From Gloeomargarita lithophora Alchichica-D10 (GTDB lineage: Bacteria; Cyanobacteriota; Cyanobacteriia; Gloeomargaritales; Gloeomargaritaceae): a stretch of 64,000 nt of DNA. Both the position numbers and the translations under genes were made by a program. Location: positions 1,609,988 to 1,673,987 of the forward strand of contig NZ_CP017675.1 of the NCBI RefSeq assembly GCF_001870225.1, read 5' to 3'. Under the pieces are notes generated by a model that was not told where the DNA came from, did no database searches, and saw nothing but the letters and a program-made list of their open reading frames with translations. This document shows, one piece after another, positions 1 through 64,000 of the stretch; position 1 is the stretch's first letter; each line of letters starts with the position of its first letter.

Positions 1-11
1 ATAACCTATTA

Positions 12-590
12 TTAAAGAATAGGGAAATTATTTTCACTGACTAAACCCAGGTGTATTTCTAACTCTTGAATCGCCTGCTCTAGGTTATCATTCACCACCT
101 GGGCATCAAATTCGGGGGCGGCTTGGAGTTCATCTTTGGCTCTGGCTAAGCGTTTTTGTATGGCGGTTTCGGAATCCTGCCCTCGTTGTTTGAGCCGTTG
201 CTCTAGGGTTGCCCAGGCGGGGGGGCAGATGAATACCAATTGCGCTTGGGGAAAATTTTGGCGAATTTGGCGGGCGCCCACCACTTCGATTTCCAAAATC
301 ACCCATTGACCCTGGTGTAAGGCCGCTACCACCGGCTGACGGGGGGTACCGTAGTAATTCCCGGCATATTCCGCCCATTCCAGCAACGCGCCCGCCGCTA
401 TCGCTGATTGAAATTCCTCTCGGCTGACAAAAATATAGGACTGACCGGGAATTTCCCCAGGTCGGGGGGCACGGGTGGTGAGCGAAACCGAAACCCGTAA
501 GGCCGGATGCCGTTGACATAGATGCTTGAGCAGGGTGCCCTTGCCCACCCCACTCGGCCCGGTGAGTACGATTAACCGCCCTTCAGTCAT
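12..590 (-). CDS. gmk: guanylate kinase
   Basis: Cytosolic guanylate kinase that phosphorylates GMP to GDP with ATP. The protein is about 192 aa, usual for the family. The P-loop GPSGVGKG lies at the N-terminus, followed by the GMP-binding region with [11 protein letters not shown]. The start is taken at the internal ATG at 590 (MTEGRLIVL) because the longer reading frame would run through the preceding remA stop. The start then falls just inside the 3' end of remA (which stops at 583), indicating translational coupling. It is the last gene of the SRPBCC-pgsA-remA-gmk operon. Pairing of a DUF370/RemA gene with gmk is common in bacteria. Function is secure from family motifs. Confidence 0.96.
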
Positions 591-843
591 GGGTTTTCCG
601 CAAGGGGAGTAAAAATCGTTGGGCAATCGTTTCCGGTTGAATCGCCGTGAGAATCACATGGTTGGAATCCGTGACAATCACCGCCCGGGTGCGGCGACCG
701 TAGGTGGCATCAATCAACTGCTGGCGTTCCTTGGCCTCCTGCACCAACCGCTTAATCGGGGTGGAATCGGGAGCCACCACCGCCACAATCCGCTGGGCGG
801 CGACACTACTGCCAAAACCCACATTGACTAATTGCGCTTCCAT
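583..843 (-). CDS. remA: RemA/DUF370 family regulatory protein
   Basis: Small protein of 86 aa when started at the ATG at 843 ([14 protein letters not shown]). It matches the DUF370/RemA family, whose Bacillus member is a DNA-binding regulator of matrix genes; the cyanobacterial role is not established. Visible family signatures are the N-terminal NVGFGSSV and the central [19 protein letters not shown] block. Its ATG overlaps the pgsA stop (TAATG), and its own end overlaps the gmk start, so the three are one transcription unit. The upstream extension of the frame is out-of-frame pgsA sequence and is not expected to be translated. Confidence 0.88.
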
Positions 844-1328
844 TATGCGTGCCGAGGCCACAGGTAAATCATCCCCGAAAGCCAGCTTATCACCACCGCC
901 CCGGCCAAAAGAGCTTGGGTTTGCCCACCCGGCCACAGGATTAAACCCACCACTGCCCCCACCTGACTCATGGTTTTGACTTTACCCCAAAGGTTCGCCC
1001 CCGTCACCTGCGGCAACTGCGCCCGCCAGGCGGTAATGCCCAATTCCCGTGCCAACAACAGAAATACCAACCAACCCGGCACTTCTCCCAGTTCCACCAA
1101 GGTCAGCAGGGGAGCTAAAATCAACAATTTATCCACCAATGGGTCGAGCCATTTGCCCAGATCACTCACCTGGTTAAAGCGGCGAGCCACATAGCCATCC
1201 AGCCAATCGGTTAAAGCCCCCAAAACAAATAATCCCACCGCCCAGAGCCGTTCCTGCCGAGCCAAGGCCACAAAAATCCCCGGAATGACCAATAAACGGC
1301 TCAAAGTCAGCCAGGAAGCCCAGGTCAT
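843..1328 (-). CDS. pgsA: CDP-diacylglycerol-glycerol-3-phosphate 3-phosphatidyltransferase
   Basis: Integral membrane enzyme of phosphatidylglycerol synthesis, the only phospholipid of thylakoids and needed for photosystem II. The CDP-alcohol phosphotransferase motif is intact: DWLDGYVAR, then a spacer, then [12 protein letters not shown], giving the family's D-G-A-R-G-D-D pattern. Several hydrophobic helices follow. The start is the ATG at 1328 ([13 protein letters not shown]), which overlaps the stop of the upstream SRPBCC gene as ATGA. Length of about 161 aa is near the short end for the family. The downstream remA start overlaps this gene's stop. Confidence 0.94.
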
Positions 1329-1723
1329 GGGCGGGTTTGGGTTTGAGTTTGAGTTTGTAAATAATCCCGTAATTGCCACAACTGCCACATTTGCCCCATC
1401 CCCAAGGGTAAAAAGGAAACGGCCTCCAGCTGCACCTGCACCCAGCCCTCGCCCCAATACCAGGTTTGAAACCCATCTACCCCTTGGCTAAATCGCCAGC
1501 GCAAACAATCCGAGCCTAAATCCCGCACCTGCGCCAAAATCGGCAGTACTCCCCACCACAATTCCACCGTCTTGCCGGGGGTCAAAGGGGCATAATCCTC
1601 GGTTGGCCAACCCGCAAACCACCACCGCTGGAGGGCTTCGGGTTCCACCAACACCTGACGGATTTGATTGGCCGTTGCCCGCAGTTCAATCCGCAGAACA
1701 CTGTGTTGAAACTGCCCAAACAT
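1325..1723 (-). CDS. SRPBCC (START-like) family protein
   Basis: Protein of 132 aa and first gene of the pgsA-remA-gmk operon. The tryptophan-rich middle (LQRWWFAGWPTEDYAPL, VELWWGVLPIL) and the overall spacing resemble the SRPBCC/START-like hydrophobic-ligand-binding fold found in many small cyanobacterial proteins. No catalytic residues can be assigned. The C-terminus ends in an unusual QTQTQTQ run directly before the pgsA start. Coupling to a phospholipid synthesis gene makes a lipid-related ligand plausible, but that is inference. Confidence 0.7.
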   Translation of the reverse strand: MFGQFQHSVLRIELRATANQIRQVLVEPEALQRWWFAGWPTEDYAPLTPGKTVELWWGVLPILAQVRDLGSDCLRWRFSQGVDGFQTWYWGEGWVQVQLEAVSFLPLGMGQMWQLWQLRDYLQTQTQTQTRP

Positions 1724-1760
1724 GAATTGAAAACCGACCGTACTCCTTCATGCTACTTTA

Positions 1761-1897
1761 GGACAACTCTATTTATTTGCACCAGCAGAAAGTTATTTCG
1801 CTGGAATGCTGATAGTCTGCGTGGCATAGCCATTATTACCGAGAACCAGGGACGGTGCCCCGGCGACCACTGTTCAAAATTCAATTGGGATTGCTAT
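1761..1897. repeat. hybrid A/B interspersed palindromic repeat
   Basis: The left end GGACAACTCTATTTATTTG matches family A, and the right end TTCAATTGGGATTGCTAT matches family B. The core GACGGTGCCCCGGCGACC is shared by both families. The segment also carries an extra GCGTGGCATAGCCAT motif seen in other copies (near 37215, 49725, 50200). It lies upstream of the Fur-family gene and is not coding. Confidence 0.75.
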
Positions 1898-1924
1898 CTG
1901 ACTCAAAACGAAGTAGGAATGAGT

Positions 1925-1960
1925 TTGAATTAGGCTATAATGATGGTATATTAACCAAAA
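1925..1960 (+). promoter_or_regulatory. candidate promoter and operator of the Fur-family gene
   Basis: TTGAAT (1925-1930) and TATATT (1947-1952) are spaced by 16 bases. They overlap TATAATGATGGTATATTA, which resembles the AT-rich dyads bound by Fur/PerR proteins. It sits about 40 bases before the regulator's start, so autoregulation is an attractive but untested reading. Confidence 0.35.
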
Positions 1961-1992
1961 TTTAACAACACAGGCGAGGGCAATTCAGGGTA

Positions 1993-2442
1993 ATGACCAC
2001 AGATTCTCCGGGGGTACGTTCGTTAGCGGGAGCGATTCAGCGGTGTCAAGCCCTGGGGATGCGTCTGAGTCGGCAGCGGCGTTCGATTTTAGAATTGCTT
2101 TGGCACAGCGGCGAACATCTTTCGGCGCGGGAAATTTACCATCGCTTGAATGAGCAAGGGCAAGGCATCGGGCATACTTCCGTGTATCAAAATCTGGATG
2201 CCCTCACTTCCCAGGGGGTGATCGAGTGCGTTGAGCGGGCAAACGGGCGGTTGTACGGCAGTGTGAGTGAAATCCACAGCCATGTAAATTGTTTGGATAC
2301 CCAGCAAATTTTGGATGTGTGGGTGGAACTGCCCCCGGAAGTCATTGCCCAGGTGGAGCAGGAGACAGGGACGCGGGTGACGGGCTATCGGGTAGATTTT
2401 TTTGCCTACCGGCGGCCAGAATCATCCGCCTGCGGGGGTTGA
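1993..2442 (+). CDS. Fur/PerR family transcriptional regulator
   Basis: Metal-dependent DNA-binding regulator of 149 aa. The N-terminal winged helix shows LSRQRRSILELLW and the recognition-helix stretch HTSVYQNLDALTSQGV. The metal-sensing region reads EIHSHVNC. The usual CxxC structural zinc motif is incomplete: the first cysteine is followed by LDT rather than xxC. The C-terminal glycine-rich end has one further cysteine (SACGG). PerR-like peroxide sensing is the best guess, because the sequence around H-S-H-V-N-C is typical of cyanobacterial PerR-type members. It stands alone, preceded by a repeat and a possible autoregulatory dyad. Confidence 0.85.
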   Translation: MTTDSPGVRSLAGAIQRCQALGMRLSRQRRSILELLWHSGEHLSAREIYHRLNEQGQGIGHTSVYQNLDALTSQGVIECVERANGRLYGSVSEIHSHVNCLDTQQILDVWVELPPEVIAQVEQETGTRVTGYRVDFFAYRRPESSACGG

Positions 2443-2570
2443 GATCACCGCAGGGGAACAGCAATCCGGCCAAAATAGTCTTGCTTCATTAAGGAAATTG
2501 CCCCGCAATTAACCCTGTTATAATAGCGGCACAGATCAAAAACGTTCCCATACATTCTTTGGCTAATTTT

Positions 2571-5063
2571 ATGCTGATTGGGGCAGATACCAAAACCGAA
2601 GCAGCCGATGGCAGTATTCCGATTGAAAATATATTAGCCGTAGCGGTTTTTGGCGTTGATGTTCAGTCCCGAATGCCCCCGGATGAATCAGTTCATTTGA
2701 TTCAAAACGATTTCCAACTCATTCAAAAATTCTGCACCCATTACGGCGGTCAAACCCTATTTCAGAATGCGGATTATTTGCTCATATCTTTTACAACGGC
2801 GGCGCAATCGGTGACCTCGGCTTTGGCAATCCAACAGGAGATGGTCACGCGGGATCAAAGTCAATGGCCAAACCATAGGTATCACTATCGCATCACTATT
2901 CATTTGGGGAGCGTATCCTATGAAGGGGAAATACCCAAGGGAACGGGCGTGGAAATTGCCACCCGTTTACAAGCAGAGACTAAACCGGGAGAAATTTGCA
3001 TCTCTGAAGACATATATGACCAAGTTAGAGATTATTTGAAACTGAAAATATCCCGCTCGACCCTCCTAGAATTTACCGACTTGAATGCTCGTTTTAATGC
3101 TTATCATCTGACCGCGGGAATTGACCCCCAACTGTCGCAATTTTTAGAGCCGGGGGTGACCCTGGTGAATCGCTATGTGATCCAACAGATTTTGGGTTCC
3201 GGGGGCTTTAGTCGCACCTATTGTGCCAAGGATACCCAGCGTCCGGGGCAACCGGAATGTGTGGTGAAGCACTTTATTCCGCCGGTGAAGGAACCGGCCA
3301 TTATTGCCAAGTCACAAGCCCTATTTCACAATGAAGCGGCGGTGTTGGAAAAGCTGGGGAAACACCCCCAATTGCCTCAATTATTGGCCTATTTTGAAGC
3401 GGCGGGACAATTTTTTATTGTGGAAGAATATATCCCCGGTCATACGCTGTCCCGGGAATTTTTGGAGCGGCACCAATTGCCCCAAAGTGAGGTGGAATTT
3501 TTGCTCTGGGATTTGCTCCATATCCTGGCATTTATCCATCAGCATCAGGTGATTCACCGGGATATTAAACCCAGTAATATCATCCGCAGGGCAACGGATG
3601 GCCGGTTGGTATTGATTGATTTTGGGGCGGTGAAGCAGTTTGAGACCCTTTCGACCCTGGGTTCAACGATTGCTATTGGCACCACCGGCTATGCGCCGCC
3701 GGAGCAGATGAGCGGTCAGCCCCACGTGAGTAGCGATTTGTATGCGGTGGGGATAGTTTGTATTCAAGCCTTGACGGGTCTGCCGCCGACGGAGATGACC
3801 CGCACCGGGAGTGGCTATGATTTTTGCTGGCCGGAGCCGGTGAAAAGCCAGGTCAGCCCCAAATTTCGGGGTTTGTTGACCCGGATGGTGAGTTTGAATT
3901 TGGGGATGCGCTATGCCCGTGCGGAAGCGGTTTTGGCGGAGTTGAATACGACCACCACCGGGGATTTATTGCCAGCGGTGCCCCCCGTTCGGATGGTTGG
4001 ATCGCCGGAGCCGGAGGTTGCCACCGCCCATGCGCTGACCCACATTGGTTTTGAGGCGCCGGAGGGACAGGTGCCGATTGATTCGCCTTTTTATGTGGAA
4101 CGCCCGCCGATTGAAGCGGATTGTTATCAGGCGGTGTTGAAACGGGGTGCCCTGATTCGCATCAAAGCCCCGCGCCAAATGGGGAAAACCTCCCTGTTGT
4201 CGCGGATTTTGCACTACGCCCAGGGGCAGAATTATCGGGCGGTGACCCTGTATTTTCAGCAGGCGGATTACGGTATTTTTCAGGAACTGAATGGGTTTTT
4301 GCAGTGGTTTTGTGCCAGCGTCGCCGAAGCTCTGGATTTGGAAGCTAATTTGGAACCCTATTGGCAGGGGGTGTTGGGGAGTAAGGATAAATGCGATAAG
4401 TATTTTCGCAAGTATTTGTTGGCTCAGGTGGGTAGTCCGTTGGTGTTGGGCTTGGATGAGGTGGATTTGGTCTTTCAATATCCCCAGGTGGCGACGGATT
4501 TTTTTGCGCTGTTGCGGGCGTGGCATGAAAAGTCAAAGAATGACCCGGTTTGGCAAAATTTGCGCTTGATTATTGTGCATTCTAAAGAAGTTTATGTCCC
4601 GCTCAATATCAACCAATCCCCCTTTAATGTGGGGTTACCGGTGGAACTGCCGGAACTGACCCCGGCGCAGGTGCGGGATTTGACCCAACGGCACCGGCTG
4701 GCCTGGAGCGAAGCGGAGTTTGGGCAATTTATGGGCTTGATTGGCGGCCATCCCTACCTGGTGCGGCAAGCCCTCTATGAAATGGGGCGGCAGAAGTTGG
4801 ATTTAGCGGAATTTTTGGGCAGTGCCACCAACGAGGATGGGATTTATAGCGACCATCTGCGGCGGCATTTGACCAATTTGCAGGGTGACCCGGAACTGGC
4901 CTCCACCTTTGCCCAGGTGATGCGTGCCCCCAAGCCATTGCGGGTGGAGACAAATTTGGCGTTTCGGTTGCGGAGCATGGGGTTGGTAAAATTTGTGGGG
5001 AATGAAATCACTCCTTTGTGTCATTTGTATCGCCAGTATTTTAGCGACCGGCTGCGGGGTTAG
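2571..5063 (+). CDS. cyclase-like domain / Ser-Thr kinase / STAND-type AAA ATPase fusion
   Basis: Signalling protein of about 830 aa from the ATG at 2571; an upstream in-frame TTG at 2559 is less likely. Residues 15-190 resemble a class III nucleotide cyclase homology domain. A protein kinase follows, with glycine loop GSGGFSRTY near 205, catalytic loop HRDIKPSNII near 329, IDFGAVK, and the APPEQ of subdomain VIII. After a proline-rich linker comes an AAA-like (STAND) ATPase with Walker A RQMGKTSLL near 537 and Walker B LVLGLDEVDL near 626. The kinase looks active; the cyclase-like part shows no obvious metal-binding pair and may only sense. The next gene, 6 bases downstream, carries the same type of ATPase, so the two probably act together. 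Confidence 0.88.
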   Translation: MLIGADTKTEAADGSIPIENILAVAVFGVDVQSRMPPDESVHLIQNDFQLIQKFCTHYGGQTLFQNADYLLISFTTAAQSVTSALAIQQEMVTRDQSQWPNHRYHYRITIHLGSVSYEGEIPKGTGVEIATRLQAETKPGEICISEDIYDQVRDYLKLKISRSTLLEFTDLNARFNAYHLTAGIDPQLSQFLEPGVTLVNRYVIQQILGSGGFSRTYCAKDTQRPGQPECVVKHFIPPVKEPAIIAKSQALFHNEAAVLEKLGKHPQLPQLLAYFEAAGQFFIVEEYIPGHTLSREFLERHQLPQSEVEFLLWDLLHILAFIHQHQVIHRDIKPSNIIRRATDGRLVLIDFGAVKQFETLSTLGSTIAIGTTGYAPPEQMSGQPHVSSDLYAVGIVCIQALTGLPPTEMTRTGSGYDFCWPEPVKSQVSPKFRGLLTRMVSLNLGMRYARAEAVLAELNTTTTGDLLPAVPPVRMVGSPEPEVATAHALTHIGFEAPEGQVPIDSPFYVERPPIEADCYQAVLKRGALIRIKAPRQMGKTSLLSRILHYAQGQNYRAVTLYFQQADYGIFQELNGFLQWFCASVAEALDLEANLEPYWQGVLGSKDKCDKYFRKYLLAQVGSPLVLGLDEVDLVFQYPQVATDFFALLRAWHEKSKNDPVWQNLRLIIVHSKEVYVPLNINQSPFNVGLPVELPELTPAQVRDLTQRHRLAWSEAEFGQFMGLIGGHPYLVRQALYEMGRQKLDLAEFLGSATNEDGIYSDHLRRHLTNLQGDPELASTFAQVMRAPKPLRVETNLAFRLRSMGLVKFVGNEITPLCHLYRQYFSDRLRG

Positions 5064-5069
5064 ACCGCT

Positions 5070-8000
5070 ATGGGTTCTTTTTACCATGTGGGCGGATGTT
5101 TGCCCATAGAAACCCCGGATTATGTGGTGCGCCAAGCGGATCAAGAACTGTATGAGAGCATTAAAAATGGCGAATTTTGTTATGTACTCAATGCCCGTCA
5201 GATGGGAAAGTCCAGCCTGAAAGTTCGCACGATGCAACAATTACAATCGGAGGGCTACGCCTGCGCCAGCATTGATATTACCGCCATTGGCACCACGGAT
5301 ATTTCCCTAGAGCAGTGGTATGCGGGGATGATCTATCGCATCGGGGAGGATTTGGGTTTAGAGGATTGTTTCGATGTGGATGATTGGTGGGTGGAAAAAC
5401 AACTGCTTTCGGTGGTGCAAAGATTCAGCTTGTTTCTCGAAGCAGTGGTGTTGGCGCATATCCCCGCTCCAATAGTGATTTTTATTGATGAAATTGATAG
5501 CATTTTAAGCCTGTCCTTCCCGTTGGATGATTTTTTTGCCGCCATCCGTGCCTGTTACAATGCCCGCGCCGACCACCCGGAGTACCAACGGTTGACGTTT
5601 GTGATTATTGGGGTCACCACCCCCTCGGAGTTGATCCAAGACCGCAGCCGCACCCCGTTTAATATCGGCAAAGCGATTCCCCTGACCGGGTTTACCCCGG
5701 CGGAAGCGGCACCGCTACAGATGGGATTGGCACCGCAGGCGGCGCACCCGGAGGCGGTACTGCGGGAAATTCTGGCCTGGACGGGGGGACAGCCGTTTTT
5801 GACCCAAAAAATCTGCCGGTTGGTGACAGCAACGCCGGGGCTGATTCGGGCGGGGCAGGAGGGCGAAGCGGTGGCAGCGGTGGTGCGCCAGCGGGTGATT
5901 GACCATTGGGAAGTCCAGGATGAGCCGGAGCATCTGAAAACGATTCGGGATCGTCTGTTGCAGGGGGCGGGGTCAGCCCAGGGGCGGTTGTTGGCGCTGG
6001 TACAACAGCTTTTAAGTGCCGGTGGGGGGCTGGCGGCGGCGGACAGTCCCGAACAGATGCACCTGCGCCTGACCGGGTTGGTGGTGAAAGACCAGGGGCA
6101 TTTGCGGGTGTTTAATCCGGTGTATGGGGGGATTTTTACGCCGGAGTGGGTGGCGGCCCGGTTGGCCGAATTGCGCCCGCCGATTTTTACCGAACTGTTC
6201 AAGGCTTGGCAGAAGGCAGTCCCTGGGGAGCAACCGGCGTTTTTGTTGCGAGGACAGGGGTTGACCGAGGTGGAAGCATGGGCGCAGGATAAACGGTTGC
6301 ACCCCCTAGAGGAGGAATTTCTGCGCCTCAGTCGCACGGCGGAACGCACGGAAACCCTACAGCAGTTGGCCTGGGAGCAAAAGGAACGGTTACTCGCTGA
6401 GCAACAACGGGATGTGGTCGCCGGGGAAGCGAAAATTCTCACCCAGGCCAAGGAAAAAGCCGAGCGGTGGGTGCGTTTTGGGGCGGGGATTTTGCTGGTG
6501 ACGGTGGTGGCCGCCCTTACTGTTGGGGAAATTATGCGGCGGCGGACTCTGCAGCAGGTCACCCGGGCGGAAGTACAGCTAACTTTGGTGCAAGCCAAGG
6601 AAGCCCTGCTGAATCATTACGGCATCGAGGCCATGACCCTGGTGCTGACGGCGGCGCATCGCTGGCAAAAATATGGAGATACGGCGGAAACCCAGGCGGT
6701 GGCGGCGGCTTTGCAACGGGCATTGCATAGCGTGGATGAACGCAATCGCCTGGAAGGGCATAGCAACAGTGATTTGAGTGCCGCCTGGAGTGCCGATGGA
6801 GCGCGCATTATTACCGCTTCCGATGACCGCACCGCCCGGGTTTGGTCTGCCCAGGGACGCTTATTGCTGACGCTGGCAGGCCATGATAAATCCGTGCGCC
6901 ATGCCAGTTTCAGCCCCGATGGTCAGCGGATGGCGACCGCTTCCGAAGATGGCACGGTACGGATTTGGGACCGCCAAGGTCGCCTGCAACGGGTACTGCG
7001 GGGGCATCAAGGGGTGGTCTGGTGGGTGAGCTTTCGCCCGGATGGGGCAGAAATCCTCACCGCCGGGGATGACCGTAGCATCCGGGTCTGGAACCGCCAA
7101 GGCGAGGTGGAACGCATCTTAACCGGACATGGGGATTCGGTGCGCAGTGCCGTGTTTGACCCCCAGGGGCGGGGGATTCTCAGTGCTTCCAAAGACGGTA
7201 CTGCCCGCCTCTGGCCTGCCCAGGGCGCACCCCTGATCCTGCGGGGACATCGGGATTGGGTCCGCAGTGCCGAATTTAGCCCCGATGGTCAGACGATCAT
7301 TACCGCCTCCCGGGATGGCACCGCCCGCCTGTGGAATCGCCAAGGGCAAAGACTAGGCGTGATTCAGGGCAGTACCAACCAGATGTGGAGTGCCCGGTTT
7401 AGCCCCGACGGTCAAAGGATCATCACCGCCAACAACGATGGTACGGCACAGGTCTGGAGCCGCCAGGGAGCCGCTCTTTTAACCCTATCCGGCCATCGCA
7501 ATGCGGTTCGCAGTGCCAGCTTTAGCCCCGATGGTCGCTGGATTCTCACCGGGGGGGATGATGGGACGGCACGGATTTGGCGCACCCGCCGTCCCCTACT
7601 GGCACAATGGGTCGGTCATCAAGCCCCGATCACCAGTGTCGCGTGGCATCCCCAGGGCACCCTGGTCACCGCCGCCGAAGATGGGACGGTGCGCTGGTGG
7701 CGCGACCAAGGGCAGTTGTTAAAAACATTGACCTATCCAGGAGCCATCTGGCGCAGGGTCAGTGTCAGCCCGGACGGAACCAACCTTCTGGTTACCAGTG
7801 AAAATCAAGGCGCCTATCTCCTCAATTCCTTAGGGCAAACCACCTTTTCGTTACCCCACCCGGCGGGGGTGTGGGCGGGCAGTTTTCGTCCCGATGGTCA
7901 GGCGATCCTAACCGGAGCCGATGATGGGGTGGGTCGCCTCTGGAACCTCCAAGGCCAATTAGAACAGACCTTTACCGGGCACCAGGGCTGGGTTCGTAGC

Positions 8001-8591
8001 GCCACGTTCAGCCCCGATGGGCAATTTCTGCTCACCGCCGGGGAAGACCGCAATGCCCACATCTGGAACGCCCAGGGGGAAAAGGTACAGCAACTCACCG
8101 GGCACCAAGGCTGGGTGCGGCGGGCGGTCTATAGCCCTGATGGAACGCACATTCTCACCGCCTCCCGGGACGGCACCGCCCGATTGTGGCATCCCCAAGG
8201 GGCATGGCTAAGCGAGTTCAAAGGCCACCAACTGTCCCTTTGGGATGGGCAGTTCAACCCCGATGGCACCCAAGTCATCACGGCCTCGGAAGACCGCACC
8301 GCCCGGGTGTGGACGCTGGCGGGGCATCTACTCTACGAACTGCAAGGGCATCAGGACTCGGTGCAGAGTGCCGCCTTTAGCCCCGATGGTCAAAAAATCG
8401 TCACCGTCTCGCGGGATCGCCGGGTGCGCATCTGGCCGGCGTTGCCCATTGCCACCGACCTAAAAACCCTAATCAGCCAAACCTGTCTGGCACTCCAGGA
8501 TTATTTACGAACCAATCCCAATGCGTCCCCTCAGACTCGCCAGATTTGCAGCAAGGACTTAGGTTCCCCAAACCTGAAATCCCCAAGATGA
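5070..8591 (+). CDS. STAND-type AAA ATPase with 14 WD40 repeats
   Basis: Protein of 1173 aa in operon with the preceding kinase-ATPase (6-base gap). An N-terminal AAA-like domain has Walker A NARQMGKSSLK near residue 43 and Walker B IVIFIDEIDS near 138. A predicted coiled region (420-465) and one membrane-type helix (FGAGILLVTVVAALTV, near 470-488) follow. From about 560 to 1145 I count 14 WD40 units with FSPDGQ...TAS.DGTARLW signatures, enough for two seven-bladed propellers. Units 8-10 are the most degenerate. This is the architecture of cyanobacterial STAND receptors. The ligand is unknown; the propellers would sense and the ATPase would oligomerise. Near-identical blades suggest recent internal duplication. 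Confidence 0.9.
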   Translation: MGSFYHVGGCLPIETPDYVVRQADQELYESIKNGEFCYVLNARQMGKSSLKVRTMQQLQSEGYACASIDITAIGTTDISLEQWYAGMIYRIGEDLGLEDCFDVDDWWVEKQLLSVVQRFSLFLEAVVLAHIPAPIVIFIDEIDSILSLSFPLDDFFAAIRACYNARADHPEYQRLTFVIIGVTTPSELIQDRSRTPFNIGKAIPLTGFTPAEAAPLQMGLAPQAAHPEAVLREILAWTGGQPFLTQKICRLVTATPGLIRAGQEGEAVAAVVRQRVIDHWEVQDEPEHLKTIRDRLLQGAGSAQGRLLALVQQLLSAGGGLAAADSPEQMHLRLTGLVVKDQGHLRVFNPVYGGIFTPEWVAARLAELRPPIFTELFKAWQKAVPGEQPAFLLRGQGLTEVEAWAQDKRLHPLEEEFLRLSRTAERTETLQQLAWEQKERLLAEQQRDVVAGEAKILTQAKEKAERWVRFGAGILLVTVVAALTVGEIMRRRTLQQVTRAEVQLTLVQAKEALLNHYGIEAMTLVLTAAHRWQKYGDTAETQAVAAALQRALHSVDERNRLEGHSNSDLSAAWSADGARIITASDDRTARVWSAQGRLLLTLAGHDKSVRHASFSPDGQRMATASEDGTVRIWDRQGRLQRVLRGHQGVVWWVSFRPDGAEILTAGDDRSIRVWNRQGEVERILTGHGDSVRSAVFDPQGRGILSASKDGTARLWPAQGAPLILRGHRDWVRSAEFSPDGQTIITASRDGTARLWNRQGQRLGVIQGSTNQMWSARFSPDGQRIITANNDGTAQVWSRQGAALLTLSGHRNAVRSASFSPDGRWILTGGDDGTARIWRTRRPLLAQWVGHQAPITSVAWHPQGTLVTAAEDGTVRWWRDQGQLLKTLTYPGAIWRRVSVSPDGTNLLVTSENQGAYLLNSLGQTTFSLPHPAGVWAGSFRPDGQAILTGADDGVGRLWNLQGQLEQTFTGHQGWVRSATFSPDGQFLLTAGEDRNAHIWNAQGEKVQQLTGHQGWVRRAVYSPDGTHILTASRDGTARLWHPQGAWLSEFKGHQLSLWDGQFNPDGTQVITASEDRTARVWTLAGHLLYELQGHQDSVQSAAFSPDGQKIVTVSRDRRVRIWPALPIATDLKTLISQTCLALQDYLRTNPNASPQTRQICSKDLGSPNLKSPR

Positions 8592-8676
8592 CCAGTCCAA
8601 AATCTTTCCTATCCAAGGAACACAGCATATAACAAGTACGTCTTAATCCATCAAATGGTGAGGAGGAAAATTTTTC

Positions 8677-8940
8677 ATGAACGCAGGTTCCAATTCAGCC
8701 CGATTTCTCCCCATTCTGGGCGGTGCGATTGCCTTTAGCACCTGGGTCACCTTGGCCACCCCCACCCCCGCCACCCCCCAAGCTCCTAACCTGGCCGCCC
8801 CCACCACGGACACCGCTCCAGCCATGCTGGACTTTTCCGAGGCGGAAAGCGACTTTTGTGTTGCCCTCTACGGTTGCGACTGTCACGGTTGTCTGAATGC
8901 CCTTCGAGAACTGCGGGGTTTGCCACCCTTACACCTGTAA
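8677..8940 (+). CDS. small exported cysteine-rich protein
   Basis: Protein of 87 aa. A strong ribosome binding site (GGTGAGGAGG, 8656-8665) precedes the ATG at the expected distance. The N-terminus has a signal-like hydrophobic stretch (FLPILGGAIAFSTWVTLA), then a Pro/Ala/Thr-rich linker, then a compact cysteine cluster CVALYGCDCHGC near the C-terminus. I do not recognise a family. The four closely spaced cysteines suggest disulfides or metal binding outside the cytoplasm. The next gene also encodes an exported small protein 19 bases downstream, so they may be co-expressed. Confidence 0.7.
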   Translation: MNAGSNSARFLPILGGAIAFSTWVTLATPTPATPQAPNLAAPTTDTAPAMLDFSEAESDFCVALYGCDCHGCLNALRELRGLPPLHL

Positions 8941-8959
8941 AATTTTCCCCAAAAAAGCA

Positions 8960-9340
8960 ATGACAAAATACTACTTATTAGCCTGGGGGATTTGGTTGGG
9001 GTTGGCCGCACCCTTGGGAGCGCAGTCTCTACCAAAACTGCAAACGGGCATGACCTATGCCACGGCGCGGCTGACTCTGCTGGAAAAGGGCTGGCGACCG
9101 GCCAGTCAATTGAAGCGGTTTCAGGCACAACCCCTAACCCCCGTCATGGTATATCTGTACGGGTTGGGCTACCTGGAGGTGTCCGGGTGCAATCGGGAGG
9201 GCTGGTGCGGCATGGAATTTACCCACGGCAAGGGACAACGGCTGACGCTGATCACCCGCAGGAATGACCCGGACAATGATGCCGGACCGCTGTTGGAGCA
9301 TTGGTATATTGGCGATGAAGGCAAAGATATAAGTCAATAA
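8960..9340 (+). CDS. small exported hypothetical protein
   Basis: Protein of 126 aa started at the ATG at 8960 (MTKYYLLAWGIWLGLAAPLGAQS), which gives a clear signal peptide with an A-x-A-like cleavage site near residue 22. The mature part contains LQTGMTYATARLTLLEKGWRP, a pattern seen in small periplasmic proteins that pack a helix against a sheet, and a cysteine pair (SGCNREGWCGMEF). No family name can be given with confidence. It follows the Cys-rich exported protein by 19 bases, suggesting a shared transcript. Confidence 0.75.
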   Translation: MTKYYLLAWGIWLGLAAPLGAQSLPKLQTGMTYATARLTLLEKGWRPASQLKRFQAQPLTPVMVYLYGLGYLEVSGCNREGWCGMEFTHGKGQRLTLITRRNDPDNDAGPLLEHWYIGDEGKDISQ

Positions 9341-9537
9341 TCGGACATATTGCGCCAGGACAGCGAAGCAACGTTGGACGCACTTGGGAACCGATGCAGA
9401 GGCAATTCACGTCATTACCCATGAACTTTGCCCTGAATCCTGGTCTGGTGGCAATTGCAGGGACAGCACCGGGTTGGAGGGGCGGGGGCGGACAGTCAAA
9501 CTCGCTACAATAGGCTTTAATTACCGGTTGATTTCCT

Positions 9538-11739
9538 ATGGCACATCCCTCGCGGTTGGGGTTGAGTCAACTGATCCAAACTTTTTATGCGGGTAAAGCC
9601 GCCCTCAAGCCCCAGGCGCGGGTGCCCCAGCTTTATATCTATTACCCAGGAAATCAATCGCCGGAGGTGGTACCCCTGGTGGGGGAACAGTACCTATTGG
9701 GGCGCAGTACCCGCAGTTGTGATATTGCGGTGCGCTCGGATTTGGTCAGCCAGGTGCATGGTTTACTGCAACGGCGGGGGCGCAAGTATGTGTTGGTGGA
9801 TCAAAAGTCCACCAATGGCATTTACCGGGGTCGTCGTCCCATCCAACAGCGTACCCTCCGGCATGGGGACCGGTTCACCCTGGGGCCGCCGGAGTTGGCC
9901 GAGGTGGTGCGCTTGGTTTATGTTGACCCACCCCGTTGGTATATGCGGAGCCTGGGCTATGCCCTCTGGGGGGTGGGTTGCGGGGTAGCCCTGGGGCTGG
10001 GGTGGGTGGCAGTGGAATGGCAAAAATTTGCTGTCACGCCCCTCCCGGCGGGTGCCCAGGGAGCCTTGGTGATTCTATCGGGGGATGGTCAAACGCCCCT
10101 GCGTTCCCCCTGGAATCAGGACCACCAGGAATTAGCCCGGTTGGAAGACTTTTCCCCCTACCTGCCCCAGGCGGTGGTGGCCTCGGAAGATAGCCGCTTT
10201 TATTGGCATCCGGGGGTTGACCCGGTGGGGGTGGTGCGGGCGGTGGGCATTAACCTGCTCAGCCGGGAACTGCGGGAGGGGGCGAGTACCATTACCCAGC
10301 AGGTGGCACGCAGTCTGTTCCGGGAGTACGTGGGGACGGCGGATTCCGCTGGTCGTAAACTGCGGGAAATGGTGGTAGCTCTCAAATTGGAAGCCCATTA
10401 TGATAAAAAAACTATACTGACAGTGTACTTAAATAAAATCTATCTGGGCGTAGCGGGCTATGGCTTTGAGGATGCGGCGCAGTTTTATTTTGCTAAATCT
10501 GCCCGAAATTTAAGCATTGCCGAAGCGGCCACTTTGGTGGGGATGCTTCCGGCTCCCAACCAGTTCAACCCGGTCAAGGACTACGACACGGCGCTGGGGC
10601 TACGCAACCGGGTGATTGACCGCATGGAAGCCCAGGGGATGATCACGGCAATGGAGGCCAAACGGGCGCGGCGTTCCCGGATTGAGATTAGTCCCAGGGC
10701 AAAGAGCGATTTACAAAGTACGATTGCGCCTTACTTTTACGATACGGTGCTGGCGGAATTGCCCCAACTCCTGGGCAAACGCCTCGCCGAAGAAGGGAAT
10801 TTTATTATTGATACGGCTTTGGATATGAAGTTACAAAAACGGGCGGCAGACCACCTGGCTCGCTTTGTCGCTACCTACGGCTCCACCTACGGTTTTGACC
10901 AGGGGGCTTTAGTAACCATTTCAGCCCAAACCGGGGCGGTCAAGGCATTGGTGGGGGGCAAAAATTATCAACAAAGTCAATACAATCGCATTACTCAAGC
11001 CCAACGACAACCCGGTTCAGTATTCAAGGTATTTGTTTATGGGGCGGCTCTAGCGCAGGGGATGCCGGTGGAAACCAGCTATGAATGCACGCCCTTGGGG
11101 TGGCAGGGGGTGCAGTTTGACGGCTGTCGTTCTGGTGGTACCGCCTTAGATTTAACCCGCAGTTTGGCTTTATCCGAAAATGTGGTTGCCCTCCGGCTGG
11201 CGCAGGCGGTGGGTTTGGCCGGGGTGGCTCGGTGGGCAAAACGGCTGGGGATTGGGGCAAAGCTGGAACCGGTGCCCGGTTTGGTGTTAGGACAAAGTGA
11301 GGTTACCCCTTGGGAATTAACGGGTGCGTTTACGGCCTTAGCCAACCAGGGAATCAAGCACCCACCCCATACCATTACCCGCATCAGAGATAGCAGTGAT
11401 TGTACTGATAGAACCCAGCCAGAAACCTGTCGCGAGTTGTATCGTTCTCCCCCCGGTGAACCGGTTATTGCCCCGGAGGTGGCGGCGACCTTAACCGCAA
11501 TGTTGCAAACGGCGGTAGCGAGTGGGACGGGGCGGGGGGCGTTTTTGGGGCGGGGGGAAGCGGGCAAAACCGGCACCACCAATGAGGCACGGGATATGTG
11601 GTTTGTGGGGTATTTGCCGGGGGGATTGGTCACCGGGATTTGGCTGGGGAATGATAATAATCAACCCACCGAAGGGGGCAGTGGCTTGGCGGCGCAATTG
11701 TGGGGGGAATACATGGGTGGGGTTCCCACTCCCCAATGA
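9538..11739 (+). CDS. FHA-domain class A penicillin-binding protein (PBP1-type)
   Basis: Bifunctional peptidoglycan synthase of 733 aa. The order is: FHA domain at about 45-125 (YLLGRSTRSCDIAV, SDLVSQVHGLL, STNGIYRG), a single membrane anchor near 140-160, a GT51 glycosyltransferase with EDSRFYWHPGVD near 216 and the EGASTITQQVARSLF block, then a transpeptidase with SVFK near 492, SEN (LALSENVV) near 546 and KTGT near 675. All catalytic motifs are present. The cytoplasmic phosphothreonine-reading FHA domain is a cyanobacterial variant and implies control of wall synthesis by Ser/Thr kinases. The start ATG at 9538 opens directly into the FHA part. It is convergent with pstC, with only 13 bases between the stops. 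Confidence 0.95.
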   Translation: MAHPSRLGLSQLIQTFYAGKAALKPQARVPQLYIYYPGNQSPEVVPLVGEQYLLGRSTRSCDIAVRSDLVSQVHGLLQRRGRKYVLVDQKSTNGIYRGRRPIQQRTLRHGDRFTLGPPELAEVVRLVYVDPPRWYMRSLGYALWGVGCGVALGLGWVAVEWQKFAVTPLPAGAQGALVILSGDGQTPLRSPWNQDHQELARLEDFSPYLPQAVVASEDSRFYWHPGVDPVGVVRAVGINLLSRELREGASTITQQVARSLFREYVGTADSAGRKLREMVVALKLEAHYDKKTILTVYLNKIYLGVAGYGFEDAAQFYFAKSARNLSIAEAATLVGMLPAPNQFNPVKDYDTALGLRNRVIDRMEAQGMITAMEAKRARRSRIEISPRAKSDLQSTIAPYFYDTVLAELPQLLGKRLAEEGNFIIDTALDMKLQKRAADHLARFVATYGSTYGFDQGALVTISAQTGAVKALVGGKNYQQSQYNRITQAQRQPGSVFKVFVYGAALAQGMPVETSYECTPLGWQGVQFDGCRSGGTALDLTRSLALSENVVALRLAQAVGLAGVARWAKRLGIGAKLEPVPGLVLGQSEVTPWELTGAFTALANQGIKHPPHTITRIRDSSDCTDRTQPETCRELYRSPPGEPVIAPEVAATLTAMLQTAVASGTGRGAFLGRGEAGKTGTTNEARDMWFVGYLPGGLVTGIWLGNDNNQPTEGGSGLAAQLWGEYMGGVPTPQ

Positions 11740-11752
11740 ACCATTATTGGCA

Positions 11753-12646
11753 TCACCCCACCTCATTCCCCACCCCCAGGCGTGCCACCAGTTGTACCAG
11801 CACCGTCAGCCCCAGTAATACCAAAGCCGCATACATCAAAGCCGCCACCTGCATCCCCTGCGCTTCGGCAAATTGATTCGCCAACAAGCTGGGAATGGTA
11901 CTCCCCGCCTGCCACAGGGAAGTGCTGACCCGGTTGGCATTGCCAATCAACATCGTTACCGCCATGGTTTCCCCCAAGGCTCGTGCCAGAGCCAACAAAA
12001 TTCCGCCCCCAATCCCCGCCCGTGCCGCCGGTAAAATAATTGCCAATAGGGTTTCCCAGCGGGTCGCCCCCACCGCCATCGCCGCCCAGCGGTATTCCTG
12101 AGGCACTTGCCTTAAACTACTACGAGCCACGGCAGCCACCGTCGGCAAAATCATGATGGATAAAACCAAACTGGCGACCCCCACCGATGGCCCAATCGCC
12201 CCCGCACCGAAAATCTGGGGTAGCAGTTTTTGCCCCGTCCGCAGGGTGGGAATCAGGATAAAAATGCCCCACAGCCCGTACACCACGCTGGGAATCGCCG
12301 CCAACACCTCCACCACCGCCGCCGCCACCCCTTGCCATTCGGGGGAAATGTGCGGCCAGGATTCGGTCAGGCCAATCGCCACCGCCAACCCCAGGGGCAC
12401 GGCCAAGACCAAGGCTGTCCCGGTCGTGCATAAAGTCCCCCACACCTGCGGCCAAATGCCGTACTGCCCCTGCACCGGATTCCAGACGTGACTCACCAAA
12501 AATCCCCAACCGAAGGCCCCCATCGCCGGAGTTGCCTGTTCCAACAAAATACTAATAATTGCCAGCAGGAGTCCCCCCGTAGCTAGGGCACACACCGCCG
12601 TCAGCCCCACAAACCCCCGATCCCAGAACTGGGAAATTTTAGGCAT
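11753..12646 (-). CDS. pstC: phosphate ABC transporter permease PstC
   Basis: Inner-membrane permease of 297 aa. PstC-specific features are WNPVQGQYGIWPQVWGTL after the first helix, then IPSVVYGLWGIF and the ABC-contact loop VGATRWETLLAIILPAA, followed by ALGETMAVTMLIGNANR. Six helices are apparent. It would import phosphate with PstA, PstB and a PstS binding protein, none of which is in this window. That is unusual, because pst genes normally cluster; an in-trans partner set elsewhere is likely. It starts 3 bases after the DUF3082 gene stop, in operon with a sigma-like gene. Confidence 0.9.
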   Translation of the reverse strand: MPKISQFWDRGFVGLTAVCALATGGLLLAIISILLEQATPAMGAFGWGFLVSHVWNPVQGQYGIWPQVWGTLCTTGTALVLAVPLGLAVAIGLTESWPHISPEWQGVAAAVVEVLAAIPSVVYGLWGIFILIPTLRTGQKLLPQIFGAGAIGPSVGVASLVLSIMILPTVAAVARSSLRQVPQEYRWAAMAVGATRWETLLAIILPAARAGIGGGILLALARALGETMAVTMLIGNANRVSTSLWQAGSTIPSLLANQFAEAQGMQVAALMYAALVLLGLTVLVQLVARLGVGNEVG

Positions 12647-12649
12647 TTT

Positions 12650-12931
12650 TTAGGCATCTGGGGGCGACCAGGCCACCTGCACCGCCAAGGCCAACAGCCC
12701 CAGGGTAAATACCGCCAGCACCACCACCGCCAGGGTGCCCCCCCCCAACAAGGCCGTCCGCACCACCCCCGCCAACCGCAAGACCAGGGGGTTTTGGCTG
12801 TGAATGGGATGGGCGGTCAAGGTTTGGGCGATCCCGCGGGTGAGGGCAAAGACCGCCAACCCCAACGCACCACTAATGGCTGACCCAGTGAGACAACGCC
12901 CTGGGGTCAAGGGGGGCTGGGTTTCACGCAT
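12650..12931 (-). CDS. DUF3082-type small membrane protein
   Basis: Protein of 93 aa with two hydrophobic segments (ISGALGLAVFALTRGIAQTL and LGGGTLAVVVLAVFTLGLLALAV) separated by a short polar stretch with a conserved-looking H-x-(8)-N-P. This matches the cyanobacterial DUF3082 family of unknown function. The start overlaps the stop of the sigma-like gene by 8 bases, and pstC follows after 3 bases, so all three are translated from one message. Confidence 0.75.
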   Translation of the reverse strand: MRETQPPLTPGRCLTGSAISGALGLAVFALTRGIAQTLTAHPIHSQNPLVLRLAGVVRTALLGGGTLAVVVLAVFTLGLLALAVQVAWSPPDA

Positions 12932-13523
12932 CCGCCGGTTGCCCCCCCAGGTAGATAGCCCAAATATCCGTCGGCAAATGGGTCATCAACTCCCGCTGGC
13001 CGATGGGGAGCAAGGCCGCCACCTGCTCCGGGGTGAGGCTCAATTCCTGGGCAATTTGTTCATCTGACCAATGACCAATGGTTTTGAGCAACATCACCAG
13101 GCGGAGTGGCGTGGCTAACTTTTGCAGAGCTTCCTCCAAATAACACCACAGGGGCGGGGATGCCGCCGGTAGGCGATAGTGAATACTCTCCGGGGCCGGG
13201 ATTTCCACCCGGGTCAACCAATCCCCCGTGCGATCCACCAACCAGGTTTGCAGACTGGTCATGCCCGCCGGGGGGGACAATTCCCGCAGTTGTTGATACA
13301 AATAGCGCCAGGTGGTCGCAAACAGATAATCCACCTGTATCCCCGTCGGTGCCGCATGGCTGACCAGGGCATAGACCACCAGGGCATAACGGCAAAACAA
13401 GGCCACGAACGCCCGTCCCTGCTCCGGTTCCCCTTGGAACTGTTGCAACAACTTGCCATCCTCCTGCCCATGTAGGGTTTGCACCAGCGGGTGTTGGCAT
13501 TCGCAAAAAGCTGGCAGTTGCAT
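12924..13523 (-). CDS. sigma-70-like factor with region 4 helix-turn-helix
   Basis: Protein of 199 aa. The C-terminal part LRLVMLLKTIGHWSDEQIAQELSLTPEQVAALLPIGQRELMTHL has the sigma region 4 / LuxR-like helix-turn-helix pattern. The N-terminal part (FVALFCRYALVVYALV...YLFATTWRYLYQQLREL) resembles a degenerate region 2. It therefore looks like a divergent ECF-type sigma factor or a derived regulator. It heads the DUF3082-pstC operon. Whether it still binds core polymerase cannot be judged from sequence alone. Confidence 0.65.
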   Translation of the reverse strand: MQLPAFCECQHPLVQTLHGQEDGKLLQQFQGEPEQGRAFVALFCRYALVVYALVSHAAPTGIQVDYLFATTWRYLYQQLRELSPPAGMTSLQTWLVDRTGDWLTRVEIPAPESIHYRLPAASPPLWCYLEEALQKLATPLRLVMLLKTIGHWSDEQIAQELSLTPEQVAALLPIGQRELMTHLPTDIWAIYLGGQPADA

Positions 13524-13583
13524 CCAAGAATCTCCAGAACCTCTGGGGTTATGTTATATTACAGGTCTATTCTAAATCCACCC

Positions 13584-13675
13584 GGAGAGGTGGCTGAGTG
13601 GTCGAAAGCGGCAGATTGCTAATCTGTTGATAGGCAGGCAACTCCTATCCGAGGGTTCGAATCCCTCCTTCTCCG
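13584..13675 (+). tRNA. tRNA-Ser (GCU anticodon)
   Basis: A class II tRNA of about 92 bases without an encoded CCA. The acceptor GGAGAGG pairs with CTTCTCC, with discriminator G at 13675. The D-arm is GGCTGAGTGGTCGAAAG. The anticodon stem-loop CAGATTGCTAATCTG gives GCT. A long variable arm (TAGGCAGGCAACTCCTA) and the T-arm GAGGGTTCGAATCCCTC complete the serine identity. It reads AGC/AGU codons. Confidence 0.97.
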
Positions 13676-13697
13676 TCACTATTTTAGGATTAATGTT

Positions 13698-14180
13698 ATG
13701 GCTTGGCGTAGTTCTACCACCCCCCTCGACCGGGTTTTTGCCAGTTTGGTGTATCTCATTCCTCTGTACGATGGGATTGTTTATGGCCGCTTTTTGTTTG
13801 CCCAATTTCCTTTTTTGAACTATCTCCAATATCCCCTGATTCCCCTGGCGATTGTGTATGGGTTAATTCCTTTCGGGCTGGGTAGTTTGGTGGTGTTTAT
13901 CGCCCTATTTATCGGGGTGGTACGGAATGAAAAAATCCCCCACTTTATTCGCTTCAATGCCATGCAGGCGATTTTAATTAGTATTTTGCTAAGTTTAATT
14001 GGCTTGATTTACAGCTTTATTCTGCAACCGATTGTGCAGGGATTTATTGCCGAAGTTTTGTTTAATACGATTTTTTTGGGAGTCCTGGCGACCGTAGGCT
14101 ACAGTGTGGTGCAATCGGTGCGGGGTCGCTATGCGGAAATGCCGCTGATTTCCGAGGCCAGTTATCTGCAAACTCGGTAA
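13698..14180 (+). CDS. Tic20-family membrane protein
   Basis: Protein of 160 aa with about four hydrophobic helices. FNAMQAILISILLSLIG and RNEKIPHFIRFNAMQA are characteristic of the Tic20 family, whose plastid members belong to the inner-envelope protein import apparatus. The cyanobacterial role is unclear. It begins 22 bases after the tRNA-Ser gene and its stop overlaps the ATG of the following FAD oxidoreductase (TAATG), so the two are coupled. Confidence 0.88.
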   Translation: MAWRSSTTPLDRVFASLVYLIPLYDGIVYGRFLFAQFPFLNYLQYPLIPLAIVYGLIPFGLGSLVVFIALFIGVVRNEKIPHFIRFNAMQAILISILLSLIGLIYSFILQPIVQGFIAEVLFNTIFLGVLATVGYSVVQSVRGRYAEMPLISEASYLQTR

Positions 14181-15499
14181 TGGCGGTTGCCTACAATGTC
14201 ATTATTTTAGGGGGGCATTTAGAGGCGCGGTGGGCGGCACTGTGGGCGACCCAGCAAGGGGCAAGGGTGGCTCTCGTGGTCAATGAAAATGGCAATGGCA
14301 CCGCCGATTGGGGGATGGTGGCGGTGGCGCTCTGGGCACGGGTGGCCGAGATGGCACTACAGGCGCAACAATCTGCCTGGTTATTTATGGGGGAAAGCGG
14401 GCTAAACCCAGTCTGGGAACGGGCGGCCAGTTGGGTAGAGCAGATGATTTTTGCGTATCAAGCGCAGTATAGTGATAGTTTTTTGTTGCAGTCCGGGGTG
14501 GATGTCATTCCTGGCCCTGGGGCGTTTGTGACCCAACCGAACCTAGCAGTACAAACCCCAGAGCGTACCCTCCGTGCCTGTGGCTATGTGGTGGCGGGCA
14601 CGGGGGTGCCGGTACTGCCGGAGGTTCTCCATCTGCGGGATGTGAATTTTCTGAGCGTAGCGCAGATCAGTACCTTGTCCCAACATCCCCGGCGGGTGGC
14701 GATTTTGGGCAATACCCCGGCGGCGGTGGTGCTGGCGCAGGCGTGGGCGAGGCTGGGGGTGCCGGTTTTTCTGCCGGTGGCGGAACATCGCTTACTCCCT
14801 GGGGAAGAAGGACTGCTGGCCCGGCGGTTGGAGCGGATTTTAAGCTCGGAGGGGGTGCAGATTGCCACTGAAACGGCACTCAAAGCTGTTGAACTGCGCT
14901 CTACGGGGATTCACCTGGATTGTCAAACCGGCACCCACGAAGTGGATACCCTGTTGGTGGCGACCCCCAACCATCTGCCCCCGGAGACGCTGGGAACCCT
15001 GGAACTCCGGCGCCAGGGGCATTATCTGCGGGTGAATCGTTATCTCCAGACCAGCCACCCCCGGATTTATGCGGTGGGGGATGCGGTGGGGCATTATCCG
15101 GTACCGGCGGTGCTGGGTTATGAATTACAAATAGCTGTGCATAATATCCTGTACCGGCGGCGCAAACCGGTTTATCGGGATTTGTCTTGGGTGATTCCCA
15201 CCGCACCGGTTTTGTTGCGGCAAGGGTGGACGGAAGCCCAAGCCCGTCAACACCAACCCGGATTGCAGGTACAAACCCAGCCCTTGAGTAAACGGATTGG
15301 GAACCGGCGGGGGCGCACCCTGGGCTGGCATTCTTTGGCACCCCAAGCCATTTACCGTCATTACAGTCAAGTATCTGGGGCAGCCCTAAGCTGGGATAGT
15401 TGGCGGTGGGTGTTGGAAGAAACGGTGTTACCACCTATACCGAAAACTGGATTTTGGCGTGAACTCCGGCTGACTTGGCAAAGGGATGGGACGGATTAA
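14180..15499 (+). CDS. pyridine-nucleotide-disulfide-oxidoreductase-like flavoprotein lacking redox cysteines
   Basis: Protein of 439 aa related to the mercuric reductase/dihydrolipoamide dehydrogenase class by overall layout. There is an N-terminal FAD-binding strand (YNVIILGGHLEARWAALWA), a second Rossmann unit (RVAILGNTPAAVVLAQAWARLG), and the FAD-contact HPRIYAVGDAVGHYPVPAVLGYE. The classical N-terminal GxGxxG is altered to GGHLEA, and the CxxxxC active-site pair is missing. It is therefore not a disulfide reductase; electron transfer to another acceptor or a regulatory role are options. It is coupled to the Tic20-family gene. Confidence 0.78.
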   Translation: MAVAYNVIILGGHLEARWAALWATQQGARVALVVNENGNGTADWGMVAVALWARVAEMALQAQQSAWLFMGESGLNPVWERAASWVEQMIFAYQAQYSDSFLLQSGVDVIPGPGAFVTQPNLAVQTPERTLRACGYVVAGTGVPVLPEVLHLRDVNFLSVAQISTLSQHPRRVAILGNTPAAVVLAQAWARLGVPVFLPVAEHRLLPGEEGLLARRLERILSSEGVQIATETALKAVELRSTGIHLDCQTGTHEVDTLLVATPNHLPPETLGTLELRRQGHYLRVNRYLQTSHPRIYAVGDAVGHYPVPAVLGYELQIAVHNILYRRRKPVYRDLSWVIPTAPVLLRQGWTEAQARQHQPGLQVQTQPLSKRIGNRRGRTLGWHSLAPQAIYRHYSQVSGAALSWDSWRWVLEETVLPPIPKTGFWRELRLTWQRDGTD

Positions 15500-15712
15500 A
15501 AGATGGGACACCTGGATATGATTGACGATGACGGAGAATTATTTTGCTAGAAACCTTATACAGCCTTTTCATTTACAGCCTATTTATAAATTAAAGGATA
15601 CAACAAATCAGGAGCATTGATTACTTTTGAAGGCTTACAAAATATGTGGTGTCATTAACCTAGAGCAGACTGGATTTTGACTGTATCCTATGAATGCTTA
15701 ATGGGCTGTAAG

Positions 15713-15836
15713 TAGGGTAAGGTTGTCGCCCCAAGATTCTGGGAAACCAATGGCGGTGCGGTGCCCTGCGACCGTTTTTTATAAATTATCTGGGCGGGCT
15801 GTATTAAAGATTTTGCGAATGACCGGATTACCCTAA
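15713..15836. repeat. family C interspersed repeat
   Basis: The segment begins TAGGGTAAGGTTGTCGCCCC and ends GGATTACCCTAA, giving short inverted ends. The interior AAGATTCTGGGAAACCAATG...GTGCCCTGCGACC is nearly the same as at 19780-19840. The rest of the 453-base gap between the flavoprotein gene and yceD (15500-15952) shows no supported gene. Confidence 0.7.
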
Positions 15837-15952
15837 GCGGCTGGGGTTTTGAAAAAATTTTGCGCCCGGTGCGGTCAGGCTACTACCGCCCTGGGATGCA
15901 AAAACACGTTACCATAAGATGTAAGAAATTCTTGCATACGTCCCAGCCAAGC

Positions 15953-16447
15953 GTGTTACAACCGATTGCCATTGCCAGTTTATTGCGTCTGCCGGAGCGA
16001 AAGTTGTGTTTAACCGTGCAGGATACCCTACCGGATTTACCCTTGTTGACTCCGGTGCGGGGGGAAATTGAGATTCAGCACCAAGGGACTTGTCTCCAGG
16101 TCATTGCCCAGGTGTATGCGATTGTCACCTTGACCTGTCGCCGCTGTTTATGTCAGTACAATGAACGTCTGCCGGTGGGGGTATCGGAGGTGATTTGGCT
16201 GGATGCGACCAAGAGTGATCCGCAGGCGTGGCCGTCGGAACAGGAGGTGCCTTTGGGGGATTTGATGGAGTATTTACCCCCGGATGGCTGGTTGGATGTG
16301 GGGCAATGGCTGTATGAACAAATTTCCTTGGCTTTACCCAGCCATTCCCTCTGTCGTCCCGATTGTCAACTGGATTGGCAACCGGAGGAGGCGACCCCGG
16401 TTGACCCCCGCTGGGCGAGTTTAAGCGGTTTTGACCCGCTGGAATAG
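15953..16447 (+). CDS. yceD: YceD/DUF177 family protein
   Basis: Protein of 164 aa from a GTG at 15953 (VLQPIAIASLLRLPE). The longer frame from 15860 has no family support. DUF177 members affect 23S rRNA accumulation or large-subunit processing in bacteria and plants. Features are LTPVRGEIEIQHQGTCLQV, the first cysteine pair LTCRRCLCQY, and a second pair CRPDC near the C-terminus, likely a zinc site. Its stop is one base before the ycf46 ATG. Confidence 0.85.
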   Translation: MLQPIAIASLLRLPERKLCLTVQDTLPDLPLLTPVRGEIEIQHQGTCLQVIAQVYAIVTLTCRRCLCQYNERLPVGVSEVIWLDATKSDPQAWPSEQEVPLGDLMEYLPPDGWLDVGQWLYEQISLALPSHSLCRPDCQLDWQPEEATPVDPRWASLSGFDPLE

Positions 16448-16448
16448 G

Positions 16449-17987
16449 ATGGATTTTGCACAGGAGTTGGGGTTATTGATCCGGGCGCGTTATCCCCTGA
16501 TTTATGTGCCGACGGCGGAGGAGGAGCGGGTGGAGGGGGTGTTGACCCAGGTGGCGCGGGTTTTGGGACAGTGGGGGGTGTATGTGTGGGATTTTGTCGA
16601 GGGCATCCAGGGCAATTCCAATGACCAGGGGTTTGCCCGCCGTAATCCGTTGCAGGCGTTGGAATTTTTGGATAAATTGCCACCCCATCTGCCCGCCCTG
16701 TTGATCCTGCGCGACTACAGCCGGTTTCTGGAGGATGTGGCGGTGGGGCGCAAACTCCGCAACCTGAACCGCACTCTCAAGTCCCAACCCAAAAGTGTGA
16801 TTTTGCTGGCGACCGAAGTGCGTTTGCCGGTGGAATTGCAGGAAATGGTCACGGTTGTCCCCTTTGGCCTGCCCACGGCGGCGGAATTGCGCCAGGAGTT
16901 GCAGGGGATTTTGGCAGGCTTAAATCAATCCCTCGAACCGCTGGTGTTGGCGGATTTGGTGCGCTCCTGCCAGGGGTTGTCCTTGGAGCGGATGCAGAGG
17001 GTGGTGGGGCGGGCGTTGGCTCTGCGGGGCAGTTTGACGGCGCAGGATGTGGATGGGGTGCTGGCGGAAAAACGCCAAATTATCCAGCAAACCCAGATTT
17101 TGGAATTTTGCCCCCCCACCGTTACCCTGGCGGATATTGGCGGACTGGATAACCTGAAACTGTGGCTAGAGCGGCGGCAACAGGCGTTTGGGCAGGCGGC
17201 GCACGACTACGGGTTGCCCTATCCGCGGGGGCTGTTGCTGGCGGGGTTGCAGGGGACGGGGAAATCCTTGACCGCCAAGGCCATTGCCCATTTTTGGCAT
17301 TTGCCCCTCCTGCGCTTGGATGTGGGGCGGTTGTTTGCGGGGTTGGTGGGGGAATCGGAGAGCCGCACCCGGCAAATGATTCAACTCACGGAAGCCTTGG
17401 CGCCCTGCGTCCTGTGGATTGATGAGATTGATAAAGCCTTTAATGCCCTGGATAGCCGGGGGGACAGCGGCACCACCAACCGGGTATTTGGCACTTTATT
17501 GACCTGGTTGGCGGAGAAAAATTCGCCGGTGTTTGTGGTGGCGACGGCCAATCAAATTCAGATTTTACCCCCGGAACTCTTGCGTAAAGGCCGATTTGAT
17601 GAGATTTTTTTTGTAGGGCTACCCACCTGGGAAGAGCGGCAAAGTATATTGCAAGTACATTTGTCCCGCCTGCGGCCTCACACCTGGTCGAGTTATGACC
17701 TCGTTCGGTTGGCTTGGGAAACCCCGGATTTTTCGGGGGCAGAATTGGAGCAAGTCATTATCGAAGCGATGCACACCGGCTTTAGCCAGGGTCGGGAATT
17801 TAGCACAGACGATATATTAGAAGCAGCCAGTCAAATGGTGCCCCTCGCCCGCACCGCCCAGGAACAGGTGCAGGTTTTGCAACAGTGGGCCAGTGCCGGT
17901 AAAATTCGCTCCGCTTCCCGTCACACCAGTCTCAGTCGCCGCATGGAACAAATGGAGGAGCAGGATTATGGCGAGTCGTCTGCGTGA
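16449..17987 (+). CDS. ycf46: Ycf46-type AAA ATPase
   Basis: AAA+ ATPase of 512 aa, homologous to the plastid and cyanobacterial Ycf46 protein. The N-terminal non-ATPase half (MDFAQELGLLIRARYPLIYV) is typical. The AAA module shows Walker A GLQGTGKSLTAK near residue 264, Walker B CVLWIDEIDKAFN near 322, and a second region of homology with RKGRFDEIFFVGLP. Its ATG follows the yceD stop by one base, and its end overlaps the SH3-domain gene by 20 bases. In cyanobacteria Ycf46 has been linked to carbon utilisation; no substrate can be deduced here. Confidence 0.92.
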   Translation: MDFAQELGLLIRARYPLIYVPTAEEERVEGVLTQVARVLGQWGVYVWDFVEGIQGNSNDQGFARRNPLQALEFLDKLPPHLPALLILRDYSRFLEDVAVGRKLRNLNRTLKSQPKSVILLATEVRLPVELQEMVTVVPFGLPTAAELRQELQGILAGLNQSLEPLVLADLVRSCQGLSLERMQRVVGRALALRGSLTAQDVDGVLAEKRQIIQQTQILEFCPPTVTLADIGGLDNLKLWLERRQQAFGQAAHDYGLPYPRGLLLAGLQGTGKSLTAKAIAHFWHLPLLRLDVGRLFAGLVGESESRTRQMIQLTEALAPCVLWIDEIDKAFNALDSRGDSGTTNRVFGTLLTWLAEKNSPVFVVATANQIQILPPELLRKGRFDEIFFVGLPTWEERQSILQVHLSRLRPHTWSSYDLVRLAWETPDFSGAELEQVIIEAMHTGFSQGREFSTDDILEAASQMVPLARTAQEQVQVLQQWASAGKIRSASRHTSLSRRMEQMEEQDYGESSA

Positions 17988-18798
17988 ATCTTCGTCCCCT
18001 TGGGCTTGGGTGGTGGGCTTGGTCTTAGCCACAACGTTGCCCATGACGGCGAGTTTTATTCTGGTGCGTCTGGGCTTGAACCACTGGTACCAGGCGACCC
18101 AACCCCAGAGCGAAACCCCCACTGTCAACCGCCCCCAAGCGGATGTAATTCCGGCGGGCACGCCGATGCGGGTGAGCGCACCCCAGGGGTTACTCGTCCG
18201 GGCGCAACCCAGCCCCGATAGCCCGGTGGTGGGGACGGCGGCGCCTCAGCAGACTATTGAGCGTCTGACCCTCAGCCCCGACCAACAGTGGGAACAGGTG
18301 CGCTTGCCCGCCCAGCAGGTGGTGGGTTGGGTCAAGGCCGGAAATTTACAATCCGCCGCCACCGTGCCATCGCCCCAGACGCAGCCCAATTTGTGGGTCA
18401 CGGCTCAGGATGGTTTGATTTTGCGCCGGGAACCCAGTACCAATGCGCCGATGGTCACCGGGTTGGCCTATGCCCAGGAATTGATTTTAGTCGCCCATAA
18501 CCCGGAGCAAACCTGGGCGCAGGTGCAAATCCCAGCGACTCAGACCACCGGCTGGGTAAAATCCGAATACACCCGCAGTACGCCGCCCACCGAGCGGGAA
18601 GGCCGTCAGGTGCAAGTTAATTCCCCCACCGGGCTGATTTTGCGCCAGTCACCCAACGGTCAGCCCCTGGTTACCCTAGGGGAGCGGGAACAGTTACTCG
18701 TCCTGAATACCAGCCCCGATGGGCAATGGTTAAAAGTATCCGTCCTGCGTACCCAACAGGAAGGCTGGGTGAATATCCGGTACACCCAACCGCTGTAG
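17968..18798 (+). CDS. membrane-anchored protein with three SH3b domains
   Basis: Protein of 276 aa started at the ATG at 17968, preceded by GGAGGAG and overlapping the end of ycf46. A membrane segment (WVVGLVLATTLPMTASFILV) near residues 12-32 anchors three bacterial SH3 repeats of about 65 aa. Each has a GL(L/I)(V/L)R core and ends with GWVK or GWVN. SH3b domains bind cell-wall peptides or partner proteins, so a periplasmic role is likely. No enzymatic domain is attached. Confidence 0.8.
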   Translation: MASRLRESSSPWAWVVGLVLATTLPMTASFILVRLGLNHWYQATQPQSETPTVNRPQADVIPAGTPMRVSAPQGLLVRAQPSPDSPVVGTAAPQQTIERLTLSPDQQWEQVRLPAQQVVGWVKAGNLQSAATVPSPQTQPNLWVTAQDGLILRREPSTNAPMVTGLAYAQELILVAHNPEQTWAQVQIPATQTTGWVKSEYTRSTPPTEREGRQVQVNSPTGLILRQSPNGQPLVTLGEREQLLVLNTSPDGQWLKVSVLRTQQEGWVNIRYTQPL

Positions 18799-18899
18799 GG
18801 GATGGCACCATCTGGAATTATAGTGACGCTGGAAATGAACCGCCAACGTTGCGGTGACGTATAACCCTACAAATCCACCTTTTCGGGAGACTAACAACC

Positions 18900-19733
18900 A
18901 TGAACGTTCGGCAATGGCTGGCGACCATGATTGGGGTAGCGGGATTGGCAACGGCGATACTCAATGCAACGGCGAAATCCCCCATGCCTGGGAATTTATT
19001 GGGTTTGACCGGTGATAACCACTTGGTTGCGTTTGTCCCCAATAGCCAACAACCCCGGCGTATCCCCATTCAAGGGGTTGAGGGGCGGGTGATTGGGATC
19101 GATGTGCGTCCGGCCAATGGCTTGCTCTACGCCCTGACCAATACGGACAAAATCTATACCCTTGACCCCAGGACGGGTGCGGGGCAGTTGGTAAGTACAT
19201 TATCCATGCCTTTTCAGGGTAATGTTGGCACCGGTATGGATTTCAATCCAGTTCCCGACCGACTGCGTTTGGTGGATCGCCGGGGCAATAATTTTCGGAT
19301 CAACGTGGATACGGGGATGGTGACGGCGGATCAGCCCCTGAATTATGCCCCCCAGGATGTCCATGCCACCATGAAACCCCAGGTGACCGCCGCCGCCTAT
19401 ACCAATGCTTTTCCGGGGCCACCGGCCACCCCCCATGTCACCCCGCCCACCCGCACCACCCAACTGTTTAACATTGATACCAATTTGGATGTGCTGGTAC
19501 TGCAAAATCCCCCCAACGATGGCACCTTGACCACTATTGGCTCCCTGGGGGTCAACCTGGAACCGGCGGGAGAGTTCGATATTTTTTCCCCGCAACCAGG
19601 GGTGAATTTGGCCTATGCGGTATCCGGGTCAATGGTTTACTCGATTGACCTGGGTTCCGGGGCGGCCACCCGGGTGGGGAATTTGGGGTCGGGAATGAAT
19701 TTGATTGGATTAACCTTTCTGCCCACCCCCTAA
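18900..19733 (+). CDS. exported DUF4394-type beta-propeller-like protein
   Basis: Protein of 277 aa with an N-terminal signal-like helix (WLATMIGVAGLATAILNATA). The body carries DUF4394 signatures: GVEGRVIGIDVRPANGLLYALT, GMDFNPVPDRLRLVDRRGNNFRIN, and LFNIDTNLDVLVLQNPPNDG. These proteins are predicted extracytoplasmic beta-rich proteins of unknown function. A GGGAG ribosome binding site precedes the ATG. It stands alone between the SH3b gene and repeat C. Confidence 0.82.
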   Translation: MNVRQWLATMIGVAGLATAILNATAKSPMPGNLLGLTGDNHLVAFVPNSQQPRRIPIQGVEGRVIGIDVRPANGLLYALTNTDKIYTLDPRTGAGQLVSTLSMPFQGNVGTGMDFNPVPDRLRLVDRRGNNFRINVDTGMVTADQPLNYAPQDVHATMKPQVTAAAYTNAFPGPPATPHVTPPTRTTQLFNIDTNLDVLVLQNPPNDGTLTTIGSLGVNLEPAGEFDIFSPQPGVNLAYAVSGSMVYSIDLGSGAATRVGNLGSGMNLIGLTFLPTP

Positions 19734-19769
19734 CGTTTGCGCTCACCGGACGCCAATAACTTTTTCAGC

Positions 19770-19872
19770 TATAGCTAAGTAGGGTAAGGTTGTCGCCTCA
19801 AGATTCTGGGAAACCAATGCGGGGCTGTGCCCTGCGACCCATATTATGTCAACCTTTGCGTGTTTAACTATA
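19770..19872. repeat. family C interspersed repeat
   Basis: Ends TATAGCTAAG and TTTAACTATA form an imperfect inverted repeat (TATAG C/T TAA). The interior GTAGGGTAAGGTTGTCGCC...GATTCTGGGAAACCAATG matches the copy at 15713. The TATAG terminus is like those of family B and of the IS630 element at 35755. It borders the acquired-looking oxidoreductase gene. Confidence 0.7.
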
Positions 19873-19909
19873 ACCGACCAAACTGAAATGTTCCGGTGCA
19901 GTGCGGTTG

Positions 19910-20890
19910 TTAGGTTTGGTGGTTTTGCTCCACAGTAATAACTACATTTCCTTTCTTGTGTCCTTGTTCGACATACCTGTGAGCCTCGGCAGTCTGCTCC
20001 AACGGATAACACCTGTCTATGACCGACTTCATCCTCCCCGCCTCAATTAACTCTTTGAGGAAAATCAAATCCTCTTTACGCTCGATTGCTACCCCACCGA
20101 TTACTTTCTTACTGCTTGTAATTGCAGTCCACAGCCCTCGGAGTATCGGAGATGGATTGATGTGAACCGCTCTGAGATAGCGTCCATTGGTTTTCAGTGA
20201 GCTTAGACAACCTGAAAATGGACTTTTGCCGCTTGTGTCAAAAATAATATCGTAGGTCTTATCGCTTTGAGTAAAATCCTCTTTGGTGTAGTCAATAACG
20301 TTGTCAGCTCCCAGAGACTTCACCAGTTCCAACTTCCCTGTGCTACATACCCCAGTCACTTGTGCCCCAAAGAACTTGGCAAGTTGCACGGCGGCCATAC
20401 CTACTGCTCCAGAAGCCCCATAAATCAAAACTTCCTGTCCGCTCTGAATCTTTCCCTGGTCTCTCAGGAAAAACAGTGCGGTTGTTGCCCCAAAAGGGAT
20501 AGCAGCCGCTTCCTCATAGGTCATATTGGTAGGCTTTATCGCAACTGCACTTTCTTCAGGCAGACAAATGTACTCGGCATTTGCACCAAGACTGATTCCG
20601 GCACCGACAAATACCGAGTCACCGGCTTTGAATTGTTTTACATTTTTACCAACTGCTTCAATTTCTCCGGCTAATTCCGACCCCAGTATCGTGTTGTTTT
20701 TAGGTCTTGTGAAACCATAGAAAAATCTTACCGGGAATGGGTCAGCTTTTCGGATGCGTAAGTCTGCTGAAGTTACTGTTGTCGCATATATTTTAATCAG
20801 CACTTCGTTTTCTTTGGGAGTAGGTTTCTCGACCTCCTTAAGTTGCATAACATCAGGAGTTCCATACTCTGTACATACGATCGCTCTCAT
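19910..20890 (-). CDS. NAD(P)-dependent zinc-independent alcohol dehydrogenase / quinone oxidoreductase
   Basis: Medium-chain dehydrogenase/reductase of 326 aa. The N-terminal GroES-like part ([23 protein letters not shown]) and the Rossmann signature [20 protein letters not shown] place it in the quinone-oxidoreductase branch; the structural zinc cysteines of true alcohol dehydrogenases are absent. It would reduce an enone or quinone with NAD(P)H. Codon use is AT- and lysine-rich, visibly different from both neighbours. It lies between repeat C (19770-19872) and repeats A/B (20915-21137), so transfer or repeat-mediated insertion is likely. Confidence 0.88.
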
Positions 20891-20914
20891 TAATTTTCCT
20901 CAAAGATAATTTTA

Positions 20915-21034
20915 GGATACCTCTATTTATTTGAACCAACAAAAAATCCCACCGCTGGAAAGTAGAGATTTTGAAGAACCAAGGGCGGGGGGTGCCCCCC
21001 TGCGACCGCTAATTTTCAATTTATAGAGGTGCCC
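20915..21034. repeat. family A interspersed repeat
   Basis: Inverted ends GGATACCTCTATTTAT and TTTATAGAGGTGCCC flank the core GAACCAAGGGCGGGGGGTGC, whose G-run and following C-run form a hairpin. The copy abuts a family B copy at 21037. Confidence 0.8.
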
Positions 21035-21036
21035 TG

Positions 21037-21137
21037 TATAGCAATCCCATCCGATTAGCGAACAGATATTCAGAAGAACCAAGTACGGGGGCGGTGCCCC
21101 GGCGACCGCTGTTCAAAATTCAATTAGGATTGCTATA
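21037..21137. repeat. family B interspersed repeat
   Basis: Begins TATAGCAATCCCATC and ends ATTAGGATTGCTATA. The core ACGGGGGCGGTGCCCCGG is a perfect-stem hairpin. It is the same family as the dated insertion at 55342. Confidence 0.8.
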
Positions 21138-21179
21138 GTTCACTACGATCTGCTATTTAATGAGTTTGCGAAACCTAAC

Positions 21180-22025
21180 TCAGGATTCCCCGGCGCAAAT
21201 GTTTTCCCAGGCGACTTCCACCAGCACCGCTTGGATGGTTTCGGCGGCCTGGTCGCCAAAGCCATAGCCCGTGACCAAACCGCGGGCTTTGCGGTTCAAC
21301 GTGGCATAACCCGCCGAACGGAGCAGTTCCGGGGTACCCTCGATTTGCCCCTGGGGATTGACCAGCACCCCCAGTACCACTGGCCCGGATTGCGCCCAGG
21401 GACAGCCTTGGGAGGGCAGATTGCTGGTCAGTCGCAGGAGTTTGGGGGAACGGGTCAGTTCCGGTTGCAGGCGGGTAATCCAGTGGCTGAGATTCCCCAA
21501 CCCATCGCTGGTGCTGGTGTTGGCGGGGTCAAAAGGTTCTGCGGTCACCGACGGCGTATCTACCGGTGGCGGCAGGGGAATGGGGGTTGGTGTCACCTGG
21601 GGTTGAGATGGTCGCTGGGCGGCGGGTTTGGGCTTGGTCGGTACCGGCTTGGCAAAGTTCGGCGGCGGCGGCACGGGCGGCAAGTTGGCACTGGGGGGTA
21701 AATTCCCGGCGGGGGGCGGTGGCGGTACGGGTTTACCCAAAGATGGGGGGGGCGGCGGGCTGGTACGCACCGGAGCGGCAGGCGCAGGTTCCACAAAACT
21801 CACTTCAATCGGCGGGGGCAACAGCACCACCGGTTCTGGGAGCGGGTCAAGCCAGCGCAGGAGATACCAAAAGCCGCTATGCACCACCAGCGAAGCCAGG
21901 AAGCACCACAGGAGGGGAGCCGTCAACCGACTGCGGAGGGACAGGGGTAGAAAACCTTTCTCGAACATGGTGGCGGGCTGAAGTGACCTCAGCAAGAGAC
22001 GCATCCACACCGCCCATTGTGGCAT
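21180..22025 (-). CDS. TonB-like protein with proline-rich linker
   Basis: Protein of up to 281 aa. The order is: an N-terminal membrane helix (LLWCFLASLVVHSGFWYLL) after a basic stretch, a long periplasmic Pro-rich linker (about 60-170), and a C-terminal domain with QGQIEGTPELLRSAGYATLN, reminiscent of TonB C-terminal folds. Such proteins transmit energy from ExbB/ExbD to outer-membrane receptors, but no exb or receptor gene is nearby. The start at 22025 is preceded by TAGGAACTC; an internal ATG at 21968 is an alternative. Confidence 0.7.
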   Translation of the reverse strand: MPQWAVWMRLLLRSLQPATMFEKGFLPLSLRSRLTAPLLWCFLASLVVHSGFWYLLRWLDPLPEPVVLLPPPIEVSFVEPAPAAPVRTSPPPPPSLGKPVPPPPPAGNLPPSANLPPVPPPPNFAKPVPTKPKPAAQRPSQPQVTPTPIPLPPPVDTPSVTAEPFDPANTSTSDGLGNLSHWITRLQPELTRSPKLLRLTSNLPSQGCPWAQSGPVVLGVLVNPQGQIEGTPELLRSAGYATLNRKARGLVTGYGFGDQAAETIQAVLVEVAWENICAGES

Positions 22026-22142
22026 GAGTTCCTAGATAATGACCAAAGGCATAACCACCCCCCCGCACCTTGAGATTTTCTGTAATCTGCCCGCAAACGC
22101 CCCCACCCGGTTTAGCCTAAGGCCAGCGAATGGGGGCACATT

Positions 22143-23675
22143 ATGGTTTCTCTACGGGAAAATCCACTGCGGGTCGGGTTACAGCAGGAACGCCTACCGG
22201 AACCGTTTACCATCGTCATTTTTGGGGCATCCGGCGATCTGACCCAACGGAAACTGGTACCAGCATTGTATAAACTGCGGTTACAGAGACGGTTGGCTCC
22301 GGAAACCACGATTATTGGCTTTGCCCGCCGCCCCTGGAGCCATGATTATTTCCGGGAGCAGATGCGCGAGGGGGTGGAGCAATTTGGCGGCGGCATTGAC
22401 ACTCCCGCCCTGTGGGAAGAGTTTGCCCGGGGCTTGTTTTACCACGCTGGGGATATGGACAATCCGGCCAGTTATCAGGGGTTGGCGCAGTTGATGGCGG
22501 AATTGGAACCCCAACGGGCGACCCGGGGCAATCGGGCCTATTATCTGGCCGTGTCCCCGAATTTTTTCCCGGAGGCGATCCGCCAGTTGGGGGGGGCGGG
22601 TTTGCTCCAAGACCCCCGTAAACAAAGGCTGGTGATTGAAAAACCCTTTGGCCGTACCCTGGCGACGGCACAGACCTTGAATCGGGTGGTACGAGAAGTC
22701 TGCCATGAAGAGCAGGTTTATCGGATTGACCATTACCTGGGCAAGGAAACGGTACAAAATCTGCTGGTGTTTCGCTTTGCCAATGCCATTTTTGAACCCC
22801 TCTGGAACCGGCAGTTTGTGGATCATGTGCAGATTACCGTGGCGGAAACCGTGGGCTTGGAAGACCGGGCGGGCTATTACGAAAGTGCCGGGGCGTTGCG
22901 GGATATGGTGCAAAACCATGTGATGCAGTTGTTCTGTTTAACCACGATGGAACCCCCCAGTTCCCTGAGTGCCGATAGCATCCGCAATGAAAAGGTAAAG
23001 GTACTGCAGGCCACCCGCTTGGCGCAACAGGGATTTAGCCTTTCCAAAGCGGCGATCCGGGCGCAGTACAGTCCCGGTTGGATGCGGGGCAAACCGGCGG
23101 TCGGCTATCTGCAAGAACCCAAGGTGAACCTCCAGTCCGTCACCCCGACCTATGTGGCGATGCACCTCCAGGTGGATAATTGGCGCTGGCAGGGGGTGCC
23201 GTTTTTCCTGCGGACGGGCAAACGGATGCCCAAAAAGGTATCGGAGATTGCCATCCAATTTCGGGAGCCGCCCTTGAGTATTTTTCCTTCGGTGGCGCAA
23301 CAGGCCAACCCCAACATTCTCACCCTGCGGATTCAGCCGGATGAGGGGATTTCCCTGCGGTTTGAGGCGAAAATGCCAGGGCCGGATTTGCGGGCGCGGT
23401 CGGTGGATATGGATTTTCAGTACGGCAAAACCTTTGGCATGGCGAGTTCGGAAGCCTACGAGCGGTTACTGCTGGATTGTTTATTGGGCGACCAAACCCT
23501 GTTTACGCGGGCGGATGAGGTGGAGGAGGCGTGGCGGGTGATTACCCCGGCGTTGAATATCTGGGATGCCCCCCCGGATGGCCGCACCATTCCCCAGTAC
23601 GAGGCGGGCACCTGGGGGCCGTTGGAGGCGGAACAGATGCTGACGGATTTGGGGCGGCATTGGCGGCGGCCTTAA
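22143..23675 (+). CDS. zwf: glucose-6-phosphate 1-dehydrogenase
   Basis: First enzyme of the oxidative pentose phosphate pathway (510 aa), giving NADPH in the dark. NADP-binding [12 protein letters not shown] lies near residue 28. The active-site block [21 protein letters not shown] includes the catalytic histidine. The C-terminal region [16 protein letters not shown] is typical. Cyanobacterial zwf is normally followed directly by opcA. Here opcA is 1.73 kb away, behind a DNA methylase cassette and repeat A. Confidence 0.97.
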
Positions 23676-23695
23676 GTTTTTCACCGTTTGATTGT

Positions 23696-24160
23696 CTATC
23701 TAAATGTTGCTTTGCTGACAATTGTGAATATGTCTGCATTATTTCTAAATTGTTGAAATAGTTGCAGATTCATTTTTCCATTCGGATAATTTGTTTTTTC
23801 TTGAATCATTATTAACTCAACAATAATGAGGAAAAACTCAGTAGAATAATCCCCGTACTGGTCAAGTAAGTTAAATGTTGTAGAATGGCTTAATGCAAAA
23901 ACTTGTAATGTTGGTGGAAACTGAGATGTCGGCGCAACCACCTGTATTATATTATTAATAATATGATTAACAAAGGCATTACAAAGTTGCTGATTACCTG
24001 CTCTTTTAGCGAAAAGGTCAACCATCAAATGAATGTGCTTAGGTGTCCTTATTCTTTTACGTGGTTCTCGGTATTTTACGACAAAATCACAAGCCGATTT
24101 GCGACCGGTTTCCACATAAATTTGAACTTGATTCTGTGTTGTGTACAACAATTGTGTCAT
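23696..24160 (-). CDS. hypothetical protein next to DNA adenine methylase; candidate restriction partner
   Basis: Protein of 154 aa, unrecognised. GAGG precedes the ATG at 24160. It lies 46 bases downstream of the dam-type gene on the same strand, which is where a cognate endonuclease or control gene would be expected. The composition is AT-rich like the methylase. The central stretch KYREPRKRIRTPKHIHLMVD is basic; no PD-(D/E)xK pattern can be pointed to with certainty. It could also be a non-nuclease accessory protein. Confidence 0.6.
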   Translation of the reverse strand: MTQLLYTTQNQVQIYVETGRKSACDFVVKYREPRKRIRTPKHIHLMVDLFAKRAGNQQLCNAFVNHIINNIIQVVAPTSQFPPTLQVFALSHSTTFNLLDQYGDYSTEFFLIIVELIMIQEKTNYPNGKMNLQLFQQFRNNADIFTIVSKATFR

Positions 24161-24206
24161 TCAGACAAACCTCAAAAAAACAATTTAGTTTATACTTAGA
24201 AAGTTA

Positions 24207-25100
24207 CTAAGTAACAGAATAATTAATAACTAGCAATTCACTAATTTTACCACGACGTTCAGAGTTGGAATTGATCGCACGGGATGCCTTTAATTCAATA
24301 CAATGGAAGTCTTGATAAAGATTGATTACTGATTCCGCCCAAGAATTGCTCAACATCAATTTACATCGCCGTTTGTCTAGTATATGGAAGACTTCTGCCA
24401 ACTCTCGTTGTTGCTCTTGGCCAAATGGGTATTCTGTGTAGCTAGTAAAACTTGCAGTTTTTGAGAGTGGTGCATAGGGTGGATCAAAGTAAATAAAATC
24501 ACCTGGTTCTGCCCAATCCAAAACGCTTGGGAAGTTACTACATTCAATATCTACATTTTTTAGGGCGTAACTACTTGTAATTAGTTGTTCAGGAGAAAAA
24601 ATTTTGGGGTCTCTATAACTACCCATAGGCACATTGAATTTACCAGAGCGATTAACACGATACAAACCATTGTAACAAGTCTTATTAAGATAAATAAATC
24701 GAGCGGCTCGCTGGACTGGACTTAAATTTGATATGTCCATTTCTCGTATTTTATAGTAATTTTCTTGATTGTGTTTGGCTTTCAAAGCAGTTAATTCATC
24801 AATCAAATTATCTAGGTTATCCCGAACCTGAATATAGCAATTAACCAGTTCTTTGTTGATGTCTAATAGTCTGGCTCCATCAAATAAAATACTGCCTTTT
24901 TCTCTCAGATTAAATAAATACCAGTACACAGCCGCTCCACCCAAAAAGGGTTCATAATAGCGATTAAACTTTGGGGGAAACAAAGGAGAGAGTTGTGTCA
25001 AAAGTTGAGATTTTCCTCCCGCCCATTTCAGAAAAGGCTGTGACGGCAACTTGAGGCAGATAGATTCCTTGAGTCCGAGCGTTAATTGAGTTGCTGACAT
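24207..25100 (-). CDS. dam: DNA adenine methylase (D12 class, N6-adenine)
   Basis: S-adenosylmethionine-dependent DNA methyltransferase of 297 aa. The family's N-terminal FLKWAGGKSQLL (AdoMet pocket), YYEPFLGGAAVYWYL, and the catalytic YFDPPY at about residue 199 are all present. By homology to Dam/DpnII-type enzymes it probably modifies adenine in a short palindrome such as GATC; specificity cannot be read from sequence. The gene is AT-rich, opposite in direction to zwf/opcA, and with its 154-aa partner forms an insertion between those two genes. The symbol is by similarity only. Confidence 0.88.
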   Translation of the reverse strand: MSATQLTLGLKESICLKLPSQPFLKWAGGKSQLLTQLSPLFPPKFNRYYEPFLGGAAVYWYLFNLREKGSILFDGARLLDINKELVNCYIQVRDNLDNLIDELTALKAKHNQENYYKIREMDISNLSPVQRAARFIYLNKTCYNGLYRVNRSGKFNVPMGSYRDPKIFSPEQLITSSYALKNVDIECSNFPSVLDWAEPGDFIYFDPPYAPLSKTASFTSYTEYPFGQEQQRELAEVFHILDKRRCKLMLSNSWAESVINLYQDFHCIELKASRAINSNSERRGKISELLVINYSVT

Positions 25101-25158
25101 AGTTTATAACAATAGACGTAATATCAGTACCGCAATTATTGCATATTCTCAGCCTAAA

Positions 25159-25268
25159 GGACACCGCTAAAAATAGGTCGCAGGGGCACCGCCCCCGTAC
25201 TTGGTTCTGGACAATACCAGCATTCCAGCGAGATGACTTTCTGCTAGTTCAAATAAATAGAGGTGTCC
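25159..25268. repeat. family A interspersed repeat
   Basis: GGACACCGCTAAAAATAGG at the left and AAATAAATAGAGGTGTCC at the right are inverted ends. The core GGTCGCAGGGGCACCGCCCC is on the opposite orientation to the copy at 20915. It lies between the methylase gene and opcA. Confidence 0.82.
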
Positions 25269-25408
25269 TAAAGTAGAAGTAGGCTTTCCAGGGCATTATC
25301 ACCTAAATCGGTGGACTTTGGGGAACCTGTAGCTGATCTTAAATTCTGTCTGGTGGTGCCAAAGCTCTCAATACCATAGAAGGGCATCGCCTTGGGAGGG
25401 TAACGGCT

Positions 25409-26569
25409 ATGGTGACGACCGAAGCAGTGGTGGCACTCCAAGCCCCCAAAGATGTGTCCCTGAGTGAGATTGAATCCGAATTGGGGCAGATTTGGCTGGG
25501 GGTGGATGGGGACGGGGATGCGGGTCCCCGGGCGGTGCGGGCGGCTACCTTTACCTTGGTGGTCTATGAATCGGCGGATATGGCCGCCCAGATTGCTCCC
25601 TCGGTGGAGGGGTTGGCGGTGCAAAATCCCTGCCGGGTGATTCATCTGCGTCCCCAGGAACGGGCGGGGGATGCACCCCTGGAGGCCAGAGTAGCGGCCT
25701 ACTGCCCCATGCAAAAGCGGGGGCAAAACAATTTGATCTGTTGTGAATACATTACCCTGACCGGTTCTCGCACCGCCCTGGAGCGTTCCTTGGGTTTGAT
25801 CAATGCCCTGTTGATCGGCGATTTGCCCGCCTATCTCTGGTGGCAAGCCCACCCCAACCCGGAGGATGTGTTGTTGCAGGGGTTGGTTCACCTGCGGGAA
25901 CGGGGGGGAATGCGGGTGCTGGTGGATTCGGCCACGTTTAACCAACCCGAGCGGGGCTTGTTGGATTTGCGGCAGTTGATGAATATGAATGTGCCCCTGG
26001 CGGATTTGAACTGGAGCCGGTTAAGTGCGTGGCAAGAACTCACCGCCGCCGCCTTTGACCCTCCCGACCGGCGGGTGGATTTACCCAAAATTGACCAGGT
26101 GGTGATTGACCACGAGAAGGGGAATCCCACCCAAGCCCTGCTGTTTTTTGGCTGGCTGGCGAGTCGGTTGGATTGGGTGCCCCAGTCCCATACCTCGGAA
26201 ACTGGGGATTACGACATCCACCGCATTATCTGCCATTCCCCGGCGGGACAGGAGATCAAAACCGAACTGGCGGGGTTACCCCTGGCGAACATTGGTACGG
26301 TGGTCGGGGATTTAATTGGCCTGCGGCTGGATTCGGCTCAGCCCGATGCCAACTGCTGTACGGTCTTGTGTTCGGAAACCACCGGTTGTATGCGGTTGGA
26401 AGGGGGTGGAAAGGCGCAATTTTGTCGGGTGGAGCAGGTGAGTACCCAGCGGGATATTGCCGCCGAAACCCTGTTGGGACAGCAAATCCAACGCTGGGGT
26501 CAGCAAAATATCCTGTTCCAGGAGAGTTTGGCCGTGACGGGAGCCATTTTAGAAGCGGCAACCGTCTAA
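25409..26569 (+). CDS. opcA: glucose-6-phosphate dehydrogenase assembly protein OpcA
   Basis: Protein of 386 aa. OpcA is an allosteric/assembly partner that activates G6PDH and responds to redox state in cyanobacteria. Family features are PAYLWWQAHPNPED, VLVDSATFNQPERGLLDLRQL and LNWSRLSAWQELTAAAFDPP. Two cysteine-bearing C-terminal stretches (CPMQKRGQNNLICCEY, PDANCCTVLCSETTGC) could serve redox control. GGGAGGG precedes the ATG at 25409. Its partner zwf is upstream but physically separated by the inserted methylase cassette, so shared transcription is unlikely here. Confidence 0.93.
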   Translation: MVTTEAVVALQAPKDVSLSEIESELGQIWLGVDGDGDAGPRAVRAATFTLVVYESADMAAQIAPSVEGLAVQNPCRVIHLRPQERAGDAPLEARVAAYCPMQKRGQNNLICCEYITLTGSRTALERSLGLINALLIGDLPAYLWWQAHPNPEDVLLQGLVHLRERGGMRVLVDSATFNQPERGLLDLRQLMNMNVPLADLNWSRLSAWQELTAAAFDPPDRRVDLPKIDQVVIDHEKGNPTQALLFFGWLASRLDWVPQSHTSETGDYDIHRIICHSPAGQEIKTELAGLPLANIGTVVGDLIGLRLDSAQPDANCCTVLCSETTGCMRLEGGGKAQFCRVEQVSTQRDIAAETLLGQQIQRWGQQNILFQESLAVTGAILEAATV

Positions 26570-26669
26570 CGTGCGTTCAATGTAAACTATTTGTAATAAA
26601 ATTTGCCGGTTTTGGAGCGGATGTGAGCATAATTGAAAAATTTACAATTTACATTTTCCCCACACCCAA

Positions 26670-27764
26670 ATGCTCACCCTACGTTCTTTGCGCCGGTTTT
26701 GGTTGGTACTTCTGGCGGTTTTGGTGGGCGTGGTGGGGGTGATGCCCCAGGGTCAAGCATACCTTGAACGCAGTCGCAGTCCGTTAGCCCTACATTTTGA
26801 TGGGGCACAACCCTTTATCAATGGGCGGGCGGTGGTAAAACAGGGGGCATGGCATGGCTATATTGACCATTCCGGGAGTTTGGCAATTCCCTTGAAGTAT
26901 CGGGATGCCCGCCGGTTTAGCGAGGGTTTAGCAGCGGTGGAATTGGCGGAAAAATGGGGTTATATCAATAAAAAAGGGCGAACGCTGGTTCCATTTCAGT
27001 TTGAGAGTGCAGTGGATTTTAGCGAGGGTTTAGCTGGAGTTCACAATGGTCAGGGTTGGGGATTTATTAACAAATCCGGCCTGGTGGTGATTCCCTACCA
27101 ATTTGACCATGTATTGAATTTCAAAGCGGGTTTGGCCGCCGTCAAACGGGGCAATAAATGGGGCTTTGTGAATCGTGTTGGTCGCTTGGTGATTCCCCTG
27201 AAATTTGATAATGCCTATAGCTTTTCCGATGGCTTGGCACGGGTGAAACAGGGCAATTCCTGGAGTTTTATTGATGAAAAAGGCCGGGTGGTGATCGGGG
27301 AATTTTTCACCTGGGCGCACCCCTTCCACGAGGGCTTGGCTCCGGCCAGCCTAGATGGTCGTTGGGGGTATATCAATCTTCAGGGGCAGTGGGAAATCGG
27401 GGCGCAATTTCGGCAAGTTCTGAAGTTTGTGGAAGGTTTAGCCCCGGTGCTGTGGCGGTTCCAGTGGGGCTATATCAACCGCCAGGGTCACCTGGTCATC
27501 CCCTATGCCTACGATGAAGCCTGGTACTTCAGCGAGGGGATGGCACTGGTACGTCGGGGGGATAAATGGGGGTACATTGACAGTACGGGGGAGTTGGTGG
27601 TTCCTTACCGGTTTGAGAATGCGGAATCTTTTAGCGAGGGGATGGCGCCGGTAAAATTTGAGAATGAGTGGGGTTATATCAACCGCACCGGCCAGCCCGT
27701 ATTTCCCTACGCCTTTCGGGTGGCGATGGAGCAAAAAATCAACGATACACCTGCGGGTGAATGA
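26670..27764 (+). CDS. exported WG-repeat protein
   Basis: Protein of 364 aa with a signal peptide (FWLVLLAVLVGVVGVMPQGQA) and nine WG-type repeats of about 35 aa. Most units read W-G-Y/F-I-(N/D)-x-x-G followed by a F-S-E-G-x-A turn; the first is WHGYIDHSG and the fifth WSFIDEKG. WG repeats form beta-rich scaffolds of unknown ligand. Its 3' end overlaps the 3' end of the convergent ABC-2 permease by 26 bases, so both stops lie inside the opposite gene. Confidence 0.88.
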   Translation: MLTLRSLRRFWLVLLAVLVGVVGVMPQGQAYLERSRSPLALHFDGAQPFINGRAVVKQGAWHGYIDHSGSLAIPLKYRDARRFSEGLAAVELAEKWGYINKKGRTLVPFQFESAVDFSEGLAGVHNGQGWGFINKSGLVVIPYQFDHVLNFKAGLAAVKRGNKWGFVNRVGRLVIPLKFDNAYSFSDGLARVKQGNSWSFIDEKGRVVIGEFFTWAHPFHEGLAPASLDGRWGYINLQGQWEIGAQFRQVLKFVEGLAPVLWRFQWGYINRQGHLVIPYAYDEAWYFSEGMALVRRGDKWGYIDSTGELVVPYRFENAESFSEGMAPVKFENEWGYINRTGQPVFPYAFRVAMEQKINDTPAGE

Positions 27765-28533
27765 CCCGCCAGGCCAAGCCGCCCATCACCCCCGCCCACA
27801 GGATTAACCAGGCCAACAAAACGGGTGCAAAAGCTGGCCAAGCCAAAGGCCAACGTAGCAGGTCAATCAGAGCCGATAGGGGTAAAAACCGGGCAATGCC
27901 GCCCAAAATGGGGGGTAAATTATCCCGGGGGAAATAGGTGCCACACAGGGCAAACATGGGTACAACTACCAGGAAAATTGGCACATTAATTTGATCTACG
28001 GTTCGCACCAGACCGGCGGTTAATAGGCCAATGCCCCCAAACAACAGGGCACCCAAAATTAACAATGGTAAAGATAAAACCAAAGCCAGCGGCGGATATA
28101 ACCCCAACAAAACCACCACCAAACCCGTTGTGAATCCCGCTAAAGTCCCCCGCGTCGTCGCCCACAACCAATCCCCCAAAAACACCTCCGTAAAGGTCAG
28201 GGGTGCGGTGAGCAGAGCCTGCCAGGTTTTTTGAAATTGCAGGCGAATGAAACTGCCGTAGGCACCCTCAAAAAAACTTTGAAATAATACCCCCACGGCA
28301 ATCATCCCTGGGCCAATAAATTGCAAATAAGTCACCGCTCGCCCCTGGTAGATCAACTCAGGGATCAAAGGACTCAGGCCAAAACCAAAGCCCAGCAGGT
28401 AAATAATCGGCTCCGACAACGGGGGCAAACTATTCACCAACCAGGTATTTTGATAGACCTTGGCGTGGCGCCGCCAGACCGAATAGATACCCCAAAAGCT
28501 CAACCCCGAACCCGCTAATTTACCCTGGAGCAT
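27739..28533 (-). CDS. ABC-2 type transporter permease
   Basis: Integral membrane protein of 264 aa with about six helices. The signatures of the NodJ/ABC-2 permease family are visible: YLQFIGPGMIAVGVLFQSFFEGAYGSFIRL and the cytosolic QKTWQALLTAPLTFTEVFLGDWLWA. It exports a lipid-, drug- or polysaccharide-type substrate together with an ATPase, which is not in the window. AGGAG precedes the ATG at 28533. Its stop overlaps the convergent WG-repeat gene. Confidence 0.88.
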   Translation of the reverse strand: MLQGKLAGSGLSFWGIYSVWRRHAKVYQNTWLVNSLPPLSEPIIYLLGFGFGLSPLIPELIYQGRAVTYLQFIGPGMIAVGVLFQSFFEGAYGSFIRLQFQKTWQALLTAPLTFTEVFLGDWLWATTRGTLAGFTTGLVVVLLGLYPPLALVLSLPLLILGALLFGGIGLLTAGLVRTVDQINVPIFLVVVPMFALCGTYFPRDNLPPILGGIARFLPLSALIDLLRWPLAWPAFAPVLLAWLILWAGVMGGLAWRVIHPQVYR

Positions 28534-28602
28534 TGGCCTTTTAACTCCTATAATCGAAAGTGGCCTAAGCCCATTGATTTTCAGTGTAGAGGGTGTCCGC
28601 CC

Positions 28603-29748
28603 ATGCTGTGTAAAGGCTTTGAAATCGAACTCTACACCGGCACATCCCAGGGGGAGATTGTGGGGCTGGCGGATCGCATTGTCAATACCCTACCCGGATT
28701 TGTCTGGGAACCCGACCGGCGCAACGTGGAGTACACCACCCCGCCCCGCCAACGCTACGAACGGTTGCTCTGTGATTTGGTGCAACCCCGGCAACAGCTA
28801 CGCCAATACCTCGGCACCCTGGGGGATTATACCCTCCTGCCCGGCAGTACCCTGGCGTTGGGAGATAGTACGGTGTTTTTACGTTCTGACCCCGGCAATC
28901 CCTACCACAGTTATATTCAAGACACCTATGGCACCCGGGTGGTCACCGCCAGCGTGCATATCAATATCGGCATTGACGACCCGGAAACCCTGATCCGTGC
29001 CTGTCGCTTGGTGCGGGTGGAGGCTCCCCTGTATTTGGCGCTGAGTGCCGCTTCCCCCTGGTTGGATGGGCGCATGACCGGCTGGCACAGCACCCGCTGG
29101 CACCAATTTCCCCTCACGCCCCCCCATGTCCCCCTATTTTTGAACCACCGTCACTTTTGCCAATGGACGGAAACCCAACTCCAGGCGGGCACCATGCAAA
29201 ACGTGCGGCATTTGTGGAGCAGTGTGCGTCCCAACGGCAACCGCCGCCCCTACGATTTGAATCGCTTAGAATTGCGGATTTGTGATTTGATCAGCGACCC
29301 CCTGCACCTGCTGGCAATTACCGCCCTGTTGGAAGCCCGGTTGTACCAACTCCTGCGCGACCCCACCCTTGACCCCCTCTACAACCACCCCTACCCCCGG
29401 GTGCGGGCGGAGGAACTACGGGTGCAGAGCGAGATCAATGCCCAAAAAGCCGCCCAGCACAGTTTGGATAGCATTCTCACCCATTGGCAAAATGGGCAGA
29501 GCATCCGCGCGAGCGACTGGATTGGGGAATTGCTGGAGCAGGTGACCCCCATTGCCAAGCAGTACGGTTTTAGCTGTTTTCTCTCCCCTTTACGCACCAT
29601 CCTGTCCCAGGGCAACGAAGCCCAACGCTGGCTGGCGGAAATTCAGCACGGCCATAGCCTGGAATCTGTACTGCAAAATGCCATCCAAGCCATGCAAGCA
29701 CGGGAAGCCGAACTGGTGGGCGAAATTTGTCCTCCCCAGGCGGCGTAA
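28603..29748 (+). CDS. gshA: glutamate-cysteine ligase (cyanobacterial type)
   Basis: Catalyses ATP-dependent formation of gamma-glutamylcysteine, the first step of glutathione synthesis. The 381-aa protein begins [27 protein letters not shown] and contains [16 protein letters not shown], both characteristic of the cyanobacterial branch. [14 protein letters not shown] and [10 protein letters not shown] contribute to the active site. recA begins 31 bases downstream on the same strand. Confidence 0.92.
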
Positions 29749-29779
29749 AATAGAGAGACATTTATTTCGAGAAATTTCT

Positions 29780-30859
29780 ATGCCTGCCGCTGCCCCAGAA
29801 GATAGCCAAAAAGACAAGCAAAAAGCCCTGAATCTCGCCATGCAACAGATCGAAAAGACCTTTGGCAAGGGGGCGATCATGCGGTTGGGGGATGGCTCCC
29901 GCATCAAGGTCGAAACCATTCCCAGCGGGGCATTGACCCTGGATTTAGCCCTGGGGGGCGGGTTACCCAAAGGACGGGTGGTGGAAATCTACGGCCCGGA
30001 AAGCTCCGGGAAAACCACCGTTGCCCTGCATGCGGTGGCCGAGGTGCAAAAACGGGGGGGTATCGCCGCTTTTGTGGATGCGGAACACGCCCTTGACCCC
30101 GCCTACGCCGAAGTTTTGGGGGTGGATGTGGAAAACCTGCTGGTCTCCCAACCGGATCACGGGGAAGCCGCCCTGGAGATTGTGGACTCCCTGGTGCGCT
30201 CGGCGGCGGTGGATGTGATCGTGGTGGATTCGGTGGCCGCCCTGGTGCCCAAGGCCGAAATCGAGGGGGATATGGGGGATTCCCACATGGGTTTACAGGC
30301 CCGATTGATGAGCCAAGCCCTGCGGAAAATCACCGGCAATATCAGCAAAACCGGCTGTATTTTGATTTTTCTCAACCAACTGCGGCAAAAAATCGGCATC
30401 TCCTACGGCAACCCGGAAACCACCACCGGCGGCAACGCCCTGAAATTTTACGCCTCGGTGCGGATGGACATTCGCCGCATCCAGACCTTGAAAAAGGGCA
30501 CGGAGGAATTTGGCATCCGGGTCAAGGTGAAAATCGCCAAAAATAAAGTTGCCCCCCCGTTTCGGTTGGCGGAATTTGACATTATCTTTGGCAAGGGCAT
30601 TTCCCAAGCCGGTTGTATCCTGGACATCGCCGAGCAGGTGGGCATCGTCAAGCGCAAGGGGGCGTGGTACAGCTACCAGGGGGAAAACATCGGCCAGGGG
30701 CGGGAAAACACCCTGCAATACCTGGAGGAAAACCCCACTATCCGGGACACCATTGACCAGCAGGTGCGGCAAAAACTGGAGACTGGGGCGGTAATTGCCC
30801 CGACCACCCCCACCACCAGCGACGATATGGACGAGGAGATGGAACCCACGGATGAGTGA
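29780..30859 (+). CDS. recA: recombinase RecA
   Basis: DNA strand-exchange protein of 359 aa, central to homologous recombination and repair. Walker [10 protein letters not shown] near residue 73, the MAW-type [19 protein letters not shown]2 region [22 protein letters not shown], and the C-terminal domain are all present. The acidic tail ([12 protein letters not shown]) is typical. The start is the ATG at 29780; the longer upstream frame overlaps gshA. No intein. No recognisable LexA-type dyad precedes it. raf1 overlaps its stop by 8 bases. Confidence 0.98.
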
Positions 30860-31880
30860 CCTGCCCCCGGAACAGCACCCGGCATGGTTGCAACAACTGC
30901 GGCGGCGGGAAGGCACCTGGGTGGATTGGGGGCAAACCTGCCAACACCTGCGTAAAGCCGGGTTAAGCTCCGAAGTGATTTTTGAGGAAACCGGCCTAGA
31001 ACCCAGCACCCAAAATCAACTGGTCGTCGCCAGCCAGGTTTTTCACTCCCTGCATCACGCCCAGGTGCAGGATTATTTTCAGACCGAAGGGAGTCATTTG
31101 CTCTACGAATTACGGCTGTTGTCCCAGGCACAACGGCTGGCCTGCGCCGGGTTTGTCGCCGAAAAATGCTTGGACGTTACCGCCACCCGGGAAGTCGTCA
31201 AAGCCGTCAAAGAATTGAGCCAATATCGTGTCCCCCCAGCCTTTAGTGACCATCCGGGGGATGCGGTGGCTTTTCAATGCTGGCGACTCCTGCGGCAAAA
31301 ACCCCCCAGCCCGGAGCGGGTGCGGTTGCTATCCAGGGGCTTGAGCTTTGCCCATACAGAACCAGCACGCACGGCATTGGAACAACTTTTAGACCCTACC
31401 AGCGGCGGGGAATCCCTGCCCTCGCCCCCCCGATTGCCCTGGTATCGGTTGGAATCCGCCCTGGAGCAACCCCTGATCCTCACCCTGGCGGGGGAATTGC
31501 CCTTATGCGAAGAACGGTGGGCGCAGACTGCCATGGCCGCACCCCAGCCGCCCTTTGGCACCGTTACTGGTATCTCTAGGGTGGTGGCCGTACCTGGATG
31601 GCCGATTTTACGCTCCGCCCAGGCACCGCTGGCCTTGCTCACCCAGCAACTACCGGGGGAAATTGGCATCGCCGAACCCGTATTGCTGGTGGTGGATCGC
31701 CTGGATACCACCTGGCAAGTAGAACATTATTTTTTAGTCGCAGAAGCTGGGCAGATTACCCTCAAGTGGTTCCCCAATGAACCGGATTTACCCTTACTGG
31801 GGCGGTTGATATTAGCCCTGCGGCCACCCAAAATGCTCGACCCCGCACACCTCACCGAACCCTGGCAAATTGAGGAGTAG
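30852..31880 (+). CDS. raf1: Rubisco accumulation factor Raf1
   Basis: Chaperone that assembles Rubisco large subunits after folding. The protein is 342 aa from the ATG at 30852, overlapping the recA end. The N-terminal alpha domain shows [18 protein letters not shown] and [21 protein letters not shown]; the C-terminal beta domain follows after about residue 190 ([24 protein letters not shown]). Length and layout are those of cyanobacterial Raf1. Its TAG stop (31878-31880) reads straight into the first base of a family A repeat, so the repeat inserted at the very end of the gene. Confidence 0.93.
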
Positions 31881-31999
31881 GACATCTCTATAAATTCAGA
31901 ATTAGGGGTCGCAGGGGCACCGCCCCCGTCCCTGGTTCTCGGTAATACTGGCATTCCAGCGAGATAACTTTCTGTTGGTTCAAATAAATAGAGGTGTCC
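31880..31999. repeat. family A interspersed repeat
   Basis: GGACATCTCTATAAATTC at the left and CAAATAAATAGAGGTGTCC at the right are inverted ends. The core GGTCGCAGGGGCACCGCCCC is a hairpin. The left end shares its first G with the raf1 stop codon. Confidence 0.82.
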
Positions 32000-32013
32000 A
32001 GTAGAGAGCTGTC

Positions 32014-32583
32014 CTAAAGTAAAGTCACCAAACCCGTTTTCAAACCGTAGTAACCGCCAACGACTAATAGCTCTCCGGCGACTACAGCTTTTTTGATTAC
32101 CTCCGAAACCAATAGCCGTTTCACCTGCACTCCGACATTCTGGCGCACGGTATTGGCAACTAAATCCCCCGCCTGCTGGCGAGCCAACTCCACCGCTGGC
32201 CGCAGACCGAAAAACAGAGCTTCAATAATCCCTGGCACTGCCGCCCCCGCCAAAGCCGCCGATACCGCCCCACACCGCTCGTGCCCCAACACCAGCACCA
32301 CCTTTGACCCCAGAACCGCCACCGCATATTCCACGCTGGCAATGTCCTCCAGGGTGGCTTGATGACCGGCATTACGAATCACAAACAGATCGCCAATCCC
32401 CTGGTCAAAAATTACCTCCGGTGGCACCCGCGAATCCGCACAGCCCAGGATCACCGCCGACGGGGTTTGATGCTCCGCCACCTGTTGTACCCGCAGGAGG
32501 TCATGGTGGGGATTGACCGGGCGGGACTCGCTAAACCGCTGATTTCCGGCCAGTAACTCACTCAAGACGCTTTCAGGGGTCAC
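32014..32583 (-). CDS. beta-type carbonic anhydrase
   Basis: Interconverts CO2 and bicarbonate. The 189-aa protein carries the zinc ligands of the beta class in CADSRVPPE and HERCGAVSAA, with the Asp-Arg dyad intact. It starts with GTG at 32583. The length is short for a carboxysomal CcaA, which has a long C-terminal extension, so this is a compact free enzyme. It faces raf1 across a repeat (convergent), placing two CO2-fixation genes side by side. Confidence 0.93.
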   Translation of the reverse strand: MTPESVLSELLAGNQRFSESRPVNPHHDLLRVQQVAEHQTPSAVILGCADSRVPPEVIFDQGIGDLFVIRNAGHQATLEDIASVEYAVAVLGSKVVLVLGHERCGAVSAALAGAAVPGIIEALFFGLRPAVELARQQAGDLVANTVRQNVGVQVKRLLVSEVIKKAVVAGELLVVGGYYGLKTGLVTLL

Positions 32584-32610
32584 AAGAGCAGCGGCAATGG
32601 AACTTCCAAA

Positions 32611-33543
32611 TTATACCGGCGGGGCAATGCCAATTTCCCGTAACCGTTGTTGCAAATAACTGGTCGCCGTGATCGCACCAAACCGGGGCACCCCGCCGGT
32701 GCGGGTCACACATTCAAACCGGGGCGTTAAATCCACTTCCGGGCGGGGATGGACAAAAAAGGGCACAGAATAGCGGGATTCGTTGCTCCCAATTGGGTTT
32801 ACTACCCGGTGGGTTGTACTGCAAAACAAGCCATTCGTCAGCCACTGCAACATATCGCCGCTGTCAACCACAATGCCGCCAGGAATCACCGGCACCGGCA
32901 ACCACGTCCCGTCCCGTTGGTAAAGTTCTAACCCCGCTGTCGTTGCCCCACACAACAACGTGATCAAATTAATATCCTCATGGGGAGCCGCCCGCACTGC
33001 CCCAGGGGGCGCATCCTCCGGCACCGGGGGATAATGGATCAGCCGCAAAATGGTACTGCCCCCCCGCACCAACTCCGGCAAAAAATCCGCTGGCAAAGCT
33101 AGATATAGAGAAGCAGCCTGGAGCAAATGCGCCGCACAGGTATCCAACTCCTGATACAAACGGGTCAAAGCCGGGGCAAATTCCGGCAATTCCTGCGGCC
33201 AAAGATTATCCATGCGTCCCAGGTGCCAAAATTCCTTCAAATCAGGTAGGGAATGCCCCTTAGCGTGTTCTTTCCCAAAGGAAACATACCCCCTTTGCCC
33301 AAGCAATTCCGGTTTTTCGTACTGCTGTTTTTGGCCCAAGGGTAGGGCAAATAGCGCCTGAATTTGATCGTAGGCTGGGGTCAAAATTTCCGAGTCAATG
33401 CCGGGGCGCACCAGGATAAAAAAGCCCGTATGCTCCAAAGCCTGCCCCATATCCTGGATAAATCCCTGCCGTTGCGCCGCCGTCCCCTGGGTAAAATCCT
33501 GCAAGTCCAAGATAGGAACCGTTGCCCTAACCACCATGATCAT
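32611..33543 (-). CDS. 2-oxoglutarate/Fe(II)-dependent oxygenase (isopenicillin N synthase-like)
   Basis: Protein of 310 aa. The iron-binding triad is visible: H and D in APHEDINLITLL and the distal H in STTHRVVNPIG, followed by the 2OG-binding R in SRYSVPFF. The N-terminal half has the DIOX_N layout (VPILDLQDF). It oxidises a small organic substrate; plant-like members act on hormones or pigments, but no substrate is indicated here. It may be co-transcribed with the carbonic anhydrase gene, 27 bases downstream. Confidence 0.88.
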   Translation of the reverse strand: MIMVVRATVPILDLQDFTQGTAAQRQGFIQDMGQALEHTGFFILVRPGIDSEILTPAYDQIQALFALPLGQKQQYEKPELLGQRGYVSFGKEHAKGHSLPDLKEFWHLGRMDNLWPQELPEFAPALTRLYQELDTCAAHLLQAASLYLALPADFLPELVRGGSTILRLIHYPPVPEDAPPGAVRAAPHEDINLITLLCGATTAGLELYQRDGTWLPVPVIPGGIVVDSGDMLQWLTNGLFCSTTHRVVNPIGSNESRYSVPFFVHPRPEVDLTPRFECVTRTGGVPRFGAITATSYLQQRLREIGIAPPV

Positions 33544-33584
33544 TGCCTAAAAGATTGGGAATTAATTTCAGCATAAAGAATTTA

Positions 33585-33681
33585 GGGCACCTCTATAAAT
33601 TGCAAATTAGCGGTCGCAGGGGGGCACCCCCCGCCCCTGGTTCTGTGAATTTTTTGTTCGTCAATCGTGTCATATTGCTAT
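33585..33681. repeat. hybrid A/B interspersed repeat
   Basis: The left end GGGCACCTCTATAAATTG matches family A and the right end CGTGTCATATTGCTAT matches family B. The core GCAGGGGGGCACCCCCCGCC carries a longer G6/C6 stem variant. It lies in the 270-base gap upstream of ilvB. Confidence 0.78.
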
Positions 33682-33813
33682 GGCAGGTCAGCCTGCTTAA
33701 AATTTCTTAAAATTTTTAGGAGTACTTTGGCATTCCGCCCCTAGACAAGGCTCGCAGGGGTGACTACACTAAAATGAATACCAGTTTTTGCAACTTTCGC
33801 TACCGTTACGCCC

Positions 33814-35601
33814 TTGTTGACCTCTAGCTTAGCCACCACCGGCACCCCGATTCCCCGGCCTGAGGCGAGTCCCATTCGCTGTACGGGAGCCTATGCGCTG
33901 ATTGACAGCCTTTACCGCCACGGGGTAAAGCATATTTTTGGGTACCCCGGCGGGGCAATTTTGCCCATCTATGATGAATTATACCGCTGGGAAGCCCAGG
34001 GCAAGATACAGCATATTTTAGTACGTCACGAGCAGGCCGCCGGTCATGCCGCCGATGGTTACGCTCGGGCAACGGGGCAGGTGGGGGTATGCTTTGCGAC
34101 TTCTGGGCCGGGGGCGACGAATTTGGTCACGGCCATTGCCACCGCCCACATGGACTCGATTCCGCTGGTGATCATCACGGGGCAGGTGCGCCGGGCGGCG
34201 ATTGGCAGTGATGCGTTCCAGGAAACGGATATTTTTGGCATTACCCTGCCGATTGTGAAACATTCCTACGTGGTGCGTGACCCCAGGGATATGGCGCAGA
34301 TTGTGGCGGAGGCTTTTTACATTGCCAGTACGGGGCGGCCTGGGCCGGTGTTGGTGGATATTCCCAAGGATGTGGGGGAAGAGAGTTTTGATTATGTGTC
34401 GGTGGCACCGGGGGATGTGAAATTACCGGGTTATCGCCCCACGGTGAAGGGGAATCCCCGCCAAATTGCCCAGGCGAGTCGGTTGTTGTTGTCGGCCCAA
34501 CGTCCCCTGTTGTACGTGGGGGGGGGAGCGATTGCCGCCGGGGCGCACCGGGAGATTCAGCAGTTGGCCGAATGGTTTCAGATGCCCGTCACCACGACGT
34601 TGATGGGGAAGGGGGCGTTTGACGAGCGGCATCCTTTGGCCGTGGGGATGTTGGGGATGCACGGGACGGCCTATGCCAATTTTGCGGTCAGTCAGTGCGA
34701 TGTGTTGGTGGCGCTGGGGGCGCGCTTTGATGACCGGGTGACGGGGAAATTGGCGGAATTTGCCCCCCACGCCCGGGTGATTCATGTGGATGTTGACCCG
34801 GCGGAGGTGGGGAAGAATCGGCCCCCGGAAGTGCCGATTGTGGGGGATGTGCGTCAGGTGCTGGTGGATTGGTTACAGCATTTGCAAACCGGGGCGCAAC
34901 CGCATCGGGGACAAACCCAGGCGTGGTTGGCGCAAATCCAAGCGTGGCGCCGGGATTATCCTTTGGTGGTGCCCCGGTCGGGGGAACTGCTCTCGCCCCA
35001 GGAAGTGATTTTTATGCTGGGGGAATTGGCTCCTGGTGCCTATACCACGACGGATGTGGGGCAACACCAGATGTGGGCGGCGCAGTTTTTAGCCAATGGC
35101 CCGCGCCAGTGGATTTCCAGTGCTGGGTTGGGGACGATGGGGTTTGGACTGCCCGCCGCCCTGGGGGTACAGGTGGCACTGCCTGCATCTCCCGTGATCT
35201 GCATTGCTGGGGATGCCAGTGTCCAGATGAATATCCAAGAACTGGGGACTTTGGCGCAGTACAATCTGCCGGTGAAAACGGTGATTATTAACAATTTCTG
35301 GCAGGGGATGGTGCGCCAATGGCAGGAAGCCTTTTACCAGGAGCGGTATTCCCACTCGGCTATGCGTTCTGGGATGCCGGATTTTGTGAAACTGGCCGAT
35401 GCCTACGGGGTCAAAGGGATATTGGTGCAACGCCGGGAGGAATTGCGTCCGGCTGTGGAGGCATTGCTGGCCGATCCGGGGCCAGTGCTAATGGATGTCC
35501 ACGTCAATCCGGCGGAAAATTGCTACCCGATGATCAAGCCGGGGCATAGCAACGACCAGATGTTGGGTTTGCCGGAAATTGCCCCAGGGCGTGCGACCTG
35601 A
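33814..35601 (+). CDS. ilvB: acetolactate synthase large subunit
   Basis: Thiamine-diphosphate enzyme of branched-chain amino acid synthesis (595 aa). The N-terminal [16 protein letters not shown] contains the loop before the catalytic glutamate of the [14 protein letters not shown] stretch. The central FAD-binding domain and the C-terminal TPP motif GDASVQMN...NNFWQGMV are intact. No ATG or GTG lies in frame near the expected start. The likely initiator is TTG at 33814 (or 33817). The small subunit ilvN is not in the window. Confidence 0.95.
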
Positions 35602-35754
35602 CCCACCTGTCGTACTCCGGTGGCATCCCCCGACCGGTTTTGTTCCGCTTCGGTGTGCCTAACTTACCTCGCCTGTTTTAGGAGAGGGGCAGGGGGTGTC
35701 GCTTGCTTCCGGCTTTGCCGGTGGTCAAATGTCTTACATTTAATTAAATAGCTA

Positions 35755-36704
35755 TAGTTATTTCAATTAAATATGAGACAACAGATGAAAGAAGGATATA
35801 AAATAGGAAGAGTAGGTATTGTGGAGGGATTTGAAGATGTGTTACAGCCTAGATTTACGAAAGAAGGTAATGAGTTTTATTGAGAACGGGAATAGTATCA
35901 CGAAAGCGGCAAAAGTATTTAACGTCGGCAGGGCAACGGTGTACCGGTGGCTGGATAGAGCGAACCTAGAGCGGGTCAGAGTAGAGAGAAGGAAACGGAA
36001 AATAGATATTGCTAAACTGAATCAAGATGTAGAACAGCACCCGGATAAGACTTTAAGAGAAAGAGCCAAAGAATTTGGGGTAGTACCAAGCTCAATATGC
36101 TACCAATTGAAGCGGCTGAAAATCACGAGAAAAAAAACAGTTGCGGTATCGAGAAAGAGATCATGAAGCTCGGATTATTTACTATCGGACATTGAGAGAA
36201 TTGATAAAAATTTATTAAAAGTCTAGTATTCATAGACGAGACTGGGTTTGAGAAGTTTGTAAGTCTAATTTATAGCTGGGCTAAACGAGGAAAAAAGATT
36301 TACGGAGAGCGTAGCGGACGGCGGTGTAAACGAGAGAATTTAGTAGCAGGTCGGCGTAAACATAGCAAGGATTTAATTGCGCCGATGTTATTTGAGGGTA
36401 GTTTAGATGCGGTGACTTTTGAGCTATGGTTAGAGGTACATTTATTACCAGCATTAACGAGATTATCAATGTTAATTATGGATAATGCACCGATTCATCG
36501 TAAGAACCGCATTCGAGAATTAGCGCAAGTAAAGGGGCATATTGTATTATTTTTACCAACTTATTCGCCCGACCTCAATGATATTGAGCATGACTTTAGG
36601 GCATTAAAGAGACTGAGGATGTACACTCCCGCTGGTACCACTATTGATAAAGTCATTTGCAATTATTGCCCAAGATAATGTCTCATTCTAATCCGAAACA
36701 ACTA
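35755..36704. mobile_element. IS630-family insertion sequence (decayed)
   Basis: Element of about 950 bp. The left end TAGTTATTTCAATTAAATAT and the reverse complement of the right end TAGTTGTTTCGGATTAGAAT form an imperfect inverted repeat of about 26 bases continuing into ATGAGACA. Both ends are flanked by TA, the target site of this family. The encoded transposase is frameshifted (see 35837-36678). It has inserted into the 3' part of a DUF5615 gene. Confidence 0.88.
35837..36678 (+). pseudogene. IS630-family transposase, frameshifted
   Basis: An N-terminal helix-turn-helix part (MCYSLDLRKKVMSFIENG, SITKAAKVFNVGRATVYRWL) ends at 36166. At an A8 run near 36128-36135 the frame changes; the downstream frame reads LRYRERDHEARIIYYRTLREL and then stops near 36220. 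An extra base restores a third frame that carries VFIDETGFEKF, LIMDNAPIHRKN and NDIEHDFRALK, i.e. the DDE triad. The first shift could be programmed slippage of the kind known in IS630 elements; the second cannot, so the gene is dead. Confidence 0.85.
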
Positions 36705-36861
36705 TAATTACCCCTTGAGTTTTGGCCTCTGCAAAAATTCTAGTGTCTTCTGCATCCCTAAGTCCAATATGTTGTAAGGGCAAAGCAGTGATGCTAAAAG
36801 TTTCGGTAATCCAAACTGCGATAGCAGGAGATAGATGTGCATCAACCCAAATGGTTGTCAT
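36705..36861 (-). pseudogene. DUF5615 PIN-like toxin gene, truncated by IS630
   Basis: From the ATG at 36861 the frame reads MTTIWVDAHLSPAIAVWITE, then ITALPLQHIGLRDAEDTRIF and AEAKTQGVII, the N-terminal half of a DUF5615 PIN-like protein. The frame runs into the IS630 end at 36706, and no continuation is seen on the other side of the element at 35754. The ATG overlaps the stop of the DUF433 gene (ATGA), the normal arrangement for this pair. Confidence 0.72.
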
Positions 36862-37082
36862 GTAACTAATATAGGATGATTCAGTTTACGGGCAGCATAC
36901 ATCAGCGATGCTCGTATATCATCTATTTCTAAATCGGGTAATTCTTCTAAAATTTGCTCAGCATTTAAACCTGCCGCAAATAAATCTAGGACATCCGACA
37001 CTCGAATTCTCATCCCACGAATGCAAGGACGACCACCGCATTGCTTCGGATTTACTGTGATTCGTTCCGGTAAATTAGACAT
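36858..37082 (-). CDS. DUF433 antitoxin-like protein
   Basis: Protein of 74 aa from the ATG at 37082 (MSNLPERITVNPKQCGGRPC). The DUF433 core IRGMRIRVSDVLDLFAAGLN and EQILEELPDLEIDDIRASL form a helix-turn-helix seen in proposed antitoxins. It is coupled to the truncated DUF5615 gene. With its presumed toxin broken, it is now an orphan. Confidence 0.85.
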   Translation of the reverse strand: MSNLPERITVNPKQCGGRPCIRGMRIRVSDVLDLFAAGLNAEQILEELPDLEIDDIRASLMYAARKLNHPILVT

Positions 37083-37084
37083 CG

Positions 37085-37257
37085 GGATACCTCTATTTAT
37101 TTGAACCAAGAGAACGTTATCTCTCTGGAATGCCGGTATTACTAAGAACCAGGGCGGGGCGATGCCCTGCGACCCTTGACGCTCTAAGTATAAGAAATAT
37201 AAGTTCCTTGCTTCCAAAATGGCTTCGCCACGCAAGCTATCAGATAAGATTGCTACA
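37085..37257. repeat. hybrid A/B interspersed repeat with GGCTTCGCC-type insert
   Basis: The left end GGATACCTCTATTTATTTG is family A and the right end GATAAGATTGCTAC is family B. The core GGGCGGGGCGATGCCCTGCG lies between them. Near 37218 the extra motif ATGGCTTCGCCACGCAAGCT recurs in other hybrids. The remaining sequence up to 37494 has no gene. Confidence 0.68.
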
Positions 37258-37494
37258 GCGTTTTTTTAGTAGATAACCTACCGACTCAATGCTAAAACAT
37301 CTGTAAAACAACGGACTTCAGCCCCTTGTCTATACCCCATCAGCGTGAAAAAGGCTGTACTGGTAAATACTTTATAACCCCCATGCTAGGATATTGCCAG
37401 TATGGGGAACGTGACTTTTAGCCTAAAATGGCTACCGTTTATCAATACCTATGCTGATTGACCAAGGCGGTAATGATTTGGGAGGGATTGCCCC

Positions 37495-39615
37495 ATGAAG
37501 CGGAAGTCTGTGGGTATCGCCCTAGGCATGGTTGCCCTCCTGGGAGTTGGTGGCTGGTTTTGGCAAAGTGGACGCAGGCCAGTAGGAGTGCCCCAGGCCA
37601 ATCCGTCTCCCGATTTGGGAGCTTTGACCCCCTTGGTGCAACAGTCTCCCCCGGTGCGGCAACGGGCATTGGCGCAGTTGACCACCCAGGGGACGGGGAC
37701 GGAGCGCCATCGGGCTAAGTATCTGTTGGCGGTGGATTCCCTGGCGCAGGGTGACCCCAAGGCGGCTTTGGCCTTGCTGACGGATTTGGAGCGGGATTAT
37801 CCCCTGCTGGCGGCGCAAATTCTTTGGCAGGAGGCGCGGGCGTACCAGAAAAAGGGAAACCAGGTGGCGGCGCAGAGCCGGTGGCAGAAAATCATTGACC
37901 AGTACCCGGAACAGGAATTGGCCGCCGAAGCCTTGCTCGCCCTGGGGCGGACTCCGGAAGCCAAAGCGGGCTATCCCGCCCATCCCCAGGTGGTCGCCGG
38001 GGTGCAAAAAGAATTAGAAAAACAGCCCCACGACCGGGAATTGCTGGTGCATTTGGCGAGTCATGGATTGCATTTACCCCATTTGACCGGGTATCTTGAC
38101 CGTTTGACCAGTTTGCACCGCAGTCAACTGACCCCAGAACAATGGCAGGTGATTGCCTTCGCCTACTGGGAAAAACAGAGCTACCTCAAGGCGGGACGCG
38201 CCTATTTGCTGGCTCCCCTGACGGCGGAACATCTCTACCGGGTGGCGCGGGGACATCAGTTGGGGGGCAAAACCACCGAGGCCATCGGTTATTACCAAGA
38301 CTTGTTACGGCAGTACAGCGAAACCCCGCAAGGTGTACTAGCATTGTATTATTTATCCGTACTAACGCCACCACCGCAACGGGAGCAGTATTTTCAGCAG
38401 TTGCAACAGCGGGATGGGGAACGGGCGGCGCGGGTGCTGTGGGAGCGGTTACCGGCCTGGGAGCAGGCGGCACAACCCCAACGGGTGAGCCAAATCCGCA
38501 CGGAATTGCTTTCGCGGTATGCCCAGAGCGAGGCGGCGGCCAACCTGCGCTGGGAACTCGCCCAAGGGGAACACCAACGGGGCAATCTCCGGCAGGCCAT
38601 GCACTACGCCGAGGGGATTTTGCACCACAGTCCCAGCAGTGCGGTGGCACCCCAGGCGGGGTTTTGGTTGGGGGAATGGGCGCAACAGTTGGGGCAAAAT
38701 GACCGTGCCAAGGCCACCCATACCCAGGTGGTGAGCCGCTATCCCGATTCTTTTTATGCGTGGCGTTCAGCGGTGCGCCTGGGCTGGCCGGTGGGGGATT
38801 TCAACGGTGTGTTACAGGTGCAACCGGAGGCGAAAACCCAACGGGTAACGTTGCAACTTTTGAGTGGGTCACCGACATTACAAGAGCTATACCATCTGGG
38901 GGAGTACCAGGACGCTTGGGAGCAGTGGCAGTTGGAATTTCAAGCCCGGCAACAGCCTACCCTGGCGGATCAACTCACGGATGGCCTTTTGCGGGTGGGG
39001 GTGGGGGAACGCCTGGATGGGTTGTTCATGCTGACGACCCTGGAGCGGCGGGTGCAGGGAGAGTCCGACCAACAGCAGTACGCCCAGGTACAGCGGGAAC
39101 CGGCCTATTGGCAAGCCCTGTACCCCCTAGCCTATTGGCCGCAGGTGCCCACGGTGGCGGCAGAATATCGGTTAAATTCCCTATTGGTAACGGCTCTGAT
39201 TCGCCAGGAGTCCCGCTTTCAGCCGGAGATTGTTTCCAGCGCCGGGGCGGTGGGGCTGATGCAGGTACTGCCGGAAACCGGGGATTGGATTGCCCAGAAA
39301 TTGCAACGCCCGCCGTTTCAACTGCGCCAACCCCAGGAGAATTTGCAGGCGGGTACCTGGTTTTTGCAATACACCAATGGCTTGTATGACCAAAATGCCC
39401 TGCTCGCAGTCGCCAGTTATAATGCGGGGCCAGGGAATGTGGATGATTGGGTGAAACGCTTTGGCAGTGGGGATTGGGACGCTTTTGTGGAGCAAATTCC
39501 CTTCCCGGAAACCCAGAATTATGTGCGCCAGGTGTTTGGGAATTATTGGAATTATTTACGTTTGTACAACCCGGCGGTCTGTGGGCGGGTGAATCCCCAT
39601 CTGTGCCTGTCGTGA
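37495..39615 (+). CDS. soluble lytic murein transglycosylase with TPR-like repeats
   Basis: Wall-degrading enzyme of 706 aa. An N-terminal signal anchor (VGIALGMVALLGVGGWFW) precedes a long helical superhelix of TPR-like units (about 60-520), as in Slt70. The catalytic SLT domain is at about 555-690: ALIRQESRFQPEIVSSAGAV with the catalytic Glu, GLMQVLPETGDWIA, and VASYNAGPGNVDDWV. A GGGAGGG site precedes the ATG at 37495. The following hydrolase gene overlaps its stop (GTGA). Confidence 0.93.
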   Translation: MKRKSVGIALGMVALLGVGGWFWQSGRRPVGVPQANPSPDLGALTPLVQQSPPVRQRALAQLTTQGTGTERHRAKYLLAVDSLAQGDPKAALALLTDLERDYPLLAAQILWQEARAYQKKGNQVAAQSRWQKIIDQYPEQELAAEALLALGRTPEAKAGYPAHPQVVAGVQKELEKQPHDRELLVHLASHGLHLPHLTGYLDRLTSLHRSQLTPEQWQVIAFAYWEKQSYLKAGRAYLLAPLTAEHLYRVARGHQLGGKTTEAIGYYQDLLRQYSETPQGVLALYYLSVLTPPPQREQYFQQLQQRDGERAARVLWERLPAWEQAAQPQRVSQIRTELLSRYAQSEAAANLRWELAQGEHQRGNLRQAMHYAEGILHHSPSSAVAPQAGFWLGEWAQQLGQNDRAKATHTQVVSRYPDSFYAWRSAVRLGWPVGDFNGVLQVQPEAKTQRVTLQLLSGSPTLQELYHLGEYQDAWEQWQLEFQARQQPTLADQLTDGLLRVGVGERLDGLFMLTTLERRVQGESDQQQYAQVQREPAYWQALYPLAYWPQVPTVAAEYRLNSLLVTALIRQESRFQPEIVSSAGAVGLMQVLPETGDWIAQKLQRPPFQLRQPQENLQAGTWFLQYTNGLYDQNALLAVASYNAGPGNVDDWVKRFGSGDWDAFVEQIPFPETQNYVRQVFGNYWNYLRLYNPAVCGRVNPHLCLS

Positions 39616-40478
39616 AACACCAGCGGTACTGGTTTTGGCGGGGCTATCGGGTGCGCTATGGTTACCAGGGGAGTCAAACCCAGGGGGTGCCGTTGTTGTT
39701 GGTGCATGGTTTTGGAGCGGCGTTAGAACATTGGCGGTACAATGCCCCGGTTTTGGGGGAACATCATCCCGTGTATGCCCTGGATTTGTTGGGATTTGGG
39801 GATGCCCAGAAAGCCTCTGCCCAGTACGGGGTGCGGTTGTGGGTGGCACAGGTCTATGAATTTTGGCGCACTTTTATCGGCCAACCGGTGTGTTTGGTGG
39901 GGCATTCCCTGGGGGCTCTGGTGAGTTTGACCGCCGCCGTTGCCCATCCCGATATGGTGCGGGGGTTGGTGTTGATCAGTTTGCCGGAGGGACGACCGAC
40001 CCTGCAACCCGCCTGGTTAAACGCCTGGGTGGGCGGTCTGGAACGGCTGTTGATCCCGGTGGTGACGTTACCCCTGTTTTATGTCCTACGCCAACCGGGG
40101 GTAATTCGCTGGGTCTGCCGTTCTCAAGTGTACCAAGACCCGGAGGTTGTGAATGCAGCATTAGTCCAAATGTTTGCCCGTCCCGCCCAGGAGTCAGGGG
40201 CCGGGTTGACCCTTTGTCGCCTGGCGCAGGCCAGCAGTCGTCCCGGTTATGCGCCCCGGGTGGCACCCCTGTTGGCGGCCTTGAGTGTACCTGGGTTGTT
40301 GATTTGGGGTCAGCAAGACCGCTTGATTCCCATCCAGCAGGGGCAAAAATGGATACAACAATTTCCCCATTTGCAGTGGGCGGCCATCCCCGCCGGGCAT
40401 TGTCCCCAGGATGAGGCTCCCCTGGTGGTGAATCAGTTGCTCGATGAATGGTTGCAACAGTGGGGCACCGGGTTGTAA
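39612..40478 (+). CDS. alpha/beta hydrolase fold protein
   Basis: Hydrolase of 288 aa initiated at GTG 39612, overlapping the transglycosylase stop by 4 bases. The nucleophile elbow VCLVGHSLGALVSL is near residue 98. The acid is likely in LLIWGQQDRLIP and the histidine in AGHCPQDEAPLVV. The oxyanion HGFG (VHGFGAALEHW) is near the N-terminus. The family acts on esters, lactones or haloalkanes; the substrate is unknown. Translational coupling to a wall-lytic enzyme is notable. Confidence 0.88.
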   Translation: MKHQRYWFWRGYRVRYGYQGSQTQGVPLLLVHGFGAALEHWRYNAPVLGEHHPVYALDLLGFGDAQKASAQYGVRLWVAQVYEFWRTFIGQPVCLVGHSLGALVSLTAAVAHPDMVRGLVLISLPEGRPTLQPAWLNAWVGGLERLLIPVVTLPLFYVLRQPGVIRWVCRSQVYQDPEVVNAALVQMFARPAQESGAGLTLCRLAQASSRPGYAPRVAPLLAALSVPGLLIWGQQDRLIPIQQGQKWIQQFPHLQWAAIPAGHCPQDEAPLVVNQLLDEWLQQWGTGL

Positions 40479-40536
40479 TCTTGGTGGGCAATTTTTGCTT
40501 GAATAGATCAGGCTCATTTTTTACACCCAATCAGCC

Positions 40537-41109
40537 ATGACCGTCATTCAGCACATTTCAGGCCGGGGTCTGCCCCTGCGGGGTAATGATATTGACACGG
40601 ATCGGATTATTCCGGCGCGGTTTTTACGCTGTGTCACTTTTGAGGGGCTGGGTGCCCATGTGTTTGCCGACGACCGGGCGCCGGGCGGTCATGCCTTTGA
40701 CCAACCCCAGTACCAGGGGGCAAAGATTTTGGTGGTGAATGCCAATTTTGGCTGTGGTTCCAGTCGGGAACACGCCCCCCAAGCCCTCCGCCGCTGGGGG
40801 ATTGCGGCCATTGTGGGGGAAAGTTTTGCGGAGATTTTTGCTGGCAATTGTTTGGCCTTGGGTTTACCCGTGGTCACCGCTGAAGTTGAGGTGGTGCAGG
40901 CACTCCAAAACCGGATTGCCAGTCAACCCACACCAGCCTTTACCCTGGACATTGCCCGCTTGACGCTCACCGCTGAGGGCGAAACCTGGTCGGTGGCGAT
41001 GGAAGCGGCGGTACAACAATCCCTCCTCCAGGGTGCTTGGGATGCCTGCGCCCAACTACTCGCCAATCGGGAGGCGATTTTGGCAACGGCGGCGCGACTG
41101 GCGGCTTGA
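40537..41109 (+). CDS. leuD: 3-isopropylmalate dehydratase small subunit
   Basis: Swivel domain subunit of isopropylmalate isomerase in leucine synthesis (190 aa). Signatures are GNDIDTDRIIPARFL, NFGCGSSREHAPQAL and NCLALGLPVV. The catalytic Fe-S subunit leuC is not nearby, as is usual for scattered cyanobacterial amino acid genes. The following small gene begins 57 bases later on the same strand. Confidence 0.95.
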   Translation: MTVIQHISGRGLPLRGNDIDTDRIIPARFLRCVTFEGLGAHVFADDRAPGGHAFDQPQYQGAKILVVNANFGCGSSREHAPQALRRWGIAAIVGESFAEIFAGNCLALGLPVVTAEVEVVQALQNRIASQPTPAFTLDIARLTLTAEGETWSVAMEAAVQQSLLQGAWDACAQLLANREAILATAARLAA

Positions 41110-41166
41110 ACTGGACAATTGCGGGAAAATTGCCTAAAGTCAGAAGGCGGCAACTGCGGAGGTGCT

Positions 41167-41346
41167 ATGGATAAGCAGGTATTACAACAGAAAGTCAAGG
41201 CCATTCAAAGCAAACGGGAGGTGTTGGTGCAACTGCTCACCCAACCGGAATTGGGCACTCTGCGAATTGATGTGACCCAAGCCCTAGAGGAAATGGACGA
41301 TTTATTAATAGAATTTGCCCAAGTATTTCCTGAGATAGGGACTTAA
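41167..41346 (+). CDS. small conserved-looking hypothetical protein
   Basis: Protein of 59 aa from the ATG at 41167, preceded by GCGGAGGTG. Two amphipathic helices are evident (LQQKVKAIQSKREVLVQLLT and DVTQALEEMDDLLIEFAQVF). I do not know its family, but the ribosome site and codon use support expression. It lies 57 bases after leuD, probably in the same transcript, and overlaps the end of the convergent SRPBCC gene by 4 bases. Confidence 0.7.
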   Translation: MDKQVLQQKVKAIQSKREVLVQLLTQPELGTLRIDVTQALEEMDDLLIEFAQVFPEIGT

Positions 41347-41831
41347 ATCACCGAAATGCCATCCAGGTTCACCAACCGTCCCTCGGCGGCTTGCGCCAGT
41401 TGGCGGGCGACTTGGGCGGCACGGGGGCGAATCACCGACCAGACCAGGGGCGACAACCAACCCTTGAGGGTAATCGAGTAGGAAATCTGGGTGCCACACA
41501 CCGTAGATTGCACCTGATAGGTGACCCGTTCCTCCAAACCGGGCAAGGCAAACACCCGCACGCTCAGCAGATGCTGTTGTTGTACCCGTTCGACAAAAAT
41601 CCGCACCCGGAAGGGGAACAATCGGGATACAGCCTCGTAAAACAAGCCCGGTTTCGGTAGTAAACCCCAGGGGACGTGGGGACGGGTGACCAGGGGATGC
41701 CAGGATAAATCCGCTAGATTGGCGAGTTTTTGCCAAATCTGCTCCACCGGGGCACTACTCAGGGCGTAATAGGTGATCATGATTTTGGCCTTGGGGTGCG
41801 CCTGGGGTTGTGGGCGTTGCCGCCGTTCCAT
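41343..41831 (-). CDS. SRPBCC family protein
   Basis: Protein of 162 aa. YYALSSAPVEQIWQKLANLADLSWHPLV is the typical opening strand-helix of the START-like SRPBCC fold, and the last helix (SVIRPRAAQVARQLAQAAEGRLV) closes the ligand pocket. GGGAG precedes the ATG at 41831; an internal ATG (MITYYAL) is an alternative start. Ligand unknown. Confidence 0.78.
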   Translation of the reverse strand: MERRQRPQPQAHPKAKIMITYYALSSAPVEQIWQKLANLADLSWHPLVTRPHVPWGLLPKPGLFYEAVSRLFPFRVRIFVERVQQQHLLSVRVFALPGLEERVTYQVQSTVCGTQISYSITLKGWLSPLVWSVIRPRAAQVARQLAQAAEGRLVNLDGISVI

Positions 41832-42149
41832 CCTGTGTGTCTCCCGGATTTTGTTTCACTATCTTAGACCCTAAACCCCGTGTTACCCCGCTTTTGCAAT
41901 AGATATACACAGGTTGGCGGGCAACCGATGCTATTTTTTGTCGTCCGCATGATTTTAGCCAGGAGGTATTCCCCCGGCTAGGAGTTTTGCCGGAAAATTA
42001 GCGTAAACCCTGTCCTACCCGGCAATCATCCCGGCATGAGTAACCTGGGGGTATATTTGAGGACAACAGCCAGGGAAATTTGTCATCCTGGATGGGTATC
42101 ATTGCCAACCCATGAATTTTTCACCAAAACCGCCACCGTTTCCTGCCCT

Positions 42150-43226
42150 ATGACTTGGTTGAATTTACCCCTGTCCGCATTGCGTCGGCGCGTCATGGTT
42201 TTGATTTTAGCGGTAATAATAGTCGGTGGTTTAATCGCAACCATTTTGCATAGTTTAACCCCGCAAACCCATCCTATTTCACTGATTATTCCCCCCTTAG
42301 CTGCTGTGATTGCTTTGGGGTTATTGATTGATCTCATTTGCAATCCAAACCGGCTTAATTTAATCATTCAGGCAACCTTGATTTGGGGTGGATTTATTAA
42401 TATTTTTCCTGAATACTTTTTTGTGATCCAAGCCTGGATACAACCGGGAAAACAATTGGTGGAGATTTTGCCACCAATTACGCCAGGATTATTTCTTTTG
42501 AATACGGCAATGATCGTCTTTTTACGACCCCGGTCATTAATCCGGTTTGCGGTTTTATTGTGGGGAGTGATGGCCGTTCCTATCCTATCTTATTTGATTG
42601 CCCATCCTGGGGAGTTGCAAACGCCTCGCGGTTTAGAGTTGTTACTAACGCTTGGGCCAGCAATGGGAGTCAATCTCGCTTTAATTATATTTTATGTGCG
42701 ATTACAAGCGGCGGTGGATCATCTCCAAAACGAGGGGATGCGTCTGCAAAAAATCTCGGAAATGGACTTACTCACTCAAGTATGGAATCGCCGCGCAGGA
42801 GAACGGATTTTAGGGGAGTTAATTGAGCAAAAACAATTGGGATTAGGGATTATTTTATGTGATATTGATCACTTCAAGTCCGTGAATGATACCTATGGTC
42901 ATTTGGTGGGCGACCAGGTGTTGCAGATGTTTGCCCAGTGGTGTCGCCAACACGTCCGACCGCAGGATATGGTGGTACGTTGGGGGGGCGAGGAATTTGT
43001 TGTCATTGGGTGTACCGATGAACCCGCAGAAATGGCATCGTTAGCGGCACGTTTGTGTCAGGGAATCGCCCAGCAATCCGTCCCAGAAGTGGGGAAAATC
43101 ACCGCTTCTTTTGGGGTTGCTTGTCACCAACCGGAAGAAACGCTTTCTGCCCTCTTTGAACGGGCAGATATGGCACTCTATCAAGCCAAACAGCAGGGGC
43201 GCAATCGGGTGGTAGTGAAAGTTTGA
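42150..43226 (+). CDS. membrane-bound diguanylate cyclase (GGDEF)
   Basis: Synthesises cyclic di-GMP. From the ATG at 42150 (MTWLNLPLSALRRRVMVLI) the protein is about 358 aa; an upstream in-frame ATG at 42036 would add 38 unconvincing residues. About six membrane helices (20-190) lead via a short coiled linker into a GGDEF domain: DLLTQVWNRRAGE, CDIDHFKSVNDTYGH, and the active RWGGEEF. An RPQD five residues before the GGEEF motif forms a canonical inhibitory I-site, so product feedback is expected. It stands alone. The upstream gap from 41832 contains no supported gene. Confidence 0.93.
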   Translation: MTWLNLPLSALRRRVMVLILAVIIVGGLIATILHSLTPQTHPISLIIPPLAAVIALGLLIDLICNPNRLNLIIQATLIWGGFINIFPEYFFVIQAWIQPGKQLVEILPPITPGLFLLNTAMIVFLRPRSLIRFAVLLWGVMAVPILSYLIAHPGELQTPRGLELLLTLGPAMGVNLALIIFYVRLQAAVDHLQNEGMRLQKISEMDLLTQVWNRRAGERILGELIEQKQLGLGIILCDIDHFKSVNDTYGHLVGDQVLQMFAQWCRQHVRPQDMVVRWGGEEFVVIGCTDEPAEMASLAARLCQGIAQQSVPEVGKITASFGVACHQPEETLSALFERADMALYQAKQQGRNRVVVKV

Positions 43227-43282
43227 TCGCTGGTTTTTTTTAAGGGAATTGATGATTCAAAAGAACCAATATAAAAATCACT

Positions 43283-43504
43283 GGACACCTCTAAAAATAG
43301 GTCGCAGGGGCACCGCCCCCGTATTTGGTTCTCGATAATATGAGCATCCTAGCGAGATGATTTTCTGTTGGTGTGAATAAATATGGCAATTCTATTTGAA
43401 TTAAGAATCAGCGGTCGCAGGGGGGCACCCCCCGGACTTGATTCTCAGTAATACCGGCATTCCAGCGAAATAACTTTCAACTGGTTCGCATAAATAGAGG
43501 TGTC
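43283..43504. repeat. two joined family A repeats
   Basis: A first unit (GGACACCTCTAAAAATAGG to GTGAATAAATA, near 43382) runs straight into a second (ATGGCAATTCTATTTGAATT to CATAAATAGAGGTGTC). The first core is GGGGCACCGCCCC; the second is the G6/C6 variant GGGGGGCACCCCCC. The inner junction resembles a family B end, suggesting one element inserted in another. This occupies most of the 374-base gap before ctaA. Confidence 0.75.
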
Positions 43505-43600
43505 TTTTTGTTACATTGGTTCAACTCCCGAAGAAATCCTTAAACTTTCGCAACTACAGGGGTGTGAGTCGCTATAACCGAAAGTAATTCTACTTAGTGA

Positions 43601-44530
43601 GTGGCGATGATTGGCACCCAAATTGAATCCTCTGAGTCATCCGAGGGATGGGTTCCCCAGGTATTGGTACGGCGATGGTTGTGGCTTTTGGCGGCGGCAA
43701 CTTGGGGCTTGATGGCACTGGGTAGTGCGACGCGGGTGATGGAGGCAGGGTTGGCCTGTCCCGATTGGCCGCTGTGTTTTGGTCAGGTTTTGCCTGCTCA
43801 GCAGATGGATTTGCGGGTGTTCCTGGAGTGGTTTCACCGGCTGGTGGCGGCTACGGTGGGGTTTGGGGTACTGCTGCTGGTGGGGATGGGGTGGTGGTGG
43901 CGGGCGCACTTACCCCGTTGGTTGCCCTGGGGGGTGACGGCGGCACTGGGCTTGGTGCTGTGGCAGGGGATTTTGGGGGGGCTAACCGTGACCCAACTCC
44001 TGCGGTTTGATATTGTGACGGCGCACCTGGGTACGGGTTTGGCCTTTTTTAGCCTGTTGTTGACCTTGGCGGTTTCACTGATGGACTTGTCGGTAGCTTT
44101 ATCTCTGCCGCAGTATCTGCCGGGTTTATCCCTGGTGAGCGCAGTGACGGTGTATGGTCAAAGTCTGCTGGGCGGGCTGGTGGCTTCCCGGTGGGCGGCG
44201 CACCAATGTTTTCTGGGGCGGGAATTGTGTCAGGTGCTCCATTGGCATTTGCTGGGGTTGATTCCGGCGATGGGATTGGTGTTGGTGGTGGGGGTGCAAA
44301 CCCTGCGCCAGAAACGAGTTGCTCCCTGGTTAGGCCAACTGGGGCATGGGGTGCTAGTGATGTTGATTGTCCAAATTGGGGTCGGGGTAGCGACCTACCA
44401 ACTGCGGCTTCAGGTCGAGCCGTTGACCGTGACCCATCAAGCCGTAGGGGCACTACTGTTGGGAATGTTAGTCGTATTGACAGTATTGTTACAACGTGTG
44501 ACAGTTCCGCCAACCCAAACCATCTGTTAA
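43601..44530 (+). CDS. ctaA: heme A synthase (CtaA/COX15)
   Basis: Membrane enzyme converting heme O to heme A for cytochrome oxidase. The 309-aa protein has eight hydrophobic helices. Heme-ligand histidines lie in LEWFHRLVAATVGF and VTAHLGTGLAFF in the first half, and in QVLHWHLLGLI and VTHQAVGALLLG in the second. GTG at 43601 or ATG at 43607 are possible starts. ctaB follows after 9 bases, the normal pair; the oxidase genes themselves are not in the window. Confidence 0.93.
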   Translation: MAMIGTQIESSESSEGWVPQVLVRRWLWLLAAATWGLMALGSATRVMEAGLACPDWPLCFGQVLPAQQMDLRVFLEWFHRLVAATVGFGVLLLVGMGWWWRAHLPRWLPWGVTAALGLVLWQGILGGLTVTQLLRFDIVTAHLGTGLAFFSLLLTLAVSLMDLSVALSLPQYLPGLSLVSAVTVYGQSLLGGLVASRWAAHQCFLGRELCQVLHWHLLGLIPAMGLVLVVGVQTLRQKRVAPWLGQLGHGVLVMLIVQIGVGVATYQLRLQVEPLTVTHQAVGALLLGMLVVLTVLLQRVTVPPTQTIC

Positions 44531-44539
44531 GGAGCATTT

Positions 44540-45490
44540 ATGCAGGTACTTTGGCCGCAGACTAACACCCTTTGGGGGAGGGTTCAAGACTATATCCAAC
44601 TCACGAAACCCCGGATTATTCTCCTGTTGTTGATTACCACGACGGGGGCGGTATGGTTGGCTTCCCAGGGGGAACCGGATATGGATATTTTACTCACAAC
44701 GTTAGTCACCGGGACGTGGGCGGCGGGTTCAGCGAATACGATTAATTGTCTGTATGACCGGGATATTGACCAGATTATGGTGCGTACCCAACGGCGACCG
44801 ATTCCGGCGGGGCGGATTAGGCCGGGGCAAGCGTTGGGGTTTGCGGTGGTGTTGGCGGTGGCGGCGTTTGGTCTGCAAACTTGGCGGGTGAATGTCCTGA
44901 GTGCCCTGTTGGAATGGGCGGGAATTTTGGTTTATGTGCTGGTTTATACCCATTGGTTAAAGCGTTCTAGTCCGCAGAATATCGTGATTGGCGGGGCGGC
45001 GGGGGCGATTCCCCCTTTGGTCGGTTGGGCGGCGGTGACGGGGGAATTATCCGCCTGCGCTTGGATTTTGTTTGCGATTATTTTTATTTGGACACCCCCG
45101 CATTTTTGGGCGTTGGCATTGATGATTCGGGAGGATTATGCCCAGGTGGGGGTGCCCATGTTGCCGGTGGTGGCGGGTTCGGAGCAAACGGCGCAGCAAA
45201 TTTTGCTGTACACGCTATTGCTGATTCCCACCAGTTTGCTTTTGGTTTATCCCTGTGGGGTGGTGGGGGGATTGTATGCGCTGATGGCTTTAACTTTGGG
45301 CGGTATTTTTCTCTACAAAGTGTTCCAGTTGTTTGCCCAACCTGAGGAGGTGAAATTAGCGCGTTCAGTATTCAAGTATTCGATTATTTATTTGATGCTG
45401 TTGTCCTTGGGAATGGGGTTAGACCGCTGGCCTTTGATGCACACCTGGCAGAATGTGCTGGTGCAAAAAGCGGTGCATTGGTGGGGGTAA
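44540..45490 (+). CDS. ctaB: heme O synthase (protoheme IX farnesyltransferase)
   Basis: Farnesylates protoheme to heme O. The 316-aa UbiA-family membrane protein shows [19 protein letters not shown] (first Asp-rich motif) and RRPIPAGRI, plus the second region [20 protein letters not shown]. Nine helices are apparent. AAGGAG precedes the ATG at 44540. It forms an operon with ctaA. Confidence 0.95.
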
Positions 45491-45517
45491 ATCTACCGCA
45501 ATCCTCGTAGCCTTGTT

Positions 45518-45545
45518 ATCCACATAAATCGTCTGAGATTGCTAT
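45518..45545. repeat. family B end remnant
   Basis: CATAAATCGTCTGAGATTGC followed by TATA matches the family B terminus seen at 59650-59670 (AAATCGTCTCATATTGCTAT). It lies immediately before the ATG of the coiled-coil gene at 45546, so a repeat fragment supplies the leader of that gene. Confidence 0.5.
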
Positions 45546-45881
45546 ATGAGCGCCCAACCCCCGGTGACCCTAGAAACCATTGCCCAAACCTTGGCCGAAT
45601 TTCGTCAGGAAGTGAACAGCCGCCTTGATAAAGTGGAAATTCGATTAGACCAGGTGGAAGGCCGTTTAGATAAAATGGAAGGCCGTTTGGATAAAATGGA
45701 AGGTCGTTTAGATGGACTAGAGGGGGATTTTCGGCAATTTCAGGCGGTGAATGAAGCCTATCAAAAAGCCGCTGACCGAGTAGCTAATTTGGCCTTTACT
45801 GTGGTGACCGCCTCCGCCGCCGTGATTGTCTTGGCACCCGCAGTGAAAGTCCTTGCTGAGTATGTGTCCCGTCTGCCCTAA
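45546..45881 (+). CDS. small coiled-coil protein with membrane segment
   Basis: Protein of 111 aa. The middle holds five near-identical heptads of the type GRLDKME (residues about 24-58), a strong coiled coil. The C-terminal part has a hydrophobic segment (NLAFTVVTASAAVIVLAPAV) that could anchor it. No known family is assigned; similar DUF1640-like coiled proteins exist. The DNA of the heptads is itself a tandem 21-base repeat, so length variation between strains is likely. Confidence 0.7.
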   Translation: MSAQPPVTLETIAQTLAEFRQEVNSRLDKVEIRLDQVEGRLDKMEGRLDKMEGRLDGLEGDFRQFQAVNEAYQKAADRVANLAFTVVTASAAVIVLAPAVKVLAEYVSRLP

Positions 45882-46025
45882 TCGGTCGGTAATATTTTTT
45901 AATCTGGGCGGTTTCGAGGGACTTCGATGGCAATAATGTACTGCTAATCCCCAGGGATCAAAACCAGCCTGAGAGGTTTTCTGATAAGCTCTTAATGAAA
46001 TGTAAAAAATTGATTCACACGTCTC

Positions 46026-47033
46026 ATGAATATTCTGGTGGTTGGGGCGACGGGCACCCTGGGGCGGCAGGTGGTACGGCGGGCATTGCAGGAGGGGCAT
46101 CGGGTGCGCTGTTTGGTGCGGACGTTACCCAAGGCGACTTTTTTGCGGGAATGGGGGGCGGAACTGGTGCCAGGGAATCTCTGTCGCCCGGAGAGTTTGG
46201 CCTATGCCCTGGAAGAGATGGAGGTGGTGGTGGATGCGGCGACGGCGCGACCCACGGATGGGATTGGGATTCGGGAGGTGGATTGGCAGGGAAAAGTGAA
46301 TCTGGTGCAGGCGATGGTCATGGCGGGGGTGAAACGTTTGCTCTTTTTCTCGATTCTGGATTGTGACCGCTATCCCCATGTGCCGTTGATGAGCGTTAAG
46401 GCGGCTACGGAAGAGTTTTTGGCGGAGTCGGGTTTGGATTACACGATTTTGGCACCGGCGGGTTTTTTCCAAGGGCTGATCGGCCAGTTTGCCATTCCGA
46501 TTTTGGAGGAACAGTCCGTGTGGCTAACGGGGACTTCGGCGGCGGTGGCTTACATGGATACCCAGGATGTGGCGCGGTTTGCCCTGCGCGCCCTGGAGGT
46601 GCCGGAAACGATTGGCCAAAAATTACCGGTGGTGGGGGCTAAAGCCTGGACTTCGGAGGAAATTATTGCCCTGTGCGAGCGGCTGAGTGGCAAAAATGCC
46701 CGGATTTTGCGTATCCCTCTGGGGGTGTTGACTGCGACCCGCCAAGTCCTGCGGCGGTTTCAGTGGACGGGGAATATTGCGGATCGTCTGGCCTTTGCCG
46801 CTGTTTTGTCCGGGGGGGAAACCCTGACGGCGCCGATGGAGGCGGTTTACACCCAATTGGGCTTATCGCCCCAGGAAACCGGCACCTTAGAGGGGTACTT
46901 GGCGGAGTATTTTGGCCGGATGTTGCAAAAATTAAAAGAGCGCAATTATGAACTGGATCGGCAAAAACGCAAGGAGCAGGAAAAACGTAAACGCAAACGC
47001 CCTTTCAAAACCTCAGCCAAAACCGGTGGTTAA
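46026..47033 (+). CDS. ycf39: Ycf39-type NAD(P)-binding protein (PSII assembly factor)
   Basis: Atypical short-chain dehydrogenase of 335 aa. VVGATGTLGRQVVRRALQEGH is the N-terminal dinucleotide motif. The stretch GVKRLLFFSILDCDRYPHVPLM and the lysine of SVKAATEEFLAESGLDYTIL match the Ycf39/HCF244 group, which helps insert chlorophyll into D1 during photosystem II assembly. The C-terminus is strongly basic (RQKRKEQEKRKRKRPFKT). It is not known to be catalytic. nadK follows after 37 bases. Confidence 0.88.
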   Translation: MNILVVGATGTLGRQVVRRALQEGHRVRCLVRTLPKATFLREWGAELVPGNLCRPESLAYALEEMEVVVDAATARPTDGIGIREVDWQGKVNLVQAMVMAGVKRLLFFSILDCDRYPHVPLMSVKAATEEFLAESGLDYTILAPAGFFQGLIGQFAIPILEEQSVWLTGTSAAVAYMDTQDVARFALRALEVPETIGQKLPVVGAKAWTSEEIIALCERLSGKNARILRIPLGVLTATRQVLRRFQWTGNIADRLAFAAVLSGGETLTAPMEAVYTQLGLSPQETGTLEGYLAEYFGRMLQKLKERNYELDRQKRKEQEKRKRKRPFKTSAKTGG

Positions 47034-47070
47034 AACCTTCATTTTATAATCACTTATTACAACCGGGCGG

Positions 47071-47988
47071 GTGGCCGTGGTGGGCAAAATCGGCATTATT
47101 TACAACGATGACAAACCGGAAGCGCAACAGGCCGCCGGGGAATTGCGGGCGATGTTGGAGCAGCGGGGGCGGCGGGTGTGTTTGGCAACCGGGGTGGGCG
47201 GTTTGCTGGGTTATGCCCAACCGGGGAGTCCCGTCTGTCACACACCAATTGAATGGCTGACCCCGCCGGGTTTTGACCGGGATGTGGAATTTACCATCGT
47301 TTTTGGGGGGGATGGCACGGTGTTGTCCGCCAGCCGTCAGTGTGCGCCTTTGGGGATTCCTTTATTAACCGTGAATACGGGGCACTTGGGTTTTTTGACG
47401 GAAACCTACTTGGAATCTATGCCCGCCGCCCTGGATGCCCTTTTGAGCGGGGATTATCAGGTGGAAGAACGGATTACTTTAGCGGTACAGGTCTGGGAAG
47501 GGACGACCCGGATTTGGGAAGCTCTGGCTTTGAATGAGGTGGTTTTGCACCGGGAACCCCTGGCGAAACTCTGTCATTTTGAGGTGCAGGTGGGGAGCCA
47601 TGCCCTGGTGGATATTCCCGCCGATGGGGTGATTTTGTCCACACCCACGGGTTCGACCGCCTATGCCCTGTCCGCCGGGGGGCCGGTGTTGTCGCCGGGG
47701 GTGGCCGCCCTATTAATGATTCCGATTTGTCCCCATTCCCTGGCCTCCCGCGCCCTGGTATTTGACGACCGGGAGCCGGTGCAGATTGTGGCGGCCAACC
47801 GTTCCCGCCTGGTGTTGGTGGCGGATGGAAATGCGGGCTGTTATGTCCAGGGGGAAAACCACGTCACGATCCATCGTTCCCCCTACCAAGCGCGGTTTGT
47901 GCGCCTACGACCGCCGGAATTTTTCCATCTCCTGCGGCAAAAATTGGGCTGGGGGTTACCCCATCAGGCCAAACCAAAACCTACCTAA
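47071..47988 (+). CDS. nadK: NAD kinase
   Basis: Phosphorylates NAD to NADP. The 305-aa protein has the GGDGT motif ([14 protein letters not shown]) near residue 73, [12 protein letters not shown], the substrate-binding [14 protein letters not shown], and [19 protein letters not shown]. Initiation is at GTG 47071 or a second GTG at 47077. Many cyanobacteria have two NAD kinases; this could be either. It is convergent with the EAL gene, overlapping stops by 4 bases. Confidence 0.95.
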
Positions 47989-49123
47989 ATCACCGCCGCC
48001 GTCTCGGCTAAAAATGCCAGCACCTGGGCTTCGGGTAATGGGCGGGCAAACAGATACCCCTGGGCGAGGGGACAGCCCAATCGTTGTAGCCAGAGCCGTT
48101 GTATCTCCGTTTCCACCCCTTCCGCAATCACCGTCAGCCCCAAACTCACCCCCAGATTCACCATTGCCGCCACAATCGTCTGCGCCCTTGCCCCCATCCC
48201 CGTCAAAAAGGAACGGTCAATTTTGAGATATTGAATCGCCAGATGATGGAGTCGCCCCAGGGAAGAATAACCGTGCCAAAGTCATCCAGTGCCACCAGCA
48301 CCCCAAATTCCCGCAGGCGGGAGAGGGTATCATGCACAGCGGCCAACGCTCCCGCCAGCACCCCCTCCGTGATCTCCAAAACCAACTGCTGGGGCTGTAA
48401 CCCGGCGGCCTGCACAGCGGCAAACACATGCGGGACAAAATCCGGGTCAGTCAACTGCACCGGTGCCACATTCACATGCATTTGCAAATGGGTCATCTGG
48501 GGCCACTGTGCCTGCCACCGCCCCAACTGGCGCAACGCCCGTTCCAACACCCAACGCCCCAGGGGCACCACCAACCCACTCGCCTCCGCCAAGGGGATAA
48601 ATTCCCCCGGTGCCAACAACCCCCAACTCGGATGTTGCCACCGCACCAGGGCTTCAAACCCCACCGGCTTGCCCGTCCCTAAATCCACCACCGGCTGGTA
48701 ATGCAGAATAAATTCCTCCTGGGTCAAGGCCAAAGCCAGGTCATACTGTCGCCCCTGAACATGGGTCGTCTCCCCATCGTAATGAGCTACCTGCTGTCTG
48801 AGTGCCACCATGATCACCACCGCCCGCACGCCGGGGTCAGCCAATTCATTGACCAATGTCAATTCCACCCCCACCCATTGCCCATCCAGGGCACGCAGAT
48901 AACCTTCACACCGCACGGCCACCGCCGGTTGCTCAAATACCTGGTACCAGACCGCCTGCATCGTCACCAAATCCTGCGGGTGGACATAATCCCACCACCG
49001 CTGTCCCAACATCTCCGCCGCTTCTTGCCCCAAAATAGGTCGCCATGTCCCGCGGGCAGCAATCACCACCCCAACTTCATTCACCAGTAAAACCGTTTCC
49101 CTTGAGGTCAAATGAGACAGCAT
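47985..49123 (-). pseudogene. PAS-EAL cyclic-di-GMP phosphodiesterase broken by one-base deletion
   Basis: Two frames together make one protein of about 379 aa. The first (49123 to 48203) begins with a PAS-like part (VLLVNEVGVVIAARGTW, WWDYVHPQDL) and enters an EAL domain: LHYQPVVDLGTGKPVGFEAL with VRWQHP, and LVALDDFGT. At 48271-48272 the G-run that should read GGG (DDFGTGYSSL) has only GG, and the frame closes at 48203. The second frame (48206 to 47985) continues with LTVIAEGVETEIQRLWLQR and GCPLAQGYLFARPL. Only one base is missing, so this is either a very recent inactivation or a sequencing error. If real, c-di-GMP hydrolysis by this protein is lost. Confidence 0.88.
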
Positions 49124-49341
49124 AAAATCAAATGGGTGAGGAGTAGTTTGAATCAGAATTTACCCAGAACCAAAATCCCCTAGAGGAGAACTTCAGCGCA
49201 CCAACTAAGGATTTACTTTACTTAAAAATTTACCAGGAGTAGGCGCAAAAATAATCCGTAAAAATGCCTAAAATCTTACCCCCAGCAACTCCGTAAAAAT
49301 CCCCCCAATTAACCAAAAATTAACCCTAGGGAAGAATGTCA

Positions 49342-49421
49342 TATCGTTGTCATTACGATAAGATTTTAATAATTGGGGAGGCTTTTTAATGAAGATTTTC
49401 AGCATGAATTTTTATCAATAA
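49342..49421 (+). promoter_or_regulatory. inverted repeat, ribosome site and 10-codon leader-like ORF
   Basis: TATCGT and ACGATA (49342-49360, 7-base spacer) form a perfect dyad. It is followed by an AT-rich stretch, GGGGAGG (49376-49382) and ATG at 49389, which opens only MKIFSMNFYQ before a stop at 49421, three bases before a repeat begins. It looks like the regulatory front of a gene whose body has been replaced by repeats. The region 49124-49341 before it shows no gene. Confidence 0.4.
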
Positions 49422-49423
49422 AA

Positions 49424-49761
49424 GACACCTCTAACAAGAGGTCACAGGGGCATTGTTTCCCTACTGGGACTTTGAGAGAAACTGGCTCCTAAACGGTCTC
49501 AGACCTAGACACAGCAATTGTTTTACCTCGATCAGCATATTTTCTTGATGCGACTGGGTTCCAGCCATTTTTACCTTGTCGATGTGTTTTGCCTGTCTTG
49601 CTTGAGCTTGAGCCTGTTTTAGGGCTTAAAACTTATAAAGTCCCACTACTTGATTCTCCAGAATATCTGTTCGCCAAATGGCTATGTCCTGCCGACACAT
49701 TGCGCTATCGTCACGCAGGCTAATGGCTACGCCACGCAGGCTATCGGGTGGGATTGCTATA
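49424..49761. repeat. composite of A/B repeats with a foreign insert
   Basis: AGACACCTCTAACAAGAGGTC (family A left end and core) is interrupted near 49460. About 190 bases bounded by inverted CTGGGACTTT/AAAGTCCCA follow, then TTGATTCTCCAGAATATCTG and family B sequence resume, ending GGGATTGCTATAG. The GGCTACGCCACGCAGG motif near 49727 is also in other hybrids. The insert has no convincing ORF; it may be a second short mobile element. Confidence 0.6.
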
Positions 49762-49777
49762 GAACCCATTTGAGATT

Positions 49778-50071
49778 TTAAGGGAGAGATGGGAGACGCT
49801 TAAACATGAGGCGGATGAAGTAAAGGTTTATTTTAGTGTTGGCATTGGCCAGGGTTCGTTCAAAATTCTTGACCAGGCTTTTGCAACGCTCCATCCAAGC
49901 ATTTGACCGTTCAATTACCCACCTAGCCATCGCTGGAACAAAGCCTGATTTCCCTTGTTTTGAAGGCTTTTTTGACAATTCAAAGCGGATTTTGGTCATA
50001 ATTTGTGGATAAATCTGCTCCAATTCTTTGATTAAATAGTCAATATGGACATCTCTATTTATTTGAACCAA
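49778..50071 (-). pseudogene. IS5-family transposase, C-terminal fragment
   Basis: The frame ends KSGFVPAMARWVIERSNAWM and ERCKSLVKNFERT...INLYFIRLMFKRLPSLP, the catalytic-Glu C-terminal block of IS5-family (IS1031/ISL2-like) transposases. The first eleven or so codons are repeat A sequence. The N-terminal piece of the same gene is found at 50235-50297. Confidence 0.8.
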
Positions 50072-50233
50072 CCAAAAATCTCATCGCTGGAATGCAGAGA
50101 TTACGGAAAATTATACACCGCAGGTGCTTTTGGGGCGGGGGCTGCGCCCCTGCGACCGCTGTTCTCATAGCGTTAGCGATAGCGTGCCGTAGGCATTAGC
50201 GTGGCGTAGCCATACCCAATTAGGATTGCTATA
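50047..50233. repeat. hybrid A/B repeat replacing the middle of an IS5 transposase
   Basis: Left end GGACATCTCTATTTATTTG (family A), core GGGGGCTGCGCCCCTGCGACC, inserted GCGTTAGCGATAGCGTGCC and GGCGTAGCC motif, right end AATTAGGATTGCTATA (family B). Transposase-coding sequence lies on both sides. Confidence 0.75.
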
Positions 50234-50234
50234 A

Positions 50235-50297
50235 TTCCAACAACAGCGGTTCAACGACCTCCCATTTTGCATCACTAAGGTCGCTGGAGTATGCCAT
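50235..50297 (-). pseudogene. IS5-family transposase, N-terminal fragment
   Basis: From the ATG at 50297 the frame reads MAYSSDLSDAKWEVVEPLLL, the standard opening of IS5-family transposases, and then runs into the hybrid repeat. Together with 49778-50046 it represents one gene whose central part has been lost. Confidence 0.75.
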
Positions 50298-50377
50298 AGT
50301 ATTTCCATGGGGGAAACGCAACTTCGCACTATTCTATTAAGATGTCAAATGGATTCTATCGAGGTGCCCAGTAGCGA

Positions 50378-50794
50378 TTAGGGGGTTAGGGGCGTAGGCT
50401 GAGGCATTGCTTTTTGCCCAATACAAATGAGCGTTTTGTAGCCGTTTTGACCCACTTGCACCAAAATTTTATCCTGATTCGCCCCCATCACCCCAACTTC
50501 CTGTTGCTGAGCGCCAACCGGAGTTAACCCTAATCGGTGATAGATAACGGTCTGGTTTTGGGTGCGGGTCAGTACCCAGGAAATCTGCGCCAGTTGGGGC
50601 ATGATCGTGTGTTCGGCTAAATTAAGCCCCCGGGCATCCAGTTCCTGGGGTTGGCCTAGGTACTTGTGATAAAAATCCATCACCCTAGGCAGGAAGTCAG
50701 GGGTACCATAAACCTGGTCTGACCCCTGCACAACGGGATATTGGCCAAGAAGTTCGCTCCCCGGATAAACCGGGATGGGAGACACATCAGACAT
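50378..50794 (-). CDS. hypothetical protein
   Basis: Protein of about 138 aa if started at the ATG at 50794 (MSDVSPIPVYPGSELLGQYP). The frame extends upstream, but the extension crosses a strong candidate promoter of the divergent rbp gene and then the rbp coding region, so it is unlikely to be used; an ATG at 50920 is a second option. The sequence PQELDARGLNLAEHTIMPQL and QNGYKTLICIGQKAMPQP is unfamiliar. No membrane segment or signal is evident. Function unknown. Confidence 0.6.
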   Translation of the reverse strand: MSDVSPIPVYPGSELLGQYPVVQGSDQVYGTPDFLPRVMDFYHKYLGQPQELDARGLNLAEHTIMPQLAQISWVLTRTQNQTVIYHRLGLTPVGAQQQEVGVMGANQDKILVQVGQNGYKTLICIGQKAMPQPTPLTP

Positions 50795-50885
50795 CAGAAC
50801 CGCCCACGTCACTGCATTTATCCTAGCAGGGGTGGATTTCGGGTAAACCATGAACAAATGTAAATCAATGTTTCGCTGCACCCGC

Positions 50886-50914
50886 CTGACATAGTTGACA
50901 TCAACGGTTATGAT
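50886..50914 (+). promoter_or_regulatory. candidate sigma-70 promoter of the RNA-binding protein gene
   Basis: CTGACA (50886-50891) and TATGAT (50909-50914) are separated by exactly 17 bases and lie about 85 bases before the rbp ATG. That leaves a leader of roughly 75-80 bases, consistent with the long leaders of cold-regulated cyanobacterial rbp genes. Confidence 0.5.
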
Positions 50915-50998
50915 AAACATGGTTCCGCCCTGGGTTTCAGTGGATTTGGTTTGGCCAGTTCCGTTGGGGCAGTGGGCATTCTTAATTGGGTTCAGGTT

Positions 50999-51268
50999 AT
51001 GACCATTTATGTGGGCAATTTGTCCTTCAAAGCGACTGAGCAGGATTTGAAGGAAGTGTTTTCTGAGTATGGGCCGGTGAAACGCATTACTCTGCCGATG
51101 GATCGGGAAACCGGACGGATGCGGGGCTTCGCCTTTGTAGAGATGATGGAGGATGACCACGAAGATAAGGCGATTACGGCTCTGGACGGGGCGGAATGGA
51201 TGGGGCGGCAATTGCGGGTGAATAAGGCTCGTCCCCGGGACGACAACCGCAGGGGGGGGGGATTTTAG
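50999..51268 (+). CDS. RRM-type RNA-binding protein
   Basis: Protein of 89 aa from the ATG at 50999: one RNA recognition motif with RNP2 IYVGNLSF near residue 3 and RNP1 RGFAFVEM near residue 41, and a short Arg/Gly tail (RPRDDNRRGGGF). Such proteins in cyanobacteria bind mRNAs and are often cold-induced; some localise thylakoid-protein messages. The glycine-rich tail is shorter than in typical cold-induced Rbp proteins. A response-regulator gene begins 27 bases downstream. Confidence 0.93.
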   Translation: MTIYVGNLSFKATEQDLKEVFSEYGPVKRITLPMDRETGRMRGFAFVEMMEDDHEDKAITALDGAEWMGRQLRVNKARPRDDNRRGGGF

Positions 51269-51295
51269 TTTTACGCTCGCCGGGAGAGGTTTTCA

Positions 51296-51823
51296 ATGCT
51301 GGAATCAGAAGAATCGCTCTCCCGCGGCACCGTTTTGGTGGTGGATGACACCTTGGAAAATTTGGATGTCCTCGATGATTTGCTCACCGGTCATGGCTAC
51401 GAGGTGCGGCGGGCGATTGATGGAGTGATGGCTTTGCGGGCGGTGGCGGCGGAACCCCCGGATTTGATTTTGTTGGATATTATGATGCCGGGAATGAATG
51501 GTTATGAGGTTTGCGCCAAATTGAAGGCGGATTCTGCCACCTGGGGGATTCCGGTTTTATTTATCAGTGCCCTGGATGATGCCCAGGATAAGGTGCGGGC
51601 TTTTGAAACCGGGGGCGTGGACTACATTCCCAAGCCATTTCAGGCGGCGGAGGTGGTGGCACGGGTGGCAACCCATCTCCAAAATGCCCTGCTCCAAAAA
51701 ATCCTGGAAGACCGGGGACGGGCGTTGGAAGAGCGGGAACAGCAGGTGCGGCAGTTGCGCCAACGGGTCAAACGCCTAGAGGAAGTGCTGGGTTATTACG
51801 GGTTAGACCCCACCTCGATTTAG
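51296..51823 (+). CDS. response regulator (receiver plus coiled coil)
   Basis: Protein of 175 aa. The receiver domain shows VLVVDDTLENLDVL, phospho-acceptor LILLDIMMPGMNGYEV, ALDDAQD and the conserved lysine in DYIPKPF. The C-terminal part (ILEDRGRALEEREQQVRQLR...RLEEVLGYYGLDP) is a coiled coil and not a DNA-binding domain, so it acts by protein contact. The large hybrid kinase begins 3 bases after its stop, a clear two-component operon. Confidence 0.93.
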   Translation: MLESEESLSRGTVLVVDDTLENLDVLDDLLTGHGYEVRRAIDGVMALRAVAAEPPDLILLDIMMPGMNGYEVCAKLKADSATWGIPVLFISALDDAQDKVRAFETGGVDYIPKPFQAAEVVARVATHLQNALLQKILEDRGRALEEREQQVRQLRQRVKRLEEVLGYYGLDPTSI

Positions 51824-51826
51824 CCC

Positions 51827-54800
51827 ATGCGCTGGCCACTCCGCTGGGTCGTTACCATTCCTTTTGTAGTCGTGACTACGGTGGCGACGGGGTTGGTTGG
51901 TTATTTATCCTTCCGCAACGGCCAGCAGTCGGTACAGGTGGTGGCTCAGGGTTTGCAAACTGAGATTGCCGAACGGGTACAAGTGGAACTGGATAATTTT
52001 TTGGATTTTGCCCCGAAGTTAGTGGCGATGAATGCGGATTTAGTCCAGCAAAATTTGATCCAAATCCAACCCCCCCGGGGAGAATTGTATTTTTGGCGGC
52101 AGATGACCCTACAACCCCAACTGCGTGCCATTTATTTTGGGTCAGCTACCGAGGGGCGATTTATCGGGGTGCGTCGTCGCCTTGAGGACAATCGCCTGCA
52201 TTTGTACTTTAATACAGGGATGGAATTTTCCCTCAATAACCAAGGAAAAAAGGGGGTACAGGCCAGTCCTCTTGACCCAAGCAGACGGTATGATGCCCGC
52301 ACTCGTCCCTGGTACCAAAAAGCTTTGACCCAACCAGAGCCGGTCTGGACGGATGTGTATGTTTCTTTCAGTACCGGACGCTTGGCAATCACGGCGGCGC
52401 AGGTGGTGAAAACGCCCCAGGGTCGGGTGGTGGGCGCAACGGGAGCCGATGTGGAACTCACCCGTCTGAGTGAATTTCTGGGTGCTCTGAGGATTGGCCG
52501 CAGTGGGGAAGCCTTTATTGTTGACCCGGCGGGGCTGGTGGTGGCGGATTCCACCGGCGATACCATGAGTCTGCTGCAAAATCGGGAGCGGGTCAAGGCC
52601 ACGGATAGTCCCCATCCCATGATTCAGCAGGCCGCTCAGTGGTTGCAGGAAAACGAGGGGACAAAACAGGCGACCCCAGAGCCGGTGCGGGTGAATTTGG
52701 GTGGTGCAGCCCACTTTCTCCATGCGGTGCCCTACCAAGACCCCCGGGGGCTGGATTGGTTGTTGGTGCTGGTGGTGCCGGAGGTGGATTTCCTGGAGGG
52801 GATTTATGCGGGTAATATCCTGACGGCATTTTTGTGCGGGGTGACTTTGGTGACGGCTCTGGGGCTGGGGTTGATGCTCAGCCGTTGGTTCAGCCAGCCG
52901 GTAAAACGGTTGGTAAAGGCCACCGAAGCCATTGCCCAGGGAGAACGAGGTTTGCAGGTGCCGGTGGGGGGGGTTTGGGAACTGGCGCAACTCGCCCAAA
53001 GTTTTAACCAAATGTCCCAACAACTGGCCGATTCATTCACCGCATTGGAAACCCTCAATCAAGACCTGGAAGACCGCGTAGAACAACGCACCCAGCAGGT
53101 GCAGGCCAGTGAACGCCAATTTCGCACCCTCACCAGCAATATTCCGGGGATGGTGTTTCGCTCCCAAAAACTGGATGGCTATGATTTTGTCTATCTTTCT
53201 GACCCGATTGCACAAATTACCGGTTATTCTGCCCCGGAATTTCTCAATCATCAGCAACAGTATTGGCAACTCATCATCCCGGAGGATCAAGAAACAGTTT
53301 TAACCGCCCTTTTGAACAGCCGTGTCCTGGGTCATACCTATACAATTGAATACCGGATTCAACGGGCGGATGGGCAAATTGTCTGGGTGAATGAACGGGG
53401 GCAAGGGGCACAGTGCGACACGGGGGAAATTCGCTACCGGGATGGGGTGATTTTTGACATTACCCAGCGCAAGGATTTTGAACAACAACTGGAGGAGGCG
53501 CGCCAAAAAGCGGAAAGTGCCAACCGTGCCAAAAGCACTTTTCTCGCCAATATGAGCCACGAATTGCGGACTCCCTTAAATGCCATCATCGGGTTTAGTC
53601 AAATCCTCAACCGTGACCCCCAATTATCGGAAAAACAACGGGAAACCGTGGGGACAATTAACCGCAGTGGTGAGCATTTATTAAATTTAATTAATGACGT
53701 TTTGGATATGGCAAAAATCGAAGCGGGTAAGCTGGTTTTACAGCCCTCCAGTTTTGATTTACACCAGATGCTGAAAACCATTCAAGATATGTTAAATGTG
53801 CGCGCCCAGGCGAAAAATTTACGTTTAGTTTTTGAACAAAGTCCCGACCTGCCCCACGCCATAGAAACCGATGAAAATAAACTGCGCCAGGTGTTAATCA
53901 ATTTAATTAGTAATGCCATCAAATTCACCAAAGAAGGGGGCGTATCGGTGGCAGTACAGGCGTTAGGCCAAACCGAAACCAGTTGCACCCTGCGGTTTGC
54001 GGTCACGGATACGGGGGTGGGCATGACCCCTGATGAGTTAAAGCAATTATTTCAAGCATTCGTGCAGACGGATACCAGTAAAAAAGTCAGCGAAGGCACG
54101 GGGTTAGGTTTAGCCATCTCTCGTCAGTTTGTGCAACTCATGGGTGGCGATATTACCGTCACCAGTGAAAAGGGCGTGGGAACCACATTTAGTTTTACGA
54201 TTCAAGCCCAACTAAGCACCGTGGAATCGGTGGCAGAATTGACCCCCAAAACCGTCAAAGTGGTGGCACCGGGGCAACCGGAATATCGTTTGTTAATTGT
54301 GGATGATAAGTTGGAAAACCGCCAGGTCTTGAAAGCCTTATTAGAGTCCATTGGCCTGAGTTCCCGTGAGGCCACCAACGGTCAAGAAGCTGTGGAACTT
54401 TGGCAGACTTGGCAACCCCATCTCATCTGGATGGATTTGCAGATGCCGGTGATGAATGGTTTAGAGGCGACTAATTATATTAAATCCCATCACTCAGAAA
54501 TACCAAAGCCCATTATTATTGCCCTCTCCGCCAGTGTTTTTGAAGAAGAAAAACGCCATGCTTTGACCGTTGGTTTTGATGATTTTGTGATCAAACCCTA
54601 TCGGGAAACCACCATTTTTGCCAAATTAGAACAGTTCCTCGGCCTGAAATTTATCTACGACACGGATAGCCCCAACCTCCCTGCGTCTTCCTCGGCATCA
54701 AAACTTTTAACCCGGGAAGATTTACAGGTTTTACCTGCCGATTGGTTGCAGGAATTTCATCGCGCTGCCGTCAGTTTGAATAGCCGTAAAATGAACCAGC

Positions 54801-54916
54801 TTATTAGTCAAATCAGTGATAATCATGGGGAATTGGCTAGTACGCTCAAACGCATGGTCAAACAGGTTCAAATTGAGCCTTTAATTGCGCTCACGGAAGC
54901 ACTAATTACGGGTTAG
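51827..54916 (+). CDS. hybrid sensor histidine kinase (Cache-HAMP-PAS-HisKA-HATPase-REC)
   Basis: Protein of 1029 aa. An N-terminal helix (VVTIPFVVVTTVATGLVGYL) precedes a periplasmic double-Cache-like sensor (about 35-310; RYDARTRPWYQKAL and WTDVYVSFSTGRLAIT are typical). A second helix near 330, a HAMP linker, and a PAS domain (about 425-555) follow. The kinase has the H-box FLANMSHELRTPLNAI near 576, the N-box, DTGVGM and GTGLGLAISRQF. A receiver follows with phospho-acceptor LIWMDLQMPVMNG near 869. The C-terminal 100 residues may be a degenerate Hpt-like helix bundle. It partners with the response regulator directly upstream. Confidence 0.94.
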   Translation: MRWPLRWVVTIPFVVVTTVATGLVGYLSFRNGQQSVQVVAQGLQTEIAERVQVELDNFLDFAPKLVAMNADLVQQNLIQIQPPRGELYFWRQMTLQPQLRAIYFGSATEGRFIGVRRRLEDNRLHLYFNTGMEFSLNNQGKKGVQASPLDPSRRYDARTRPWYQKALTQPEPVWTDVYVSFSTGRLAITAAQVVKTPQGRVVGATGADVELTRLSEFLGALRIGRSGEAFIVDPAGLVVADSTGDTMSLLQNRERVKATDSPHPMIQQAAQWLQENEGTKQATPEPVRVNLGGAAHFLHAVPYQDPRGLDWLLVLVVPEVDFLEGIYAGNILTAFLCGVTLVTALGLGLMLSRWFSQPVKRLVKATEAIAQGERGLQVPVGGVWELAQLAQSFNQMSQQLADSFTALETLNQDLEDRVEQRTQQVQASERQFRTLTSNIPGMVFRSQKLDGYDFVYLSDPIAQITGYSAPEFLNHQQQYWQLIIPEDQETVLTALLNSRVLGHTYTIEYRIQRADGQIVWVNERGQGAQCDTGEIRYRDGVIFDITQRKDFEQQLEEARQKAESANRAKSTFLANMSHELRTPLNAIIGFSQILNRDPQLSEKQRETVGTINRSGEHLLNLINDVLDMAKIEAGKLVLQPSSFDLHQMLKTIQDMLNVRAQAKNLRLVFEQSPDLPHAIETDENKLRQVLINLISNAIKFTKEGGVSVAVQALGQTETSCTLRFAVTDTGVGMTPDELKQLFQAFVQTDTSKKVSEGTGLGLAISRQFVQLMGGDITVTSEKGVGTTFSFTIQAQLSTVESVAELTPKTVKVVAPGQPEYRLLIVDDKLENRQVLKALLESIGLSSREATNGQEAVELWQTWQPHLIWMDLQMPVMNGLEATNYIKSHHSEIPKPIIIALSASVFEEEKRHALTVGFDDFVIKPYRETTIFAKLEQFLGLKFIYDTDSPNLPASSSASKLLTREDLQVLPADWLQEFHRAAVSLNSRKMNQLISQISDNHGELASTLKRMVKQVQIEPLIALTEALITG

Positions 54917-54963
54917 GTATTTCCTGTAAACTGGGGGTAATCACTATTTGGAGAGCCGTCCCG

Positions 54964-55269
54964 ATGGTACAACGCTGGACAGATGAGATGTTGGATCGGC
55001 AAGCTGAAGAAAACACCCGTGCCTTTCGGGAGTTGCGGGAGGCCATTGGTCGTCTGGAAACCCAAGTTGCCGCCAATACCCAAGCTGTTGCCGCCAATAC
55101 CCAAGCCATTGCCGCTAATACCCAAGCCATTGCCGAACTGCGGGAGGGACAGGCCATGATGATGCAAATTGTCATGCAACAGCAAACCAATATCCAAGAA
55201 TTGCGCCAGGATACCCGCCGGATTTTGGATGCCCTGATCAACCCACCGCCAATGAACGGGCATCGCTAA
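54964..55269 (+). CDS. tandem coiled-coil protein, copy 1 (three-heptad form)
   Basis: Protein of 101 aa, unknown family. It opens MVQRWTDEMLDRQAEENTRA, has three seven-residue units of the type VAANTQA, then IAELREGQAMMMQIVMQQQT and a conserved end (ALINPPPMNGHR). The whole is predicted as one long coiled coil. It is the first of three tandem near-identical genes that differ only in the number of the seven-residue units (3, 2, 1). The preceding 40 bases, including TTTGGAGAGCCGTCCCG before the ATG, are repeated before each copy. Confidence 0.8.
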   Translation: MVQRWTDEMLDRQAEENTRAFRELREAIGRLETQVAANTQAVAANTQAIAANTQAIAELREGQAMMMQIVMQQQTNIQELRQDTRRILDALINPPPMNGHR

Positions 55270-55341
55270 TCATTTACTGGGAAATATAGCGTTTTTTGTT
55301 TGCGTATGATTTGGCATCAAATGGCACTGGAAATTGAACTA

Positions 55342-55438
55342 TAGCAATATGACACGATTTACGAACAGAAATTCCACAGAACCAAGGGCGGGGGCGGTGC
55401 CCCTGCGACCGCTATTCTAAACCCAATTAGGATTGCTA
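55342..55438. repeat. family B repeat with visible TA target duplication
   Basis: The spacer after gene copy 1 reads GAAC-TA-TAGCAATATGACACG...GGATTGCTA-TA-GGTTTAG, whereas the otherwise identical spacer after copy 2 (near 55840) reads GAAC-TA-GGTTTAG. The 97-base element therefore inserted at TA and duplicated it. Core ACGGGGGCGGTGCCCC-like hairpin (here GGGGGCGGTGCCCC) is present. Confidence 0.93.
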
Positions 55439-55484
55439 TAGGTTTAGTAAACTTAGGGTAATCACTATTTGGAGAGCCGTCCCG

Positions 55485-55769
55485 ATGGCACAACGCTGGA
55501 CAGATGAGATGTTGGATCGGCAAGCCGAAGAAAACACCCGTGCCTTTCGGGAGTTGCGGGAGGCCATTGGTCGTCTGGAAACCCAAGTTGCCGCCAATAC
55601 CCAAGCTGTTGCCGCTAATACCCAAGCCATTGCCGAACTGCGGGAGGGACAGGCCATGATGATGCAAATTGTCATGCAACAGCAAACCAATATCCAAGAA
55701 TTGCGCCAGGATACCCGCCGGATTTTGGATGCCCTGATCAACCCACCGCCAATGAACGGGCATCGCTAA
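55485..55769 (+). CDS. tandem coiled-coil protein, copy 2 (two-heptad form)
   Basis: Protein of 94 aa, virtually identical to copy 1 apart from one missing VAANTQA unit and MAQRW in place of MVQRW. Same upstream ribosome-site region. The downstream spacer (55770-55885) is the unoccupied form of the one carrying the family B repeat. Confidence 0.8.
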   Translation: MAQRWTDEMLDRQAEENTRAFRELREAIGRLETQVAANTQAVAANTQAIAELREGQAMMMQIVMQQQTNIQELRQDTRRILDALINPPPMNGHR

Positions 55770-55885
55770 TCATTTACTGGGAAATATAGCGTTTTTTGTT
55801 TGCGTATGATTTGGCATCAAATGGCACTGGAAATTGAACTAGGTTTAGTAAACTTGGGGTAATCACTATTTGGAGAGCCGTCCCG

Positions 55886-56149
55886 ATGGCACAACGCTGG
55901 ACAGATGAGATGTTGGATCGGCAAGCTGAAGAAAACACCCGTGCCTTTCGGGAGTTGCGGGAGGCCATTGGTCGTCTGGAAACCCAAGTTGCCGCCAATA
56001 CCCAAGCCATTGCCGAACTGCGGGAGGGACAGGCCATGATGATGCAAATTGTCATGCAACAGCAAACCAATATCCAAGAATTGCGCCAGGATACCCGCCG
56101 GATTTTGGATGCCCTGATCAACCCACCGCCAATGAACGGGCATCACTAA
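55886..56149 (+). CDS. tandem coiled-coil protein, copy 3 (one-heptad form)
   Basis: Protein of 87 aa with a single VAANTQA unit, otherwise as copy 2, ending NGHH instead of NGHR. It is the last of the tandem set, and the spacer homology stops right after it. It is convergent with the MscS gene, 17 bases away. Confidence 0.8.
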   Translation: MAQRWTDEMLDRQAEENTRAFRELREAIGRLETQVAANTQAIAELREGQAMMMQIVMQQQTNIQELRQDTRRILDALINPPPMNGHH

Positions 56150-56166
56150 TTACGCTTGAAAAAAAC

Positions 56167-57588
56167 CTAAATCTGTAAAGTTGCCCCTAATTTCTGCAAA
56201 CGACGGCGAATCCAAGCAACAAATGTCACCTGGTCTTTTCCCTTACTATCAATTAAACCTAAATCCCGTAGTTGTTGACATACCGTTGTGACAATTTCTT
56301 GCCGATGACTCAATTCCTGGGTAATCGCTTCCGCTAATTGGGGGTCGCTGGCCAAGAGATGCTCCATATTTTCCCGACTGATGGCAAACAACACCGTATC
56401 CGCCATCGCCCGATAGGTTGCCGGACAGGGAATATCCAACATAATCGGCACCTCCCCAAAGAAATAACCCGTTTCACCACTGGCCAACTGCCGCTCCAAT
56501 TTCGTTTGATAAACCTCCATTTCTCCACGCAAAACAATACAAAAGGCGGGCATCTGTTCCCCTTCCTGCGCCACCGCTTCCCCAGGACGGAGATAAACTC
56601 GATACCCCATCTCAATCAAATGGCGCAACTGCACCCGGTTATAGTTTTCAAAATAAGTCACCTGTTGTAATAGTTGATGTAGGGGCACCGGGCGACAGGG
56701 CGGAGCTTCAGCCACATGACCATTCAAAATGCTTTGCAACTGTTGGGGATGGCGAATCCACATATCCAATTGGGGAAAAGGAACTTCAATTCCATAGCGT
56801 TCAAACGCACAAAGAATCCGAAAATAAAGCTCACTTTTGATGGTAATACCCCGGTCAATTTGACCCAGCCAAACCCACAATTCAAAATCCAGGGAGTTCG
56901 TCCCAAAACCTAAAAAAATCACCTTCGGGTTCGGGGTACGCAAAACCGCCGGTTCCTCATAGGCAGAAGTCAATAACACCTCCTCCACCACCAACGGGTC
57001 AGTCCCATAGGCCACCCCAACCGGCAATTTCAGCCGCCCCAGGGTATTGTTGTAGCTCCAATTCAGGATATTCGTATCCACCAAGCGGCTGTTGGGCACC
57101 ACCACATCCCCGCCGTTGAAGGTATGAATGGTCGTGGCGCGCATATCAATTTCCCGGATGTGCCCAGTCATCCCGTCCACTTCGATGTAATCCCCCACCT
57201 TCAATTTGCGTTCCAACAAAAGCGTCAACCCACTCACCAAATTCCGAGCCGCATCCTGCAACCCAAATCCAATCCCCACCCCCAGCCCCCCGGCCAAAAT
57301 CGCAAAGGCGGCTAAATCAATGCCACTCGATTGGAGTACCACCAAAAATAAAAACGTCCCTACCCCATAGCTAATTAAGGTAGCAACCGCCTCCCGATTG
57401 CCCTCATCAAAGCGGGTGAGAATCCGATATTTGAGGACATATTTCAAACACCGACCAAACAGCACCACCAACAGCAGTGAAATGGTCAACTGCGCCAACC
57501 AACTGACACTGATCGCCTCACTCCCTAGATAAAACAGGGGACGGGTCAGGAACATTTGCATCATTTCCAGCCAACGGGCAAAAGTCAT
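56167..57588 (-). CDS. MscS-type mechanosensitive channel with cyclic-nucleotide-binding domain
   Basis: Membrane protein of 473 aa. Three helices precede the MscS pore region (AILAGGLGVGIGFGLQDAAR), then the beta domain (GDYIEVDGMTGHIREIDMRATTI, VVVPNSRLV). From about residue 320 there is a cyclic-nucleotide-binding domain with the beta-roll GYRVYLRPGEAVAQEGEQMP and the phosphate-binding YFFGEVPIMLDIPCPATYRA. The canonical Arg of the phosphate cassette is replaced (CPATYR), so ligand preference is uncertain. It would release solutes under osmotic downshock, with nucleotide control. Confidence 0.93.
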   Translation of the reverse strand: MTFARWLEMMQMFLTRPLFYLGSEAISVSWLAQLTISLLLVVLFGRCLKYVLKYRILTRFDEGNREAVATLISYGVGTFLFLVVLQSSGIDLAAFAILAGGLGVGIGFGLQDAARNLVSGLTLLLERKLKVGDYIEVDGMTGHIREIDMRATTIHTFNGGDVVVPNSRLVDTNILNWSYNNTLGRLKLPVGVAYGTDPLVVEEVLLTSAYEEPAVLRTPNPKVIFLGFGTNSLDFELWVWLGQIDRGITIKSELYFRILCAFERYGIEVPFPQLDMWIRHPQQLQSILNGHVAEAPPCRPVPLHQLLQQVTYFENYNRVQLRHLIEMGYRVYLRPGEAVAQEGEQMPAFCIVLRGEMEVYQTKLERQLASGETGYFFGEVPIMLDIPCPATYRAMADTVLFAISRENMEHLLASDPQLAEAITQELSHRQEIVTTVCQQLRDLGLIDSKGKDQVTFVAWIRRRLQKLGATLQI

Positions 57589-57651
57589 CGCTGAAGTTAT
57601 TGGGAATGCTCAACCATTATATTTTTTCTACCCCTATTATGCGCTCCCATC

Positions 57652-58617
57652 TCACCGAATCCCCCGGCTCATCGCCAACATCCGCTCTAAAGGAGCCAAC
57701 GCCGCCAACCGCACCTCCTCCGCCAACGTAATCTCCGGTTGCCGATCCCGCAGTGCCAAATATACCTTTTCCAGGGTATTCAAACGCATAAACGGGCATT
57801 CATTACAGGCGCAACCATTATTAGCCGGGGCGGGAATAAACACCTTCTCAGGAGCGGCCTTTTGCATCTGGTGAATAATCCCCGGCTCCGTCACCACGAT
57901 AAATTCCGGTGCTTCATCCTGTTGCACATACTTGAGTAAACCGCTCGTCGAAGCAATATGATCCGCCAGACTTAAAACTGGGGTTTCACATTCCGGGTGA
58001 GCGATAATTTTCGCTGTGGGGTATCGCACTTTTAACTTGACCAACTGTTGATAGGAAAATGTTTCATGCACTAGACAACTCCCCGGCCACAGTACCATGT
58101 CTCTACCCGTTTTCTGCATCACATAACGCCCCAAATTTTGATCCGGGGCAAATAAAATCGGTTGCTCCGGGGGAATTTGTTGTACAATTGCCACCGCATT
58201 GGAACTGGTGCAAATAATATCGCTCATGGCCTTGATTGCCGCCGAACAATTGATATAAGAAATCACCACATGATCGGGATAACGAGCCTTGAATTGGGCA
58301 AACTCCGCGGGCGGGCAAGTATCCGCCAAAGAACAACCAGCCGCCAAATCCGGGAGCAAAACCTGCTTATCAGGGTTGAGAATTTTGGCCGTTTCCGCCA
58401 TAAAATGCACCCCGGCAAACAAAATCACATCCGCCTCCGTATCAGCCGCCTGCCGGGACAACCCCAGGGAATCCCCCACATAATCCGCAATGTCCTGCAC
58501 CTGGGATTCCTGATAATAGTGCGCCAAAATCACCGCCCGCAATTCCTGCTTGAGTGCCCGCACCGCCCCCACCAAATCCCGGGGCAGAACCGCCGCTTCC
58601 ATCACCGGCAACAACAT
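57652..58617 (-). CDS. nadA: quinolinate synthase
   Basis: Fe-S enzyme of de novo NAD synthesis, joining iminoaspartate and dihydroxyacetone phosphate. The start is the ATG at 58617 ([15 protein letters not shown]), preceded by TAGGAG; the longer frame to 58674 is less likely. [36 protein letters not shown], and the cysteines of [17 protein letters not shown] and [12 protein letters not shown] are as expected for a 4Fe-4S-binding NadA of about 321 aa. Confidence 0.95.
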
Positions 58618-58813
58618 AGACCCACTCCTAAGAGAGTTTGTAACGCTTTGTTTAATTATAGTTGATTTCACCAAAAATAGTTTTCGGGGTGCGGGTCAGG
58701 TCAGTGCTTCCCCGCTTTGTCGGTGTTATGCCCCGGTTTCAGCAGTCCGAGACCCCAATCCTGTGGAAATGACGATTCCCGTTAAATGGCAAGCAGTGGC
58801 ATTTTTTACGGGC

Positions 58814-58833
58814 TTAAATAAGTAGAAATGTCC
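58814..58833. repeat. family A end remnant
   Basis: AAATAAGTAGAAATGTCCT resembles the A right end AAATAAATAGAGGTGTCC. It touches the stop of the DUF29 gene. The rest of the gap 58618-58813 carries no gene. Confidence 0.45.
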
Positions 58834-59297
58834 TACTTCCCATCATTTGGAGGGGGACATTCCAGGGTCTCAGCGAAGATTTGATATTCTGTGAACTCAC
58901 ACAATTGGGGCAGGTTATCAGAGATTAAGGGAGTTTCTTTATCAATCAGCCTTAACCCTTTTTGATAGCCGATGCTAACCGCCTCAAAAAGATAAGGTTT
59001 TAGACTAGGATTTCTTTTCAGATGTAATTTAATTTCATCCCGTTGTTCTCGAATACTCCCCCACCAACTTTTTGTTCTCAGGTCTGGTTGGTAATACCAT
59101 TTGAGTAAATGTCCCAAAAGAATACCTAAACGATTTTCCAATTCTCGTCTTTCCTGTTTTCCCAAGGAATCTAGCTCCTCAATTAAATTGATCATATCCA
59201 ACTCTCCTAATTTCCCCTCGATCAACAACTGTTTCTGTCGCTGAAGCCAACCATGAAAGTCCAGTTCATAAAGATCACAGGATTTTTGTTGAGTCAC
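58833..59297 (-). CDS. DUF29 family protein, copy 1
   Basis: Protein of 154 aa with a GTG start at 59297. DUF29 signatures are YELDFHGWLQRQKQLLIEGK, ELDSLGKQERRELENRLGIL, and LLGHLLKWYYQPDLRTKSWW, then IREQRDEIKLHLKRNPSLKP. DUF29 proteins are common, multicopy and unexplained in cyanobacteria. A second member lies at 63518 on the opposite strand; the two bracket the pseudaminic-acid-type locus. Confidence 0.88.
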   Translation of the reverse strand: MTQQKSCDLYELDFHGWLQRQKQLLIEGKLGELDMINLIEELDSLGKQERRELENRLGILLGHLLKWYYQPDLRTKSWWGSIREQRDEIKLHLKRNPSLKPYLFEAVSIGYQKGLRLIDKETPLISDNLPQLCEFTEYQIFAETLECPPPNDGK

Positions 59298-59356
59298 GGA
59301 TACCTAGGGGGAATAACGATAAACCTTCATCTATTTTATAAAAAAAGCTTACCCAA

Positions 59357-59494
59357 GGACACCCTATTGATGGGAACCGGCAGAGAGTTACATCGCTGCC
59401 TTGCCCCTATTCTCATCCCGTGGCGAAGCCCTAGAACTAAGTCCGGGGTCAGCCCCCTTTGTGACTGCTGATATTCAATTTTATAAAGATGTCC
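59357..59494. repeat. diverged family A repeat
   Basis: GGACACCCTATTGATGGGAACC followed by GGCAGAGAGTTACATCGCTG parallels the inner part of family A; the right end ATTCAATTTTATAAAGATGTCC is also A-like. It contains a CCCGTGGCGAAGCCC motif. The copy is older than the others. Confidence 0.55.
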
Positions 59495-59571
59495 TTCACC
59501 CAATAGCAGTGAATCTCTATCTAATTGTAAAATGCTATGGCAATTCTGGCATTGCTGAGTAAAGCTATGAA

Positions 59572-59670
59572 TCGCAATTCTAATTGAATTTGGAACAACG
59601 GTCGCAGGGGCACCGCCCCCGTCCCTGGTTCTGCAAAGTTTCTGTTCGTAAATCGTCTCATATTGCTATA
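59572..59670. repeat. family B repeat
   Basis: ATCGCAATTCTAATTGAATT at the left and CGTCTCATATTGCTATA at the right are family B ends. The core GGTCGCAGGGGCACCGCCCC is present. The right end is followed directly by GAGGTATCC, an A terminus, suggesting insertion into an older A copy. The rest of the 481-base gap 59298-59778 shows no gene. Confidence 0.75.
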
Positions 59671-59778
59671 GAGGTATCCAGTAATTATATTAGCCTACTC
59701 CATTCGTTTACTTGTTCACTACCTCCACTCCTGAACTATCCCCCTTTCGTTCATACCCTAAATTAGCAACGCCCCTCA

Positions 59779-60828
59779 TCAAATCATATCCCAGCGCACC
59801 GGGTCACCTTTTTCGACAGCGCAACGAACCCGTTTTCCTAATAGGACATCGTAGTATTTAGGTGGCAATCCATACCCTGGACGAATCGAACGAATTGCTT
59901 CTGGCGTAATTACTTCCCCTACTTCCATATCCTTAACAAAATAGAGCGAACGCCGATAAACCAGGGATTTTTTCTCTGCTTCCGTTGGCCCATAGTGAAC
60001 TTTTCCCAAAGCCTGCCATGCCCGGTGCGTTTCTTCTACGAGCATTTTCATCTCATGCGGTTCCATACTAAAAGCCGCATCTACCCCTCCATCCGCACGA
60101 TTAAGGGTAAAGTGCTTTTCAATTACCGTTGCGCCCAATGCCACCGCCGCTACCGCCACCCCAATCCCTAGGGTATGATCTGATAAACCCACTTCACAAC
60201 CAAACAATTTTTTCAAGTGGGGAATTGTGTGTAAATTAGAATTTTCTGGAGAAGCCGGATAGGTACTGGTACATTTAAGCAACGTAATCTGCTCATTGCC
60301 CACTGCCCGAATTGTACGGACGGCTTCATCAATTTCTGCTACGGTTGCCATGCCCGTTGACATAATAATAGGTTTCCCCGTTTGAGCAATTCGTTTAATC
60401 AAAGGTAAGTCAACGACTTCAAAGGAAGCAATTTTATAAAGTGGAGCATTGAGTCTTTCTAAAAAATCAACTGCGTTATGGTCAAAAGGAGTACTGAATG
60501 CGATTAAACCTAATTCGTTGGCTCTGTGAAAAATAGGGTCATGCCATTCCCAGGGGGTGTGGGCTTTTTGATAAAGTTCATACAATGACTGATTTTTCCA
60601 CAAGCTACCTTCATCCCTAACAAAAAAATCATCCCGATTGGCATGGATAGTCATCGTATCCGCAGTGTAGGTTTGAATCTTAATAGCATGGACACCAGTT
60701 TGAGCCGCCGCCTCGACAATTTCTAAAGCCCGCTCTATGGACTGATTATGATTGCCAGACATTTCGGCAACCAGGAATGGTGCATAACCTGCTCCAATTT
60801 TTTGCTCGTTAATTTCAATTAATTTCAT
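59779..60828 (-). CDS. pseI: pseudaminic acid synthase (NeuB/PseI family)
   Basis: Condenses a 6-deoxy diacetamido sugar with phosphoenolpyruvate to make a nonulosonic acid. The 349-aa protein has the NeuB-type barrel (VAEMSGNHNQSIERALEIVE, HAIKIQTYTADTMTI) and a C-terminal SAF domain (VYRRSLYFVKDMEVGEVITP, SIRPGYGLPPKYYD). The pairing with a PseG/PseH-like gene points to pseudaminic rather than sialic acid. It overlaps the end of the HepT gene by 14 bases, so its translation is coupled to the toxin-antitoxin pair. Confidence 0.92.
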   Translation of the reverse strand: MKLIEINEQKIGAGYAPFLVAEMSGNHNQSIERALEIVEAAAQTGVHAIKIQTYTADTMTIHANRDDFFVRDEGSLWKNQSLYELYQKAHTPWEWHDPIFHRANELGLIAFSTPFDHNAVDFLERLNAPLYKIASFEVVDLPLIKRIAQTGKPIIMSTGMATVAEIDEAVRTIRAVGNEQITLLKCTSTYPASPENSNLHTIPHLKKLFGCEVGLSDHTLGIGVAVAAVALGATVIEKHFTLNRADGGVDAAFSMEPHEMKMLVEETHRAWQALGKVHYGPTEAEKKSLVYRRSLYFVKDMEVGEVITPEAIRSIRPGYGLPPKYYDVLLGKRVRCAVEKGDPVRWDMI

Positions 60829-61291
60829 CGCTTAACCTCAATAAAAAATGATGAATATCAGCATCAAGATTTTCTTTTAATTTCAGTGCCTTATCCAAAT
60901 TTATTTTAAGTTGTTCATACTCAATGGTAGTACCATAAGCATGTCGAAAAAAGTGACGAAAGCCACGCAGGTTATTCAGAATAGCATAGGTATTAGATGA
61001 TAAAAGTGCAGGACGGATACCAGGAATATCTTTACTCATTCTTTGAAGTAACAAAGTGTGCCATTGGTTAGAACTACTAACGTTGTTCTCAAAACAACTA
61101 GCAACAATTTTTAATAAATCTTCAATAGCGCAGAAGAGGTTATGGATTTGATAGGCAATACTTTCTAAAATTACCTCATCATCTACCTGCAATTTGGCAA
61201 CTCTATCTAGTAATTTTTGATGAATTCGCTCAATGTCATTCATTTGAGCTTCCAAATCAACTTTTAAGAAGATAAGTTTGTTACTGTCCAT
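60815..61291 (-). CDS. HepT-like (HEPN) toxin
   Basis: All-helical protein of 158 aa. RGFRHFFRHAYGTTIEYEQL carries the RX4-6H-type catalytic motif of HEPN RNases (HepT/DUF86 group), with an N-terminal helical bundle (IAYQIHNLFCAIEDLLKIVA). It overlaps the MNT gene upstream by 28 bases and the pseI start downstream by 14 bases. It is likely a toxin neutralised by the adjacent nucleotidyltransferase. Confidence 0.83.
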   Translation of the reverse strand: MDSNKLIFLKVDLEAQMNDIERIHQKLLDRVAKLQVDDEVILESIAYQIHNLFCAIEDLLKIVASCFENNVSSSNQWHTLLLQRMSKDIPGIRPALLSSNTYAILNNLRGFRHFFRHAYGTTIEYEQLKINLDKALKLKENLDADIHHFLLRLSDEIN

Positions 61292-61635
61292 CGGATGCCT
61301 GCTTGTTTAATACGATTGCCAAAGTGACATTTATCAACTTCAATTATATCTACATTTCGTCCCATTGTCTCAGAAAGCAAGCCTATTACTGCAAAAAAGT
61401 CATCGGGATTAATTTGTTCAACAGCAATATCAATATCAGAATTATGATGAAATTTTTGGGGCTGTGTTAGCGAACCAAAAATATAGGCTGTGTAAATGCC
61501 ATATTCCAATCCATTTTTATCTAGCCATTTCATGATTTTCTGCAATAAATCCTGGCGTTCTTCTTCATTCTGTAAAGCTCGATCGCCAAGAATTTGGTCT
61601 AGTTTAGAAGTATTAAAAGGAGTTGTTAATTGCAT
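61264..61635 (-). CDS. MntA-type nucleotidyltransferase antitoxin
   Basis: Protein of 123 aa with the minimal nucleotidyltransferase signature YIFGSLTQPQKFHHNSDIDI (GS followed by the DxD). DIIEVDKCHFGNRIKQAGIR completes the fold. It forms the usual pair with the HepT gene. In characterised pairs the MNT protein AMPylates HepT to inactivate it; that is inferred here. Confidence 0.85.
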   Translation of the reverse strand: MQLTTPFNTSKLDQILGDRALQNEEERQDLLQKIMKWLDKNGLEYGIYTAYIFGSLTQPQKFHHNSDIDIAVEQINPDDFFAVIGLLSETMGRNVDIIEVDKCHFGNRIKQAGIRWTVTNLSS

Positions 61636-61838
61636 AGAATCAAGTGTTTATTTGGTGTAAATATTTTTGTGGCAACCTCAATTTCAATAATAGCACAAAA
61701 CCATTTGACTAAATATCTGATTACGATCGTGCCCACTGCCTCGATAATTTCCAAGGCTCTCTCTAGCGACTGGTTGTGATTCCCAGACATTTCGGCAATC
61801 ACAAAAAGCGGGTTTAAGCCAAACAAGTTAATATTCAT
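61626..61838 (-). pseudogene. pseI-like N-terminal fragment
   Basis: From the ATG at 61838 about 34 codons (NPLFVIAEMSGNHNQSLERA, LEIIEAVGTI) match the start of the complete pseI at 60828. The frame then loses similarity (IRYLVKWFCAIIEIEVATKI) and stops at 61626. The DNA differs at many sites from the full gene, so it is not a fresh duplicate. It probably marks where the toxin-antitoxin pair entered or where a second NeuB-family gene was lost. Confidence 0.72.
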
Positions 61839-61882
61839 AGCGCACTTTTTATGAGCGTGGGATGAATATACTCAATCTTAGC

Positions 61883-63457
61883 TTAACTTTCAATACAACC
61901 ATAATAGCAGTGGGGAGCGGAGAAAGTAATTCTAATCAGCGGCTTTACAAAAATATTTTTCTCAGGACTAATTTCTTCTAAAGCTAAAGCATAACCACTT
62001 CTTTCTAAACAGGATTTAGATGCCAAATTGTCCGGTTTCACTTCCGCTCTTAAAAGAGAGATTGAAAATTTTTCATTGACTTGTTCTTTGAGTTTTTCTT
62101 CACTCAATTTAATTAGGTATGAACCTATGCTATTTCCTCGGAAGGCTCCTGATATACTATAGTTTAGCAACCAAAAATTCAGTTTGGCTTCATATCTTGC
62201 CTGCCCAATAGGAATATCCCCATAGTTAAGTATGTATATCTTAGTTTGATTATCATTTATTTTCTTAGAAAACCAATTCATATGCTGTTCTATTGATATT
62301 GCTTCCTCGTTCCAAGCATTTCTACGAACAACTCTATCGTTAGCCCATAAAAAAAACTTTAGTATGTCAGATTCATTTGTCTCTCTTATACTGAGTCTTT
62401 TATGGTCAAATTTATTTAGCAATTTGAAGCAGACTTTTTCCGTACCTAAGCCATCTACCAGTAAAAAACTAAGTTTTTGGTATTCTTGAAGTAGAGTGAA
62501 CGTTTCTTGTTTTGATAAAATTTGAAGAATATTCATCAAGTCTTGAGAGAGAATACAGAAGCCATCTTTTGCTAAGGTTACAGAGCACTCTAATTGATTC
62601 TCAGCAACAGGTACTACGACTCCAGTTAGACCAAGACACATGCGCTCCCAAGTAATTGAGCCTCCTGACCCAAAATACCATGAACATTTCAGCATGACTT
62701 CTGCCATCTTATCAGTCTGGATATGTAAATTTCCTTCAGGAAACTGTTGCATTTGGGTTTCAATTGAAGCCCGATGAGGGTTAGAAGCACCAATCACTAC
62801 TTCCGGTGCAAAATCTCCAATCTTGTGCAACACGCTTAATGCACTTCCTGTAAAATTATTTGGGTCAACACCACCAAAAAAGATGAAAACTTTACGAGGA
62901 TCAAATGGAAGTTTTCCTTCCTGTTCTAGTTTTTTTCGTGCTTTGAGAAATTCGGGACGCAAAATTGCATACTCCGGACTTAATAACAACCGACAATGAT
63001 CTGAAACTAAATCCGTGTAACGATCCCATTTATGAGTATAATTCTGATCTAAAAGAACATCACAATCATGGGGACGATTCGCCAAATCATCAATGACCAT
63101 AATTTTTTTAACATAGGGTCTTAGAATGAGTTCCCATTTTGAATCAATACCGTAGTGATCAACAATGAGCCAGTCGGGAATGATTTCTAAACTTTTGAGA
63201 ATGCTTATAGCTTCTTGTGCGTCAGATTGTTGATCTATGCCAAGCCAATTTTTTGAAGATACCTTTTGAGGCTTTGATAATAGATGCACTTGGAATTTCT
63301 GATCTTTAATCAACTGATTGATATTTTTGGTGTGATCCCGACAAATAAAAATGCAGTTTACCCCGTTCTTCCTCAATGCCTCTGCCAAAGTCAGACAACG
63401 CATTACATGACCTGTCCCAATTTCATATGATGAGTCAACCCGAAAGGCGATCTGCAT
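61883..63457 (-). CDS. pseG: PseG-PseH fusion (UDP-sugar hydrolase plus N-acetyltransferase)
   Basis: Protein of 524 aa. The N-terminal 345 residues match PseG: FRVDSSYEIGTGHVMRCLTL with the His/Asp nucleotide-binding loop, VDHYGIDSKWE, VMVIDD-like LANRPHDCDVLLDQNY, FIFFGGVDPNN, and FGSGGSITWERMCLGL. The C-terminal 170 residues are a GNAT acetyltransferase (LSIRETNESDILKFFLWAND, SISGAFRGNSIGSYLIKLSE) like PseH. Together they remove UDP and N-acetylate the sugar just before PseI acts. Strongly AT-rich. Confidence 0.9.
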   Translation of the reverse strand: MQIAFRVDSSYEIGTGHVMRCLTLAEALRKNGVNCIFICRDHTKNINQLIKDQKFQVHLLSKPQKVSSKNWLGIDQQSDAQEAISILKSLEIIPDWLIVDHYGIDSKWELILRPYVKKIMVIDDLANRPHDCDVLLDQNYTHKWDRYTDLVSDHCRLLLSPEYAILRPEFLKARKKLEQEGKLPFDPRKVFIFFGGVDPNNFTGSALSVLHKIGDFAPEVVIGASNPHRASIETQMQQFPEGNLHIQTDKMAEVMLKCSWYFGSGGSITWERMCLGLTGVVVPVAENQLECSVTLAKDGFCILSQDLMNILQILSKQETFTLLQEYQKLSFLLVDGLGTEKVCFKLLNKFDHKRLSIRETNESDILKFFLWANDRVVRRNAWNEEAISIEQHMNWFSKKINDNQTKIYILNYGDIPIGQARYEAKLNFWLLNYSISGAFRGNSIGSYLIKLSEEKLKEQVNEKFSISLLRAEVKPDNLASKSCLERSGYALALEEISPEKNIFVKPLIRITFSAPHCYYGCIES

Positions 63458-63517
63458 GGAAAATCAGTTATTATTGGACTAAACTAAAATAATTTATGGC
63501 ACTTCAATTGTAGCACT

Positions 63518-63973
63518 ATGGACAAAAACTCTCTTTATGAAAAAGATTTTTATGCTTGGACACAGTGGCATATCCAAGCGTTATCGAATAGAACTGCGGC
63601 GGAACTGGATTGGGAAAATTTACAGAAGGAGTTGGAATCCTTGGGAAAACAGGAATATCGGGAATTAGTCAGCCGTCTTGCGGTGCTACTGGGACATTTG
63701 TTAAAGTGGGAATCTCAGCCTGAAAGCCGCTGTCGTAGCTGGTTTTTGACAATTCGGGAGCAACGCCGTGCTGTGCGGCGGCACCTAAAGCGTAACCCTA
63801 GTCTCGGTTCTTTGTGTCAGGACGCATTAGAAGATGGGTTTGAGGGTGGTGTGGATTTAGCTTTACGGGAGACTCAACTACCTCTTAGAGTTTTTCCAGA
63901 AAAATGCCCGTATCGTTTTGAGGAGATATTGAACGATCATTTTTACTGTGATACAAGTAAAGACTGGGAATAA
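63518..63973 (+). CDS. DUF29 family protein, copy 2
   Basis: Protein of 151 aa with the DUF29 pattern: YEKDFYAWTQWHIQALSNRT, ENLQKELESLGKQEYRELVS, LLGHLLKWESQPESRCRSWF and IREQRRAVRRHLKRNPSLGS. It is clearly diverged from copy 1 at 58833 and faces away from it. Function is unknown; no toxin or nuclease motif is evident. Confidence 0.88.
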   Translation: MDKNSLYEKDFYAWTQWHIQALSNRTAAELDWENLQKELESLGKQEYRELVSRLAVLLGHLLKWESQPESRCRSWFLTIREQRRAVRRHLKRNPSLGSLCQDALEDGFEGGVDLALRETQLPLRVFPEKCPYRFEEILNDHFYCDTSKDWE

Positions 63974-64000
63974 GAAAAGCTGAGAATAAAGTTTAGTTTA

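Follow-up and report, generated by a model that had tools for sequence, protein, structure and literature searches.

Nezha, studied by Zhou et al. in 2008, is a cyanobacterial MITE that is said to be flanked by TA and tied to an IS630-type element; the repeats considered here, termed family B, are likened to it by description only, and not by sequence. It is referred to as active in those passages of PMC10969869 and PMC3733652 that cite it. In the case of ISY100 (ISTcSa), an IS630 family element of Synechocystis, the transposase alone suffices in vitro and 30 bp ends are enough (PMC2170065), and a mini-ISY100 delivery system has been published (PMC6400869). ISY100 resembles family B in being cyanobacterial, in targeting and duplicating TA, and in having short imperfect terminal repeats, which have been reported as the likely minimum requirement in cis (PMC2170065). 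However, it is autonomous, with a single 282 aa ORF and 24 bp repeats, whereas the candidate parent of family B is 1147 bp long and has two overlapping ORFs and different ends. A further 147 short MITEs are found in Anabaena sp. 90, some of them within disrupted genes; these were classed without an IS of matching ends in the genome, whereas for family B such an IS was identified (PMC3542288). TIME elements of Tn3 origin are mosaic, non-autonomous elements assembled from miniature parts (PMC4133298); they belong to the Tn3 family, whereas here one core is common to families with unrelated ends. Searches of the literature on the ends of family B returned nothing.

The window, a 64,000 nt stretch of the Gloeomargarita lithophora Alchichica-D10 genome (G000:C1:1609988-1673987, from a genome of one contig), contains three tandem copies of a gene on the forward strand, at 54964..55269 (101 aa), 55485..55769 (95 aa) and 55886..56149 (88 aa). 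Their products carry a repeated AANTQA motif, the number of which varies, and the protein encoded by copy 1 had no match in Pfam or NCBIfam. At 55336-55447, the spacer following copy 1 reads GAAC-TA-[97 bp]-TA-GGTTTAG, whereas that following copy 2 reads GAAC-TA-GGTTTAG, the lone TA at 55840..55841 being the empty site. The insert is a 97 bp family B element of subfamily 1 on the forward strand (55342..55438; TAGCAAT...ATTGCTA), bounded by the two halves of a target-site duplication at 55340..55341 and 55439..55440, as read at the base level and from the flank count of the family; the gain at spacer 1 is thus 97 bases and one TA. The first-pass annotation had placed the insert correctly to the base, and the single TA of spacer 2 near 55840. 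It also described the spacers as otherwise identical, which on alignment holds for everything outside the insert except one substituted base (AACTTAGGG versus AACTTGGGG). Its word 'prove' stands for the insertion itself, by virtue of the occupied and empty pair; the IS630 route we infer from the shared ends, the TA target and the TA duplication.

The terminal repeats of this element, TAGCAATATGACACGATTTACGAACAG on the left (55342..55368, forward strand) and TAGCAATCCTAATTGGGTTTAGAATAG on the right (55412..55438, reverse strand), are imperfect, being perfect over only 7 bp (9 bp with the TA) and matching at 16 of 27 positions. Family B therefore combines short TIRs with a hairpin core, and is not one long palindrome. 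The 31-base core, GGTCGCAGGGGCACCGCCCCCGCCCTTGGTT (55380..55410, reverse strand), is common to two further MITE-like families, A and C, and contains a hairpin at 55391..55403 with arms GGGGC (55391-55395) and GCCCC (55399-55403), the innermost pair of which alternates between C-G, G-C and T-G among copies. An Rfam scan of the locus gave only chance-level matches, far below gathering scores and none of them on the element.

When the 3,049,282-base genome was searched with the 97-mer, seven of the 53 matches listed were at 100%. From stretches picked by similarity, 72 full-length family B elements, each complete with core and two ends, were assembled, an incomplete catalogue, such that the counts given here describe the collected set and are not a census. 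Exactly 97 bp is the length of 52 of these. Once the flanks were scored, TA was found on both sides of every one of the 71 elements in which they are readable, the opposite of a family in which most copies lack it, and this agrees with the earlier claim that the insertion duplicated its TA; the seventy-second has TA on its right side, the bases on its left being unread (N). When positions offset by 3, 5, 8 and 12 bases were scored as a control, TA occurred in only one to seven of the 72. Runs of N adjoin some copies (L015, L023, L042 and L047), so that in a few cases the flanks are hidden. Around the target the sequence reads (A/C)TA(G/T): the TA is preceded by C or A in 66 of 71 cases and followed by G or T in 67. 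Subfamilies of identical copies number 20, seven (including the window copy) and five members, and mark recent bursts. A second full family B element lies in the window at 21039..21135 on the forward strand; it is 97 bp long, belongs to an older subfamily and has TA on both sides. There is also a strand bias, of 16:4 in the largest subfamily and of 45:25 in the first catalogue (p ~0.01-0.02, on a non-random sample).

Several other features of the family emerged from the same catalogue. An element and its duplicated TA together span 99 bp, or 33 codons, and in-frame insertion into genes, as with the Rickettsia palindromic elements, was considered; it was rejected as a rule because, of the 45 listed open frames that best span an insertion, just two (at 1883486 and 1755480) remain open across it. 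The latter lies near the end of its frame, whilst at G000:C1:1883486 the frame is open through the element for 222 codons, 33 of them added, and the site is empty in the sister genomes G002 and G004. Near-identical paralogous genes (L167) carry family B elements of different subfamilies, in opposite orientations, at the same TA (G000:C1:284950 and 287427), the outcome either of separate insertion events at a single site or of a replacement. Elements also form head-to-tail arrays, at G000:C1:2479475-2479862 (L047) and near 74.0, 370.8 and 1609.4 kb, some of which have a 97-base period with no additional TA between units; these are not simply accounted for by the chemistry of single insertions. 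Longer elements (1128002, 1266795, 2327139, 2326932 and others) have extra small repeats of the GCGTTAGCCTGCGTGCCGTAGGCA type at two fixed places, which we take to resemble the small dispersed repeats of cyanobacteria.

The genome carries three DDE_3 loci. One, at L035:1044-2190, is a TA-flanked IS of 1147 bp, present as one full-length copy, with TAGCAATCCTA forming its terminal inverted repeats. An A10 run marks the overlap of its two ORFs (164 and 193 aa), the second of which matches Pfam DDE_3 (PF13358) above the cut-off. Between them the ORFs also cover NCBIfam transpos_IS630, one half each, with scores below the cut-off that applies to a whole protein. The two, an HTH ORF and a DDE ORF, are probably joined by frameshifting at the A10 run. 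IS copies or fragments are found in G000, G002 and G004, all of which are rich in the MITE; no transposase match was found in G003 or G006, where MITE matches number one and zero respectively, whilst G005 has MITEs and no IS was found in its assembly, which is 83% complete. Relatives of the IS in Nostoc have the same 1147 bp length and ends of the TAGCAATCCTAAATGAG type. In G002, a copy of the IS630 parent (L137 839-2084) is interrupted by its own MITE, the interrupted IS being TA-flanked, and a second, partial IS copy in G004 likewise holds an inserted element.

The ends of the MITEs track those of the IS genome by genome, with 25 of 25 bases matching between the two in G002 and 24 of 25 in G004. 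For the window subfamily, up to 21 of 25 positions of the right end agree with the IS ends of sister genomes and 18 with the IS of its own genome; the left end matches weakly, at 14-16 of 25. By comparison, random TA sites gave a mean of 7.9 for the best of six ends. The first-pass annotation had identified a short, non-coding, hairpin-cored element as an IS630/Tc1-mariner MITE, and the same genome indeed contains a TA-flanked element that has the same ends and encodes an IS630 transposase. Family B has the features of a MITE, being short, non-coding and multicopy, with terminal inverted repeats, TA duplication, empty sites and ends shared with an IS; it also has those of the IS630/Tc1-mariner group, namely insertion at a TA that is duplicated, and a DDE transposase within a TA-flanked element of the same ends. 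Since the TA-flanked parent IS shares its ends, and the relatives in sister genomes and Nostoc concur, family B can with high confidence be assigned as an IS630/Tc1-mariner MITE, very likely moved by a transposase of the L035 type.

A TA-inserting MITE might instead have been moved by some other transposase, encoded by another IS630-type locus or by a relative since lost. A TA target is common to Tc1/mariner-type elements, two further DDE_3 loci are present in the genome, and the resemblance of the window subfamily's left end to those of the L035 IS is loose. However, the ends of the other two IS630-type loci are unlike those of family B, starting GTGCTG... and TAGTTATTTC..., and TAGCAATCCTA ends are found only in the L035 type among the three; we consider this alternative unlikely. 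The second of these loci lies in the window itself (35755-36704; ends TAGTTATTTC and TAGTTGTTTC, around 950 bp) and has matches to PF01710 and DDE_3, but is apparently broken, as its transposase is split over separate frames.

By analogy with ISY100, the preferred L035-type transposase is expected to act on the MITE ends, and movement of the MITEs by it, including cut-and-paste chemistry, is what we infer. The two-ORF IS630 transposase, encoded by the 1147 bp TAGCAATCCTA-ended IS, would recognise the similar ends of the MITE; production of the whole protein from the G000 copy would require a frameshift at the A10 run. It would then mobilise the MITE into a TA within the (A/C)TA(G/T) context, with repair duplicating the TA. 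That 20 identical copies exist despite a cut-and-paste mechanism might be explained by, for example, transposition from replicated DNA.

For 20 insertions, the flanking sequences were fused across a single TA and used as queries against the remaining six genomes of the genus. Empty orthologous sites were found as gapless alignments across the junction at three insertions other than that of the window, namely 1118929 (G004), 1883486 (G002 and G004) and 2950808 (G002, G004 and G005); the junctions of 2508085 and 1308737 were also spanned by matches, but with small gaps. Among the 30 genomes searched, the element had no match beyond its own genus, and a search of the plasmid collection gave none either. 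G002 and G004 carry the gene tandem without the window element, and several of the tandem spacers are empty there, which accords with the original proposal that the insertion postdates the tandem.

At a single locus, clean excision leaving one TA would have the same appearance as insertion, and spacer 1 of G004 and spacer 3 of G002 do contain a family B element at the seemingly homologous TA (window 55339-55342), either of which might suggest that the occupied spacer is ancestral and that spacer 2 lost its element through exact deletion or excision. However, those elements (approximately L153 3168-3265 and L154 1110-1226), the first base of which is G and not T, belong to another subfamily; that of the window copy was not seen in the sister genomes, the best match there being 87%, whilst the window copy is identical to six copies at unrelated loci. 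With the sisters also retaining empty tandem spacers, and uninterrupted sites elsewhere, the occupied spacer was not found to be the ancestral state in relatives, and its loss from spacer 2 is very improbable. The most likely history is one of insertion, with subfamily 1 having entered spacer 1 once the tandem had formed and later than the last homogenisation of spacers 1 and 2. The short G-rich hairpin core and the single Y1_Tnp gene in the genome might suggest a REP-type palindrome mobilised by a RAYT-like (Y1) transposase, but this is scarcely credible given the strict TA duplication, the 97+2 bp insert and the defined terminal repeats; by eye, the listed core sequences also lack an evident GTAG or CGTC tag at the foot of the hairpin, the hallmark of most tagged REP families (PMC3733652).

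The hairpin core extends beyond family B. Its pattern, GGTCGCAGGG-loop-CCC...TTGGTT, has 302 matches in G000, 325 in G004, 273 in G002 and 51 in G005, with 17, five and one in the other three genomes and none for the reversed control. Where the flanks of cores were read, the ends are mostly of types B, A (GGACACCTCTA) or C (TAGCTAA), with a remainder that is degraded or unclassified. Mixed-end hybrids of the A-B, B-A and C-B types also occur. Family B has TAGCAAT ends and duplicates TA, and family C has TA flanks, whilst most of the family A copies that were read by eye have an apparent 4 bp duplication. For the parents of families A and C, the analysis yielded a list of terminal sites and assigned no transposase. 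Other core-bearing repeats of these three families in the window, with approximate ends, are at 19773-19873, 20915-21034, 25159-25268, 31880-31999, 43283-43490, 50148-50231 and 59574-59668, and an A-B hybrid is at approximately 33585-33680. Within the window, a stretch selected without regard to similarity, a core lies next to most ends of types A and B, though several ends, as well as two or three core-like sites, are isolated.

Comparison of families A and B gives similarities of 0.93 for the 5' part of the core and 0.82 for its 3' part, as alike as within A, although these figures are partly built in because the search pattern fixes part of the core; the flanks have 0.37 and 0.43, and at the level of sequence it is this contrast of core with flanks that is informative. 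Of 53 distinct cores, 45 retain the innermost pair of the stem, compared with a mean of 27 in shuffled sets, none of 2000 shuffles reaching 45 (a test in which relatedness between cores is ignored). A tentative, on balance doubtful, reading is that the core of around 31 bases is an independent module within three families of unrelated ends, passed between them by recombination and kept for some use to the elements or to the host.

Family B is of the ordinary kind of genome parasite, with dozens of copies, for which the before-and-after evidence is unusually clean. In a genus with few sequenced genomes, it provides an anchored case of a bacterial MITE, with base-exact empty sites, strict TA targeting, recent bursts of identical copies and a candidate source of transposase. 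The sharing of the core is the observation most worth following, as it frames the question of how new MITEs form, whether through the exchange of ends that flank a common centre or through a selected hairpin being captured repeatedly.
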